Positions 1-41,296 of a stretch of 41,296 nt of DNA are shown piece after piece. A program made the position numbers and the translations under genes. Positions within the stretch are counted from its first letter, which is position 1. Each line of letters starts with the position of its first letter. Below the pieces are notes generated by a model. The model was not told the origin of the DNA. It did no database searches and saw nothing but the letters and a program-made list of their open reading frames with translations. Source of the DNA: Clostridiales bacterium (GTDB lineage: Bacteria; Bacillota; Clostridia; Christensenellales; Aristaeellaceae); contig SVGU01000011.1 of assembly GCA_015056155.1 (NCBI GenBank), forward strand, positions 1-41,296. The letters run 5' to 3'.

Positions 1-201
1 CTATGTACTTGAAGGTTTCCCTTCAAGCCATAACTGCTTGAATTTACTGTATTTCCCGCGACTCATGACGAGGAGGGGTAAACCTTCCTCTACATAATAA
101 CGCGTTTCATCGGATGCTCGTTTGTTCGTTGTTGGATAAATTGTTCCTTTAGAATCCTCCCGCCACCAAGGGACAGCGTCCGTTTTCTCATTCCTGCCGC
201 G
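1..201 (-). pseudogene. Remnant of an unknown AT-rich gene (3' end)
   Basis: On the minus strand a frame runs open from just after the TGA at 202-204 to a TAG at 1-3 and encodes about 66 residues. It has no ATG, GTG or TTG near its 5' end; the first in-frame ATG leaves only about 20 residues. The translation looks protein-like (DAVPWW near the start, RYYVEEGLPLLVM in the middle, KQLWLEGKPSST at the end), but I do not recognise the family. Base composition is clearly more AT-rich than the neighbouring genes, which suggests transferred DNA cut off at its 5' end. It lies in the same frame as the small gene at 202-381, so it would be its extension only if the TGA were read through; I take that as chance. 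It could also be non-coding. Confidence 0.3.
8..27. other. Perfect 8-bp hairpin
   Basis: CTTGAAGG and CCTTCAAG flank a TTTC loop. It lies at the very end of the remnant frame and has no T-tract on either side within view, so it is not a clear terminator. Role unknown. Confidence 0.35.
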
Positions 202-381
202 TCAGTCCGCCTCATGCCGGGCGGAAGCATCCGCGTCCTTCAGCCTCTTGCGGCTGTACTTCTTTCTGCTCTCCACCACGCGCAGGACGGGCTTCACCGC
301 GCCCCAGTCGCCGCGCTGGGACTGGTTGTGCTCCTTCTGTGCACGCTTGCTCTGTTTGGCGAGGGGCACCAGCTTCTTCAT
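202..381 (-). CDS. Small basic hypothetical protein, 59 aa
   Basis: A 59-residue protein starts MKKLVPLAKQSKRAQ and ends ASARHEAD. It is strongly basic (many Lys and Arg), has no membrane segment or signal peptide, and carries no domain I can name. The start is supported by a GAGGAGG site a few bases upstream of the ATG. It begins 15 nt after the stop of the GNAT acetyltransferase at 397-915, so the two probably share a transcript from the promoter at 951-979. The composition suggests binding to nucleic acid or ribosomes, but that is only an inference from charge. GC content matches the acetyltransferase and not the AT-rich stretch below 200. Confidence 0.65.
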   Translation of the reverse strand: MKKLVPLAKQSKRAQKEHNQSQRGDWGAVKPVLRVVESRKKYSRKRLKDADASARHEAD

Positions 382-396
382 TGCATAACCTCCTCA

Positions 397-915
397 TCAG
401 TACCGGATCTCGCAGGTCAGTTCGATCCTGTCGCCGTCCATGCCGCGGTTTCGCCGGCCGGGAATGGCGCTGACCTGATGCATACCCAGCTTCTCCATCA
501 CGCGGAAGGACGCGGTGTTCTCGCTGTCGCAGCAGGCGAAGATGCGCTTCACGCCCCAGTGGGCCACGGCGTATTCCGCGATCGCCCGGGCTGCCTCGGC
601 GGTGTAGCCGCAGCCCCAGCAGTCCCGGTGGATGATCCAGCCCAGCTCCGCCTCGCTGCGATCCTCCTGAAAGAAGAGCGTCACGCCGCCGATGTGCCGT
701 CCCTCCAGCACCAGCGCAAACTCCAGCCGGGCCGGCGCGGCCTTCTGCCATTCGGCGACCGATTCCGCGACGCCCTGACGCGTCTCCTCCAGCGATTCGC
801 TGGGCAGGAACATCATGTACGTCGTGTTCTCCGGGTCGGACACGTACGCGTGGGTGGTCATCAGATCGTCCAGTGCGATCGGGCGCAGGGTCAGGCGGGT
901 CGTGCGGATCTCCAT
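397..915 (-). CDS. GNAT family N-acetyltransferase (RimJ/RimL type)
   Basis: This 172-residue protein is a Gcn5-related acetyltransferase that would move an acetyl group from acetyl-CoA to an amine, in the RimJ/RimL group that often modifies protein N-termini or small amines. It opens with MEIRTTRLTLRP, the usual start of this group, followed by the central strand with GGVTLFF, the ELGWIIHRDCWGCGYTAEA acetyl-CoA binding region, and the C-terminal ENTASFRVMEKLGM helix. The start at 915 is chosen over the longer frame (960) because the family begins there and a GGAGGAG site lies about 11 nt upstream. The substrate cannot be told from sequence. It is transcribed divergently from the CAT-like gene at 1045. 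Confidence 0.88.
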   Translation of the reverse strand: MEIRTTRLTLRPIALDDLMTTHAYVSDPENTTYMMFLPSESLEETRQGVAESVAEWQKAAPARLEFALVLEGRHIGGVTLFFQEDRSEAELGWIIHRDCWGCGYTAEAARAIAEYAVAHWGVKRIFACCDSENTASFRVMEKLGMHQVSAIPGRRNRGMDGDRIELTCEIRY

Positions 916-950
916 GGGCGGCTTCACTCCTCCGGTTCTTGTCATTGCAA

Positions 951-979
951 AGTGTACCACAGGCGCGGCGGGATTTCAA
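951..979 (-). promoter_or_regulatory. Sigma-A promoter for the GNAT operon
   Basis: On the minus strand TTGAAA (979-974), a 17-bp spacer, and TACACT (956-951). It sits about 36 nt upstream of the GNAT start and back to back with the promoter at 991-1019. Confidence 0.6.
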
Positions 980-990
980 GAGTCCCGCGC

Positions 991-1019
991 TTGACGCAGT
1001 GCGCGCCCTGTGCTACACT
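991..1019 (+). promoter_or_regulatory. Sigma-A promoter for the CAT-like gene
   Basis: TTGACG (991-996), a 17-bp spacer, and TACACT (1014-1019), about 26 nt upstream of the CAT-like start. Its -35 box is only 11 bp from the -35 box of the divergent GNAT promoter. Confidence 0.65.
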
Positions 1020-1044
1020 GCATGCAGAAAAGGAGATGAATCAC

Positions 1045-1677
1045 ATGGCCTGTACCGTGATCGACATGGCGCAGTATGCCCGCCGCCGGCATTTCGACTA
1101 TTTCCGCAGCCTCCCCTACCCCTATGTCGGCGTGACGGAAAATGTGGACGTCAGCGGGCTGGTCCGTTTCTGCAGGGAAAAGGGCTGCTCGTTCTATCTG
1201 GCCTTCCTGCATGCCGCAGCCCGCGCAGCCGACGGCGTGCCCCAGCTGCGCCAGCGGATCCGGGACGGCGGGATCGTCGAATACGACGCCTGTCCCACCT
1301 CCCACACGGAGCTCCTGCCCGACGGCACCTACTGCTACTGCACGCTCCGCCACGATCAGCCCCTCGACCGCTACCTCCCCTATGCGGAGGAGACGCGCCG
1401 CCTCGCCCGCGAGAACGCCAGCATCGACGAGGACGACGCCGTAGAGAGCATGTACTTCATTTCCGCCCTGCCCTGGCTGCACTATACCGCGCTCATCCAG
1501 CCGGTCGCCGGCGGGGACGAGTCCAATCCGCGCATCACATGGGGGAAATACGAGGCGGACCCGCAGGGGCGGCTGATGCTCCCGGTGACGCTGCTGGCTC
1601 ATCATGCGCTGGTGGACGGCATCCACCTCGCGAATTTTTATGCAAACCTGCGCCGGGAGCTGGCGGAATGCCGATGA
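1045..1677 (+). CDS. Chloramphenicol acetyltransferase-like protein
   Basis: This 210-residue protein belongs to the CAT fold, which uses acetyl-CoA to O-acetylate a hydroxyl group. It has the family start (VIDMAQYARRRHFDYF), the core region SFYLAFLHAAARA, and the C-terminal catalytic motif HHALVDGIH at 186-194, where His187 is the expected general base and Asp191-Gly192 complete the HxxxDG signature. Length is close to the usual 215-220. An AAAAGGAG site lies 9 nt before the ATG at 1045; the ATG at 1036 touches that site and is unlikely. Many chromosomal CAT-like proteins in gut Clostridia do not confer resistance, so drug acetylation is not established. It has its own promoter and no other resistance genes nearby. 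Confidence 0.85.
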   Translation: MACTVIDMAQYARRRHFDYFRSLPYPYVGVTENVDVSGLVRFCREKGCSFYLAFLHAAARAADGVPQLRQRIRDGGIVEYDACPTSHTELLPDGTYCYCTLRHDQPLDRYLPYAEETRRLARENASIDEDDAVESMYFISALPWLHYTALIQPVAGGDESNPRITWGKYEADPQGRLMLPVTLLAHHALVDGIHLANFYANLRRELAECR

Positions 1678-1813
1678 CAGCACAGCACCGGCGTTTCTGC
1701 GTGACTTTCCTTGTCGAATCACTTCCTTTTTTCTGTCAAGCAGGAATTTTCCCTGTATACAGCGAATAATATCAGGAGTTGATTTTGACGTTTTTGCATT
1801 GGAGGATGATCGT

Positions 1814-3271
1814 ATGCGCGATTTCGTGATTCTGATCAACGTCGACGATGCGGTGAGCCGCACCATGGCGCGCCGGCTGCGTGCCGAGCATATCTATTGT
1901 CAGGTGCTGCCCGCAGACACGCCGGCGGATGTGATGCTGAATCCGGAGGTGCGGGGCATTCTGGTGGCTGCCGCCTCGACGGGCCTGCCCTCGGAGCTGC
2001 CGCATCTGCGCGATTATCTCCAGTGCGGTCTGCCGATGCTGTGCATGGGCGACGCAGCGCTGACCCTGTGCGAGGTGCTGGGCGGCGAGCTGAGCGACCG
2101 CCCCCTGCCCGGCGGCGTGGAGCAGGTGCGCTTCGACCACGGCAATGTGGTCTTCGACGGCGTAGAGGACGGCGAGCGCTACCTCCATGCCTGCCGGTAC
2201 ATGACCGTCCCGCAGGAGAAGGCCTCCACCGCCGCGCAGACAGAGGACGGCGTCATCGGCTTCCGCGTGCATCAGCGCAGCGTCTGGGGCCTGGCCTTCC
2301 AGCTGGAGCGCAACGATCCCGGCGGAACGCTGCTGCTGCTGAACTTCTGCCGTGACGTGTGCGGCTGCACGCTGTGGTGGAGCAATCAGGCGTTCATCGA
2401 GCGCGCGAAGGAGGCCATCGAGCAGGCGGCCGACGGCGGCGATGCACTGTGCGCCCTCTCCGGCGGCGTGGACAGCGGCGTCTGCGCGCTGCTGGGCCAT
2501 ATGGCGCTGGGCTCCCGGCTGCACTGCATCTTCGTGGATACCGGCCTGATGCGCAAGGGCGAGGCCATGCAGGTCATGGACTTCTACAACGTGCAGGCGG
2601 GGCTGGACCTGCGCCGGATCGACGCCTCCGAGGAGTTCCTCGCCGCACTGCAGGGCGTGAAGGACGCGAAGGAAAAGGAGCGCATCATCTTCTTCCTCCT
2701 GCGCGACATCCTCCGGCGCGAGGCTGCCTCCATCCCCAACATCCGCCTGATGATCCAGGGCACCAACTACTCCGACGCCATGCAGGACAGCGCATTCCCC
2801 CTGGAGCTGCCTTCGGAGGATGTACGCATCATCGAGCCCGTCCGCGAGCTGTTCAAGGACGAGGTGCGCTACATCGGCGAGGAGCTGGGCATGTCCCCGG
2901 CGATGCTGCTGCGCCAGCCCTTCCCCGGCAGCGGCCTGGCCTCGCGGATCATGTCCGACGTGACGCCGGAAAAGCTCGCCATCCTTCGGGAGGCCGATGC
3001 GATCTTCCGCTACGAGATCACCCAGAACAACCACAACCGCCGCCTGTGGCAGTACTTCGCCGCCCTGTCCGAAGCGTCGGACACGGACGCGGGCTACGTG
3101 GTGACGCTCCGGGCCGTGCAGGCTGCGGAGGGCGCCGGCGGCATGGCAGCCCGCTTGCCCAACGACCTGCTGGAGCGCGTGACGCTGGAGATCCTCAGCC
3201 GCTGCCCGCAGGTGAACCGCGTGCTCTTCGACCTCACGCCCAGCAAGAACTATACCCCCATGGAACGGTAA
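1814..3271 (+). CDS. GMP synthase-like ATP pyrophosphatase with degenerate amidotransferase domain
   Basis: This 485-residue protein has the GuaA layout: an N-terminal class I glutamine amidotransferase-like domain (about 1-180), an ATP-pyrophosphatase domain with the PP-loop SGGVDSG at 216-222, FVDTGLMRKGE after it, and the conserved RQPFPGSGLASRI dimerisation segment. GMP synthase aminates XMP to GMP. The amidotransferase part is strongly diverged: Cys77 sits where the nucleophile of the CYG motif is expected, but the HPE triad motif reads Gln163-Leu-Glu165, so the catalytic His is missing. The C-terminal end also lacks the usual GuaA tail. It is therefore probably an ammonia-dependent paralogue or an enzyme of a different substrate, not the housekeeping GuaA. 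The ATG follows GGAGG at 1801. Confidence 0.8.
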   Translation: MRDFVILINVDDAVSRTMARRLRAEHIYCQVLPADTPADVMLNPEVRGILVAAASTGLPSELPHLRDYLQCGLPMLCMGDAALTLCEVLGGELSDRPLPGGVEQVRFDHGNVVFDGVEDGERYLHACRYMTVPQEKASTAAQTEDGVIGFRVHQRSVWGLAFQLERNDPGGTLLLLNFCRDVCGCTLWWSNQAFIERAKEAIEQAADGGDALCALSGGVDSGVCALLGHMALGSRLHCIFVDTGLMRKGEAMQVMDFYNVQAGLDLRRIDASEEFLAALQGVKDAKEKERIIFFLLRDILRREAASIPNIRLMIQGTNYSDAMQDSAFPLELPSEDVRIIEPVRELFKDEVRYIGEELGMSPAMLLRQPFPGSGLASRIMSDVTPEKLAILREADAIFRYEITQNNHNRRLWQYFAALSEASDTDAGYVVTLRAVQAAEGAGGMAARLPNDLLERVTLEILSRCPQVNRVLFDLTPSKNYTPMER

Positions 3272-3285
3272 ATTGAACATGATTT

Positions 3286-3325
3286 GCGCCCCGCAGACAA
3301 GCTCGTCCGCGGGGCGCGTTGTTTA
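3286..3325. terminator. Bidirectional terminator
   Basis: A 9-bp perfect stem GCGCCCCGC (3286-3294) with GCGGGGCGC (3309-3317), followed by GTTGTTTATT on the plus strand and by a run containing AAAT/ATTT on the other side. It lies between the convergent GuaA-like gene and the anti-sigma gene. Confidence 0.7.
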
Positions 3326-4060
3326 TTCCGTTTCGGGTGCGTTCAGCGTACAGCGCAGCCGGAAGCTGTCCACATTCTCCAGGTCGCTGAAGCTGTCCGA
3401 CTTTTCGTCATAGCCGAAGGCCGCGCAGCAGAAGGTCACGTCCAGCGCCTGCTGCGGTGCTACGCCCTCGAAGGTGATCAGCAGCGACACCGCGCCGCCC
3501 GGCTCCAGATGCCACCGGACCGCGCAGGCCGGGAAACCGCCGTTCACCTCCGGCGACACATCCAGCCACAGCAGCTCCGTGAAGCCCTGCTCCGCCGCCC
3601 ATTGTCCGATGGTCATCTCCTCCTGCAGCTCCCGGTCCAGGTTCTGCACCTTCATATCCGGCGACAGGCACTGATCCAGCAGCAGCACGCCCTCCCGCAG
3701 CGGCTTTGCCAGCAGGGTGACATAAACCTTTTCGCCGTCCCAGACCGCATCGGTCACTGCGATGGTCATCTCCCTGCCAGCGCCGCCCTCCTGGGGGATC
3801 TGCGTCTGCACCGGCGATGACGGCAGCGCCCGCTGCACATCCGCGTCCCGCTGGGCGAAGTCCAGCACGCCCCAGCCCGCCTGCACCGCCACTGCGGCGC
3901 TCATCATCAGCACCAACGCCAGCGCAGCCGCCAGCAGCATTCTCTTTTTCATATTGCCTTTTTGCTCCTTTCCGATCGCGCAGCGGACCGCCCGGCGGTC
4001 CTCCTGCGTCCATGTGACGCCGGAAAGCTGGCTGTCCAGAATTTCCCTATCGTTACGCAT
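3323..4060 (-). CDS. Membrane anti-sigma factor (DUF4179-like)
   Basis: A 245-residue single-pass membrane protein. Residues 1-38 are a cytosolic segment with a charged helix (TWTQEDRRAVRCAIGKEQKG), residues about 40-61 form one transmembrane helix, and the remaining 180 residues are an extracytoplasmic domain of beta-strand character with two cysteines. This is the layout of clostridial anti-sigma factors that hold an ECF sigma factor at the membrane. It overlaps the stop of the ECF sigma gene (4053-4568) by 8 nt, so the two are translationally coupled. The ATG at 4060 is chosen; the TTG just before it is less likely. The signal sensed is unknown. The family assignment rests on layout and context rather than on a sharp motif. 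Confidence 0.75.
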   Translation of the reverse strand: MRNDREILDSQLSGVTWTQEDRRAVRCAIGKEQKGNMKKRMLLAAALALVLMMSAAVAVQAGWGVLDFAQRDADVQRALPSSPVQTQIPQEGGAGREMTIAVTDAVWDGEKVYVTLLAKPLREGVLLLDQCLSPDMKVQNLDRELQEEMTIGQWAAEQGFTELLWLDVSPEVNGGFPACAVRWHLEPGGAVSLLITFEGVAPQQALDVTFCCAAFGYDEKSDSFSDLENVDSFRLRCTLNAPETE

Positions 4061-4568
4061 CAACCGACCACCCCTCCAGCGTTTCTCTGAGTTTCTTCTT
4101 TGCCCGCGCGAGGCGGGACCGAACCGTGTTGATCGGACAGTTCAGCACGCGGCTGATGTCCTCCGCGCTCATCTGCTGATAGCAGTGCAGCAGCAGCGTC
4201 TCCCGCTCCCGCAGTGGCAGCCCGGCGATGGCCTGCGCGAGGGCAGGCTCCTCCGGCGCAGGCGCGGACAGCGGCAGCTCCTCCGGCGTGACGCGCCTGT
4301 CTACCCGGCGAAACCACGCAGAGCGCAGGTGATCGCGGCAGGTATTGACCGCGATGTGCATCAGCCATGTCCTTTCGCTGGCTTCCCCCCGGAAGGAGGG
4401 CAGCTTCCGCCATGCCTTGATGAAGGTTTCCTGCGCCGCGTCCTCCGCCAGCGCCATGTCCCGCAGATACAGGCAGCACAGGCGCTTCACCTGCGTGCCG
4501 TAGGTATCCATCATTGCTTCCAGCCGTTTTTCCGCTTCCTCTCTGCACGGGCCCTGTGCAAAGCGCAT
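4053..4568 (-). CDS. ECF-family RNA polymerase sigma factor
   Basis: A 171-residue extracytoplasmic-function sigma factor. Region 2 includes LYLRDMALAEDAAQETFIKAW and FRGEASERTWLMHIAVNTCRD; region 4 includes LPLRERETLLLHCYQQMSAE and the DNA-binding helix INTVRSRLARAKKKLRE. It would direct RNA polymerase to a small stress regulon once its partner at 3323-4060 lets go. The start at 4568 is preferred because AGGCGG lies 8 nt upstream, and because the upstream ATG at 4592 would overlap the putative -10 element at 4594-4599. The gene is the first of a two-gene operon with 8-nt overlap. It belongs to the SigW/RpoE-like branch, but I cannot name the orthologue. Confidence 0.9.
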   Translation of the reverse strand: MRFAQGPCREEAEKRLEAMMDTYGTQVKRLCCLYLRDMALAEDAAQETFIKAWRKLPSFRGEASERTWLMHIAVNTCRDHLRSAWFRRVDRRVTPEELPLSAPAPEEPALAQAIAGLPLRERETLLLHCYQQMSAEDISRVLNCPINTVRSRLARAKKKLRETLEGWSVDA

Positions 4569-4593
4569 CTGCATCACCGCCTTTCTACTCATA

Positions 4594-4616
4594 TAGACGC
4601 GCGGCGGGGGCATTTC
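4594..4616 (-). promoter_or_regulatory. Putative ECF-type promoter motif
   Basis: Minus strand GAAATGC (4616-4610), 10 nt, then CGTCTA (4599-4594). The same GAAATGC-N10-CGTCTA arrangement occurs upstream of the second ECF operon (15948-15970). CGTC-type -10 elements are typical of ECF promoters, so autoregulation is likely. Confidence 0.45.
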
Positions 4617-4639
4617 GGACGCATCCGACGCAAAAAGAT

Positions 4640-4672
4640 ACAGAAAAACCGGCACGGACGCTCCGTACCGGT
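4640..4672 (-). terminator. Rho-independent terminator after hflX
   Basis: On the minus strand an 11-bp stem (ACCGGTACGGA with TCCGTGCCGGT, one G-U pair, 3-nt loop) is followed by TTTTCTGTATC. It lies 9 nt beyond the hflX stop codon. Confidence 0.8.
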
Positions 4673-4680
4673 CTTGTCTG

Positions 4681-6441
4681 TTATTGCTTGATGATCCCCT
4701 TGCCGTGGCGGGCCACGATGCGGTCGCGGTCCGCATTGCCGATCACGATCGTCAGCTCCACGCCCTCGTCCGTGTATGCCTCGTTGATCACGCGGCCCAG
4801 CGGACGGATCTGGCTGACCAGCCCGTACTGACTGAAGGGCAGCACGAAGGTCACGGGCGCGTAGGTCTTCTGCAGCTCGGCGGCGATGCGGCGGTGCAGC
4901 TCATCCAGCCCCTCGCCGGTCTTCGCGCTGACCATCACCGCACCGGGGATGGCGGGTTCCGCGCCGCCCAGATCGCACTTGTTGATCACTTCGATGCGCG
5001 GCTGCTCCGTCGCGCCGAGCTCCTGCAGCACCTGCTCCACGGCGTCATGCTGCTTGAGCATCTCGCCGGACGCGCCGTCGCTCACGATCAGCAGCACGTC
5101 CGCCAGCGCCGCTTCCTCCAGCGTGGAGCGGAAGGCGCTGACCAGCGCATGGGGCAGCTTGCGGATGAAGCCGACCGTGTCAACCAACAGGAAGGGCGTG
5201 TGCTCCGCCGTTTCGATGCGGCGGGAGACCGCGTCCAGCGTCGCGAAGAGCTGATCCTGCACATACACGTCGCTGCCGGTCATCTTGTTCAGCAGCGTCG
5301 ACTTGCCCGCATTGGTGTAGCCCACCAGGGCCACGACGGGGATCTCGTTCTTCTCTCGGTTCTTGCGGCGCAGCTCGCGCTGCTTCTCCACCGTTTCCAA
5401 CCGGCGGCGCAGCTCGGTCATGCGCTCGCGGATGCGGCGGCGGTTCATCTCCAGCTTCGATTCGCCCGGGCCGCGGGTGCCGATGCCGCCGGCCAGACGG
5501 GACAGCACCAGGCCCTGGCCGATCAGCCGCGTGGACTGGTACTGCAGCTGCGCCAGCTCCACCTGCAGCTTGCCCTCCGCGCTGGATGCGCGCTGGGCGA
5601 AGATGTCGAGGATCAGCGTCGTGCGGTCCACGACCTTCACATGCAGCATGTCCTCCAGATTGCGCATCTGGATGCCGCTGAGCTCCTCGTCGAAGATGCA
5701 CACGTCCGCCTCCAGCGCCTGGCACTGGCGGGTCAGCTCATCCGCCCGGCCCCGGCCGATGAACAGCGCCGTATCGGGCTTGTCGCGCTTCTGCAGGAAC
5801 ATGCCCACGACCTCCGCTCCGGCGGTATCGGCCAGGCGCGCCAGCTCCTGCAGGCTCTCCTCGCTCTCGATGCCCATGAGGACGGCACGCTCCCTGGCGT
5901 TGGGGTTCTTCTGCTCGTCCTCCCAGCCGACGATGCGGTCGCTCTCCTCGACCTGATGGTTCCATTCCGCATCCGGCACCTTGTACCAGCGGACAGGCTC
6001 ATCCAGGATGATGTTCTGCTTCTCCGTCAGGAAGCTCGCCTGCACGAAGGTCGGCTCGCCCTTCAGGCAGCCGATGGCGACCATCGCGTCATACCGGAAG
6101 GAGCGCAGCGCGGACAGGTCGACGTCGCTGAGGCGGCCGTCGCCGTTGGGATGGGTGTGCACGCAGCGCACGCAGGACAGGCGCTGGGCATTGCGGCGCA
6201 GGCGGTAGTCCCGCAGCTCCACGTCCCGGTCCGTGCCGACGGACACATCGACGATCTCGCCGTCGCGGGTAATGTACACCGCGATCTCCCGGTTGAGGAC
6301 GCCGGTGAATTTCGCCAGGAACTGCATCAGCTCCCGCGGGAGGAAGTCGCCGTCCTCCACCTCATAGTTATACAGCTGGGCCAGCGCGTCGATCACCGAA
6401 TCGCGGATGCCCGTCAGGTTGCCATTGACCTGTTGCTTCAT
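4681..6441 (-). CDS. hflX: GTPase HflX with N-terminal JAMM-like domain
   Basis: A 586-residue ribosome-associated GTPase that in other bacteria splits stalled or hibernating 70S ribosomes. The HflX N-domain covers about 180-365 with the glycine-rich GGIGTRGPGESKLE at 319-332. The G domain has G1 GYTNAGKS (374-381), G3 DTVG (421-424) and G4 NKCD (487-490). The protein is about 150 residues longer than E. coli HflX because of an extra N-terminal domain (1-160) that contains HTHP and S-x-x-D in the spacing of a JAMM metalloprotease motif (His95, His97, Ser105, Asp108). This extended form is known in Clostridia. The start codon overlaps the stop of the upstream membrane gene (ATGA), indicating coupling. 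Confidence 0.95.
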   Translation of the reverse strand: MKQQVNGNLTGIRDSVIDALAQLYNYEVEDGDFLPRELMQFLAKFTGVLNREIAVYITRDGEIVDVSVGTDRDVELRDYRLRRNAQRLSCVRCVHTHPNGDGRLSDVDLSALRSFRYDAMVAIGCLKGEPTFVQASFLTEKQNIILDEPVRWYKVPDAEWNHQVEESDRIVGWEDEQKNPNARERAVLMGIESEESLQELARLADTAGAEVVGMFLQKRDKPDTALFIGRGRADELTRQCQALEADVCIFDEELSGIQMRNLEDMLHVKVVDRTTLILDIFAQRASSAEGKLQVELAQLQYQSTRLIGQGLVLSRLAGGIGTRGPGESKLEMNRRRIRERMTELRRRLETVEKQRELRRKNREKNEIPVVALVGYTNAGKSTLLNKMTGSDVYVQDQLFATLDAVSRRIETAEHTPFLLVDTVGFIRKLPHALVSAFRSTLEEAALADVLLIVSDGASGEMLKQHDAVEQVLQELGATEQPRIEVINKCDLGGAEPAIPGAVMVSAKTGEGLDELHRRIAAELQKTYAPVTFVLPFSQYGLVSQIRPLGRVINEAYTDEGVELTIVIGNADRDRIVARHGKGIIKQ

Positions 6442-7490
6442 GTACTGATCCTTTCATCACGGTCGATGGGCTTGCGCTTCTTGCGCAGGCTGGTGTAGAT
6501 GGAATCCGCGCAGCCCGCGAGCAGACAGACATAATACGTCATGAAGCGCCACACCAGCAGCGCCAGCGGCAGGGTGCTGTCGGTGAAAATGCCCTTGAAG
6601 TATACGAGGAAGCCGCCCTCCTGCGCGCCGGACGCGCCGGGCAGGGGCGTGTAGCTGGCGGACACGAAGAGCATGAAGGAGACCGTCAGGATATGCATGA
6701 CCGGCGTCCCGCTCAGCCCGAAGGCCCTGTACACCATCAGCGGCACCAGCATCAGGAACAGCATCTCCACGACGCTCACCGCCAGCTGGATCAGCAGGTG
6801 CAGCGGCTGCTTCACCAGATTGAACAGCGACGTATGGAAATGGTCGATGGATTCCATCGCCTTCTGCTCCCACTTTTCCGGGTTTTTGCACAGCCTGCGC
6901 CTGGTCAGGAACCGGATGCCCCAGCGGGCGATGCGCTCCACCAGGCCGCGGTTGAGCATGATCGCCACAATGATCGGCACGCAGGCGAAGTTGACCGCGC
7001 AGCCCAGCACGATCAGCCCCGACACATGCCCCAGCTGCGCCGCGGCGAACTCCCGGTTTCCCAGCCACAGCAGTACGGTGATAACTACCAGCGACAGCTG
7101 ATTGAAGAAGTACCGCGCCGTGAGCGCCGAGGTCGCCAGCCCTGCCGGGATCTTCCGCTGCGCCATCAGATAGACCTGCATCGGCTGTCCGCCGGTGGAG
7201 GAGGGGGTGATGTTGGCGTAGAACAGGCCCGCGAAGGAAAAATGCGCCGCCGAGGACAGCTTCACCCGGTAGCCCTCCATCCGCAGGAAGGCAAACAACC
7301 CCGTACCCTCCGAATACACATGCCCCGCGTAGCACGCCAGCGCCGCCAGCAGCCACCACGGATTCAGCGTAAACAGCACGTCCCATGCATTGGCCAGCTC
7401 CTGATTGGAAAATGCGATATACAGCACCATGCCGAGGGAGATCAGGATCACCGCGCCACTGATGATCTTGCTCCATTTGCTCTGATTCAA
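6438..7490 (-). CDS. YbhN/UPF0104-type flippase-like membrane protein
   Basis: A 350-residue integral membrane protein with about eight hydrophobic helices, in the lysylphosphatidylglycerol synthase transmembrane (LPG_synthase_TM) family. Typical family segments are ANITPSSTGGQPMQVYLM after the third helix and SASYTPLPGASGAQEGGF near the C-terminus; the end is a basic tail. Relatives flip or help flip lipids or lipid-linked substrates; the soluble synthase domain of MprF is absent. The start is TTG at 7490, with AAGGGAG about 11 nt upstream; no ATG fits the N-terminal helix, and a GTG 13 codons further in is the alternative. It is the first gene of an operon with hflX, overlapping by 4 nt. 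Confidence 0.85.
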   Translation of the reverse strand: MNQSKWSKIISGAVILISLGMVLYIAFSNQELANAWDVLFTLNPWWLLAALACYAGHVYSEGTGLFAFLRMEGYRVKLSSAAHFSFAGLFYANITPSSTGGQPMQVYLMAQRKIPAGLATSALTARYFFNQLSLVVITVLLWLGNREFAAAQLGHVSGLIVLGCAVNFACVPIIVAIMLNRGLVERIARWGIRFLTRRRLCKNPEKWEQKAMESIDHFHTSLFNLVKQPLHLLIQLAVSVVEMLFLMLVPLMVYRAFGLSGTPVMHILTVSFMLFVSASYTPLPGASGAQEGGFLVYFKGIFTDSTLPLALLVWRFMTYYVCLLAGCADSIYTSLRKKRKPIDRDERIST

Positions 7491-7549
7491 TCCGGTATGC
7501 GCTCCCTTCCCGCCGCGGCAACGAGCACAGCGGCATAGAAATACAGTTT

Positions 7550-7579
7550 ATTGTACCACACAAGAGACCGTTCCGTAAA
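7550..7579 (-). promoter_or_regulatory. Probable sigma-A promoter for the flippase-hflX operon
   Basis: Minus strand TTTACG (7579-7574), 18-bp spacer, TACAAT (7555-7550), about 60 nt upstream of the TTG start. The -10 is good, the -35 moderate. Confidence 0.45.
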
Positions 7580-7616
7580 GGGGCGGCATGGCTTCTTATA
7601 CGATTCTTAGGCACGG

Positions 7617-7656
7617 AAAAGCCCCGTCCATCCCGTATTTCAGGGACGGACAGGGC
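7617..7656 (-). terminator. Rho-independent terminator of the trmD operon
   Basis: On the minus strand a 14-bp stem (GCCCTGTCCGTCCC with GGGATGGACGGGGC, two G-U pairs, 8-nt loop) is followed by TTTTCC. The wobble pairs form only on the minus-strand RNA, which fixes its direction. Confidence 0.8.
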
Positions 7657-7691
7657 AGTTTGGTCAGCCTTTCCCCTTTGGGCAGGCAATA

Positions 7692-8384
7692 TCAGCCATT
7701 TCCCTCCGCGTCCGGCTCGATCAGGTAGATCTCGCCCGTCACTGCGTCAAGGTTGACCTTGTAGATCATTTCGTTCTCCTGCATGAACCAGACCTCCCAG
7801 ACGCCGTTGGTCTGGCCGTCGCCCATGCCCATGATGTAGCCGTAGCCGATCTCGTACTCGCCGGCGCTGGTCACGCCCACGGCGGCCATCGCCTTCACCA
7901 GCGCCTCGCCCTGGGGCATATCGCCGTCCATGGGCAGGCCATAGGTGGGCTGCATGGTGTACAGGGTGTCAAACAGCAGCTTGTCCTCCAGCGGCCACAG
8001 CGCTTCCACGCCGCGGGCGAGCTCCCAGCGCTCCAGGATCGTGTTGAAGTAGCCGATATTCGTCGTATCGGTCGTCATGACCTCGCCGGTCTTCGCATCC
8101 ACCGCGACACACCAGCCGTCGGCGAAGTTCGTCAGGTCGAAGATCGTCACGATCCACTGGCAGCTCTCGTCACTCATGCGCACCAGCTCCGCGCGGGTCA
8201 GGATGTCCGCCGGCAGGACCGCCAGCGCGCCCTCCGCCTTCTCGATCGCATCGGCCATGTACAGCAGGTCCTCGCTCTGGGGCAGGATCCGCACCGGGAC
8301 GACCACATCCTGCGCAGTCTCCTCCGCCAGCACAGGCGTCAGCGCCAGCAGCAGCGCCGCCAGCAGCATCAGCAGCTTCTTCAT
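7692..8384 (-). CDS. Secreted protein with PepSY-like repeats
   Basis: A 230-residue exported protein with a clear signal peptide (MKKLLMLLAALLLALTPVLA, cleavage before Glu-Glu). The mature part holds two similar units in which a helix is followed by strands ending in an acidic turn: WCVAVDAKTGEVMTTDTT (about 113-130) and MIYKVNLDAVTGEIYLIEPD near the end. The DAxTGE pattern is characteristic of PepSY-type domains, which are found in secreted protease inhibitors and regulators; this match is by pattern only. The start at 8384 is chosen over 8393 because the AGGAGG site touches the latter. It is the last gene before the terminator at 7617-7656, downstream of the trmD operon, and may have its own promoter. 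Confidence 0.7.
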   Translation of the reverse strand: MKKLLMLLAALLLALTPVLAEETAQDVVVPVRILPQSEDLLYMADAIEKAEGALAVLPADILTRAELVRMSDESCQWIVTIFDLTNFADGWCVAVDAKTGEVMTTDTTNIGYFNTILERWELARGVEALWPLEDKLLFDTLYTMQPTYGLPMDGDMPQGEALVKAMAAVGVTSAGEYEIGYGYIMGMGDGQTNGVWEVWFMQENEMIYKVNLDAVTGEIYLIEPDAEGNG

Positions 8385-8412
8385 CGGAATCATTCCTCCT
8401 TATATGGGGGTC

Positions 8413-8481
8413 TCAGGGGCGTGTATCCGCCCCTCTGTCCATCCAACGGATCAGCGCGGCGATTTCTTCCCGCGCCGTCAT
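8413..8481 (-). CDS. Possible 22-residue peptide coupled to the upstream gene
   Basis: A short frame starting MTAREEIAALIRWMD overlaps the stop of the membrane gene at 8478-8843 by 4 nt (ATGA). It ends before the secreted protein gene. No family is known to me and no separate ribosome site is visible. It may be coding or chance. Confidence 0.22.
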   Translation of the reverse strand: MTAREEIAALIRWMDRGADTRP

Positions 8482-8843
8482 TTTTTGGTTCTGATCACCT
8501 GCACCGCCATATAGCCGATGAAGGCGCTCTCCACCAGAACGGTCTGGCTCTGCGTGGTCCGGAACATATCGAGCACCGGTACATAGATGCCGATCGCCGC
8601 CATGTACTGTCCCGCGACCACGATGCACAGCAGCATCAGCGGAATCCACATCAGCCCCGCAAAGGGCTCGCGCCTCTTCGTCGCGCCCGACAGGGGCAGC
8701 AGCAGCGCCAGCGCCGCACCCAGCAGCGCCCCCATCAGCATATCGGTCCAGAAGCCCAGCTCCGTCAGCAGCGGGAAGACCCAGCACAGCAGCGCCGCCA
8801 GCAGCAGCGGCACCACGATGACCACCAGCTTGCGCACGAACAT
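8478..8843 (-). CDS. Hypothetical four-helix membrane protein
   Basis: A 121-residue protein with four hydrophobic segments (roughly residues 4-24, 30-52, 64-82 and 100-118) and short loops; one loop is basic (ATKRREP). I do not recognise a family. Its ATG starts on the last base of the trmD stop codon (TGATG), so it is translated by coupling from trmD and is the extra distal gene of the translation operon. A GTG one codon upstream is an alternative start. Small membrane proteins are often added to this operon in individual lineages; a function in translation is not implied. Confidence is for a real gene, not for a function. Confidence 0.7.
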   Translation of the reverse strand: MFVRKLVVIVVPLLLAALLCWVFPLLTELGFWTDMLMGALLGAALALLLPLSGATKRREPFAGLMWIPLMLLCIVVAGQYMAAIGIYVPVLDMFRTTQSQTVLVESAFIGYMAVQVIRTKK

Positions 8844-9562
8844 CACAGTTCCTCCAGCATCTGCTTTTCCTTCCCGGTCAGGTCAGCCTTCTCCAGCAGG
8901 TCGGGGCGGAAACGCTTGGTCGCCCGCAGGGATTCCTGCCTGCGCCATGCGCGGATCTTCGCGTGGTCGCCGCTCAGCAGGATCTCCGGCACCTCCATGC
9001 CCCGGAGCTCCCGGGGACGGGTGTACTGCGGATACTCCAGCAGTCCGTCCGAGAAGCTCTCCTCCTCCGGCGATTCCGCACTGCCCAGCACGCCCGGGAT
9101 GAAACGCGCCACGCAGTCCGTCAGCACCATCGCCGCCAGCTCGCCGCCGGTGAGGATGTAGTCGCCGATGGAGATTTCCTCGTCGATGCAGGCGTCCAGC
9201 GCCCGCTGGTCCACGCCCTCATAGTGGCCGCAGAGCAGCACCAGATGCTCCTCCGCCGCCAGCTCGCGGGCCTTGGCGGTGGTCAGCGTCGTGCCGCGGG
9301 GGCCCATATAGATGCGCCTGCCGCGGAAATCCTCGCCCGTCACCGCCGCCATCGCGTCCATGATCGGCTGGGCCAGCATCACCATGCCTGCGCCGCCGCC
9401 GAAGGGGTAATCGTCCGTGTTCTTGTGCTTGCGGTCGGAAAAGGGGCGGATGTCCACGCATTCCACCTCGATCAGCCCCTGTTCCCGCGCACGGCCGAGA
9501 ATGCTGGAGTTCAGCACGCTCGCAAACATCTCCGGGAAGATGGTCAGGATGGTGATCTTCAT
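8843..9562 (-). CDS. trmD: tRNA (guanine-N1)-methyltransferase TrmD
   Basis: A 239-residue SPOUT-class methyltransferase that makes m1G37 in tRNAs with G at position 36, preventing +1 frameshifts. It has the family start MKITILTIFPEMF, the GGGAGMVM segment (56-63), GHYEGVDQR (112-120) and the trefoil-knot SAM-binding loop SIGDYILTGGE (131-141). Length is normal. The ATG at 9562 lies 2 nt after the rimM stop and has GGAGG 8 nt upstream; the TTG two codons earlier is less likely. It follows rimM in the usual order and overlaps the next gene by one base. Confidence 0.97.
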   Translation of the reverse strand: MKITILTIFPEMFASVLNSSILGRAREQGLIEVECVDIRPFSDRKHKNTDDYPFGGGAGMVMLAQPIMDAMAAVTGEDFRGRRIYMGPRGTTLTTAKARELAAEEHLVLLCGHYEGVDQRALDACIDEEISIGDYILTGGELAAMVLTDCVARFIPGVLGSAESPEEESFSDGLLEYPQYTRPRELRGMEVPEILLSGDHAKIRAWRRQESLRATKRFRPDLLEKADLTGKEKQMLEEL

Positions 9563-9564
9563 CG

Positions 9565-10086
9565 TCAATCCTCCCAGACGGCGACCTCATCCAGCCGCTC
9601 CCGGACGACGCTGATGCGCTTGGCCGCCACATCGACCGCCGGGAACACCGCCTTGAGCGCCGGCGCCATGACGGACCTGCTCTTCTGCTTGAAGACATAC
9701 ACATCCACCACGCCGTGCTGCAAAACGTCCGACAGCACGCCGATGGACTTGCCCTCCTCATCGACGCCCTCGCAGCCGATCAGGTCGGAGATATACACCT
9801 CGTCCTCCTCCAGCTGGTTGGCATGGGCGCGGTCGATCCACAGCTGCACGCCGCGCAGCTTCTCCGCGTCCTCCATGGAGGCGCACTCGCCCAGCGTCAC
9901 ATAAACAAAGCCGTCATGCACGCGGCTGCATTTCGCCTTGATGGCCTCATAGCCCTCGCCCTTGCGGATATAGAGGGTCTTCCAGCGGCGGAAGTCGTCA
10001 TGGTTGGCGCTGAAGGGCTTCACCTTCACCTCGCCCCGGATGCCCTGGGGCTTGAGCACTTCACCGATCATCAGATATTCATTCAT
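9565..10086 (-). CDS. rimM: Ribosome maturation factor RimM
   Basis: A 173-residue 30S assembly factor that binds ribosomal protein S19 and the 16S 3' domain. The N-terminal RimM domain starts MIGEVLKPQGIRGEVKVKPF, and the C-terminal PRC-barrel domain (about 95-170) includes EVYISDLIGCEGVDEEG and ends VDVAAKRISVVRER. AAGGAG lies 8 nt before the start. It stands between khpA and trmD as in most Bacillota, but a terminator-like hairpin (10111-10143) lies in front of it. Confidence 0.95.
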   Translation of the reverse strand: MNEYLMIGEVLKPQGIRGEVKVKPFSANHDDFRRWKTLYIRKGEGYEAIKAKCSRVHDGFVYVTLGECASMEDAEKLRGVQLWIDRAHANQLEEDEVYISDLIGCEGVDEEGKSIGVLSDVLQHGVVDVYVFKQKSRSVMAPALKAVFPAVDVAAKRISVVRERLDEVAVWED

Positions 10087-10110
10087 GGGGGGTACTCCTT
10101 GCAGCTTCTG

Positions 10111-10143
10111 AAAAAGGCGCAGGAAATCCCTTTCCCGCGCCTT
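10111..10143 (-). terminator. Terminator or attenuator between khpA and rimM
   Basis: On the minus strand AAGGCGCGGGAAA and TTTCCTGCGCCTT form a 13-bp stem (one G-U) with a GGGA loop, followed by TTTC. It lies directly after the khpA stop and upstream of the rimM ribosome site, so it could lower rimM-trmD expression relative to rpsP-khpA. Confidence 0.65.
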
Positions 10144-10151
10144 GTGTGTGA

Positions 10152-10388
10152 TTACTGACGTTCGTCGACGATCTCGACGTAAACGGGCTTGCTGTTCTTG
10201 GCGGTTGCAGCCTTGACCACCGCACGGATGGCCTTGGCAATGCGGCCGTTCTTGCCGATGACCTTGCCCATATCCTCTTCCGCCACGCTGAGCTCGAGGA
10301 TGATGGCTTCGCCTTCGGTCACGCGGACGGCAACCTGATCAGGATGATCCACCAAGGACTTCGCCACGAAGGTGAGCAGTTCTTGCAT
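10152..10388 (-). CDS. khpA: KH-domain RNA-binding protein KhpA
   Basis: A 78-residue protein with a single KH domain, the KhpA (YlqC) family, which pairs with KhpB and binds RNAs, affecting cell division and elongation in streptococci. It shows the classic KH GxxG loop within MGKVIGKNGRIAKAIRAVV (about 40-58). The start at 10388 matches the family and has AAAGGA about 8 nt upstream; the longer frame to 10439 is not needed. It lies after rpsP and before rimM, the usual place. Confidence 0.93.
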   Translation of the reverse strand: MQELLTFVAKSLVDHPDQVAVRVTEGEAIILELSVAEEDMGKVIGKNGRIAKAIRAVVKAATAKNSKPVYVEIVDERQ

Positions 10389-10472
10389 GAGGCTGTCCTT
10401 TCTGCCGACTGGCGCAACAACAGAAGCCTGACCACACATACGCGCAGATCAAGCATCTGTTGAGAAAGAAGA

Positions 10473-10485
10473 CGGACTGAGTCCG
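10473..10485 (-). other. Short hairpin just after rpsP
   Basis: CGGAC and GTCCG with a 3-nt loop lie directly after the rpsP stop, followed on the minus strand by TCTTCTTTCT. The stem is short; it could be a weak attenuator or chance. Confidence 0.3.
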
Positions 10486-10486
10486 C

Positions 10487-10735
10487 TTACTTCTCGATCA
10501 CGCCGGTCTTCTTCAGCAGAACGCGAACAGTGTCGGTGGGCTGGGCGCCGCAGGTCAGCCAGTACTTGGCGCGCTCGCCGTCAACCTTGATCTCAGCGGG
10601 CTGGGTCATGGGATTGTAGTAGCCGATCTCCTCGATGAAGCGGCCGTCACGGGGGCTGCGGATGTCAGCGACGACGACACGGTAGAAGGGCTTCTTCTTC
10701 ATACCCATTCTCTTCAGACGAATCTTAACTGCCAT
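10487..10735 (-). CDS. rpsP: 30S ribosomal protein S16
   Basis: An 82-residue ribosomal protein S16, required for 30S assembly. It has the family start [24 protein letters not shown] and the segments [13 protein letters not shown] and [17 protein letters not shown]. Length is normal. AGGAGG lies before the ATG. It is downstream of ffh with a 120-nt gap (10736-10855), in which I see no strong sigma-A promoter and no terminator, and upstream of khpA. Confidence 0.97.
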
Positions 10736-10855
10736 GATTGTTTCCTCCTCAAAATCTCTGTCTGTGTTGATCTATATGGAAATCATATGCATGTCCGGGC
10801 ACTGCCGTGCTTCCTGCTATATGATACCACGCATTTGTCATGGACCGGCGCTGTC

Positions 10856-12190
10856 TCAGCGCAGCCCGCCGAAGCGACTCATCAGACGGTTGGCCTTGCC
10901 GCCCTTCATCTGACTGGTCATCTTCTTCATCATTTCCTTCGCCTGCTCGAACTGGCGGATCAGCTGGTTGACGTCCTGCACCGTAGTGCCGGAGCCGGCA
11001 GCGATGCGCTTGCGGCGGCTGGCGTTGAGCAGCTTGGGGTTGCGGCGCTCGCGGGGGGTCATGGAGCGGATGATGGCCTCCGGCTTCTTCATCGCGCCCT
11101 CGTCCACCTCGATGTCCTTGCCGGAGAAGCCCGGCAGCATCGACAGCATGGACTTGATGCCGCCCATCTTCTTCATGGACTGCATCTGCTCCAGGAAGTC
11201 CTCCAAGGTCAGGTCGCCCAGGCGGCCCTTCTTGGCGATCTTCTCGGCTTCCTTCTCGTCGAAGACCTCGGACGCCTGCTCGATCAGGGTCATCACGTCG
11301 CCCATGCCCAGGATTCGGCTGGCCATGCGCTCGGGGTGGAAGACCTCGATCTCGCTGAGCTTCTCGCCGATACCGGAGAACTTGATGGGCTTGCCCGTGA
11401 CCGCACGGACGGACAGCGCCGCGCCGCCGCGGGTATCGCCGTCCAGCTTGGTGAGGATCACGCCGTCGATCTCCAGCTTCTCGTTGAAGGTCTTCGCCAC
11501 GTTGACGGACTCCTGACCGATCATGGCGTCCACCACCAGCAGGATCTCCTGCGGCTTGATGGCTGCCTTGATGCGAACCAGCTCATCCATCAGCGCCTCG
11601 TCGATCTGGAGGCGGCCGGCGGTATCGATGATCAGCACGTCGCGGCCCAGGTAGCGGGCGCGGTCGACGGCTTCCTTCGCGGTCTTGATGGGATCCTGCG
11701 TGCCGTGCTCGTAGACCGGCACGTTCACCTGCGCACCGACGGTCTGCAGCTGCTTGATGGCGGCAGGACGGTAGATATCACAGGCGGCGAGCATGGGCTT
11801 CTTGCCCTGCTTGCTGAGCCAGCCCGCCAGCTTGGCGGCCATGGTGGTCTTACCGGCGCCCTGCAGGCCGCAGAGCATGTAGACCGTCAGCGGGCTGGAG
11901 GACCAGGTCAGCTTGGCATTGGTGCCGCCCATCAGGTTGGTCAGCTCCTCGCTGACGATCTTGATGACCTGCTGGGAGGCGTTCAGACCGGTGCCGATCT
12001 CCGCACCAATGCAGCGCTCGGTCACCTTCTTGATGAAATCCTTGGCGACGGCATAGTTGACGTCAGCCTCAAGCAGCGCCATGCGGACTTCGCGCATGCC
12101 CTCCTTGACGTTCTGCTCCGTCAGCTTGCCCTTGCTGCTCAGCTTGCGCAATGCGCCCTGCAGCTTCTCTGTCAAGCCCTCAAAGGCCAT
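10856..12190 (-). CDS. ffh: Signal recognition particle protein Ffh
   Basis: A 444-residue SRP54 GTPase that binds 4.5S/6S RNA and signal sequences and delivers ribosomes to FtsY at the membrane. The N domain starts MAFEGLTEKLQGALRKL; the G domain has G1 GLQGAGKTT (108-116), DTAGR, and TKLDGDTRGG; the M domain is methionine-rich (FLEQMQSMKKMGGIKSML) with the RNA-binding SRRKRIAAGSG helix and ends in a basic tail. The start overlaps the ylxM stop by 11 nt, the classic coupling. The frame could extend to 12208, but the family start is at 12190. Confidence 0.97.
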   Translation of the reverse strand: MAFEGLTEKLQGALRKLSSKGKLTEQNVKEGMREVRMALLEADVNYAVAKDFIKKVTERCIGAEIGTGLNASQQVIKIVSEELTNLMGGTNAKLTWSSSPLTVYMLCGLQGAGKTTMAAKLAGWLSKQGKKPMLAACDIYRPAAIKQLQTVGAQVNVPVYEHGTQDPIKTAKEAVDRARYLGRDVLIIDTAGRLQIDEALMDELVRIKAAIKPQEILLVVDAMIGQESVNVAKTFNEKLEIDGVILTKLDGDTRGGAALSVRAVTGKPIKFSGIGEKLSEIEVFHPERMASRILGMGDVMTLIEQASEVFDEKEAEKIAKKGRLGDLTLEDFLEQMQSMKKMGGIKSMLSMLPGFSGKDIEVDEGAMKKPEAIIRSMTPRERRNPKLLNASRRKRIAAGSGTTVQDVNQLIRQFEQAKEMMKKMTSQMKGGKANRLMSRFGGLR

Positions 12191-12551
12191 TGTTTTCCTC
12201 CTGATCAAGCCGGATGAGCGCGTCGATCACGCTGCCGGCCTCTTCGTAGCGCTTCTCCTGCAGGAGCGCCCGGCACTTTTCCAGCCCGGTTTCCATCCGG
12301 CGGAAGCGTGCAGCCACGCCAAGCTTCTCCTCCATGTCCGTCAGGCGCTGCGCCGCGCGGGTGAGCATATCATGCACGCCCTGCCGGCTGACGCCCGCCT
12401 CCTGCGCGATCTCCGCAAGGGACATGTCCTCCTCGCAGTGCAGCGCAAGCACTTCGCGCTGCTTGTCGGTGAGCATCCCGCCGTAGAAGGCCATGAGCCA
12501 CGCGAGTTCCACCTTGCGGCTGACCTCGTCTGCCATCCGTTCATCACGCAT
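12180..12551 (-). CDS. ylxM: YlxM-family HTH protein
   Basis: A 123-residue protein of the YlxM/p13 family, a sigma-70 region-4-like helix-turn-helix protein encoded before ffh in Bacillota and thought to assist SRP or its expression. Residues 15-75 contain MAFYGGMLTDKQREVLALHC and the HTH SLAEIAQEAGVSRQGVHDML. The C-terminal 40 residues are helical. The start at 12551 is chosen because AAGGAAGG lies 8 nt upstream; 12575 is a longer alternative. It is the first gene of the operon driven by the promoter at 12621-12649. Confidence 0.92.
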   Translation of the reverse strand: MRDERMADEVSRKVELAWLMAFYGGMLTDKQREVLALHCEEDMSLAEIAQEAGVSRQGVHDMLTRAAQRLTDMEEKLGVAARFRRMETGLEKCRALLQEKRYEEAGSVIDALIRLDQEENNGL

Positions 12552-12620
12552 GGGGCTAACCTTCCTTTCCGTCAAGGCGGTCTGTGCGACCTGTCAAGGA
12601 GTTTCCGTTGACGCTCGACT

Positions 12621-12649
12621 ATTATACACAAATCCGCCCCGGCTGTCAA
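12621..12649 (-). promoter_or_regulatory. Consensus sigma-A promoter for ylxM-ffh-rpsP-trmD
   Basis: Minus strand TTGACA (12649-12644), exactly 17 bp, then TATAAT (12626-12621): both hexamers match consensus. The -35 box is built from one arm of the hairpin at 12637-12672. The 5' leader is about 65 nt. Confidence 0.85.
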
Positions 12650-12672
12650 GGGGTTTTCCATGACAGCCGGGG
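12637..12672. terminator. 12-bp inverted repeat downstream of the solute-binding gene
   Basis: CCCCGGCTGTCA (12637-12648) pairs perfectly with TGACAGCCGGGG (12661-12672) across a 12-nt loop. A T-tract (ACTTTTT) follows only on the plus strand, where there is no upstream gene; on the minus strand the stem is followed by CGGATTTG. It may end transcripts of the solute-binding gene weakly. Confidence 0.5.
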
Positions 12673-12701
12673 ACTTTTTCCGAAACTTTTGCGCCGCCCG
12701 G

Positions 12702-13904
12702 TCAATCCAGCAGGCTGTCCAGCCGCTGCGCAAGCCGGGAAGCCGTGATCTCCTTTTTGAGGAACTGCAGCACGTACTTTTCCTTGCCCGTCGTTCCGTT
12801 CCGATTTCTCCCGAACACATTTCCGCAGCAGAAATATGTTCCTGTGTATCCGTGGTATTCCGCAAGCCAGCCCGCGTCGATCCAGACGTTCCGATCGCCG
12901 TCCTCATAGGCATACCGTCCCGGCCGGAAGTCCGCATACAGGCCGATCTGCTGATGCCACGGGATGCTCTTCGCCCGGTCTGTCACGAAGCGCAGTGCCT
13001 CCTCCGGGTGCGCCGTATCCGCCGGGATCACGATCACCTCGGCACGCGTGTAGATCAGCGCAGGCTGATCGCATGTCAGGCGCATCGGCATCGCATGGGA
13101 CAGCTCGTAGCTCAGGCCGCTGTTGCCCGCACGGCCGCCGATCAGCCCGTTGTGGAACAGCACCGGGAGCTCCGCCGCTTTCCCGCCGCGCCCCTCCAGC
13201 CGGTACAGCCGCTGGGCGACGTCGCGCGTGCGGATGGCGTATTCGATGAACTCCGCCGTATTGAAGCACACATGCCCGTCCGCATACTGCTGCTGCATCG
13301 CGTGGCAGGTCAGCAGCAGCTCCATGAGCCAATGGCCGTAGTTGCAGCTTTCGGCGCCCGTGTTCCAGTAGAACAGGTTCGCCACCCGGGCAAGCGGCTG
13401 CCCCTCCTGCTCCAGCCGATCGCACCACCGCTCCAGAAAGTCCAGCAGCTCTGCATAGCTTTGCGGCATATCCGCCGCCGTGAGGCCCGCTGCGTCCCAG
13501 CCGGCCTGCCGGTAAGAGAAGCACAGCGGCTTCGCATTGATCGGCAGGGCAAGGATCGCGCCGTCCTCTGCCGTAACAAGCTCCTGCACCCACCGCGTCA
13601 TCCGGCCGATCTCGCCTGACAGCTCCGCGCTTTCCCGCAGATCAAGCAGCTCCGCCCGGGCAAGAATGCTCCGCAGATCCTCGCCCCAGCCGTTGATGTA
13701 CACGACATCCGCGCTGTTTTCCGCGATCCACGTCAGCGGGTCGCCCCACACGTCGTGATGCACCTGCTGGTACGCAATGTCCAGGTGCGCCCTGCGGTCC
13801 TCCGCGCTCTCCTCCAGACCCAGCAGGCGCAGCACCGTCCTCTCCGCACAGGCAGAAACGGGCAGAAGGCAAACCAGCGCCAGCGTCGCAAGCAGTCGTT
13901 TCAT
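12702..13904 (-). CDS. Extracellular solute-binding lipoprotein (family 1-like)
   Basis: A 400-residue exported protein resembling sugar-type ABC solute-binding proteins. The signal peptide ends LLPVSAC, a plausible lipobox with Cys20 as the lipid anchor. Segments typical of the fold include DVVYINGWGEDLRSI near residue 70, an AILALPINAKPLCFSY strand before the hinge, and a late VIVIPADTAHPEEALRFV segment. No permease or ATPase gene is adjacent, so it is an orphan component. It follows the anti-sigma gene, behind a terminator at 13923-13956, and is probably expressed by read-through. The ATG at 13904 is chosen; a GTG one codon upstream fits the AGGAGG spacing equally well. The ligand is unknown. 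Confidence 0.75.
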   Translation of the reverse strand: MKRLLATLALVCLLPVSACAERTVLRLLGLEESAEDRRAHLDIAYQQVHHDVWGDPLTWIAENSADVVYINGWGEDLRSILARAELLDLRESAELSGEIGRMTRWVQELVTAEDGAILALPINAKPLCFSYRQAGWDAAGLTAADMPQSYAELLDFLERWCDRLEQEGQPLARVANLFYWNTGAESCNYGHWLMELLLTCHAMQQQYADGHVCFNTAEFIEYAIRTRDVAQRLYRLEGRGGKAAELPVLFHNGLIGGRAGNSGLSYELSHAMPMRLTCDQPALIYTRAEVIVIPADTAHPEEALRFVTDRAKSIPWHQQIGLYADFRPGRYAYEDGDRNVWIDAGWLAEYHGYTGTYFCCGNVFGRNRNGTTGKEKYVLQFLKKEITASRLAQRLDSLLD

Positions 13905-13922
13905 CACATCCGACCCCTCCTG

Positions 13923-13956
13923 AAAAGCGCCGGAGAAGGTCTCCCCTCCCCGGCGC
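13923..13956 (-). terminator. Terminator after the second anti-sigma gene
   Basis: On the minus strand GCGCCGGGGAGG pairs with the CCTTCTCCGGCGC arm using G-U pairs and is followed by TTTTC. It lies between the anti-sigma gene and the solute-binding gene. Confidence 0.7.
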
Positions 13957-13988
13957 AGGTCGTTCAGTTCATGCGTTCTGCGGCTGCA

Positions 13989-15119
13989 TCACCTCGCCGT
14001 CAGCACCACACCCGCTTCGGGCAGGATCGTATCGGGCAGCACCTCGTCCGTCAGGGTGAGGGTATCGGGCAGCTTGTCCACGCCGATCATCTCCTCCACC
14101 GTGATGGTGAAGTCCATGCTGGCCGTCATGCTCATGCCACCGGGGAGCTTGCTGCCAGCCTCGTCGCGCATCTGCAGCTCGTACAGCTCATACGCGCTCT
14201 CCGGCACGTCCGCATAGCTCATCTCGTAGGTGAAGGTCAGGTAGGCACCGGTGACGTAACGCACCGCATCCACCCGCACCAGTTTATGACCGCCGATGAC
14301 CGTCTCCTTTTCTGGGAAGTAGGTGCGCTCCTCCAGCACCGGGCAGACGGGGATGGCGACGACCTGGTCGTAATCACGCCAGCGCTCCGTGCCCTCGCCC
14401 GTCGCCGGGTCCGCCAGCGCCACGTCCAGGCACATGGGCAGGTTCAGCACATCGCCCACCCGTTCGGTGTCCAGCATGGACATGCAGAAGAACGTCACGC
14501 TGTTGTCCTCATTGTACAGCACTTCGACCATCATAGCGCCGTCGAGGAGCTCGAACTGCATATCGTGGTCGGCGCTCACCCGGTACAGGGGCTGATTCAG
14601 CTGCGCCGCTGCCTCCAGCCAGGTGGCATCCTCGGACACGCCCAGACGGGCGGCCAGCGCACGGCCGTTCTCGCCGTTGGCGCGAATGGGATCGACCGGA
14701 TCGCTGGTGTTCGCACCGGTGATCAGCGCCGCGCTGCCGTCGGTCGTGCGGACATGAACGGCGCTGATGGCGATGTGCCCGTCGGTCAGCAGCTCGTTGG
14801 CCGTGAAGGTCAGCGGGCCGACCTCCCAGACGGCAGGCTCACTGACCGTCATCCGCTCATACACGCCCTCGGGCACGCCAGTCGTGCCGTGCCATTCGCC
14901 GAAGAAATCCCGCCAGCCCGTCAGCCCGCCGGCCGCGAAGGCTACCGCCATCATGCTTACGATGATCAGCGCGGCGATCAGCACCGCGCGGTAAGATGCA
15001 CGCTTCATTTCATTTTCCTCCCTGACGGAGCGGGCGGCGTTCATCAGCGCGGCGTGGCATGCTTCCGGCTCAGGGCGGAAGGCGCCGCGCAGGTTCAGGT
15101 TATCCAGATCGCGCTTCAT
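13989..15119 (-). CDS. Membrane anti-sigma factor, partner of the repeat-bearing ECF sigma
   Basis: A 376-residue single-pass protein: cytosolic residues 1-42 (with the helix FRPEPEACHAALMNAARSV), one transmembrane helix at about 45-64, and a large extracytoplasmic part of about 310 residues rich in strands. The layout matches the DUF4179-type anti-sigma factors of Clostridia. Its ATG overlaps the stop of the ECF sigma gene (ATGA), so the pair is coupled. The extracytoplasmic part has no motif I can name. The short cytosolic segment is where the sigma factor should bind. Confidence 0.75.
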   Translation of the reverse strand: MKRDLDNLNLRGAFRPEPEACHAALMNAARSVREENEMKRASYRAVLIAALIIVSMMAVAFAAGGLTGWRDFFGEWHGTTGVPEGVYERMTVSEPAVWEVGPLTFTANELLTDGHIAISAVHVRTTDGSAALITGANTSDPVDPIRANGENGRALAARLGVSEDATWLEAAAQLNQPLYRVSADHDMQFELLDGAMMVEVLYNEDNSVTFFCMSMLDTERVGDVLNLPMCLDVALADPATGEGTERWRDYDQVVAIPVCPVLEERTYFPEKETVIGGHKLVRVDAVRYVTGAYLTFTYEMSYADVPESAYELYELQMRDEAGSKLPGGMSMTASMDFTITVEEMIGVDKLPDTLTLTDEVLPDTILPEAGVVLTAR

Positions 15120-15853
15120 TCTGCATCCAGCTCCTTTCCCGGCCCTCCCCGCTGATTCTCAGCGCGGCGGGCTAAGTTCGGCGATTGCCTGCAATCGCTC
15201 TCACTTACTGGACTGTCGTCCAGCTCTTTTCCCGGCCCTCCCCGCTGATTCTCAGCGCGGCGGGCTAAGTTCGGCGATTGCCTGCAATCGCTCTCACTTA
15301 CTGGACTGTCGTCCAGCTCCTTTCCCGGCCCTCCCCGCTGATTCTCAGCGTGGCGGGCTAAGTTCGGCGATTGCCTGCAATCACTCTCACTTACTGGACT
15401 ATCGTCCAGCTCTTTTCGCAGTTCTCCTTTGGCGCGGTGGATCCGCCCGCGCACCGTTGCCACGGGGAGATGCAGCGCCTCGGCCGCCTCCTGATAGGTC
15501 ATGCCCTCCGAATAGCACAGCACCAGCGGCAGCCGGAGCTTCTCAGGCATCCGGGCGAGCGCCAGCGCCAGCGTCAGATCCGGCGGCGGGCTTTGCAGCT
15601 CGCGGATCTCCTCGATGGACACGATGCGCCGGCGCTTTTTCTGTGCGTCATAGCACGTATTGATGAGGATCCGCGTGATCCACGTGCGGAAGAACCGCTT
15701 CTCCCGCAGCGAATGCCGCTTCTCCCACGCTTTGAGGGCTGCGTCCTGCAGCGCGTCGCGGCAGGCATCGTCGTCATGCAGGATGGTATAGGCCACGCGG
15801 TACATCAGCCCACTGTGGGCTTCCAGCTCCTGTACGAAGAAATCCTTGTCCAT
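15116..15853 (-). CDS. ECF sigma factor with three 31-residue C-terminal repeats
   Basis: A 245-residue protein whose first 150 residues are a normal ECF sigma factor: region 2 with YTILHDDDACRDALQDAALKAW and KRFFRTWITRILINTCYD, region 4 with LPLVLCYSEGMTYQEAAEAL and the helix VATVRGRIHRAKGELRKEL. After KELDD (148-151) the frame continues through three nearly identical 31-residue units (DSPVSESDCRQSPNLAR, then AENQRGGPGKEL) and ends LDAE at 245. ECF sigma factors usually stop near residue 150-180, so the tail is an expansion. The tail is polar and probably disordered. The start at 15853 has GAGGAG 8 nt upstream; 15877 is longer. The stop overlaps the anti-sigma gene. Confidence 0.9.
   Translation of the reverse strand: MDKDFFVQELEAHSGLMYRVAYTILHDDDACRDALQDAALKAWEKRHSLREKRFFRTWITRILINTCYDAQKKRRRIVSIEEIRELQSPPPDLTLALALARMPEKLRLPLVLCYSEGMTYQEAAEALHLPVATVRGRIHRAKGELRKELDDSPVSESDCRQSPNLARHAENQRGGPGKELDDSPVSESDCRQSPNLARRAENQRGGPGKELDDSPVSESDCRQSPNLARRAENQRGGPGKELDAE
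15127..15405. repeat. Three tandem 93-bp palindrome-rich repeats inside the sigma gene
   Basis: Units start at 15127, 15220 and 15313, each exactly 93 bp (31 codons), with a truncated copy of the junction (CCAGCTCTTTTCGC) at 15406. They differ by only a few bases. Each unit contains three inverted repeats: CTGGAC-TGTC-GTCCAG, GCGATTGC-CT-GCAATCGC and CGCTGA-TTC-TCAGCG. The copy farthest upstream in the gene has three changes that weaken these palindromes. The high identity indicates recent duplication, and the palindromes suggest an inserted repeat element that kept the frame. Confidence 0.93.
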
Positions 15854-15947
15854 TGGCTCATCTCCTCGTTCAGCCATGCGCCGCTCCGGTGCGGACGCCG
15901 GCTTTGCAGGTGCATTGCCATGCCCCTGCCAGTAACGTTACACCTAT

Positions 15948-15970
15948 TAGACGCATCAGGCATGCATTTC
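15948..15970 (-). promoter_or_regulatory. Putative ECF-type promoter motif of the second sigma operon
   Basis: Minus strand GAAATGC (15970-15964), 10 nt, CGTCTA (15953-15948), the same arrangement as at 4594-4616. It is about 95 nt upstream of the sigma start. The perfect palindrome GTAACGTTAC lies just downstream (15931-15940) and could be a further site. Confidence 0.45.
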
Positions 15971-15983
15971 GTCACGCGCCTGC

Positions 15984-16023
15984 AAAAAAGAATGACCGCA
16001 GCAGGTCTCGCCCGCTGCGGTCA
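15984..16023 (-). terminator. Terminator of the peptidoglycan-binding gene
   Basis: On the minus strand a 10-bp stem TGACCGCAGC/GCTGCGGTCA is followed by TTCTTTTTTG, 16 nt after the stop codon. The T-tract abuts the upstream region of the ECF operon. Confidence 0.88.
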
Positions 16024-16038
16024 GGATGGATATTCAGC

Positions 16039-18753
16039 TTACCACGGAATCTCCTGGCCCGTGATCTTCAGCCAGTGCTTGCGGATGTCGTTCTGATGCC
16101 GCACGCCGTTCTTGGGGTCGTTCTTCTGGCACTCGCTCATCGTGCGGGGGAAGTGCACGCACAGATGGCCCTCGAAGTTGTTGTCGCTGATCGCACCGGA
16201 CAGGTGGGGCATGGAATGCATCGACGCGATGCACCAGATGCCGTTGGGCAACCGGACATACACGGGCTTCTCCGACCAGGAGAACTTGCCGCCCCAGGCT
16301 GCCTTCATGATCGCGGTATCGTTGGCGGTCAGCGGCTCGGAGTCCGCATGGCGGCCGAGGGAGTAGAAGCGCAGATAGAAGCTGGAGCCGCTGGAGGGCT
16401 CGTACACCAGCACGACCTGGCCGCTCTTGACGGTGGGCTTGATGTCGTCGAACCAGTGCAGGAGCTTCACCTGGGAAACCGCCGGGCCGCCGCCGTTGCC
16501 GGTCAGGCCGCCGCTGGAGGTGGTGTCCTCGGGCAGGGCGGTGTCGCCCGTCACGCAGGAGCCGGAGTACAGCTTCGTCTGGGTCTGCACGCCCGCGACG
16601 CCGTCCGCCGTCAGGCCGTTGCGCTTCTGGAACGCCACCACCGCAGCGTAGGTCGCTTCGTCATAGTAGCCGGTGATGGCCACGTTGTACTTGAGGGTGG
16701 AGAGCATCTGCTGCAGGCGGATGACCGCGTTGCCGGTGGAGCCCATCCGCAGCGTGGTGTACGTCTCGCTCTGCCAGCCGTCGCCCGCCTGGATGCCGTT
16801 GGCGGGGATCGCGTCCACGGAGAACAGCACCTCGTAGGTCGCCTGCGTGGCCATGCCGGTGGCGGACATGCCGTTCTTGATCTGGAAGGCACGCAGCGCC
16901 AGCTCGGTGTTGTTGCCGAACTTGCCGTCCACCTTGTCATCCAGATAGCCCAGGTCCTTCAGGCGCTGCTGGAGGTCCTTCACGTCATCGCCGGAGCAGC
17001 CGTTGTACAGGCTGCGGTCCGGATACAGGGAGCTGGGCGGAGGCGTGGTGACCGTGGTGCCCTGCGCGGGCAGCGCATCGTCGGAATAGAGCTTCTTGTA
17101 GGTCTTGGGACCCGCAATGCCGTCCGCAGACAGGCCGTTGCGCAGCTGGAACGCCGCCACGGCCGCGCCGGTCGCGCTGCCGAACACGCCGTCCGCCTTG
17201 CCGGACAGGTAGCCCAGCGCCATCAGACGAACCTGCAGCAGCACCACGTCATTGCCCTTGGAGCCAAGGCGAAGGGTCATGCCGGGGGTCACCTGCGCTT
17301 CGGGCGTGGGGGTGGGAGTGGGCGTCGAGTCGCCGCTGTACGCGGGGATCGCAGCGGCGGAATACAGCCGGTCCGCGGTGTTGGGGCCGACCCGGCCGTC
17401 CACGGTCAGGCTGTTGCGCGCCTGGAAGAAACGGACCGCCTCGGTGGTGCCGGTGCCGTACACGCCGTCGATGGAGCCGGCATAGTAGCCCAGCGTGCTC
17501 AGGCGCTGCTGGACAGACTTGACCTCGTCGCCCTCATCGCCGGGGCGCAGGACCCTGGTGGGCTTGCCCGTGGGGATGGGATCCGGCGGGGGCGTGATGG
17601 AGCTGCCGTTGTCGATGGCGCTGCCGGAATAGAGCACCATGATGGTGTTGGGGCCGCACACGCCGTCCACGGTCAGCTTGTTGCGGGCCTGGAAGGCCTT
17701 CACGGCCTCGATGGTGCCGGAGCCGTACTTGCCGTCGAGCTTGCCGGCATAGTAGCCCAGCTGCTGCAGGCGGGCCTGCACAGCCGCCACGTCCTCGCCC
17801 TCCATGCCTTCGCGGAGGGTGCGGTCATCGGAAGGGACGCTGGGCGCCAGCTCCTCGGAGCCCAGCGCGCCGTCGGAGAAGAGCACCTGCGCGGTCTTGC
17901 TGCCGACCTTGCCGTCCACCGTCAGGCCGTTGTTCTTCTGGAATGCACGCACAGCCGCTTCCGTTCCGGAGCCGTACTGGCCGTCGGAAGCGCCGGTGTA
18001 GTAGTGCAGCTCCTTCAGGCGGTCCTGGGTGTACTGCACGTCAAGGCCGGACATGCCGGGGCGCAGGATGCGCTGGGGCACGCCATACTTGAGGTCTTCA
18101 TCCTCCGCAGCCGGGGGATTGGTAGCGATGGGGCCGCTGATGGGCTTGCCGTTCTCGTCAAAGAAGCTCTCCAGCTTCTGCAGCGTCAGGGGGCCAGCCT
18201 TGCCGTCCGCCTCCAGACCCACGATCTTCTGGAACTCCTTCACCGCCGCATAGGTGGACGAGCCGAAAACGCCGTCCGCCCGGGACACGTCAAAGCCCAG
18301 CGCGATCAGCGCATTCTGCAGGATGCGCACGCGGCTGGAGGACGCGCCGAAGACCAGCTTGGCATAGTTGCCGCCGAACAGGCCCTTCTTCGCCGAAGAG
18401 GTGCTGCCGGAGCCGGAGCTGCCCGTGCCGGAGGCGTCCTCGGCCGTGGCGATCTCGCTGATCTTGATGCCCGTGAGGAGCAGGAGCTGATACTGCGTCG
18501 CCGCGCCTGCCTTACCGTCGGCGATCAGGCCGATCTTGCTCTGGAACGCGCGCACGGCACGCTCCGTCGCCTGACCGTACTCACCGTCGATCGGGCCGGT
18601 ATAATAGCCCTGCAACATCAGCGCCTCCTGCAGGCGTTCGACCGCGTCGCCGGTGCTGTTGCGGCGCAGGATCTCCGCCATGCCGCTGCCTGCCATCAGC
18701 ATCACAGCCGCCAGCGCCAGCGCGATCACGCGCACGATTCGCTTCATCATCAT
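16039..18753 (-). CDS. Secreted protein with eight peptidoglycan-binding repeats and a Cys/His C-terminal domain
   Basis: A 904-residue exported protein. The signal peptide (VIALALAAVMLMAGSGMA) is followed by eight PG_binding_1 domains of about 65 residues, each with a pattern like LQxxLxxLGYYxGxxDGxYG and a closing LTVDGxxGxxT. Linkers are Thr/Pro-rich in places (TPTPTPTP). The last 150 residues form a different domain with a cluster of possible catalytic residues: His846, His850, GHLCVHF (His863, Cys865, His867) and His886. This recalls Cys/His peptidoglycan enzymes, but it lacks the SHGCIR motif of L,D-transpeptidases. It probably binds and perhaps remodels or cross-links the wall. The start has AGGAGG 8 nt upstream. 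It stands alone between its own promoter and terminator. Confidence 0.88.
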   Translation of the reverse strand: MMMKRIVRVIALALAAVMLMAGSGMAEILRRNSTGDAVERLQEALMLQGYYTGPIDGEYGQATERAVRAFQSKIGLIADGKAGAATQYQLLLLTGIKISEIATAEDASGTGSSGSGSTSSAKKGLFGGNYAKLVFGASSSRVRILQNALIALGFDVSRADGVFGSSTYAAVKEFQKIVGLEADGKAGPLTLQKLESFFDENGKPISGPIATNPPAAEDEDLKYGVPQRILRPGMSGLDVQYTQDRLKELHYYTGASDGQYGSGTEAAVRAFQKNNGLTVDGKVGSKTAQVLFSDGALGSEELAPSVPSDDRTLREGMEGEDVAAVQARLQQLGYYAGKLDGKYGSGTIEAVKAFQARNKLTVDGVCGPNTIMVLYSGSAIDNGSSITPPPDPIPTGKPTRVLRPGDEGDEVKSVQQRLSTLGYYAGSIDGVYGTGTTEAVRFFQARNSLTVDGRVGPNTADRLYSAAAIPAYSGDSTPTPTPTPEAQVTPGMTLRLGSKGNDVVLLQVRLMALGYLSGKADGVFGSATGAAVAAFQLRNGLSADGIAGPKTYKKLYSDDALPAQGTTVTTPPPSSLYPDRSLYNGCSGDDVKDLQQRLKDLGYLDDKVDGKFGNNTELALRAFQIKNGMSATGMATQATYEVLFSVDAIPANGIQAGDGWQSETYTTLRMGSTGNAVIRLQQMLSTLKYNVAITGYYDEATYAAVVAFQKRNGLTADGVAGVQTQTKLYSGSCVTGDTALPEDTTSSGGLTGNGGGPAVSQVKLLHWFDDIKPTVKSGQVVLVYEPSSGSSFYLRFYSLGRHADSEPLTANDTAIMKAAWGGKFSWSEKPVYVRLPNGIWCIASMHSMPHLSGAISDNNFEGHLCVHFPRTMSECQKNDPKNGVRHQNDIRKHWLKITGQEIPW

Positions 18754-18833
18754 GTTCCTTCCCTCCTGAGTCATCCGTACTCGGACAGCCAGCGGCCGTC
18801 CATTCTTTTGGGAGCGACAGATACTTAACTTAT

Positions 18834-18862
18834 AGTATAGCAGACTCCCGCGCTTTTGTAAA
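18834..18862 (-). promoter_or_regulatory. Sigma-A promoter of the peptidoglycan-binding gene
   Basis: Minus strand TTTACA (18862-18857), 17 bp, TATACT (18839-18834), about 75 nt upstream of the start. Confidence 0.7.
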
Positions 18863-18879
18863 TCTGTGTGACAAATTTG

Positions 18880-19524
18880 TTACATGTGGGTGAATTTCAA
18901 CACATCCATGGGGTTTTCCGCAATAAATTCTGCGCCGGTCTGCCGCAGCTCCTCCTCCGTGCGGAAGCCCCAGAGCGCCCCGACCGGGTGCATCCCCGCC
19001 GCGAGCGCACAGCGCATGTCCACCGAGGTGTCGCCGAGATACAGCACCTCCGCCGGATCGACGCCCATCGCCGCAGCCGCCGCCAGCGCGCCCGTCGGAT
19101 CGGGCTTGACCGGAACGCCCTCGACCTGCCCGCGCACCACGCAGAAAGGCACATCCGGGAAGAAATGGCGCACGACCGTCTTCGTGTCCGCATCGGGCTT
19201 GTTGGAGAAGACCGCCAGCTTCATGCCGCGCTCCGTCAGCGCCGCCAGCAGCTCCCGCACGCCCTCGTAGGGCCGGGTCTGAACCAGATTGTGCGTTTCA
19301 TAATACGCCTGATACGTCTGCCGCACGGCGGGCGCAAGCTCCTGCCGGTCCCGCACGCAGCGCTCGGACAGCGTCTTCGCGCCGTCGCCCACCAGCGTGC
19401 GGTATGCATCCACCGGCCATTCCGGCAGCCCGTGCAGCCGCAGCGCCCGGTTCATCGCCGCTGCAATGTCCGCAAGGGTATCCGTCAGCGTGCCGTCCAG
19501 ATCAAAGAGAACCGCCTGATACAT
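18880..19524 (-). CDS. HAD-family phosphatase (phosphoglycolate phosphatase-like)
   Basis: A 214-residue haloacid dehalogenase hydrolase of the Gph/PpaX type. Motif I is FDLDGTLTD (Asp8 nucleophile, Asp10), a helical cap domain follows (about 15-85), motif II is VFSNKP, motif III Lys lies in VPVKPDPTG, and motif IV is YLGDTSVDM. It would hydrolyse a small phosphate ester such as 2-phosphoglycolate; substrate cannot be fixed. The start at 19524 follows AAAGGAG with 7-nt spacing, and the family begins here. It is followed by the promoter of the peptidoglycan-binding gene without an obvious terminator. Confidence 0.9.
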   Translation of the reverse strand: MYQAVLFDLDGTLTDTLADIAAAMNRALRLHGLPEWPVDAYRTLVGDGAKTLSERCVRDRQELAPAVRQTYQAYYETHNLVQTRPYEGVRELLAALTERGMKLAVFSNKPDADTKTVVRHFFPDVPFCVVRGQVEGVPVKPDPTGALAAAAAMGVDPAEVLYLGDTSVDMRCALAAGMHPVGALWGFRTEEELRQTGAEFIAENPMDVLKFTHM

Positions 19525-19658
19525 GTGTCCGCTCCTTTGCAAATGTATTCCTTCAAACAATATATACGATCCAATCGCCGCAAACCCTGCACGATCCTTC
19601 ACAGAATAATCAGGAAGCCTTCCGCCCATACTGACCGCAGATGAAAGGAGGTCTGTCC

Positions 19659-20276
19659 ATGAGTGACCCCAACGATCAGTACCGCCGTCCGCAGCACCAT
19701 ATGCCAGGCGAACAGATCGACGTCCGCCCGACCATCGACCGGCGGCAGCTGCTGACCGGCAGCGCCATGCTGCTGGGGCTGGCGGTGCTGATGCTGCTTG
19801 CCCTTGCGCCGCTGCGGGCGTCCGCCCCCGCCGCCGAACCGGACGCCGCACAGGCGCACACCGCCGCCGACCAGCGCCTCAGCGCCGAATGCGTCCTCCT
19901 GCAGCACCTGACCTACACCCCCTGCGGCCACCACCTGACCCGCCGCCAGTCCCTGCCAGCAGAGCTTGCCGGGCGCTCCCGCAGCGACCTTGCCGCAGCC
20001 TACGATGCATGGCAGATCACCGCATTCTCCCCGGCGGAGGTGCGGATGGAGCAGTCGCTGGACATGTTCTGCCCGGATCACGTCATCCTCATGCCCGACG
20101 AAAGCGGCATGCTGTGCATCTGGCAGAACAAGTACGGCGATGCACTGGCGCTCACGCGGGAGCTCGGCGCCGCCCTGCAGGACATGCCGGACGACGTGCA
20201 GGACGAGCTGCGCCGGGGCAAGGGCTTCGACTCGCCCGAGGCGCTGGAAAAATGGCTGGAAAGCGCCGAATCGTGA
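19659..20276 (+). CDS. BofC-like membrane-anchored protein
   Basis: A 205-residue protein with a cytosolic N-terminus, one transmembrane helix (about 32-54) and an external domain of about 150 residues. The external part has CGHHLTRRQSLP, a helix SRSDLAAAYDAWQITAFSP and MCIWQNKYGD, then a helical acidic tail. The order and the pattern of strands resemble the BofC C-terminal domain, which in Bacillus restrains the SpoIVB protease in the sporulation checkpoint; many Clostridia carry such proteins outside sporulation. The assignment is by pattern and is moderate. The ATG at 19659 follows AAAGGAGG. It is convergent with apgM and shares its terminator. Confidence 0.6.
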   Translation: MSDPNDQYRRPQHHMPGEQIDVRPTIDRRQLLTGSAMLLGLAVLMLLALAPLRASAPAAEPDAAQAHTAADQRLSAECVLLQHLTYTPCGHHLTRRQSLPAELAGRSRSDLAAAYDAWQITAFSPAEVRMEQSLDMFCPDHVILMPDESGMLCIWQNKYGDALALTRELGAALQDMPDDVQDELRRGKGFDSPEALEKWLESAES

Positions 20277-20280
20277 CAGC

Positions 20281-20317
20281 AAAAGGGGGGATCCTCCGCG
20301 CAGGAAGATCCCCTTTT
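20281..20317. terminator. Bidirectional terminator
   Basis: AAAAGGGG...GATC pairs with GATC CCCTTTT, giving an A-rich 5' side and T-rich 3' side on both strands. It separates the convergent BofC-like and apgM genes. Confidence 0.75.
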
Positions 20318-20324
20318 GTGATGC

Positions 20325-21545
20325 TTACTTGTCGACCTCCAGCAGGCGGCCCATGATGAACCGACCCTCGGGCAGCCATTCGCCGCCGGCCGCAGTCTCC
20401 TCGTCCAGGCGGCTGGGCGTGCCGGGCTTGCGGCTGTCATAGATGGCGTAGGGCACGGGCTTGCCGTCGTGGGTGCGGGTGGACATGAGCGTCTTGTGGT
20501 CGGAGAGCAGCAGGATGCGGAAATCGCCCAGCTCCGGCAGCTTCTCCAGCAGGGGCTTGATGACCTGCTTGTCCAGGCGGCGGATCGCCTCCAGCTTCTC
20601 GGGCAGCTTGCCCGCGTGGGTCATCTCGTCCGGCGCTTCCACGTGGATGGCGGCGAAGTCGTCGCCCGCCTTCAGCGCAGCGATCGCAGCCTCCACCTTG
20701 CCCGCGTAGTTGGTATCCAGGTCGCCGTTCGCGCCGGGCACCTCGGGATGCTTCAGGCCCGCCAGCTCGGCGATGCCCCACACCAGCGGCACGGCGGAAA
20801 TGACCGTGCCCGTGCGGCCGTACTTCTCCACGAAGTTGTCCAGCAGCATCGCCCGGCCCGCGCCCCAGGGCCAGATCATGTTCGCCGGGAGCTTGCCCGC
20901 GGCGATGCGCGCCTTGTTGATCGGGTGATCCTTCAGCACCTCGTAGGACGCCTTCATGAGCGCGGTGATCTCGTCCTTCATCGCGCCGGTGGGATAGTAG
21001 AGGCCCACGTCCTGCTCCAGCACGTTGTGGGGCTCGGTGGTCTGGAAGACCGCGCTCTCGTCCACATCCGCGAACACGCCGATGTGGCGGAAGGTGCGGC
21101 TGACATGCACGGTCAGCTTCGCCGCCTCCTTCGCCGGCTGGAACCGCGGGTCGGCCAGCAGGTCGTTCATGAGGGTCTCGGCCTCGTCGCCCTCGATATT
21201 GCCGCCGTTATGGCTGTGGATGATGAGCTTGCCGTCCATCTCCTCCACCGCGCAGAGGTTGACGCGCATGGAAACCTCGCCCTTCTTGAGCGTCACGCCC
21301 ACGCCGGCAGCCTCCAGGACGCTGCGGCCGGTGTAGCTCCAGCGGGGATCATAGCCGAAGATATTCAGGATCGCCGTGTCGCTGCCCGCAGGCACGCCCT
21401 CGGGGACGGTCTGGCAGGTGCCCGTCTCGCTCCCGGCCAGCGCGCCGAAATAAGGCAGATCCAGGTACTCCAGAGGGGTTTTGCCGCCCAGCTCCGGAAC
21501 CGGATCGTCGCTCATGCCGTCGCCGATAACAAGGATGTACTTCAT
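20325..21545 (-). CDS. apgM: Cofactor-independent phosphoglycerate mutase, archaeal type
   Basis: A 406-residue enzyme interconverting 3- and 2-phosphoglycerate in glycolysis, of the alkaline-phosphatase superfamily aPGAM family. It shows the metal-binding start IGDGMSDDP (7-15), the Ser nucleophile in PAGSDTAILNIFGYDP (Ser55), a GPxF-type insert domain, HVEAPDEMTHAG and LLLSDHKT near the C-terminus. Length is typical. The ATG is at the end of a roughly 50-nt leader from the promoter at 21592-21620. This type of mutase also resembles phosphonopyruvate decarboxylase-linked enzymes; mutase is the common call. Confidence 0.92.
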   Translation of the reverse strand: MKYILVIGDGMSDDPVPELGGKTPLEYLDLPYFGALAGSETGTCQTVPEGVPAGSDTAILNIFGYDPRWSYTGRSVLEAAGVGVTLKKGEVSMRVNLCAVEEMDGKLIIHSHNGGNIEGDEAETLMNDLLADPRFQPAKEAAKLTVHVSRTFRHIGVFADVDESAVFQTTEPHNVLEQDVGLYYPTGAMKDEITALMKASYEVLKDHPINKARIAAGKLPANMIWPWGAGRAMLLDNFVEKYGRTGTVISAVPLVWGIAELAGLKHPEVPGANGDLDTNYAGKVEAAIAALKAGDDFAAIHVEAPDEMTHAGKLPEKLEAIRRLDKQVIKPLLEKLPELGDFRILLLSDHKTLMSTRTHDGKPVPYAIYDSRKPGTPSRLDEETAAGGEWLPEGRFIMGRLLEVDK

Positions 21546-21591
21546 ATGTTCATGCTCCCTTCAAGCGTTGTATACAGGAATAACATGGTCT

Positions 21592-21620
21592 ATTGTAATC
21601 CATCGCCGCCGGATTGTCGA
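21592..21620 (-). promoter_or_regulatory. Sigma-A promoter of apgM
   Basis: Minus strand TCGACA (21620-21615), 17 bp, TACAAT (21597-21592). Confidence 0.6.
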
Positions 21621-21724
21621 GAGGCTGTACACCAAAAGGACAATACCGGAGGACAGCGAGCATGCAGGAAATCTCTGCCAGAGCGCGAATTACACCATCA
21701 ACACCCATCGAAAGGATGACCGAT

Positions 21725-21973
21725 ATGAAGAAGCTTCTCGTGACCCTGCTGCTCCTTGCGTCCCTGCTGCTGCTGACCGCCTGCGGCAACCGCGCGGTGT
21801 TCGACACCACCTACACCTTCACCTACGCCATGGTCGCCCTGCCCGACGGCAGCTACGTCGAAGGCCCGGTACAGAGCTGGCGCGACTACGACGACGGCGA
21901 CCAGCTGCAGGTCACCATCGACGGCGTGACCTACCTGACCCACGCCAGCAATGTTGTTCTGATGAGCGACTGA
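21725..21973 (+). CDS. Small lipoprotein of mobile-element type
   Basis: An 82-residue protein with a lipoprotein signal (LLLASLLLLTAC, lipidated Cys20). The mature part is about 60 residues of short strands: TYTFTYAMVALPDGSYVEG, QSWRDYDDGDQLQVTIDG and THASNVVLM. This pattern (a W-x-D turn followed by QVTIDG and a final S-N-x-V-L) is common in short lipoproteins of clostridial phages and integrative elements; the function is unknown. AAAGGA lies 8 nt before the ATG at 21725; an upstream ATG at 21716 is less well placed. The next gene starts 15 nt later, so the two form a pair. Confidence 0.7.
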   Translation: MKKLLVTLLLLASLLLLTACGNRAVFDTTYTFTYAMVALPDGSYVEGPVQSWRDYDDGDQLQVTIDGVTYLTHASNVVLMSD

Positions 21974-21988
21974 AGACGGAGACTTCCC

Positions 21989-22561
21989 ATGAGCAAAGCA
22001 CATGACCAGCTTTCCCCTGCCAACAAGACGCATTACAATGAAATGTGCTCCTACCTGTTCTCCATCCTGACAGTTCTGCGGCCATTCATGCTTCTGGCGG
22101 GATTGCAGCTAATATCTGGCATCATTTTCCTCACGTCCGGCACGGTGGACATCAACACCGCCACCATCCCCAGGATCCTCATCGCGGACCTGATCATCGC
22201 TGTACTCTTCGCACTGCCGCCTTTCATTCAGCATCGCCGCACACTGCACAAACTGGCGCAGAACGGTTTGATTGACAGTGCATCCGCCGATTTTGCCATT
22301 TCGGAGGCACATTTGAAGAACCGTTTCCGACTCGGCAGCCGTTTCATGTTCATCAAAGGCTCCGGCCGCGCCATCGACCTGCACGATGCGAAAGGATGTG
22401 AATTCCAGCACCGCCGGATCGGCGGCAGCTTCCGCTGGTGGCTCCTGCTGTACATGCTGGACGGCAGTACACTTTGGGTCTTCGAATGCCGGAAAGAATT
22501 TCATGATGAACTTGGGCACATTTTGCGCCCAGCCATCAAACGCGCTACCTCCGCCCGGTGA
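21989..22561 (+). CDS. Hypothetical two-helix membrane protein
   Basis: A 190-residue protein. Two hydrophobic helices (about 25-52 and 60-82) are separated by a short loop; the remaining 110 residues are soluble and contain FRLGSRFMFIKGSGRAIDLHDA and a hydrophobic strand WWLLLYMLDGSTLWVF, ending basic. I know no family. It is weakly preceded by GGAGAC and lies 15 nt after the lipoprotein, so the two probably share a transcript. Codon use is more AT-rich than the core genes, in keeping with accessory DNA. Confidence 0.6.
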   Translation: MSKAHDQLSPANKTHYNEMCSYLFSILTVLRPFMLLAGLQLISGIIFLTSGTVDINTATIPRILIADLIIAVLFALPPFIQHRRTLHKLAQNGLIDSASADFAISEAHLKNRFRLGSRFMFIKGSGRAIDLHDAKGCEFQHRRIGGSFRWWLLLYMLDGSTLWVFECRKEFHDELGHILRPAIKRATSAR

Positions 22562-22720
22562 AGTGCTTCGAAAGCCGATACCACAGCGACGCAGGCTTTC
22601 CGGGCATCACCGCCCGATACCCACTCATCGTCTTCTTTGACCTTCTGCAAAGCGCTGACCGTTTGATCCAGAGTACCGTACCACTCCAACGCCTGAATCC
22701 CCCAACTGCAAAAGGAAGAG
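22501..22720 (-). pseudogene. Possible truncated gene overlapping the membrane protein
   Basis: A minus-strand frame of about 70 residues opens after a TGA near 22730 and ends at 22501. It reads WGIQALEWYGTLDQTVSALQ and VKEDDEWVSGGDARKACVAVV, plausible as an amphipathic soluble protein. The only usable start is a TTG at 22689. It overlaps the 3' end of the plus-strand gene by 61 nt and has no ATG. It is more likely a decayed fragment than a working gene. Confidence 0.28.
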
Positions 22721-22763
22721 CGTGCCCCTCACCCACAGCAGGTGAGCAGGCACGCCCTTTTCA
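22720..22763. terminator. Terminator between convergent genes
   Basis: GCGTGCC and CTCACC pair with GGTGAG and GGCACGC, with a small internal loop. The plus strand then reads CCTTTTC, and the minus strand TCTTCCTTTT, so it can end transcripts in both directions. It lies just beyond the helicase stop. Confidence 0.7.
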
Positions 22764-25079
22764 TTTCGATTCATTCGCCCGCCAGAAGCGCTCCAGCGCC
22801 GTCTGCGCGTCCCGGTTTTCCGGGCGGATCGTCCAGTGCTCCGGGCAAAGCCGCCGGTACGCCCCCTGCCGGTAGCGGTCGTCCAGCAGGATAGCCATGC
22901 CCCGATCCGTTTCCGTCCGGATGACGCGGCCCACCGCCTGCGCCACCTTCTGCATGCCCGGCAGCATGTAGGCATAGAGGAAGCCCGCGTCCATCGTGCG
23001 GTCATAATACGCCCGCAGCGTTTCCTGAAAGAGATTCACCTGCGGCAGCCCCACGCCGACGATGATCACCCCGTCCAGCGCATCGCCTGGCAGGTCGATG
23101 CCCTCGGCGAATACGCCGCCCAGCACGCACAGGGACAGCACCGGTTTCCCGGCTGCGTCCGTGTATGGCGCAAGGAAGTCCGCCCGCTCCGCGTCCGTCA
23201 TGCCGCTGCGCTGCTGCTGATGGGGAATATCCAGCATTTCAGCGACCTGCCGCATGTAGGCGAAGCTCGGGAAGAAGGCGATGTACCGCCCCGGCTTTGC
23301 GCACACTGCGCTGCGGATGGCTTCCGCAATCGCCCCGCAGGCGTTTTCCCGGTTGCGGTAGCGGGTGTTCACGTCCTGCTGCAGGATCAGCAGGTTCTCC
23401 CTCGGGAAGGGCGAGGGCATGGCAAAGCACGCATCCTCCTCCCCACCGCCCAGCAGCGCCTTCATGTCCTCCAGCGGATGCATCGTGGCCGAGAAGCACA
23501 CCACGCCGCTCAGGCGCTTGGTCACCTCGGCAAAATAGTCCGCCACGTCCAGCGCGAAGGCATGGATGGCCTTGCTTTTCCGCCCCTGCCACAGCCAGGC
23601 ATACTCCGTGCTGTCCCGCTTCCGGGCGCGCACGAAGGACAGCAGCGGCAGCAGCGTGTCGCCGAGCTTTTCGCCCGCATCGTCCCAGTTGAAGGACTCG
23701 TTCTGCGTGGTGATGAACGCATCCGCCAGCTCCATGCAGGCCTGGTCGAAGGCTTTGGGCAGGCCGGGGAGCGTGCCCTCCTCCGCCTCGGTGAGGGGGA
23801 TGGGCAGATCGTCGATGGCACGGAGCACCTCCGTCATCGCCTTGTACAGCACGTGCTGCCGGCCCGCCGCCTTGCCCACGACCGTCCGCAGCTTGCGGAT
23901 CCGCCCGCCGTCCACCACGCCGGACAGCATGTCCCGCACGCGGGGCAGCAGGTTGTGCGCCTCGTCGATCAGCAGCGTCACGTCGCTGGTCATGTCAAAG
24001 ATCCGCTGGATGTGCACCGCCGGGTCAAGGGCATAGTTGTAGTCGCAGATCGTCAGGTCCGCCAGCTCCGCCAGGGACAGGCTGAACTCAAACGGGCAGA
24101 TGCAGTGCCGGTCCGCCACCTCGCGGATGCGCTCGGGCGACCAGTCGTCCGTCTCCATGATCTCGTCGATCGCCGTGAAATCCCGCAGGAAATGCCCCTT
24201 CGCCCGCTCGCAGTAGTCCGGGTGGCACAGCGTCCGGCAGGGACACTGCTTGTCCTTGGCGTCGAGGGTGAGCGTCCACAGGTGCAGCGGCTGACGGCGC
24301 ATGCGGCGGATAGCCTCCAGCGCACCCTGCCGTTGCGTGGTGCGCGCGGTCAGGTAGTACACCTGCCCGGTCAGGCCCTCGCCCAGCGCCTTGAGCGCCG
24401 GGAAAAGCGCCGCGACAGACTTGCCCGTGCCCGTGGGCATCGAGGCGAACAGCCGCCTGTGCAGCCTGACCGCCGTATACACCTGCACCGCCATCTCCCG
24501 CTGTCCCGGGCGATATCCGTCAAAGGGGAACCGGAGCGCCCGAAGCGACGCATCCCGCGCCCGGCGGTGCCTGCGCAGCACGCGCAGTCGGTGCACATAC
24601 GGCTCCAGCACCGTCAGGAACCGCTCCCGGCACTCCTGCGCCGTCAGGGGCGTATCGAACCGGCCGCGCACCTTTCCCTTCCGGTCCACATAGACCACGC
24701 GGACGATGACCCCGTCCAGCCCCTTATCCGTGCAGAGCATATGCCCGTAGCACACCGCCTGCATCTCGTGGGCGGCAAAGGCAGCCGCCGGCGGCTCGCG
24801 GTGCTGCCAGAGCTTGATCTCCTCGATGACCGGGACGTCGCCGTCCTGAAATGCGTCCATGCGGCCGCTCAGCAGGAGTTCGAGGTCCTCGTCCTCCACC
24901 GGTACCGTCATGTGCAGCGGCACCTCCGCCTGCCAGTCGTCGCCCAGCAGTGCCTGACGCGCCTTGTGCCCCAGCATGCCCTCCTGCATGTCGCGCACCT
25001 GTCCGCCCAGGCGGCGGATGTCCGCCCCGTGCAGGGTGAACTCCACCAGCGTTCTGACCGCCACGCGCAGCTGCTCCAC
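22761..25079 (-). CDS. XPD/DinG-type DNA helicase with N-terminal PD-(D/E)XK-like domain
   Basis: A 772-residue superfamily 2 helicase of the Rad3/XPD/DinG group. Walker A is MPTGTGKS (214-221) and the DEAH box is at 372-375. An iron-sulfur cluster is likely, with Cys279, Cys281, Cys285 and Cys290 plus the CICP motif at 326-329. Late motifs include GGVFAEGIDLPGD and QAVGRVIRTETDRG. The first 150 residues contain SGRMDA (Asp75) and EEIKLW (Glu87-x-Lys89), the pattern of a Cas4/RecB-like nuclease. The fused form occurs in Firmicutes. It would unwind 5'-3' at repair or collapsed-fork structures. It is last in the division cluster, after a terminator at 25104-25145, and ends at a bidirectional terminator. 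Confidence 0.88.
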   Translation of the reverse strand: MEQLRVAVRTLVEFTLHGADIRRLGGQVRDMQEGMLGHKARQALLGDDWQAEVPLHMTVPVEDEDLELLLSGRMDAFQDGDVPVIEEIKLWQHREPPAAAFAAHEMQAVCYGHMLCTDKGLDGVIVRVVYVDRKGKVRGRFDTPLTAQECRERFLTVLEPYVHRLRVLRRHRRARDASLRALRFPFDGYRPGQREMAVQVYTAVRLHRRLFASMPTGTGKSVAALFPALKALGEGLTGQVYYLTARTTQRQGALEAIRRMRRQPLHLWTLTLDAKDKQCPCRTLCHPDYCERAKGHFLRDFTAIDEIMETDDWSPERIREVADRHCICPFEFSLSLAELADLTICDYNYALDPAVHIQRIFDMTSDVTLLIDEAHNLLPRVRDMLSGVVDGGRIRKLRTVVGKAAGRQHVLYKAMTEVLRAIDDLPIPLTEAEEGTLPGLPKAFDQACMELADAFITTQNESFNWDDAGEKLGDTLLPLLSFVRARKRDSTEYAWLWQGRKSKAIHAFALDVADYFAEVTKRLSGVVCFSATMHPLEDMKALLGGGEEDACFAMPSPFPRENLLILQQDVNTRYRNRENACGAIAEAIRSAVCAKPGRYIAFFPSFAYMRQVAEMLDIPHQQQRSGMTDAERADFLAPYTDAAGKPVLSLCVLGGVFAEGIDLPGDALDGVIIVGVGLPQVNLFQETLRAYYDRTMDAGFLYAYMLPGMQKVAQAVGRVIRTETDRGMAILLDDRYRQGAYRRLCPEHWTIRPENRDAQTALERFWRANESK

Positions 25080-25103
25080 AGACCTCCGCCTCCTTTCCGG
25101 ATC

Positions 25104-25145
25104 AAAAATGCGGCAGGCTCCGACCCTTCAGCCGCAGCCTGCCGC
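25104..25145 (-). terminator. Terminator after divIVA
   Basis: On the minus strand GCGGCAGGCT and AGCCTGCCGC form a 10-bp stem with a 16-nt loop, followed by ATTTTTG. It lies between divIVA and the helicase gene, whose start is 25 nt further on. Confidence 0.8.
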
Positions 25146-25189
25146 TCCCTTCGGCCATCAGCCGATATGTGTGTATCCTTCGCGGACGA

Positions 25190-25708
25190 TCATTCCTCGT
25201 CTTCCAGCGTGAGCCGGTTCAGCAGCTCCTGCTGGAGGCTGATCTGCTCGCTGATCTTCTCCTTCATGACGCTGACGGTTGCCTTGAGCGCCGTGATGAC
25301 GTTCTCCAGGCGGATCTTCTCGTCCTCCAGACCGCCGATGCGCGCGCTCGCCTCGTTCCGGGCGTTTTCCAGGATCTCGTCCGCCTTCGCCTGAGCGTCG
25401 GCAATGGTCTGCTCCTTGATGCGCTGTGCCATCTCGAGGATCTCGCGCACGGACTCCTCCGTATTGCCCTCGGAGGCCGCCGGACGGACAAACCCGCCCG
25501 CTGCTTCAGCCTTGCGGTTCTCCGCTTCGGCCATCCTCAGCTTGCGCTTCATGTCGTCCACTTCGCCCTGCAGCAGCTCGATCTCGTCACAGATGCAGTC
25601 CAGGAACTCATCCACCTCGCGCTGCTCATAGCCGCGGGCGACCAGACGGAACTGCTTCGTCTCAATATCCTCGATGGTCAGCCTGTTCTCTCCCTGATTC
25701 ATCAACAT
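25190..25708 (-). CDS. divIVA: DivIVA-domain cell division protein
   Basis: A 172-residue coiled-coil protein. The N-terminal DivIVA domain has LTIEDIETKQFRLVARGYEQREVDEFLD (about 10-37), where the basic and hydrophobic tip binds curved membrane. A long heptad-rich helix follows and ends in an acidic tail. DivIVA/GpsB proteins mark septa and poles and recruit division or wall enzymes. AAAGGAG lies 9 nt before the ATG at 25708. It follows the S4 gene, as in the classic ylm cluster. Length and tail match clostridial DivIVA; GpsB would be shorter. Confidence 0.92.
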   Translation of the reverse strand: MLMNQGENRLTIEDIETKQFRLVARGYEQREVDEFLDCICDEIELLQGEVDDMKRKLRMAEAENRKAEAAGGFVRPAASEGNTEESVREILEMAQRIKEQTIADAQAKADEILENARNEASARIGGLEDEKIRLENVITALKATVSVMKEKISEQISLQQELLNRLTLEDEE

Positions 25709-25753
25709 TCCGGCGTTCTCCTTTCAATCTATTCGTTTCGATCATCATCAACA

Positions 25754-26503
25754 TCATCCCCGGCGGAAGACCTCCAGCGTGACCGGCAGTCGGTCCTTCC
25801 TCGTCCGGTCGCCCACCGTGTTCAGTCGGATGCGGCCGAACCCGCGGACGCTCAGCAGCTGACCCTCCGTCAGCACCCGGTCCGTCCGCTCCTCCGGGAT
25901 ATGCTCCACCGCCACCAGACCTGCGCGGATCATCTCTGCCGCCTTCGCCCGGGAGGTGCGCATCCCGCTGGCCAGCACGCAGTCCAGCCGCAGCGAGGCC
26001 ACGGTGTCCCGCATTTCCTCGCCCCGGGGCGGCTCAAAGGCAGGCGGCTCCGGCAACTCCTTCACGGTGAGGGGCACGTTTCCGGCCTTGTCCCATTCCG
26101 TCGGCAGCCTCCTTGCCGCCTCCGGAAGCGCCAGCAGATACGCCCTGTCCTCCAGCGCAATCAGGTCGCCGAAGAAGCTGCGGTCCATGCCCAGCGCCAT
26201 CAGGCTGCCCAGCAAATCGCTGTGGGACACATGCGCAAAGCGCGCCGCCCAGCGGATCTCCAGCCACACGGCCGTGAACTCCGCCTCCGCCCATGCCGGA
26301 TGGAAGCAGACCTGCACCCGCTCCGCCGACGGCCATCCGCCGTCAAAGGAGATGGACACGCACGCCGCGCGGGCCTCGTGCACCGCCAGCGCCCTTTCCT
26401 CCCCGGTCACGAACCTGCCGGGGACGGGCAGATCCATCCGGTCCGCCCGTTCCGCGCCCTGCTTGAGGCGCAGCGCCAGCTGACCGGACTGCTCCGGCTT
26501 CAT
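25754..26503 (-). CDS. ylmH: YlmH-type S4-domain RNA-binding protein
   Basis: A 249-residue protein of the YlmH family, which binds tRNA-like RNA through a C-terminal S4 domain and in Bacillus rescues stalled ribosomes together with tmRNA-independent factors. The S4 part is about 170-235: LRLDCVLASGMRTSRAKAAEMIRAGLVAV. The N-terminal part is the conserved YlmH domain with SHSDLLGSLMALGMDRSFFGDL. Its ATG overlaps the yggT stop by one base. It sits between yggT and divIVA, as expected. Confidence 0.88.
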   Translation of the reverse strand: MKPEQSGQLALRLKQGAERADRMDLPVPGRFVTGEERALAVHEARAACVSISFDGGWPSAERVQVCFHPAWAEAEFTAVWLEIRWAARFAHVSHSDLLGSLMALGMDRSFFGDLIALEDRAYLLALPEAARRLPTEWDKAGNVPLTVKELPEPPAFEPPRGEEMRDTVASLRLDCVLASGMRTSRAKAAEMIRAGLVAVEHIPEERTDRVLTEGQLLSVRGFGRIRLNTVGDRTRKDRLPVTLEVFRRG

Positions 26504-26784
26504 CAGATGAGCCAGCCCAGCAGAATGTTCACCACGATGATGCCCACAAAGAGCACCACCGGCGACCAGTCAATACCGGGCTTGCGCAGGCTGGGCAGGA
26601 AGCGGTCCATCAGCTTGCGCGCGATCTGCAATCCGGGCTCCACAACGCTGTTGAGCAGCTCCGTCCACTTGTTCGCGGGGATGTTGATCATCTTCAGGAC
26701 GATGTAGAGCAGCACCAGCACATTGTACACGCTCAGCGCAGCGCGGGCGATGCTGATGACCAGTTCAATAAGCTTTGTGAGCAT
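26503..26784 (-). CDS. YggT-family membrane protein
   Basis: A 93-residue protein with two transmembrane helices (about 17-38 and 71-91) and the conserved connecting segment NSVVEPGLQIARKLMDRFLP, where the proline-rich turn before the second helix is typical of YggT/YlmG. Relatives affect septum positioning or osmotic adaptation, and its place between sepF and the S4 gene is conserved. AAGGAG lies before the start. Confidence 0.88.
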   Translation of the reverse strand: MLTKLIELVISIARAALSVYNVLVLLYIVLKMINIPANKWTELLNSVVEPGLQIARKLMDRFLPSLRKPGIDWSPVVLFVGIIVVNILLGWLI

Positions 26785-26826
26785 ATCTGTATTCTCCTTC
26801 TGTGTCGTTTATGCCCTCCGGCGCGC

Positions 26827-27861
26827 TCAGCGGCGCATGCCGAATCCGCCGTAGTCCGTGTAGGCGCCGGCCTGCGCGCTGCGTGCCGCACGCTGACCAT
26901 AGGCGGGAGCGAAGTCCTCCTGCCGGCTCTTTGCCGCGAAGCCGCCGAAGCGGTTCTCCTGATAGCCGCGGCTGGAACCGGGCCAGCGGCGCTCGATATC
27001 CTCGTTGCTCATGTGCAGCAGGCTGTCAAAGGGGATCACCTGCATCTGCCTGGGCGTGATGAGGTAGATCATCTTGCCGGAGATGCGCACGAAATTCTGA
27101 TTCATCGCATATGCCGCGCCGAAGAGCAGATCCATGCAGCGGTCCGCCTCCATCACGTCGGCGATCTGCTCGGCGTTGACGATCATCGCCTCGGAGTTCT
27201 GCATGAACTCGATCAGACGGTAGCAGCTCGCCACGCCGGTGATCTGCGCCACGCGCAGCACCATCTTGTACGCGCTGCCCTCGTCGGACACATAGGTGCC
27301 GGGGAAATAGCGCAGGCCGTCATCGGCCTTCTGCTGGGGCTGCGGCTGGGGCGCGGGCTGCTGCACCGGGGGCTGCCAGCCGGTAGACTGCGGGGGGATC
27401 TGCTGCTGCGGGAAGGCAGGCTGCCAGCCGGTCTGCTGCATGGGCTGCTGGGGCTGCACAGGGTTTTGCATGCGGGGCTGCCAGCCGGTCTGCTGCGCAG
27501 GCTGCTGGGGCGCCGCGGGACGCTGCATCGCCGGACCGGCCTGACGGGCATGGGGCTGGGGGGGCGTCATCGGGCGGCCCTGCGGCATCGTCTGCTGCTG
27601 GGGCGGCATCGTGCCCGTCTGTCCGCCGACCTGCTGGAACTGCTGCATCACCGTCGCGTCCACGCCGCCGGGCATCATGCCGGAAAAGCCCGTCGCCGGA
27701 TGATCCGGCTGCAGATTCTCCGCCGGCTTGCGCTTGGTGATCTTGGGCTGATAGCCGCTGAAGCCGCCGTTGGCGCGGTTGGACATCAGCTGGGGCTGCT
27801 CGCCCTCGCTGCGGGTCTTCACCTTCTGCCAAAGCCCCTGTACCTTATCCATGAAAGCCAT
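26827..27861 (-). CDS. sepF: Cell division protein SepF with extended Pro/Gln linker
   Basis: A 344-residue protein. SepF bundles FtsZ and anchors the Z ring to membrane. The N-terminal 20 residues (MAFMDKVQGLWQKVKTRSE) look like the amphipathic membrane-binding helix. Residues about 60-180 are a low-complexity Pro/Gln-rich linker in which TGWQP recurs three times. The SepF core at about 185-280 contains IVNAEQIADVMEADRCMDL and GAAYAMNQNFVRISGKMIYL. A Gly/Arg/Ala-rich tail follows. Typical SepF has about 150-200 residues, so the linker is unusual. The gene is between yggS and yggT. The start at 27861 has GGAAGG about 9 nt upstream. Confidence 0.88.
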   Translation of the reverse strand: MAFMDKVQGLWQKVKTRSEGEQPQLMSNRANGGFSGYQPKITKRKPAENLQPDHPATGFSGMMPGGVDATVMQQFQQVGGQTGTMPPQQQTMPQGRPMTPPQPHARQAGPAMQRPAAPQQPAQQTGWQPRMQNPVQPQQPMQQTGWQPAFPQQQIPPQSTGWQPPVQQPAPQPQPQQKADDGLRYFPGTYVSDEGSAYKMVLRVAQITGVASCYRLIEFMQNSEAMIVNAEQIADVMEADRCMDLLFGAAYAMNQNFVRISGKMIYLITPRQMQVIPFDSLLHMSNEDIERRWPGSSRGYQENRFGGFAAKSRQEDFAPAYGQRAARSAQAGAYTDYGGFGMRR

Positions 27862-27904
27862 GTATATCCATCCTTCCGGAGCCGATCGCTCCCGTCAAAA
27901 AGGT

Positions 27905-28600
27905 TCACTTCGAATAGTCTCTTGCGCCCAGGAGCGCGCTGCCGATGCGCACCATCGTTGCGCCGTGGCGCGCCGCCAGCAGGTAATCGCCGGACATGCC
28001 CATGGAGAGCTCCTCCATCGCCACGCCCTGCGGCGCCTCCTCGCGCATGCGCTCAAACAGCGTCCGCATGTCCGCAAAAAGGCCGCCCAGATACGCCTGG
28101 TCGGGCGTGTTGGGCATCACGGCCATCAGGCCGCGCACGGACAGGCCGGGCATGTGCCGCACCGTTTCCAGGAACGGCCGCACCTCCTCCGGCGCCATGC
28201 CGCCCTTCTGCTCCTCCCCCGCCGGGGAGACCTGCACCAGCACCGGCACAGTCAGGCCGCGCCGGCACGCCTGCCGGTCGATCTCCTGCGCCAGGGGCAG
28301 CCGGTCGACCGATTGGATCATGCATACCTGATCTATTATATACTTAACTTTGTTGGTTTGCAACCGTCCGATCAGGTGAATATCAAACTTTTCGGCGAGC
28401 AGGGGCAGCTTTTCGACGATCTCCTGCACGCGGTTTTCGCCGATGTCCCGCACGCCCATCTCCGCCAGCGGGAGGATCTCCTCCGCCGGGTGGGTCTTGG
28501 TGACGGCGATCACCTTCGGCGGGGCATAGCGGCCCTCCGAGGCCCCGGCCAGCGCAGTCCGGATCGACTCCAGCCGCGCCCGCAGTTCCTGAGCCTGCAT
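27905..28600 (-). CDS. yggS: YggS-family PLP homeostasis protein
   Basis: A 231-residue alanine-racemase-fold protein that binds pyridoxal phosphate and controls free PLP and amino acid balance. The PLP lysine is Lys35 in VIAVTKTHPAEE; other conserved segments are MGVRDIGENRVQEI, HLIGRLQTNKVKYI and LSMGMSGDYLLAARHGATMVRIG. The start at 28600 is preferred: AAGGAG is 8 nt upstream, while the ATG at 28606 touches it. It is the ylmE position, upstream of sepF. Confidence 0.94.
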   Translation of the reverse strand: MQAQELRARLESIRTALAGASEGRYAPPKVIAVTKTHPAEEILPLAEMGVRDIGENRVQEIVEKLPLLAEKFDIHLIGRLQTNKVKYIIDQVCMIQSVDRLPLAQEIDRQACRRGLTVPVLVQVSPAGEEQKGGMAPEEVRPFLETVRHMPGLSVRGLMAVMPNTPDQAYLGGLFADMRTLFERMREEAPQGVAMEELSMGMSGDYLLAARHGATMVRIGSALLGARDYSK

Positions 28601-28645
28601 GTGCATTTCTCCTTCCCTACCGGGTCCTCTGCCGGAACAGCTGCG

Positions 28646-30319
28646 TCAGAACAGGCGCACCGTCATCTCCTCGAACAGGAGGCCCTGCTGGATGGCCTGG
28701 AAATAGGCATAGCCATCCTTATAATGGATCACGTTGACCGGGATGAAGGACTCCGTCGAGCCCTCGACGACGACCACGCCCTTCATGCCGTCCTGCTCGT
28801 AGATGGCGCGTTCGTTCACCATCAGCGTGGACATGCTTTCACCCAGAACCGCCTCGCAGGTGCGCATGTACATCACCGGCTCCACCGGCCCCTGCACCTT
28901 CAGGCGAACAAGCAGCTCGCCGCCGGAGCGGGTGAAGCTGACGACCTGCGCGGTGACGGTCGTGTTCTCGAACCGCTCCAGGCTCAGCTCATACGTCTCG
29001 CCGTTCACGGGGTTCCAGGACGTGTTGTCGGAGAGGAACAGGATGTACCACTCGTTGTCCCGCACCATGCGGTAGATGGTCGTCTTGCTCTTCTGCAGCG
29101 TGGTCTGCTCCGGCTTTTTGCCATTGATCATCGCGCGGACCTCGCTGGGCTCGAAGGACGTGTAGGTATTGGCGTTGAGGGTGTACTCATAGCCGTCGGA
29201 ATAGAAGCTGACCAGCGCCTCGCCGGTGGCCGTGTACAGCTTCGTCCAGCTGTCGATGCGCTGCGTCTGGGAGCGCTGATCGTCCTGCATGCGGGAGAAG
29301 CGCTGATCCGAGGCGTACTTCTGCTCCAGATGCTGCTGGCGCTCCGACACCTTCTGGGTCAGCTGCGCCTCCAGGTTCGCCAGCGAGCCCTGACCGCCGC
29401 TGACCAGCTCCCGCACCTGCGTCACCAGACTCATCAGCTCCGTATCGAGCCGGGTGAGCTTGCCGTCGTAGATCGTGTTGGAGTCGATCAGCTTCTTCTG
29501 ATAGTCGCGGATCTCCGCACGGTACTGCTGCAGCAGGTTGATCGCCGAGGCGCTGTAGCCGGTGGAATACACGCGGCACACGGGCGTGTTGCGGTAGACC
29601 TTGCTGCCCTCCTTCGCGTCGTAGGCGATGGAGGTGACGCCCTCTGCGTCATAGGGCGACTCATTGCGGACGATCAGGCAGTCGCCGGCGTGGTTGGCCG
29701 ACAGGGAGCCGGAGGCGATCACGCCATAGCGGGCCGCCTCGGGCGCATAGGTCGAATACAGGTACCACACCGCAAAGCCCACGACCGCCACCAGCGCCAC
29801 CACGATCAGCGCGATGTCCGAAGCCGTCATGCGGCGCTTCATCGGCTTGCGCTGCTGGGGCGGGAAGCCCATGGGCGGCTGCTCCGGCGCGGCCTGACTG
29901 AACAGATGCTGATAGCCGTCCTCCGCGTAGGGCTGCTGATACGCGCCGGGATCGGCATAGGGCGCCTGGGACATCCCGGGATCCGCATAGGGCTGCTGCG
30001 CGCCGTAGCCGGTGTTCATATCGGTATACTGCGCCGTCGTGCCGAAGCTCTCCGCAGCGTTGCGGTAGCCCTGCTGGGGCATCGTCGCATAGGGGTCCGC
30101 CGGTGCGCCGTAGCCCTGCTGGGGCATCGCCGCATAGGGATCCGCCGGTACGCCGTAGCCCTGCTGGGGCGTCGTTGCATAGGGATCCGCCGGTACGCCG
30201 TAGCCCTGCTGGGGCGTCGCCGCATAGGGGTCCGCCGGTGCGCCGTAGCCCGGATTCTGCTGTCCGGCAGGGTACTGCGGAGGATATCCGCCGCCCGGCT
30301 GGTTGTACTGGTTATCCAT
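28646..30319 (-). CDS. HlyD-like membrane protein with N-terminal 15-residue repeats
   Basis: A 557-residue protein. Residues 1-165 are a Tyr/Pro/Gln/Gly-rich cytosolic tail; four units of GYGxPADPYAxxPQQ (about 24-83) repeat every 15 residues. A transmembrane helix lies at 168-189. The outer part has a biotinyl-lipoyl-like segment (VIASGSLSANHAGDCLIVRNES), a coiled-coil region (about 260-350), and a second beta-rich part, the layout of HlyD-type adaptors. Clostridia often carry such a protein next to sepF. No ABC transporter is adjacent, so it is unlikely to be a plain secretion adaptor; a link to division or wall is inference. It follows the sigma gene. Confidence 0.75.
   Translation of the reverse strand: MDNQYNQPGGGYPPQYPAGQQNPGYGAPADPYAATPQQGYGVPADPYATTPQQGYGVPADPYAAMPQQGYGAPADPYATMPQQGYRNAAESFGTTAQYTDMNTGYGAQQPYADPGMSQAPYADPGAYQQPYAEDGYQHLFSQAAPEQPPMGFPPQQRKPMKRRMTASDIALIVVALVAVVGFAVWYLYSTYAPEAARYGVIASGSLSANHAGDCLIVRNESPYDAEGVTSIAYDAKEGSKVYRNTPVCRVYSTGYSASAINLLQQYRAEIRDYQKKLIDSNTIYDGKLTRLDTELMSLVTQVRELVSGGQGSLANLEAQLTQKVSERQQHLEQKYASDQRFSRMQDDQRSQTQRIDSWTKLYTATGEALVSFYSDGYEYTLNANTYTSFEPSEVRAMINGKKPEQTTLQKSKTTIYRMVRDNEWYILFLSDNTSWNPVNGETYELSLERFENTTVTAQVVSFTRSGGELLVRLKVQGPVEPVMYMRTCEAVLGESMSTLMVNERAIYEQDGMKGVVVVEGSTESFIPVNVIHYKDGYAYFQAIQQGLLFEEMTVRLF
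30066..30245. repeat. Four tandem 45-bp repeats in the HlyD-like gene
   Basis: Units begin at 30066, 30111, 30156 and 30201 (minus-strand coding), exactly 45 bp or 15 codons each, with a partial fifth copy at 30246. Differences are mostly synonymous or swap Ala/Thr and Val/Ala, so the protein repeat is conserved. The unit number may vary between strains. Confidence 0.92.
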
Positions 30320-30354
30320 GTAAACTCCCTCTCAATTCGGGTCAAAAAGCAAAG

Positions 30355-31104
30355 TCAATGAGCCGTCTGCCACTGCTCCGTCATGGTGCGCAGCCTGCCC
30401 AGGAGCTTGCGCTCCATGCGGCTGACCTGCATCTGGCTCACGCCCATGGCATTGGCCGTATCGCGCTGGCCGAGGCGTTCGATGTACCGCTTCTCCAGCA
30501 GCAGACGCTCCTGCGGCGTGACCTGCCGGAAAACCCACTGGAGCCACTGCTTCTGCTCCACCGTTTCATATCCGTCCTCTCGCTGGCCCAGACGCTCCTC
30601 CAGCCGCTGGGAGTCCTCGTCCGAGCCCATCGCAGCGTCCATCGACATGGTCTCCGTCGCATCCCGCGCGTCCAGCAGGCTCAGCAGATCGTCATAGCTG
30701 ATCTGCATTTCCGCCGCGATCTCCTTCAGGGACGGCTCCCGCTGCAGCCTCTGCGTCAGCTGCTCGGACACCTTCCGCATCTGGAACAGCCGGGACCGGG
30801 TGTCCCTGCTGACTCGGATCTGTCCGCCCTTGTCGCGCAGGTAATTGCGTACCTCGCCTGCGATGGTGGGCATGGCAAAGGTGGAGAAGCGGAAGCCGCG
30901 CTCCGGCTCAAACCGGTCCAGCGCCTTCATCAGCGCCAGCGCCGCCACCTGCTCCAGGTCCTCCTGCTCCACGCCCTGCCCGCGGAATCGCCGCGCGATC
31001 GAACGGCACAGCGGCAGATATCCCTCCACCAGCTGCGACAGCACGTCGCGGTCGCGGGTCTTTGCATAATCCGCCAGCAGCGGAATCAGGCGCGTATCAT
31101 CCAT
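30355..31104 (-). CDS. SigF/SigB/SigG-type RNA polymerase sigma factor
   Basis: A 249-residue sigma-70 factor of the SigB/SigF/SigG group. Region 2 has SIARRFRGQGVEQEDLEQVAA and LDRFEPERGFRFSTFAMPTI (with NYLRDKG), region 3 follows at about 115-150, and region 4 ends GQRDTANAMGVSQMQVSRME. There is no region 1. The gene lies 3 nt after its putative anti-sigma partner, so the pair is an operon. It is upstream of the division genes, not the spoIIA operon, so SigF identity is not certain. Confidence 0.88.
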   Translation of the reverse strand: MDDTRLIPLLADYAKTRDRDVLSQLVEGYLPLCRSIARRFRGQGVEQEDLEQVAALALMKALDRFEPERGFRFSTFAMPTIAGEVRNYLRDKGGQIRVSRDTRSRLFQMRKVSEQLTQRLQREPSLKEIAAEMQISYDDLLSLLDARDATETMSMDAAMGSDEDSQRLEERLGQREDGYETVEQKQWLQWVFRQVTPQERLLLEKRYIERLGQRDTANAMGVSQMQVSRMERKLLGRLRTMTEQWQTAH

Positions 31105-31107
31105 ACG

Positions 31108-31512
31108 TCACGCCCCCACAGCAGCTGCCTTGGGCAGCGTCAGGTCGATCCGCTCCACGCAGCCGCAGTCGGCCGCATGCATCCGCACCACGGGGATCAG
31201 CGTCTCCAGCACCGCCCGGGAGAGCTCCGTCTCGTCCTCACAGGGGGCGCCGTCCGCCGGCTCCTGCGCCAGCTCTGCGGTGATCGTCACCGTCAGGCTG
31301 TCACCGGCGTCGTACACGTTCAGCTCCAGCCACACGGCCTCCTTCGCCTGATGCAGCAGGCAGTCGCACGCTTCGTCCGAAGCGCTGCGCAGATCGTCCA
31401 GCGTTCCGGCATCCAGATCCTTCAGGATCGCCACGCCGCCCAGCGCAAGGCGCAGCACCAGCGCATAGTCCGCCATGGCGGGCACCCGCAGGCTGATCTC
31501 CGGCTTCTTCAT
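31108..31512 (-). CDS. RsbW/SpoIIAB-like protein with degenerate ATP site
   Basis: A 134-residue protein with the start of a serine kinase anti-sigma factor: VPAMADYALVLRLALGGVA aligns with the RsbW N-terminus, and LRSASDEACDCLLHQ corresponds to the N-box helix. At the position where kinases have a magnesium-binding Asn (E-A-C-x-N) this has Cys51, and the G boxes are not evident. It could bind the sigma factor without ATP. It starts at 31512 after AGGAGG; the TTG two codons earlier is less likely. It is the first gene before the sigma factor. The call is by pattern and position. Confidence 0.6.
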   Translation of the reverse strand: MKKPEISLRVPAMADYALVLRLALGGVAILKDLDAGTLDDLRSASDEACDCLLHQAKEAVWLELNVYDAGDSLTVTITAELAQEPADGAPCEDETELSRAVLETLIPVVRMHAADCGCVERIDLTLPKAAAVGA

Positions 31513-31547
31513 GCACAATCCCCTCCTGTGACATACGATTTCAATTT

Positions 31548-31577
31548 ATCATACCACAACACAAGGCACTTTGGCAA
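31548..31577 (-). promoter_or_regulatory. Sigma-A promoter of the sigma/anti-sigma and division cluster
   Basis: Minus strand TTGCCA (31577-31572), 18 bp, TATGAT (31553-31548), about 36 nt upstream of the first start. It begins inside the intergenic stretch after the TSUP gene. Confidence 0.6.
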
Positions 31578-31582
31578 GCCGG

Positions 31583-32350
31583 TCATGCCCCGGGAAGCAC
31601 ATCCACCACCATCTTCACCAGCAGCAGCGCCAGCACCACCAGCAGCACGCCGCGGATGAAGCCCGTGCCGCGCTTGACCGTCAGCGACGCGCCCAGCCAG
31701 TTGCCCGCCATGCCGCACAGCGCCGCCGGGAGTCCCAGGCCGATGAGCACATCGCCCGACAGCGCGAGGGACGCCAGCGCCGCGATGTTGCTCGTCAGGT
31801 TCACGATCTTCGCCGTGCCGCTGGCCATCACGCCCTCCATGCCCAGCAGCATCGTGAAGCACAGGATCAGGAACGTGCCCGTTCCGGGACCGACCAGGCC
31901 GTCGTAGAAGCCGATCACCAGGCCGATGGCCAGGGACGCGGGCATCGTCAGGCTCCGGGGCAGCAGCCCCTTGGCGTCAAGGCTGTCCCGGCGGCGCAGC
32001 ACCACGCACGCCACCAGCGGGATCGCCGCGATCATCAGCACGCGCACCGTATCCTCCGGGATGTGCTTGAGCAGCATCGACCCCAGCCAGCTGCCGGGGA
32101 ACGCGCCCACCGCCGCGATCAGGCCCACGCGCCAGTCCACCTTGCGGCTCCTGATGAACTTCGCCGAGGAGGCCAGCGTCCCCAGGCCGGCAGAGAGCTT
32201 GTTCGTGCCCGCCGCCAGCGCAGGGTTCAGTCCCGCCATGTAATACGCCGGCAGGGAGATCAGTCCGCCGCCGCCCGCGACCGAGTCGATCAGCCCCGCC
32301 AGAAACACCAGCGGGCAGACGATCAGATACATCTGCCATGTCAGTTCCAT
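31583..32350 (-). CDS. TSUP (TauE/SafE) family permease
   Basis: A 255-residue integral membrane protein with about eight helices. The family pattern shows twice: FLAGLIDSVAGGGGLISLPA near the N-terminus and VIGFYDGLVGPGTGTFLIL in the second half, with AGTNKLSAGLGTLASSAKF between. TSUP permeases export or import sulfonates, sulfite or related anions. Substrate is unknown, and no sulfur genes are near. AAAGGAG lies before the start. The gene follows a terminator at 32381-32409. No terminator follows its stop before the next promoter. Confidence 0.92.
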   Translation of the reverse strand: MELTWQMYLIVCPLVFLAGLIDSVAGGGGLISLPAYYMAGLNPALAAGTNKLSAGLGTLASSAKFIRSRKVDWRVGLIAAVGAFPGSWLGSMLLKHIPEDTVRVLMIAAIPLVACVVLRRRDSLDAKGLLPRSLTMPASLAIGLVIGFYDGLVGPGTGTFLILCFTMLLGMEGVMASGTAKIVNLTSNIAALASLALSGDVLIGLGLPAALCGMAGNWLGASLTVKRGTGFIRGVLLVVLALLLVKMVVDVLPGA

Positions 32351-32380
32351 ACGATACTTCTCCTTTGCAATATAACGGGG

Positions 32381-32409
32381 AAAACGGAGCGCCGGTTCCC
32401 GACGCTCCG
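32381..32409 (-). terminator. Terminator of lysC
   Basis: On the minus strand CGGAGCG pairs with CGCTCCG (7 bp, 11-nt loop that can extend) and is followed by TTTTCCCC. It lies 17 nt after the lysC stop. Confidence 0.72.
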
Positions 32410-32425
32410 CTGTGACATATGTGAT

Positions 32426-33742
32426 TTAGCGCACGAAGGCATTGTAGATCGCGCGGATGGTGCTTTCGTAATCCGCGTCGTCCACGCCCACGATGATGGA
32501 CAGCTCGCTGGAGCCCTGGTCGATCATGCGGACGTTGATGCCGGCCTTGCTCATCGCGCTGAAGAGGCGCGCGGCAGTACCGCAGTTGTGCACCATGCCG
32601 CGGCCGACGGTGGCGATGACGGACATGTAGTCATGCACGGTGATGGTATCGGGGCTGGTGGTGGCGACGATCTGCGCCAGCACCTTCTCGCGCACGGGGG
32701 CCAGCTCCGCGCCGGAGACGACCACGCACATCGTGTCGATGCCCGTGGGCAGATGCTCGAAGGACACGCCGTGGTCCTCAAAGGCAGCCAGCACCTTGCG
32801 GCCGAAGCCCAGCTCGTTGTTCATCATCGCCTTTTCCACGCTCACGACAGAGAAGCCCTTGCGGCCCGCGATGCCGGTGATGGAGGGATGCGCCGCGTCG
32901 AAGGGCGCGTCCAGGCTGATGATCGTGCCGGGATGGGAGGGATCGTTGGTGTTGCGGATATTGGTGGGGATGCCCGCCTTGTGCACGGGGAACATCGCAT
33001 CCTCATGCAGGACGGAGGCGCCCATGTAGCTCAGCTCGCGCAGCTCCTTGTAGGTGATCATGCTGATCTCGCGGGGATCCTCGACGATGCGGGGATCGGC
33101 CATCAGGAAGCCGGACACGTCCGTCCAGTTCTCATACACGCTCGCATTGACCGCCCGGGCGACGATCGCGCCGGTGATATCGGAGCCGCCGCGGGAGAAG
33201 GTATGCACCGTGCCGTCCATGAAGCTGCCGAAGAAGCCGGGCACGACCGTGGGGACGCCGTCCGCCAGCGCCTCGGCCATCAGCTTGTTGGTCAGTTCCG
33301 CATCCAGGTTGCCCTGCGCGTCGAACTTGATGACCGTCGCAGAGTCCAGGAAGCGCCAGCCCATGTAGTCCGCCAGCAGCATGCCGTTGAGGTATTCGCC
33401 GCGGGAGGCGCAGTAGTCGGCGTTCGCGCCGGCGGCGATCTTCTCGTTGACCTCATCCAGCGCCGCGCCCAGATCGACCGTGAGCCCCAGCTCCTCGGCG
33501 ATGTCCATATAGCGGGCGGCGATCAGGTCGAAAGTCTCCTGGAAGTCCTCGCCGTTTTCTACCTGGCGGTGGCACTTGTACAGCAGGTCGGTGATCTTGT
33601 CGTCCGTCTTGAAGCGGCGGCCGGGCGCAGAGGGCACGACATACTGGCGCGCCTCGTCCATCAGCAGGATCTCCTTGACCTTGGCAAACTGCCCCGCATC
33701 CGCCAGGGAGCTGCCGCCGAACTTCGTTACGATCTTCTTCAT
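32426..33742 (-). CDS. lysC: Aspartokinase
   Basis: A 438-residue monofunctional aspartokinase that phosphorylates aspartate, the first step to lysine, threonine, methionine and diaminopimelate. The kinase domain starts KIVTKFGGSSLADA (2-15) and contains FSRGGSDITGAIVARAV and TDVSGFLMADPRI. Two ACT domains follow (about 300-438), with FSVVSVEKAMMNN and the closing IDQGSSELSIIVGVDDADY, which suggests feedback control by amino acids. The start has GGAGG 8 nt upstream; the frame to 33757 is a poorer choice. It has its own promoter and terminator. Confidence 0.95.
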   Translation of the reverse strand: MKKIVTKFGGSSLADAGQFAKVKEILLMDEARQYVVPSAPGRRFKTDDKITDLLYKCHRQVENGEDFQETFDLIAARYMDIAEELGLTVDLGAALDEVNEKIAAGANADYCASRGEYLNGMLLADYMGWRFLDSATVIKFDAQGNLDAELTNKLMAEALADGVPTVVPGFFGSFMDGTVHTFSRGGSDITGAIVARAVNASVYENWTDVSGFLMADPRIVEDPREISMITYKELRELSYMGASVLHEDAMFPVHKAGIPTNIRNTNDPSHPGTIISLDAPFDAAHPSITGIAGRKGFSVVSVEKAMMNNELGFGRKVLAAFEDHGVSFEHLPTGIDTMCVVVSGAELAPVREKVLAQIVATTSPDTITVHDYMSVIATVGRGMVHNCGTAARLFSAMSKAGINVRMIDQGSSELSIIVGVDDADYESTIRAIYNAFVR

Positions 33743-33790
33743 ATGGATTCCCTCCATTTATCAGCACTCGCAATGTCGAAACCGTTTTCC

Positions 33791-33819
33791 ATCATACAGT
33801 CTGTCCCCCCGCTTGTCAA
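33791..33819 (-). promoter_or_regulatory. Sigma-A promoter of lysC
   Basis: Minus strand TTGACA (33819-33814), 17 bp, TATGAT (33796-33791). No lysine riboswitch is visible; the leader is only about 40 nt. Confidence 0.75.
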
Positions 33820-33841
33820 CGGTTCCGCACGAAAAACACAC

Positions 33842-33983
33842 AAAAAAGCCAGCAGGGGCTCTGCCCCTGCACCCCGCCAGAGGGACACAGCCCCTCTGGA
33901 CTCCCAGGGCCGCGCCTGCGGCGCGGGCGGGTGCGGGCTTGGCGGCTTCCTTGCGGGGGTCACGCCGCGCAACAGGCGCGGCG
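33842..33983. repeat. GC-rich block of four palindromes; the first acts as a terminator
   Basis: The stretch 33743-34076 has no gene. It holds GCAGGGGC-TCT-GCCCCTGC (33852-33870), CCAGAGGG-ACACAG-CCCCTCTGG (33877-33899), GCCGCGCC-TGC-GGCGCGGGC (33909-33928) and CGCCGCGC-AACAG-GCGCGGCG (33963-33983). On the minus strand the first is followed by TGGCTTTTTTG and would end the PIG-L transcript. GGTGCGGGCTTG occurs twice (33929 and 34010). Similar REP-like blocks are scattered in many Bacillota genomes. Confidence 0.75.
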
Positions 33984-34076
33984 CGACGCGCGGCTTGCAG
34001 CGCGGATGGGGTGCGGGCTTGGGGGCGCAGGATGGGGTGCGTTGGCTGGTTTCAGTTTTTGCGCAATGCTGCCCGA

Positions 34077-35237
34077 TCATTCAGCCGGAATGTTTTCGAA
34101 CAGGTCGTTCTTCAGCACGTCCGGGCCGACATTGGTGCGCCACAGGCCAAACAGCGCGTTGTCATACTCGCCGCCGTCCAGCACCTTCCAGCGCTCCTGC
34201 TGGGTCACGTGGCAGGCGAAAGCCTCCGCCGCCATTTCCAGACCTGTCCGGCCGCCAAACGCGGCGAGGGGCTGCTTCCAGTCCATGCGCAGCTGGTTCT
34301 GGCCGTAGAGGTGGATGTAGGTCTTGGGCACGTCCCACACGCCCCACTTCTCTGCCGATTCCGGGTGCTCGCTGGCCTTCGCCGCGCGCTCCACGCCCTG
34401 ACGGCCCAGCCAGGAGAAGGTGATGTGCGCCGTGTGGCCGTATTCGCCGGCCTCGTCGTGGAGCATCACCACATCCGGCTTGTACTGCCGGATCAGCTCG
34501 ACGCACTTTTCCTTGGGCTGGCGGTTCTTCAGCTCCCACTCCCGCAGGATCTCCGCCATGCTGTCCTGCTGGTTGGGGTAGCCCAGCATCACCGGGTACA
34601 CATCCACGCCGCAGGTCCACAGCGCCGCCAGCAGCTCCTGACGGCGGTAGTAGTGGGCGTACACCGCGTTGACGACCAGCACGTCCTTCTTCAGTTCTCC
34701 CGCATAGTAAGGCAGCATGCCGCCGAACCAGAGCACCTCGTCGTCGGGATGGGTGGAGAAGAGCATCAGATCGACCTTCTCCGGCGGATCGCGCCAGACC
34801 TGAATGTGGGCGGGCGCCTCGCCGGGAGTCAGCACCGCCACCTCGCACAGCTCGAGCTTGCCGGACTGCGCCGTGATGCGCACAGTCGAAAGCCCCTCGG
34901 GCAGGGCGATATACTGGGCGGCGTAGTTCGGGCCTTCCCGCATGACCTCGACCCACTGGCCCTTCACCTGCGTCTTGATGATGACGCCGGGCATGTTGAT
35001 CGTGCGCCACTTCAGCTCCAGACCGCCGATCTTCTTGCCCTCCGGGGCGTTGATGGTCACGGCGCTGCCGCTGTAAAAGGTGATGAAATCGCCGTCCCGG
35101 ATATCGTCCGGGGCGTGCTTGTTATAGGTACGGTTGTTGATGACGCACTCCGTGGTGATATCCTGCGCCGTCTCCGCCAGCGCGACGGCCGGCAGAAGCG
35201 CCAGCATCAGCGCCAGCATGATGAGCATCCGTTTCAT
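34077..35237 (-). CDS. Secreted PIG-L family deacetylase
   Basis: A 386-residue exported protein. The signal peptide is MKRMLIMLALMLALLPAVALA. Residues 25-145 form a beta-sandwich-like part; the PIG-L domain has LFSTHPDDEVLWFGG with the zinc ligands His163, Asp166 (after Asp165), and the later HDEAGEYGHTAH for the third ligand. PIG-L enzymes remove acetyl from N-acetylglucosaminyl groups; here the substrate is extracellular and may be wall sugar, but it is unknown. The start is at 35237 with GGAGG about 12 nt upstream. It follows recD2 by 32 nt, with TATTAT as a possible -10. It ends at the palindrome block. Confidence 0.9.
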   Translation of the reverse strand: MKRMLIMLALMLALLPAVALAETAQDITTECVINNRTYNKHAPDDIRDGDFITFYSGSAVTINAPEGKKIGGLELKWRTINMPGVIIKTQVKGQWVEVMREGPNYAAQYIALPEGLSTVRITAQSGKLELCEVAVLTPGEAPAHIQVWRDPPEKVDLMLFSTHPDDEVLWFGGMLPYYAGELKKDVLVVNAVYAHYYRRQELLAALWTCGVDVYPVMLGYPNQQDSMAEILREWELKNRQPKEKCVELIRQYKPDVVMLHDEAGEYGHTAHITFSWLGRQGVERAAKASEHPESAEKWGVWDVPKTYIHLYGQNQLRMDWKQPLAAFGGRTGLEMAAEAFACHVTQQERWKVLDGGEYDNALFGLWRTNVGPDVLKNDLFENIPAE

Positions 35238-35269
35238 AAAGCAATCATTCCTCCATTTATAATACCCGT

Positions 35270-37510
35270 TCAGCACAGCCGCTCCGGGATGAGCGCGGCG
35301 ACCTGCTCCAGCCGCTGTGCCAGGGTGGTATAGCGCTTGAGGATGTGATCGTTCTCCACCATCAGGCGCACCACGTCCTCCCGCCCCACCAGCACGACCA
35401 TCGTCCGTGCGCGGGTCAGCGCGGTGTAGAACAGGTTCCGGGTCAAAAGCATCTTCGGGCCGCCCGCCACCGGCATCACCACCACCGGGAACTCGCTGCC
35501 CTGGCTCTTGTGCACGCTCAGGCAGTAGGCCAGGTCGAGGTTCTCCAGCTGCTGGGTGGTATAGACCGCTTCCCTTTCCTCGTCGAAGGTGACGGTCAGG
35601 GCATGCTCCTCCGGGTCCACATCGGTGATGAAGCCCACGTCGCCGTTGAACACGCCTGCGCCGTCCTCCCAGCCGGAGGAGGTCTCGCGCCGCCATTCCA
35701 GCTGATAATCGTTCTTGGTCTGCATCACCTTGTCGCCCAGGCGGAACACCGTTTCGCCGTACTGCAGCGATGGCTTGGACGGCGCGGGCGGATTGAGCGC
35801 TGCCTGCAGCATCTGGTTCAGCGCGATCACGCCGCACTCGCCCTTCTTCGCCGGCGCCAGCACCTGGATGCTCCGCACCGCGCGGACAGCCGCCTCGTCC
35901 TCCGGGAATTTCAGGAATCTCGGCAGCCGCTGCGTCACCAGCGACACGATGGTCAAGGCCGCCTCAGGAAAGCTGAACTTCCGCTCGAAGAAGAAATCCG
36001 TCCCCTTCTCGTTCAGCAGGGGCATCTCGCCGTGGTTGATGCGGTGCGCATTGACGACGATGCGGCTGGTGCCCTCCTGGCGGAAGATGTCCGTCAGCAT
36101 GCAGGCCGGGACGACGCCGCTTTGCAGGATGTCGCCCAGGACGTTTCCCGCGCCCACCGAGGGCAGCTGGTCCGCGTCGCCCACGAGGATCAGCCGCGTG
36201 CCGGGCTCGATCGCCCGCAGGAGCGAGCGCATCAGCAGCATATCCACCATGGACGTTTCGTCCACGATCACGCAGTCCGCCTCGATGGGGTTCTCCTGGT
36301 TGCGGGCAAACTGCCCTTCGTCGCCGCCGTATTCCAGGAGGCGGTGGATGGTCTTCGCCTCCGCGCCCGTGGCTTCGCTCATGCGCTTGGCCGCGCGTCC
36401 CGTCGGGGCGCACAGCACCACCTCGCCCTCGTGGCTCAGCAGGCTGATGATGCAGTTGATGATCGTCGTTTTGCCGGTGCCGGGGCCGCCGGTGATGACC
36501 AGCACGCCCGTCCCCAGCGCGGAGAGGATCGCCTCCCGCTGCCGCTGGCTGAAGGAGATGCCCCGGCGCTTCTCGAACCGGTCGATGTCCCGTTCCGCGC
36601 TGGCGTCCCGCCCGGCAGGCAGCGCCGCCATCAGCTCGCACAGGCGCGTCGCGACCTCCCGTTCCGCGCTGTCAAAGGCGGGAAGATACACCCGTTCCGC
36701 GCCGCTCTCCCCCGCCAGCACCAGCTCCCGCAGCAGGCACAGCCGCGTCAGCTGGTGCGCGATCAGCTCCTCCTCCACCCGCAGCAGCTGGCTGGCCCGG
36801 CTGATCAGCTCCTCCCGGGGAAGGTATACATGTCCCATGGCGACCGCCATGTCCTTGAGTACATATTTCAGCGCCGCCGCGATGCGCCCCTCGCTGTCCG
36901 GGGCGACCCCCAGCGCCGTGCCGATCCGGTCGGCGGTCAGGAAGCCCACGCCGTCCAGATCCTCGCAGAGCCGGTACGGGTTCTCCCGGATGACCAGCGG
37001 CGTCCGTTCTCCGTAGAGCTTGCTGATCTTCACCGCCAGGGTCGCCGGGATGCCGTAGGACTGCAGGAAGACCATCGCCTCCCGCGCGCCCTGCTGCTCC
37101 CTGTATGCCTCGGCGATCTGGATCCAGCGCTTCTTGCCCATCTTGGGAAGCTCCTGCAGCCGCTCCGGATGCTCGGAGAGGATCGTCAGCGTCTCCTCTC
37201 CGAAGTGGGCCACGATCATCTTCGCCGTGCTCGGGCCCACGCCCTTGATCAGGCCGCTGCCCAGATAGCGCTCGATGCCCAGTCGGGTCGTCGGCTTCTG
37301 CAGCGCGCAGCCGGTGCACCTGAGCTGCCTGCCGTAGGTCGGGTGCTCCACCCATTCGCCGGTGAACACCGCCTGCTCTCCCGGCGTCAGCTCCGGCAGC
37401 GTGCCGACGATGGTGATCTCCCGCCGGCCTTCCCGCGCCGTCACGACGGAATAGCCGTTGTCCTCGTTGCGGTACACCGTTCCCAGGACGCTCGCCTCCA
37501 CCTGCTCCAT
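35270..37510 (-). CDS. recD2: RecD2-type ATP-dependent helicase
   Basis: A 746-residue 5'-3' superfamily 1 helicase of the RecD2 (YrrC) family, acting in repair without RecBC. The N-terminal part (1-300) has the OB-like strands and helix-hairpin-helix motif GLIKGVGPSTAKMIVAHFG. The motor has Walker A TGGPGTGKTT (340-349), Walker B VIVDETSM (414-421), VGDADQLPSVG, and motif VI TALTRAR near the C-terminus, with AYCLSVHKSQGSEFP before it. Length is typical. The start at 37510 follows GGAGG by 7 nt. It is divergent from the HPr-like gene. Confidence 0.95.
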   Translation of the reverse strand: MEQVEASVLGTVYRNEDNGYSVVTAREGRREITIVGTLPELTPGEQAVFTGEWVEHPTYGRQLRCTGCALQKPTTRLGIERYLGSGLIKGVGPSTAKMIVAHFGEETLTILSEHPERLQELPKMGKKRWIQIAEAYREQQGAREAMVFLQSYGIPATLAVKISKLYGERTPLVIRENPYRLCEDLDGVGFLTADRIGTALGVAPDSEGRIAAALKYVLKDMAVAMGHVYLPREELISRASQLLRVEEELIAHQLTRLCLLRELVLAGESGAERVYLPAFDSAEREVATRLCELMAALPAGRDASAERDIDRFEKRRGISFSQRQREAILSALGTGVLVITGGPGTGKTTIINCIISLLSHEGEVVLCAPTGRAAKRMSEATGAEAKTIHRLLEYGGDEGQFARNQENPIEADCVIVDETSMVDMLLMRSLLRAIEPGTRLILVGDADQLPSVGAGNVLGDILQSGVVPACMLTDIFRQEGTSRIVVNAHRINHGEMPLLNEKGTDFFFERKFSFPEAALTIVSLVTQRLPRFLKFPEDEAAVRAVRSIQVLAPAKKGECGVIALNQMLQAALNPPAPSKPSLQYGETVFRLGDKVMQTKNDYQLEWRRETSSGWEDGAGVFNGDVGFITDVDPEEHALTVTFDEEREAVYTTQQLENLDLAYCLSVHKSQGSEFPVVVMPVAGGPKMLLTRNLFYTALTRARTMVVLVGREDVVRLMVENDHILKRYTTLAQRLEQVAALIPERLC

Positions 37511-37549
37511 GCCGCCGCCTCCTTCCGCCTGTATGTCTTCATCCTTTCT

Positions 37550-37555
37550 ATTATA
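37550..37555 (-). promoter_or_regulatory. Possible -10 box of recD2
   Basis: TATAAT on the minus strand, 39 nt upstream of the recD2 start. The -35 region at 17 bp (TTCCCT) is poor, so the promoter may need an activator or extended -10; TGG precedes the box. Confidence 0.4.
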
Positions 37556-37615
37556 CCACTCCCTGGCCAAAAAGGGAATGCCTGTTTTTCATTGTTTACA
37601 TCCGCCGCCGGTCTT

Positions 37616-37631
37616 CCGGAAACGTTTCCGG
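37616..37631. promoter_or_regulatory. Perfect 16-bp palindromic operator
   Basis: CCGGAAACGTTTCCGG is fully symmetrical with the central CG typical of LacI/PurR/CcpA-family operators. A half-like site, GCAACGTT, follows at 37631-37638. It stands between recD2 and the HPr-like gene, 107 bp upstream of the HPr-like -35. Confidence 0.6.
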
Positions 37632-37727
37632 CAACGTTCATGGAAACCTTTTTGCACTCCGTCGGTTTTCACTGATTTCGCCCGCGGTTTTCGTTCACAA
37701 TTGCCCATAGTACGCGAAATTATTTCT

Positions 37728-37743
37728 TTGGAAACGCTTGCAA
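37728..37743 (+). promoter_or_regulatory. cre-like site over the -35 box
   Basis: TTGGAAACGCTTGCAA matches the broad cre pattern WTGNAANCGNWNNCAW at every fixed base. Its last six bases are the -35 box of the promoter at 37738-37766, so a bound CcpA-like protein would block RNA polymerase. Confidence 0.55.
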
Positions 37744-37766
37744 TTTAATCCGGGACATAGTATAAT
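37738..37766 (+). promoter_or_regulatory. Sigma-A promoter of the HPr-like gene
   Basis: TTGCAA (37738-37743), 17 bp, TATAAT (37761-37766), about 35 nt upstream of the start. Confidence 0.75.
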
Positions 37767-37801
37767 GCAGCCGTACCGAGAAATTTAGGAGGTGCTACCC
37801 A

Positions 37802-38029
37802 ATGAGGTCCGTAAACATTAAGCTGAATCTGATGACCGATGGCGCGAAGTTCGTGCAGATCGTCGGTGCTTACCCCTTCGACATGGACCTGCGCAGCGGC
37901 CGCCACGTGGTTGACGCGAAGTCCATTCTGGGCATCTTCTCCCTGGACTGGTCCAAGCCCGTGACCATGGAGATCTACGCTGACGAGTGCGACGAGCTGC
38001 TCAACGAGATCAAGCCCTTCATCGCCTGA
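37802..38029 (+). CDS. HPr-like regulatory protein without the phosphocarrier histidine
   Basis: A 75-residue protein of the HPr fold. It keeps the segment around the regulatory serine, VVDAKSILGIFSLDW, where Ser41 aligns with Ser46 of HPr (KSIMG). The active-site loop of HPr (GLHARPA) is absent; this protein has MTDGAKFVQ there, with no His-x-Arg. It therefore cannot carry phosphate in the PTS but could be phosphorylated by HPr kinase and bind CcpA-type regulators, like Bacillus Crh. AGGAGG lies 9 nt before the ATG. It stands alone between a promoter with cre-like sites and the terminator at 38094-38120. Non-His relatives are common in Clostridia; their role is not settled. Confidence 0.85.
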   Translation: MRSVNIKLNLMTDGAKFVQIVGAYPFDMDLRSGRHVVDAKSILGIFSLDWSKPVTMEIYADECDELLNEIKPFIA

Positions 38030-38093
38030 TCCGCTGACCCCTTCGCGGAACGGGAGCGCTGCTCGCCGTGCCCGCATGACTGACGACTTTCCA

Positions 38094-38120
38094 CCCCACG
38101 CTGTAAAGCGTGGGGTTTTT
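38094..38120 (+). terminator. Terminator of the HPr-like gene
   Basis: CCCCACGCT (38094-38102) pairs with AGCGTGGGG (38107-38115), with a GTAA loop, followed by TTTTTGCG. Confidence 0.9.
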
Positions 38121-38161
38121 GCGTTCCGTGAAAGTGCTGAAGGCAGTATGTATCAGTATGT

Positions 38162-38200
38162 ATGATGTAAAGGAAGGTTTTATCCTTCACATTACATCAT
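38162..38200. other. Long AT-rich hairpin at the left side of the TnpV unit
   Basis: ATGATGTAA (38162-38170) pairs with TTACATCAT (38192-38200), and the inner GAAGG pairs with CCTTC. Next to it AGTATGTAT is repeated directly (38140s-38150s). It lies where AT-rich DNA begins and may be an element end or a leader structure. It is not followed by a T-tract. Confidence 0.45.
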
Positions 38201-38294
38201 GACTGCGGCTCGTTTGTGGTGAATGAGAGTGGTTATGAGGAAAGGAGCAAGAATCCCCCGTAACCCTTCCACGAACTACGAAAGGAGCTGCAAC

Positions 38295-38666
38295 ATGAAC
38301 AATCAAAACGAATCCACTCTGACAATTCCCTATGTAAAAGTTGGTGATTACTACTTTCCTAACCTTTCCTTGCCTCCGGATGTTGGTGACATCGGCTTCT
38401 GGGGACGCAGGCGCAGGGAGTTCCTACGGGAGCATCGTCCTGTTACCTTCAACCAGCTGGTGCTGTCTGGCGAGCTGTTCAAGTACCTCGCCCTGTTCAA
38501 TCAGGAAGCTACTGAACGGCTGGAAAGCCTAATCCAAGGCATGAAGGTCGCTCAAGGTATCACGGAAGAACTCAAAGGCCGCGACCAGATGGCATGGGTG
38601 GGTGCGATGAACAACATCCGCGCCTGTGCCGAAGAGATTGTCTATGCGGAGCTGGTGTATGTGTGA
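38295..38666 (+). CDS. tnpV: TnpV family transposon-encoded protein
   Basis: A 123-residue protein of the TnpV family (pfam TnpV), found in clostridial transposons and conjugative elements. It has the pattern VGDYYFPNLSLPPD at the start, RRREFLREHRPVTFNQLVLSG, and the closing ITEELKGRDQMAWVGAMNNIR and AEEIVYAELVYV. The molecular role of TnpV is unknown. The start at 38295 has AAAGGAG about 8 nt upstream; an upstream ATG in the same frame at 38223 is less likely. The next gene overlaps its stop. Its GC content is lower than that of the core genes. No transposase, recombinase or terminal repeats are visible, so the unit is a remnant. Confidence 0.88.
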   Translation: MNNQNESTLTIPYVKVGDYYFPNLSLPPDVGDIGFWGRRRREFLREHRPVTFNQLVLSGELFKYLALFNQEATERLESLIQGMKVAQGITEELKGRDQMAWVGAMNNIRACAEEIVYAELVYV

Positions 38667-38941
38667 TGAACGATCAGATTAAGGCACTCAACACCTACTT
38701 CTGGAATGTGGGCAATGATATTACTGACATCCGCTTGTTGGCAGAGGGTGCACTGACCCTCTATGAGGGTGAAGCCGAACCCTTGCACCGGCTGGACATG
38801 AAGAACAACGAAGAAGTCGCTGCCTCTGCTTTTGATACCATCGGCACCGCACTCTATGATCTGCGAGAGAGGATCGCAGAAATGCAGAAGAGTCATCTGA
38901 ATGAGACCATCCATCAAACTGTCAGCAACGCCGTAGAATGA
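38666..38941 (+). CDS. Small hypothetical partner of TnpV, 91 aa
   Basis: A 91-residue acidic, mostly helical protein, starting MNDQIKALNTYFWNVGNDI and ending NETIHQTVSNAVE. It has no membrane segment. Its ATG overlaps the TnpV stop by one base (TGATG), so they are translated together. I do not know its family; small helical proteins of this type often accompany tnpV in clostridial elements, by impression only. A longer start at 38594 would lie inside tnpV. It ends just before a bidirectional terminator. Confidence 0.7.
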   Translation: MNDQIKALNTYFWNVGNDITDIRLLAEGALTLYEGEAEPLHRLDMKNNEEVAASAFDTIGTALYDLRERIAEMQKSHLNETIHQTVSNAVE

Positions 38942-38963
38942 ACTTGCAACCTAAATACTATAA

Positions 38964-39007
38964 GAAAAGCGTCCGCCACCTGTTCAGTCAGGCAGCGGAC
39001 GCTTTTC
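38964..39007. terminator. Bidirectional terminator at the right side of the TnpV unit
   Basis: GAAAAGCGTCCGC (38964-38976) pairs with GCGGACGCTTTTC (38995-39007), and CCTG with CAGG inside the loop. The A-rich and T-rich ends on both strands make it work in both directions, for the TnpV pair and for the convergent MFS gene. Confidence 0.88.
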
Positions 39008-39018
39008 TTGTATTCAGA

Positions 39019-40209
39019 TCATTTTGTGGTTTTGACCCACTTCTTCAGCACGACCAGTCCGGCGATCAGCAGCACGGGAAAGAAGGTAGCAACAAGCAGG
39101 CCCATCTTGAGATTGCCGTCTGCCATGCTGGACACACTGCCCACCAGAGACGGACCGATGGAGCCACCCAGATCACCCGCCAACGCCAGCAGGGCAAACA
39201 TCACCGTGCCGCCCTTGGGGCATTTCTGGGCAGAGATGCTGAGCGTACCCGGCCACATGATGCCCACCGAGATGCCGCACAGCGCGCAGCCCATCAGGCC
39301 CAGCACGGGCGACGAGGACAGGGACGCCAGCAGGTAGCACACGATGCACAGTGCGCCGCAGCCCAGCATCGTCTTGGTCAGATCCAGCTTTTCACTCATC
39401 TTGCCGTAGAACACGCGGGAGATGCCCATCAGCACAGCAAACAGGCAGGGGCCTGCCAGATCACCAATGGTCTTGGACACACCCATGGCGGACTCTGTGA
39501 AGGCCGAGGCCCATTGCGCCATGGAGATCTCCGATGCACCGGAGCAGACCATCAGCAGTGCCATCAACCAGAACAGCGGCATGCGGAACAGCTGCCCCAT
39601 CTTCATTCCCTCGCCATCCTCGGTGAGCCGTTCAATGGGGCATTTGAGGAAGTTGAAGGTGTTCACGAAGGGGAGCACCGCCCACAGGAGGGCCAGAATC
39701 CGCCAGTTTGCAACGCCGAATACGGCGAAAAACAGGGTGGAGCCAAGGATCACGCCCACACTGCCCCAGCAGTAGAAGGAGTGCAGCAGGCTCATGACAC
39801 CAGCCTTGTTCTCAAAGGGACAGGCTTCCACAATGGGGCTGATGAGCACCTCGATCAGCCCCGCGCCCATGGCGTAGAGCACCACGGCGATCAGGATGCC
39901 GATGAAGGGATCGGGCAGCAACTCCGGCAGCACAGCCAGCAGCGCCAGACCCACGGCGGACAGCACCTGCGAGCAGACAACGCAGGTACGGTAGCCGATC
40001 CTGTCCACAAACTTGGTGGCGGCAAAGTCAATCAGCAGCTGCGTCATGAAGAACGCCATGGGGATCAGGGCGATCTTCTCCAGCGGGATGCCGTAGGTAT
40101 CCTTGAAGGTCAGGAACAGAAGGGGTGCAAAGTTGGCAGAGATCGCCTGCGTGATGAACCCAAGGTAGCAGGCCAACAGGGTTTTGCGATAATTCGGCTG
40201 TGCGGTCAT
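39019..40209 (-). CDS. MFS transporter
   Basis: A 396-residue major facilitator protein with about 12 helices. The N-terminal half has FITQAISANFAPLLFLTFK and DFAATKFVDRIGYRTCVV (motif A region after helix 2), the C-terminal half has FYGKMSEKLDLTKTMLGCG and CGISVGIMWPGTLSISAQK. The latter segment resembles sugar transporters of the FucP/GlcP-like type. Substrate cannot be fixed. It lies 27 nt after the AraC gene and is the last gene of that operon. It is convergent with the TnpV unit and shares the terminator at 38964-39007. Confidence 0.92.
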   Translation of the reverse strand: MTAQPNYRKTLLACYLGFITQAISANFAPLLFLTFKDTYGIPLEKIALIPMAFFMTQLLIDFAATKFVDRIGYRTCVVCSQVLSAVGLALLAVLPELLPDPFIGILIAVVLYAMGAGLIEVLISPIVEACPFENKAGVMSLLHSFYCWGSVGVILGSTLFFAVFGVANWRILALLWAVLPFVNTFNFLKCPIERLTEDGEGMKMGQLFRMPLFWLMALLMVCSGASEISMAQWASAFTESAMGVSKTIGDLAGPCLFAVLMGISRVFYGKMSEKLDLTKTMLGCGALCIVCYLLASLSSSPVLGLMGCALCGISVGIMWPGTLSISAQKCPKGGTVMFALLALAGDLGGSIGPSLVGSVSSMADGNLKMGLLVATFFPVLLIAGLVVLKKWVKTTK

Positions 40210-40235
40210 GGGACTTTCCTTTTGGCTGTATCAAT

Positions 40236-41126
40236 TCAATTTTTCGGTTCGCGGGCAAGGCTGGGCGCATATCCGTAATGCTTGCGGAACTGGCGGCTGA
40301 AATAGTTCACCGAGCTGAAGCCGCAGGCATGGCTGATCTCCTGCAGGGTGCGCGTCGTGTCATGCAGCATGCCATGTGCCATTTGCAGACGGTGCTGGAT
40401 CAACGCATCCACAGGCGAGCAGCCCATGTAGGCCTGAAAGCATCTTCCAGCCTCGCTCCGGCTGATGCTGGCAGCCCCGGCGATGTCGCCCAAGGTGACC
40501 TTTTCCGCATAATGGTCGTTGATGAAGGCCAGCATCTGCTGGACGCGTACCTGTGTATTCAGCTGCACACGGGTGGCCTCCGTCCGGGGCAGATCATCAA
40601 AGTGCATGGCAAGGTACTCAATGATGCTGCTGAGATGGCGCTGCACCGCCATTTCGTAGCAGCGGGGCTGTTCACGAAGAAGGCGGTAAATATCCTGAAT
40701 CAGCGTATTGACCGGCGCATGTTCGCTCTGGTCAAGCCGGAACACCACATAGGGCAGCGCGTGGTTATCAATGATGGGCTGGATATATTGCGCATAGATA
40801 GTGCTGGTCTCCGGTGCGATCAGCGAACCGAAGAACACGATGTTGGGCATCGGGTCGGGGGTATCGCCGGACATCTGCCGAATGCTGTGGAGCATATTGC
40901 CGCCCACAAGGATGCTGTCCCCGGGCTCCAGCGTGATGCGTTCCTGACCCACCTGATACTCCAGCACACCGGAGGCCGCCGTGGCGATCTCAAACTCCGG
41001 ATGCCAGTGCAGCGGCCCCACCTGATTCGGCAGCAGGGCCAGCTCATCCTGGAAATAGCTGATCGGGAATGCGGACGCATCATGAGCCATCTTCTCCCGC
41101 AGCTGATGATCCAATATGATGGACAT
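40236..41126 (-). CDS. AraC family transcriptional regulator
   Basis: A 296-residue regulator. The N-terminal cupin (about 30-130) has GPLHWHPEFEIATAASG with the His pair used for ligand or metal, and LEPGDSILVGGNMLHSI. A linker carries helices (135-185). The C-terminal AraC DNA-binding domain (about 190-290) has two HTHs, VTLGDIAGAASISRSEAGRC and LQEISHACGFSSVNYFSRQF, the latter the signature helix. It is downstream of the DUF1349-like gene and upstream of the MFS gene, so it probably senses a sugar. AGGAGG is only 4-5 nt from the ATG. Confidence 0.94.
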   Translation of the reverse strand: MSIILDHQLREKMAHDASAFPISYFQDELALLPNQVGPLHWHPEFEIATAASGVLEYQVGQERITLEPGDSILVGGNMLHSIRQMSGDTPDPMPNIVFFGSLIAPETSTIYAQYIQPIIDNHALPYVVFRLDQSEHAPVNTLIQDIYRLLREQPRCYEMAVQRHLSSIIEYLAMHFDDLPRTEATRVQLNTQVRVQQMLAFINDHYAEKVTLGDIAGAASISRSEAGRCFQAYMGCSPVDALIQHRLQMAHGMLHDTTRTLQEISHACGFSSVNYFSRQFRKHYGYAPSLAREPKN

Positions 41127-41155
41127 GTTGCCTCCTGTGTGCTGCGCTGAACGGC

Positions 41156-41296
41156 TTACTTGCCGGCGCGGATGTTCTTCACGGTGACGGGCTGGATGGA
41201 CAGATGCTCATACACGCGGACGCCGCCGTTGCCCACAGGGGCCTGAGCCAGCAGACCCACCTTCACCACCCGCTCCACGGGCAGATGGAAGTAGCG
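41156..41296 (-). CDS. DUF1349-like protein, C-terminal end only
   Basis: The last 46 residues of a minus-strand gene that runs off the window. It ends VTVKNIRAGK and has RYFHLPVERVVKVGLLAQAP and VGNGGVRVYEHLSIQ. This pattern (a strand with VGLLAQAPVG, then a strand ending before VKNIRAGK) matches the C-terminus of DUF1349/YesU-like concanavalin-type proteins, which are found in carbohydrate loci. The gene is 29 nt upstream of the AraC gene, and so is probably the first member of this operon seen here. The start lies outside. Confidence 0.7.
   Translation of the reverse strand, partial: RYFHLPVERVVKVGLLAQAPVGNGGVRVYEHLSIQPVTVKNIRAGK

Follow-up and report, generated by a model that had tools for sequence, protein, structure and literature searches.

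Three in-frame copies of a dispersed palindromic element in an ECF sigma factor gene of a Clostridiales bacterium

How did an ECF sigma factor gene come to carry, within its own reading frame, three nearly identical 93-bp palindromic units? The question is raised by the 41,296-nt stretch of contig SVGU01000011.1 analysed here (the window), and the features concerned are collected in Table 1. Tandem Repeats Finder, run on the window, reported an array at 15126-15417 with a period of 93, 3.1 copies and 96% matches, and identity to the reference unit at 15127-15219 is 100, 99 and 97% for the three units, although their number at this gene rests on one draft assembly (158 contigs, 74% complete). 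Each unit encodes 31 residues, so that the sigma factor gains 3 x 31, and the frame stays open through all three to give a protein of 245 aa, just as the initial annotation had described. The start at 15853 is backed by the peptide MDKDFF, which is conserved in sister species, and the Pfam sigma-factor regions 2 and 4 are confined to residues 11-147. The 12-bp repeat AAARGAGCTGGA occurs four times in the window, with one copy preceding the first unit and one following each of the three; it had been supposed that GELRKELD is copied at each junction, and KELD, encoded by this repeat, does recur, but the whole GELRKELD does not. Elsewhere in the window, a 911-aa protein with repeated peptidoglycan-binding domains is encoded at 16039-18774 (minus strand) and ends 185 bp ahead of the sigma start; a 45-bp unit is repeated in tandem at 30065-30251 (4.2 copies, 92% matches), and weaker tandem arrays lie at 27419-27528 and 28410-28455.

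Table 1. Positions in the window of the sigma factor gene, its repeat units and the adjoining gene
Feature	Position	Strand	Basis
ECF sigma factor CDS with three element copies in frame, 245 aa + stop	15116..15853	-	ORF, Pfam
Ancestral sigma part, residues 1-150, ...RKELD	15404..15853	-	69-87% identity to six orthologues ending KELDAE
Unit 1, first in CDS	15313..15405	-	covariance-model match 15325-15413, 81.3 bits
Unit 2	15220..15312	-	covariance-model match 15232-15320, 84.8 bits
Unit 3, last in CDS	15127..15219	-	covariance-model match 15139-15227, 82.9 bits
Original KELD-coding stretch AAAAGAGCTGGA	15405..15416	-	sequence; sisters have AAAGGAGCTGGATGC once
12-bp direct repeat AAARGAGCTGGA, further copies	15312-15323, 15219-15230, 15126-15137	-	sequence
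Ancestral sigma gene end (rest of D, A, E, stop)	15116..15126	-	sister orthologues
AAAGGAG, likely Shine-Dalgarno of downstream gene, adjoining last unit	15131..15137	-	sequence
Downstream gene, 376 aa, start overlapping sigma stop (ATGA)	13989..15119	-	putative anti-sigma by position only

The insertion point could be read from sister species. A search for the sigma gene covered 18 genus genomes, and the six closest orthologues (in G005, G012, G007, G006, G004 and G016; 69-87% identity) lack the tail and end in KELDAE followed by the stop. In an alignment with five of these six, where one row (L179) is two residues short, the 93 extra residues of the window fall exactly between D and A. Since the sisters end in KELDAE, the insertion lies two residues before the ancestral end; the initial annotation had taken GELRKELD for the original end. 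At DNA level the sisters read AAAGGAGCTGGATGC[ACG]GAATGA, where an ATG overlapping the sigma stop likewise follows, and the KELD stretch likely doubles as the Shine-Dalgarno sequence of the next gene. The earlier view that the expansion is recent agrees with the unit identity of 97-99% and with the absence of the tail from all six of these orthologues.

The unit is a member of a dispersed palindromic family whose elements measure about 87 bp and form three hairpins. In its own genome the best other match of the 93-bp DNA reached only E 0.8, and DNA matches to the unit at E<=0.01 were present in 10 of the 18 genus genomes, its own included, many of them spanning only unit positions 15-53. A covariance model built from 19 copies aligned as a three-hairpin element detected it in 16 of the 18 genomes (E<=0.01), with at least 142 copies in G002, then 91, 49, 30, 26, 25 and 20 in others, 13 in the genome of the window, a single match in three genomes and none in two; at most 150 candidates were scored in each genome. 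At E<=0.05 the genome of the window has 14 copies, i.e., 11 divergent members beyond the sigma units, two of them adjacent. Under stricter filters, with 15-17 candidates per genome scored, the element was found at E<=1e-4 in 30 of the 250 genomes of the family, 15 of these 30 being from this genus, and in 10 of its 50 genera, and in the class only one of 291 genomes was positive, which is the genome of the window itself. An exact core pattern matched 28 stretches from 13 metagenome-assembled genomes in a named genome collection, all titled Clostridia, Clostridiales, Eubacteriales or bacterium, and a goat, sheep or deer gut site appears in seven of the 13 titles. No Rfam family matched in the window, and none matched the element at E<=1 in 10 loci. 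Units are 78-101 bp long in the window and the 123 loci that the copy search took in, without duplicate loci and without the named-collection loci (L068-L095). This search gave 177 match rows, of which 164 were used in the site analysis; the 13 left out are seven from loci that duplicate others (L026, L030, L034), three weak opposite-strand matches (L025, L042, L019), L025 1399-1485, L041 and a cut match at L102 1-70. An ordinary minisatellite, arising by slippage of a chance palindrome within the sigma gene alone, would account for three near-identical tandem units and for an exact 93-bp DNA found only here in its own genome. However, copies that resemble the unit in both sequence and structure are present in 15 further genomes of the genus, and no ancestral copy exists in the sigma orthologues; the related copies across the genus refute this origin of the unit, and we regard the chance that it explains the locus as almost negligible, while slippage is a likely route for the step from one copy to three.

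Folding and covariation both point to a conserved hairpin structure. A single unit, folded as RNA, was more stable than all of 200 dinucleotide shuffles (z -4.25), and the 279-nt array gave z -9.45 as single-stranded DNA, in part because of its tandem repetition. The three inverted repeats, described earlier as perfect, do form hairpins above chance, but they are not perfect: a T:G stands in the central hairpin of the unit at 15313, and the third hairpin has imperfections. The 114 aligned copies gave 101 distinct rows, in which 98.3% of cells hold a standard pair against 81.5% in shuffles (0 of 500 as high); 19 of the 25 pairs show double changes, and doubly changed cells number 381, compared with 103 in shuffles, all of which lean toward structure, as the alignment was fitted to it and the cells are not independent events. 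One-sided changes that keep the pair account for 18 cells, unpaired positions for 42, and G-U pairs for only 24 of 2469 paired cells. Selection on RNA normally leaves many G-U intermediates. From the few G-U pairs beside so many double changes, we infer that the two arms of a stem change together at the DNA level, and this imbalance is relevant to the way in which the hairpin makes copies of itself. Pairing is about equally good in copies inside genes and in those elsewhere.

The 164 copies fall into 132 sites, 12 of which are arrays, and 99 sites were kept after 22 with similar flanks and 11 that were short or N-bearing had been dropped. A strict Shine-Dalgarno sequence and start codon follow within 45 nt of the 3' end of the element at 29 of these 99 sites, compared with 5 of 99 when the opposite side is taken and with 3.3% of random positions. 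Either of two patterns picks out 31 sites, and at 26 of these the Shine-Dalgarno starts 3-8 nt away from the element. The sigma site has the same kind of placement, with Shine-Dalgarno and start after the last unit. Moreover, the element precedes infC in two species and rpmI in two species, as named from their translated starts, while the sister locus L140 has no element before infC. At in-gene sites the 3' flank is purine-rich (0.60 versus 0.50 at random positions, P 0.013, n=14), and together with the Shine-Dalgarno placement we read this as a target preference. The arrangement at the sigma gene recurs at L021, where the upstream ORF continues across the element and stops shortly beyond it, as the next gene starts.

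The two 150-nt flanks of each site were scored by codon usage, with a classifier that had been trained on the loci and whose thresholds we chose ourselves. Both flanks were coding on one strand at 17 of the 99 sites, at least one flank was not clearly coding at 77, and five were too short. The two flanks lie in the same frame with no stop between them at 14 of the 17 sites, where about a third would be expected without a frame constraint, and the other three are gene junctions (L021, from alignment with L124; L009 and L097_2601, from a start codon in the flank); the set is modest, and surviving insertions are biased to tolerated ones. Seven in-gene copies are sense and seven antisense, and in-frame copies occur in four separate assemblies (G000, G002, G005 and G011). 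A frame could be assigned for 11 of the 14 in-gene copies, and 65 copies were anchored by a core motif. All seven assigned sense copies use the frame of the sigma tail and share a peptide like SPTSDSDCLQSPSVAS, and the sigma tail SPVSESDCRQSPNLA resembles SPTSDSDCLQSPSVA of other proteins. All four assigned antisense copies share one frame, whereas another antisense frame, open in 55 of the 65 anchored copies, is used by none of the four. The element is probably tolerated inside proteins because it can be stop-free in one sense frame and one antisense frame.

Comparison with known proteins places several of these copies inside conserved genes. In the UDP-galactopyranose mutase, query residues 12-299 and 332-407 align to residues 2-288 and 288-363 of 4mo2_B with no chain residue missing. 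In the beta-mannosidase of the genome of the window, 32 query residues stand against one residue of 6bye_A, and the insert is absent from 10 of 11 orthologues of the genus, while G016 has a short, different segment. This segment, SSAASAP in the G016 protein (L233), lies at the insertion site of the G000 element, and as an excision scar of the element it is only suggestive. The element lies within the TRAM_2 match of a RimO-like protein, where the structure alignment stops at it, within the ABC_tran match of an ABC exporter, and between the AIRS_C and GATase_5 matches of a PurL-like protein, at a site outside the solved-structure alignment. In a response regulator it ends at the start of the second Response_reg stretch, just past the LLDIMLPS segment, and the first such stretch was weak in one scan. 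Among 30 ORFs that span an element, 17 had no Pfam match at E 1e-5 (4/10, 6/10 and 7/10), several of them being the strand disfavoured by the classifier. One open frame at L012 of G002 (866-2830), with B12-binding, radical SAM and DUF4080 regions, contains three copies in both orientations. The dispersed family, the in-frame inserts in unrelated genes and the sister species without insert bear out the suggestion of a repeat element that spreads through genes.

These data also bear on whether the element is a functional RNA, in which a leader or intercistronic hairpin would control translation, the sigma tail would be a side effect, and the three units would tune the ratio of sigma factor to downstream product. 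The enrichment before Shine-Dalgarno sequences and start codons over random positions, the copies upstream of infC and rpmI, and the high pairing with double changes at most pairs are all in its favour. On the other hand, the in-gene copies occur equally in both orientations with hairpins about as intact, G-U pairs are scarce beside the doubly changed cells, which fits DNA hairpins better, and the sister L140 lacks the element before infC. On balance, we think such an RNA function unlikely as the explanation.

Insertion and change of tandem number both seem to occur within the genus. The orthologous genes at L018 and L099 carry elements at different positions, each without that of the other (L018 resembles an exo-beta-1,4-galactosidase, well below the NCBIfam cut-off), and the L099 site, with one unit in L099 and none in L018, holds two in a third species (L043); likewise, one unit lies upstream of rpmI in one species and two in another. 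Copy number thus differs at two orthologous sites. The element of L124 is missing in L021, where the neighbouring sequence differs and gives no exact junction, and the flanks of L127 and L150 are too far apart for comparison. Tandem arrays of 4 to 8 units, with a spacing of 89 to 106 bp depending on the array, were seen at L104, L107, L121, L160 and L102. Similar longer flanks surround the element at nine places in G004 (L162, L163, L165-L171), seven of them at contig ends, and a larger multicopy sequence seems to carry it there. Similar longer repeats of about 260-450 bp hold an element copy in G014, G013 and G006 (L038, L052, L152-L154, L174, L175), as does a second group of such length in G000 (L060, L063-L065). 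The many family copies at contig ends in G004 and the fragmented draft containing the window might raise the suspicion of an assembly or binning artefact, but single-base differences separate the units, the contig extends beyond the array in both directions and in-frame copies are present in each of the four assemblies, which makes an artefact highly improbable.

As for a mover, a RAYT/Y1 transposase was considered and rejected as a general one, with Y1_Tnp present in six of the 18 genomes and none in G002, which is 84% complete and has the most copies. The search for target-site duplication gave no clear signal: the shared flank string outside the element averaged 3.67 versus 3.71 in permuted pairs, and when the first 12 nt of the element were counted it was borderline (4.51 versus 4.27, the highest of 60 permutations being 4.52). 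The sigma site itself carries the 12-bp direct repeat. One core pattern had no exact match in viral contigs, one copy used as query had no match at E 1e-3 in plasmid and phage records, and neither a transposition event nor a partner enzyme was found.

As an alternative, the initial annotation had proposed a strain-variable tail that alters binding to an anti-sigma factor encoded downstream, for which no support was obtained. The tail is predicted to be unstructured (AlphaFold, pLDDT 30-41 in the tail blocks, mean 51.8); the prediction used an alignment of six sequences, so shallow that even the first sigma domain cannot be judged from it. The downstream gene has no Pfam match at E 0.01 and a single NCBIfam model below its cut-off, so that even the name 'anti-sigma' is unproven. 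A more general form of the idea, that the 93 residues are kept as an adaptive tail for changed regulation of the sigma factor, agrees with the frame being open through all three units; it is very unlikely, since the tail is predicted to be unstructured, is absent from the closest sister orthologues and resembles peptides in unrelated proteins. The tail is probably disordered and nearly neutral.

Taken together, we assume with a probability of roughly 0.85 that the sigma gene contains three tandem copies of a dispersed palindromic element, which was inserted at the KELD/Shine-Dalgarno stretch and expanded in tandem, and which belongs to a single family of uncultured gut Clostridia and most of all to this genus. 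The element would be a selfish one, presumably mobile, that settles beside Shine-Dalgarno-like purine tracts and survives in genes when it is in frame. At the sigma gene it entered the purine-rich AAAGGAGCTGGA, a stretch that encodes KELD and probably also serves the overlapping downstream gene as Shine-Dalgarno, and the single insertion probably became three units, most simply via slippage or unequal exchange between the KELD repeats. Entry at this stretch means that the sigma gene acquires a tail by reading through the element, and that the ribosome site of the downstream gene is preserved behind the last unit. A further step, which we put forward only tentatively and hold to be doubtful, is that the element represents a distinct class of mobile coding palindromes, with hairpins of single-stranded DNA whose arms are rewritten together, aimed at purine-rich Shine-Dalgarno-like sites and prone to tandem expansion. 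If true, blocks of about 30 residues are being added to protein ends or middles across a bacterial family.

Among known systems, the closest in kind are the Rickettsia palindromic elements (RPE), short palindromic repeats that are reported to lie between genes and in frame inside conserved genes (PMC10969869, PMC2229807, PMC3733652). Like them, the clostridial element is dispersed, forms stable stem-loops and occurs between genes as well as in frame in unrelated conserved genes. The host belongs to another phylum, however, and RPE have 105-146 bp and are modelled as long stem-loops, whereas the clostridial element has about 87 bp and three hairpins, is tandem at 12 of 132 sites, stands before Shine-Dalgarno and start at 29 of 99 and is read on both strands. 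RPE were compared by description and not by sequence, and we therefore class the element as alike in kind without assigning it to an RPE family. PARCEL shares in-frame tandem units with dyad symmetry in ORFs, but it is a 25-residue amphipathic motif of variable-number repeat ORFs (PMC2996958), while the unit here has 31 residues predicted to be disordered, lies in a sigma factor without any repeat-domain Pfam match and also occurs between genes. REP sequences are dispersed palindromes, some within ORFs, which are also reported in the free-living O. terrae and Thauera (PMC3733652). REP/RAYT units have 20-40 bp with a GTAG or CGTC tag at one end and are tied to a Y1 transposase; the clostridial units are 78-101 bp, many hold GTAG inside but not as an end tag, and they show no link with Y1 genes. 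Bacterial MITEs such as ERIC, Correia and RUP are small non-autonomous repeats, some fused in frame to ORFs (PMC2229807); for the clostridial element no clear target-site duplication was found, and its stem arms vary between copies yet stay paired. No account of an element of this kind in Clostridia turned up in a literature search of open-licence PubMed Central articles, which is a weak test. Palindromic elements in frame are best known in Rickettsia and Wolbachia (PMC2996958, PMC10969869), where intracellular life might explain their survival. A family in gut Clostridia with up to at least 142 copies per genome, in frame in genes for the UDP-galactopyranose mutase, the RimO-like and PurL-like proteins, the ABC exporter and the response regulator, offers many sister-species comparisons for tolerance tests; it would show that ordinary bacteria gain protein segments in this way on a larger scale, with in-frame hairpin DNA as an unusual route for adding new pieces to proteins.
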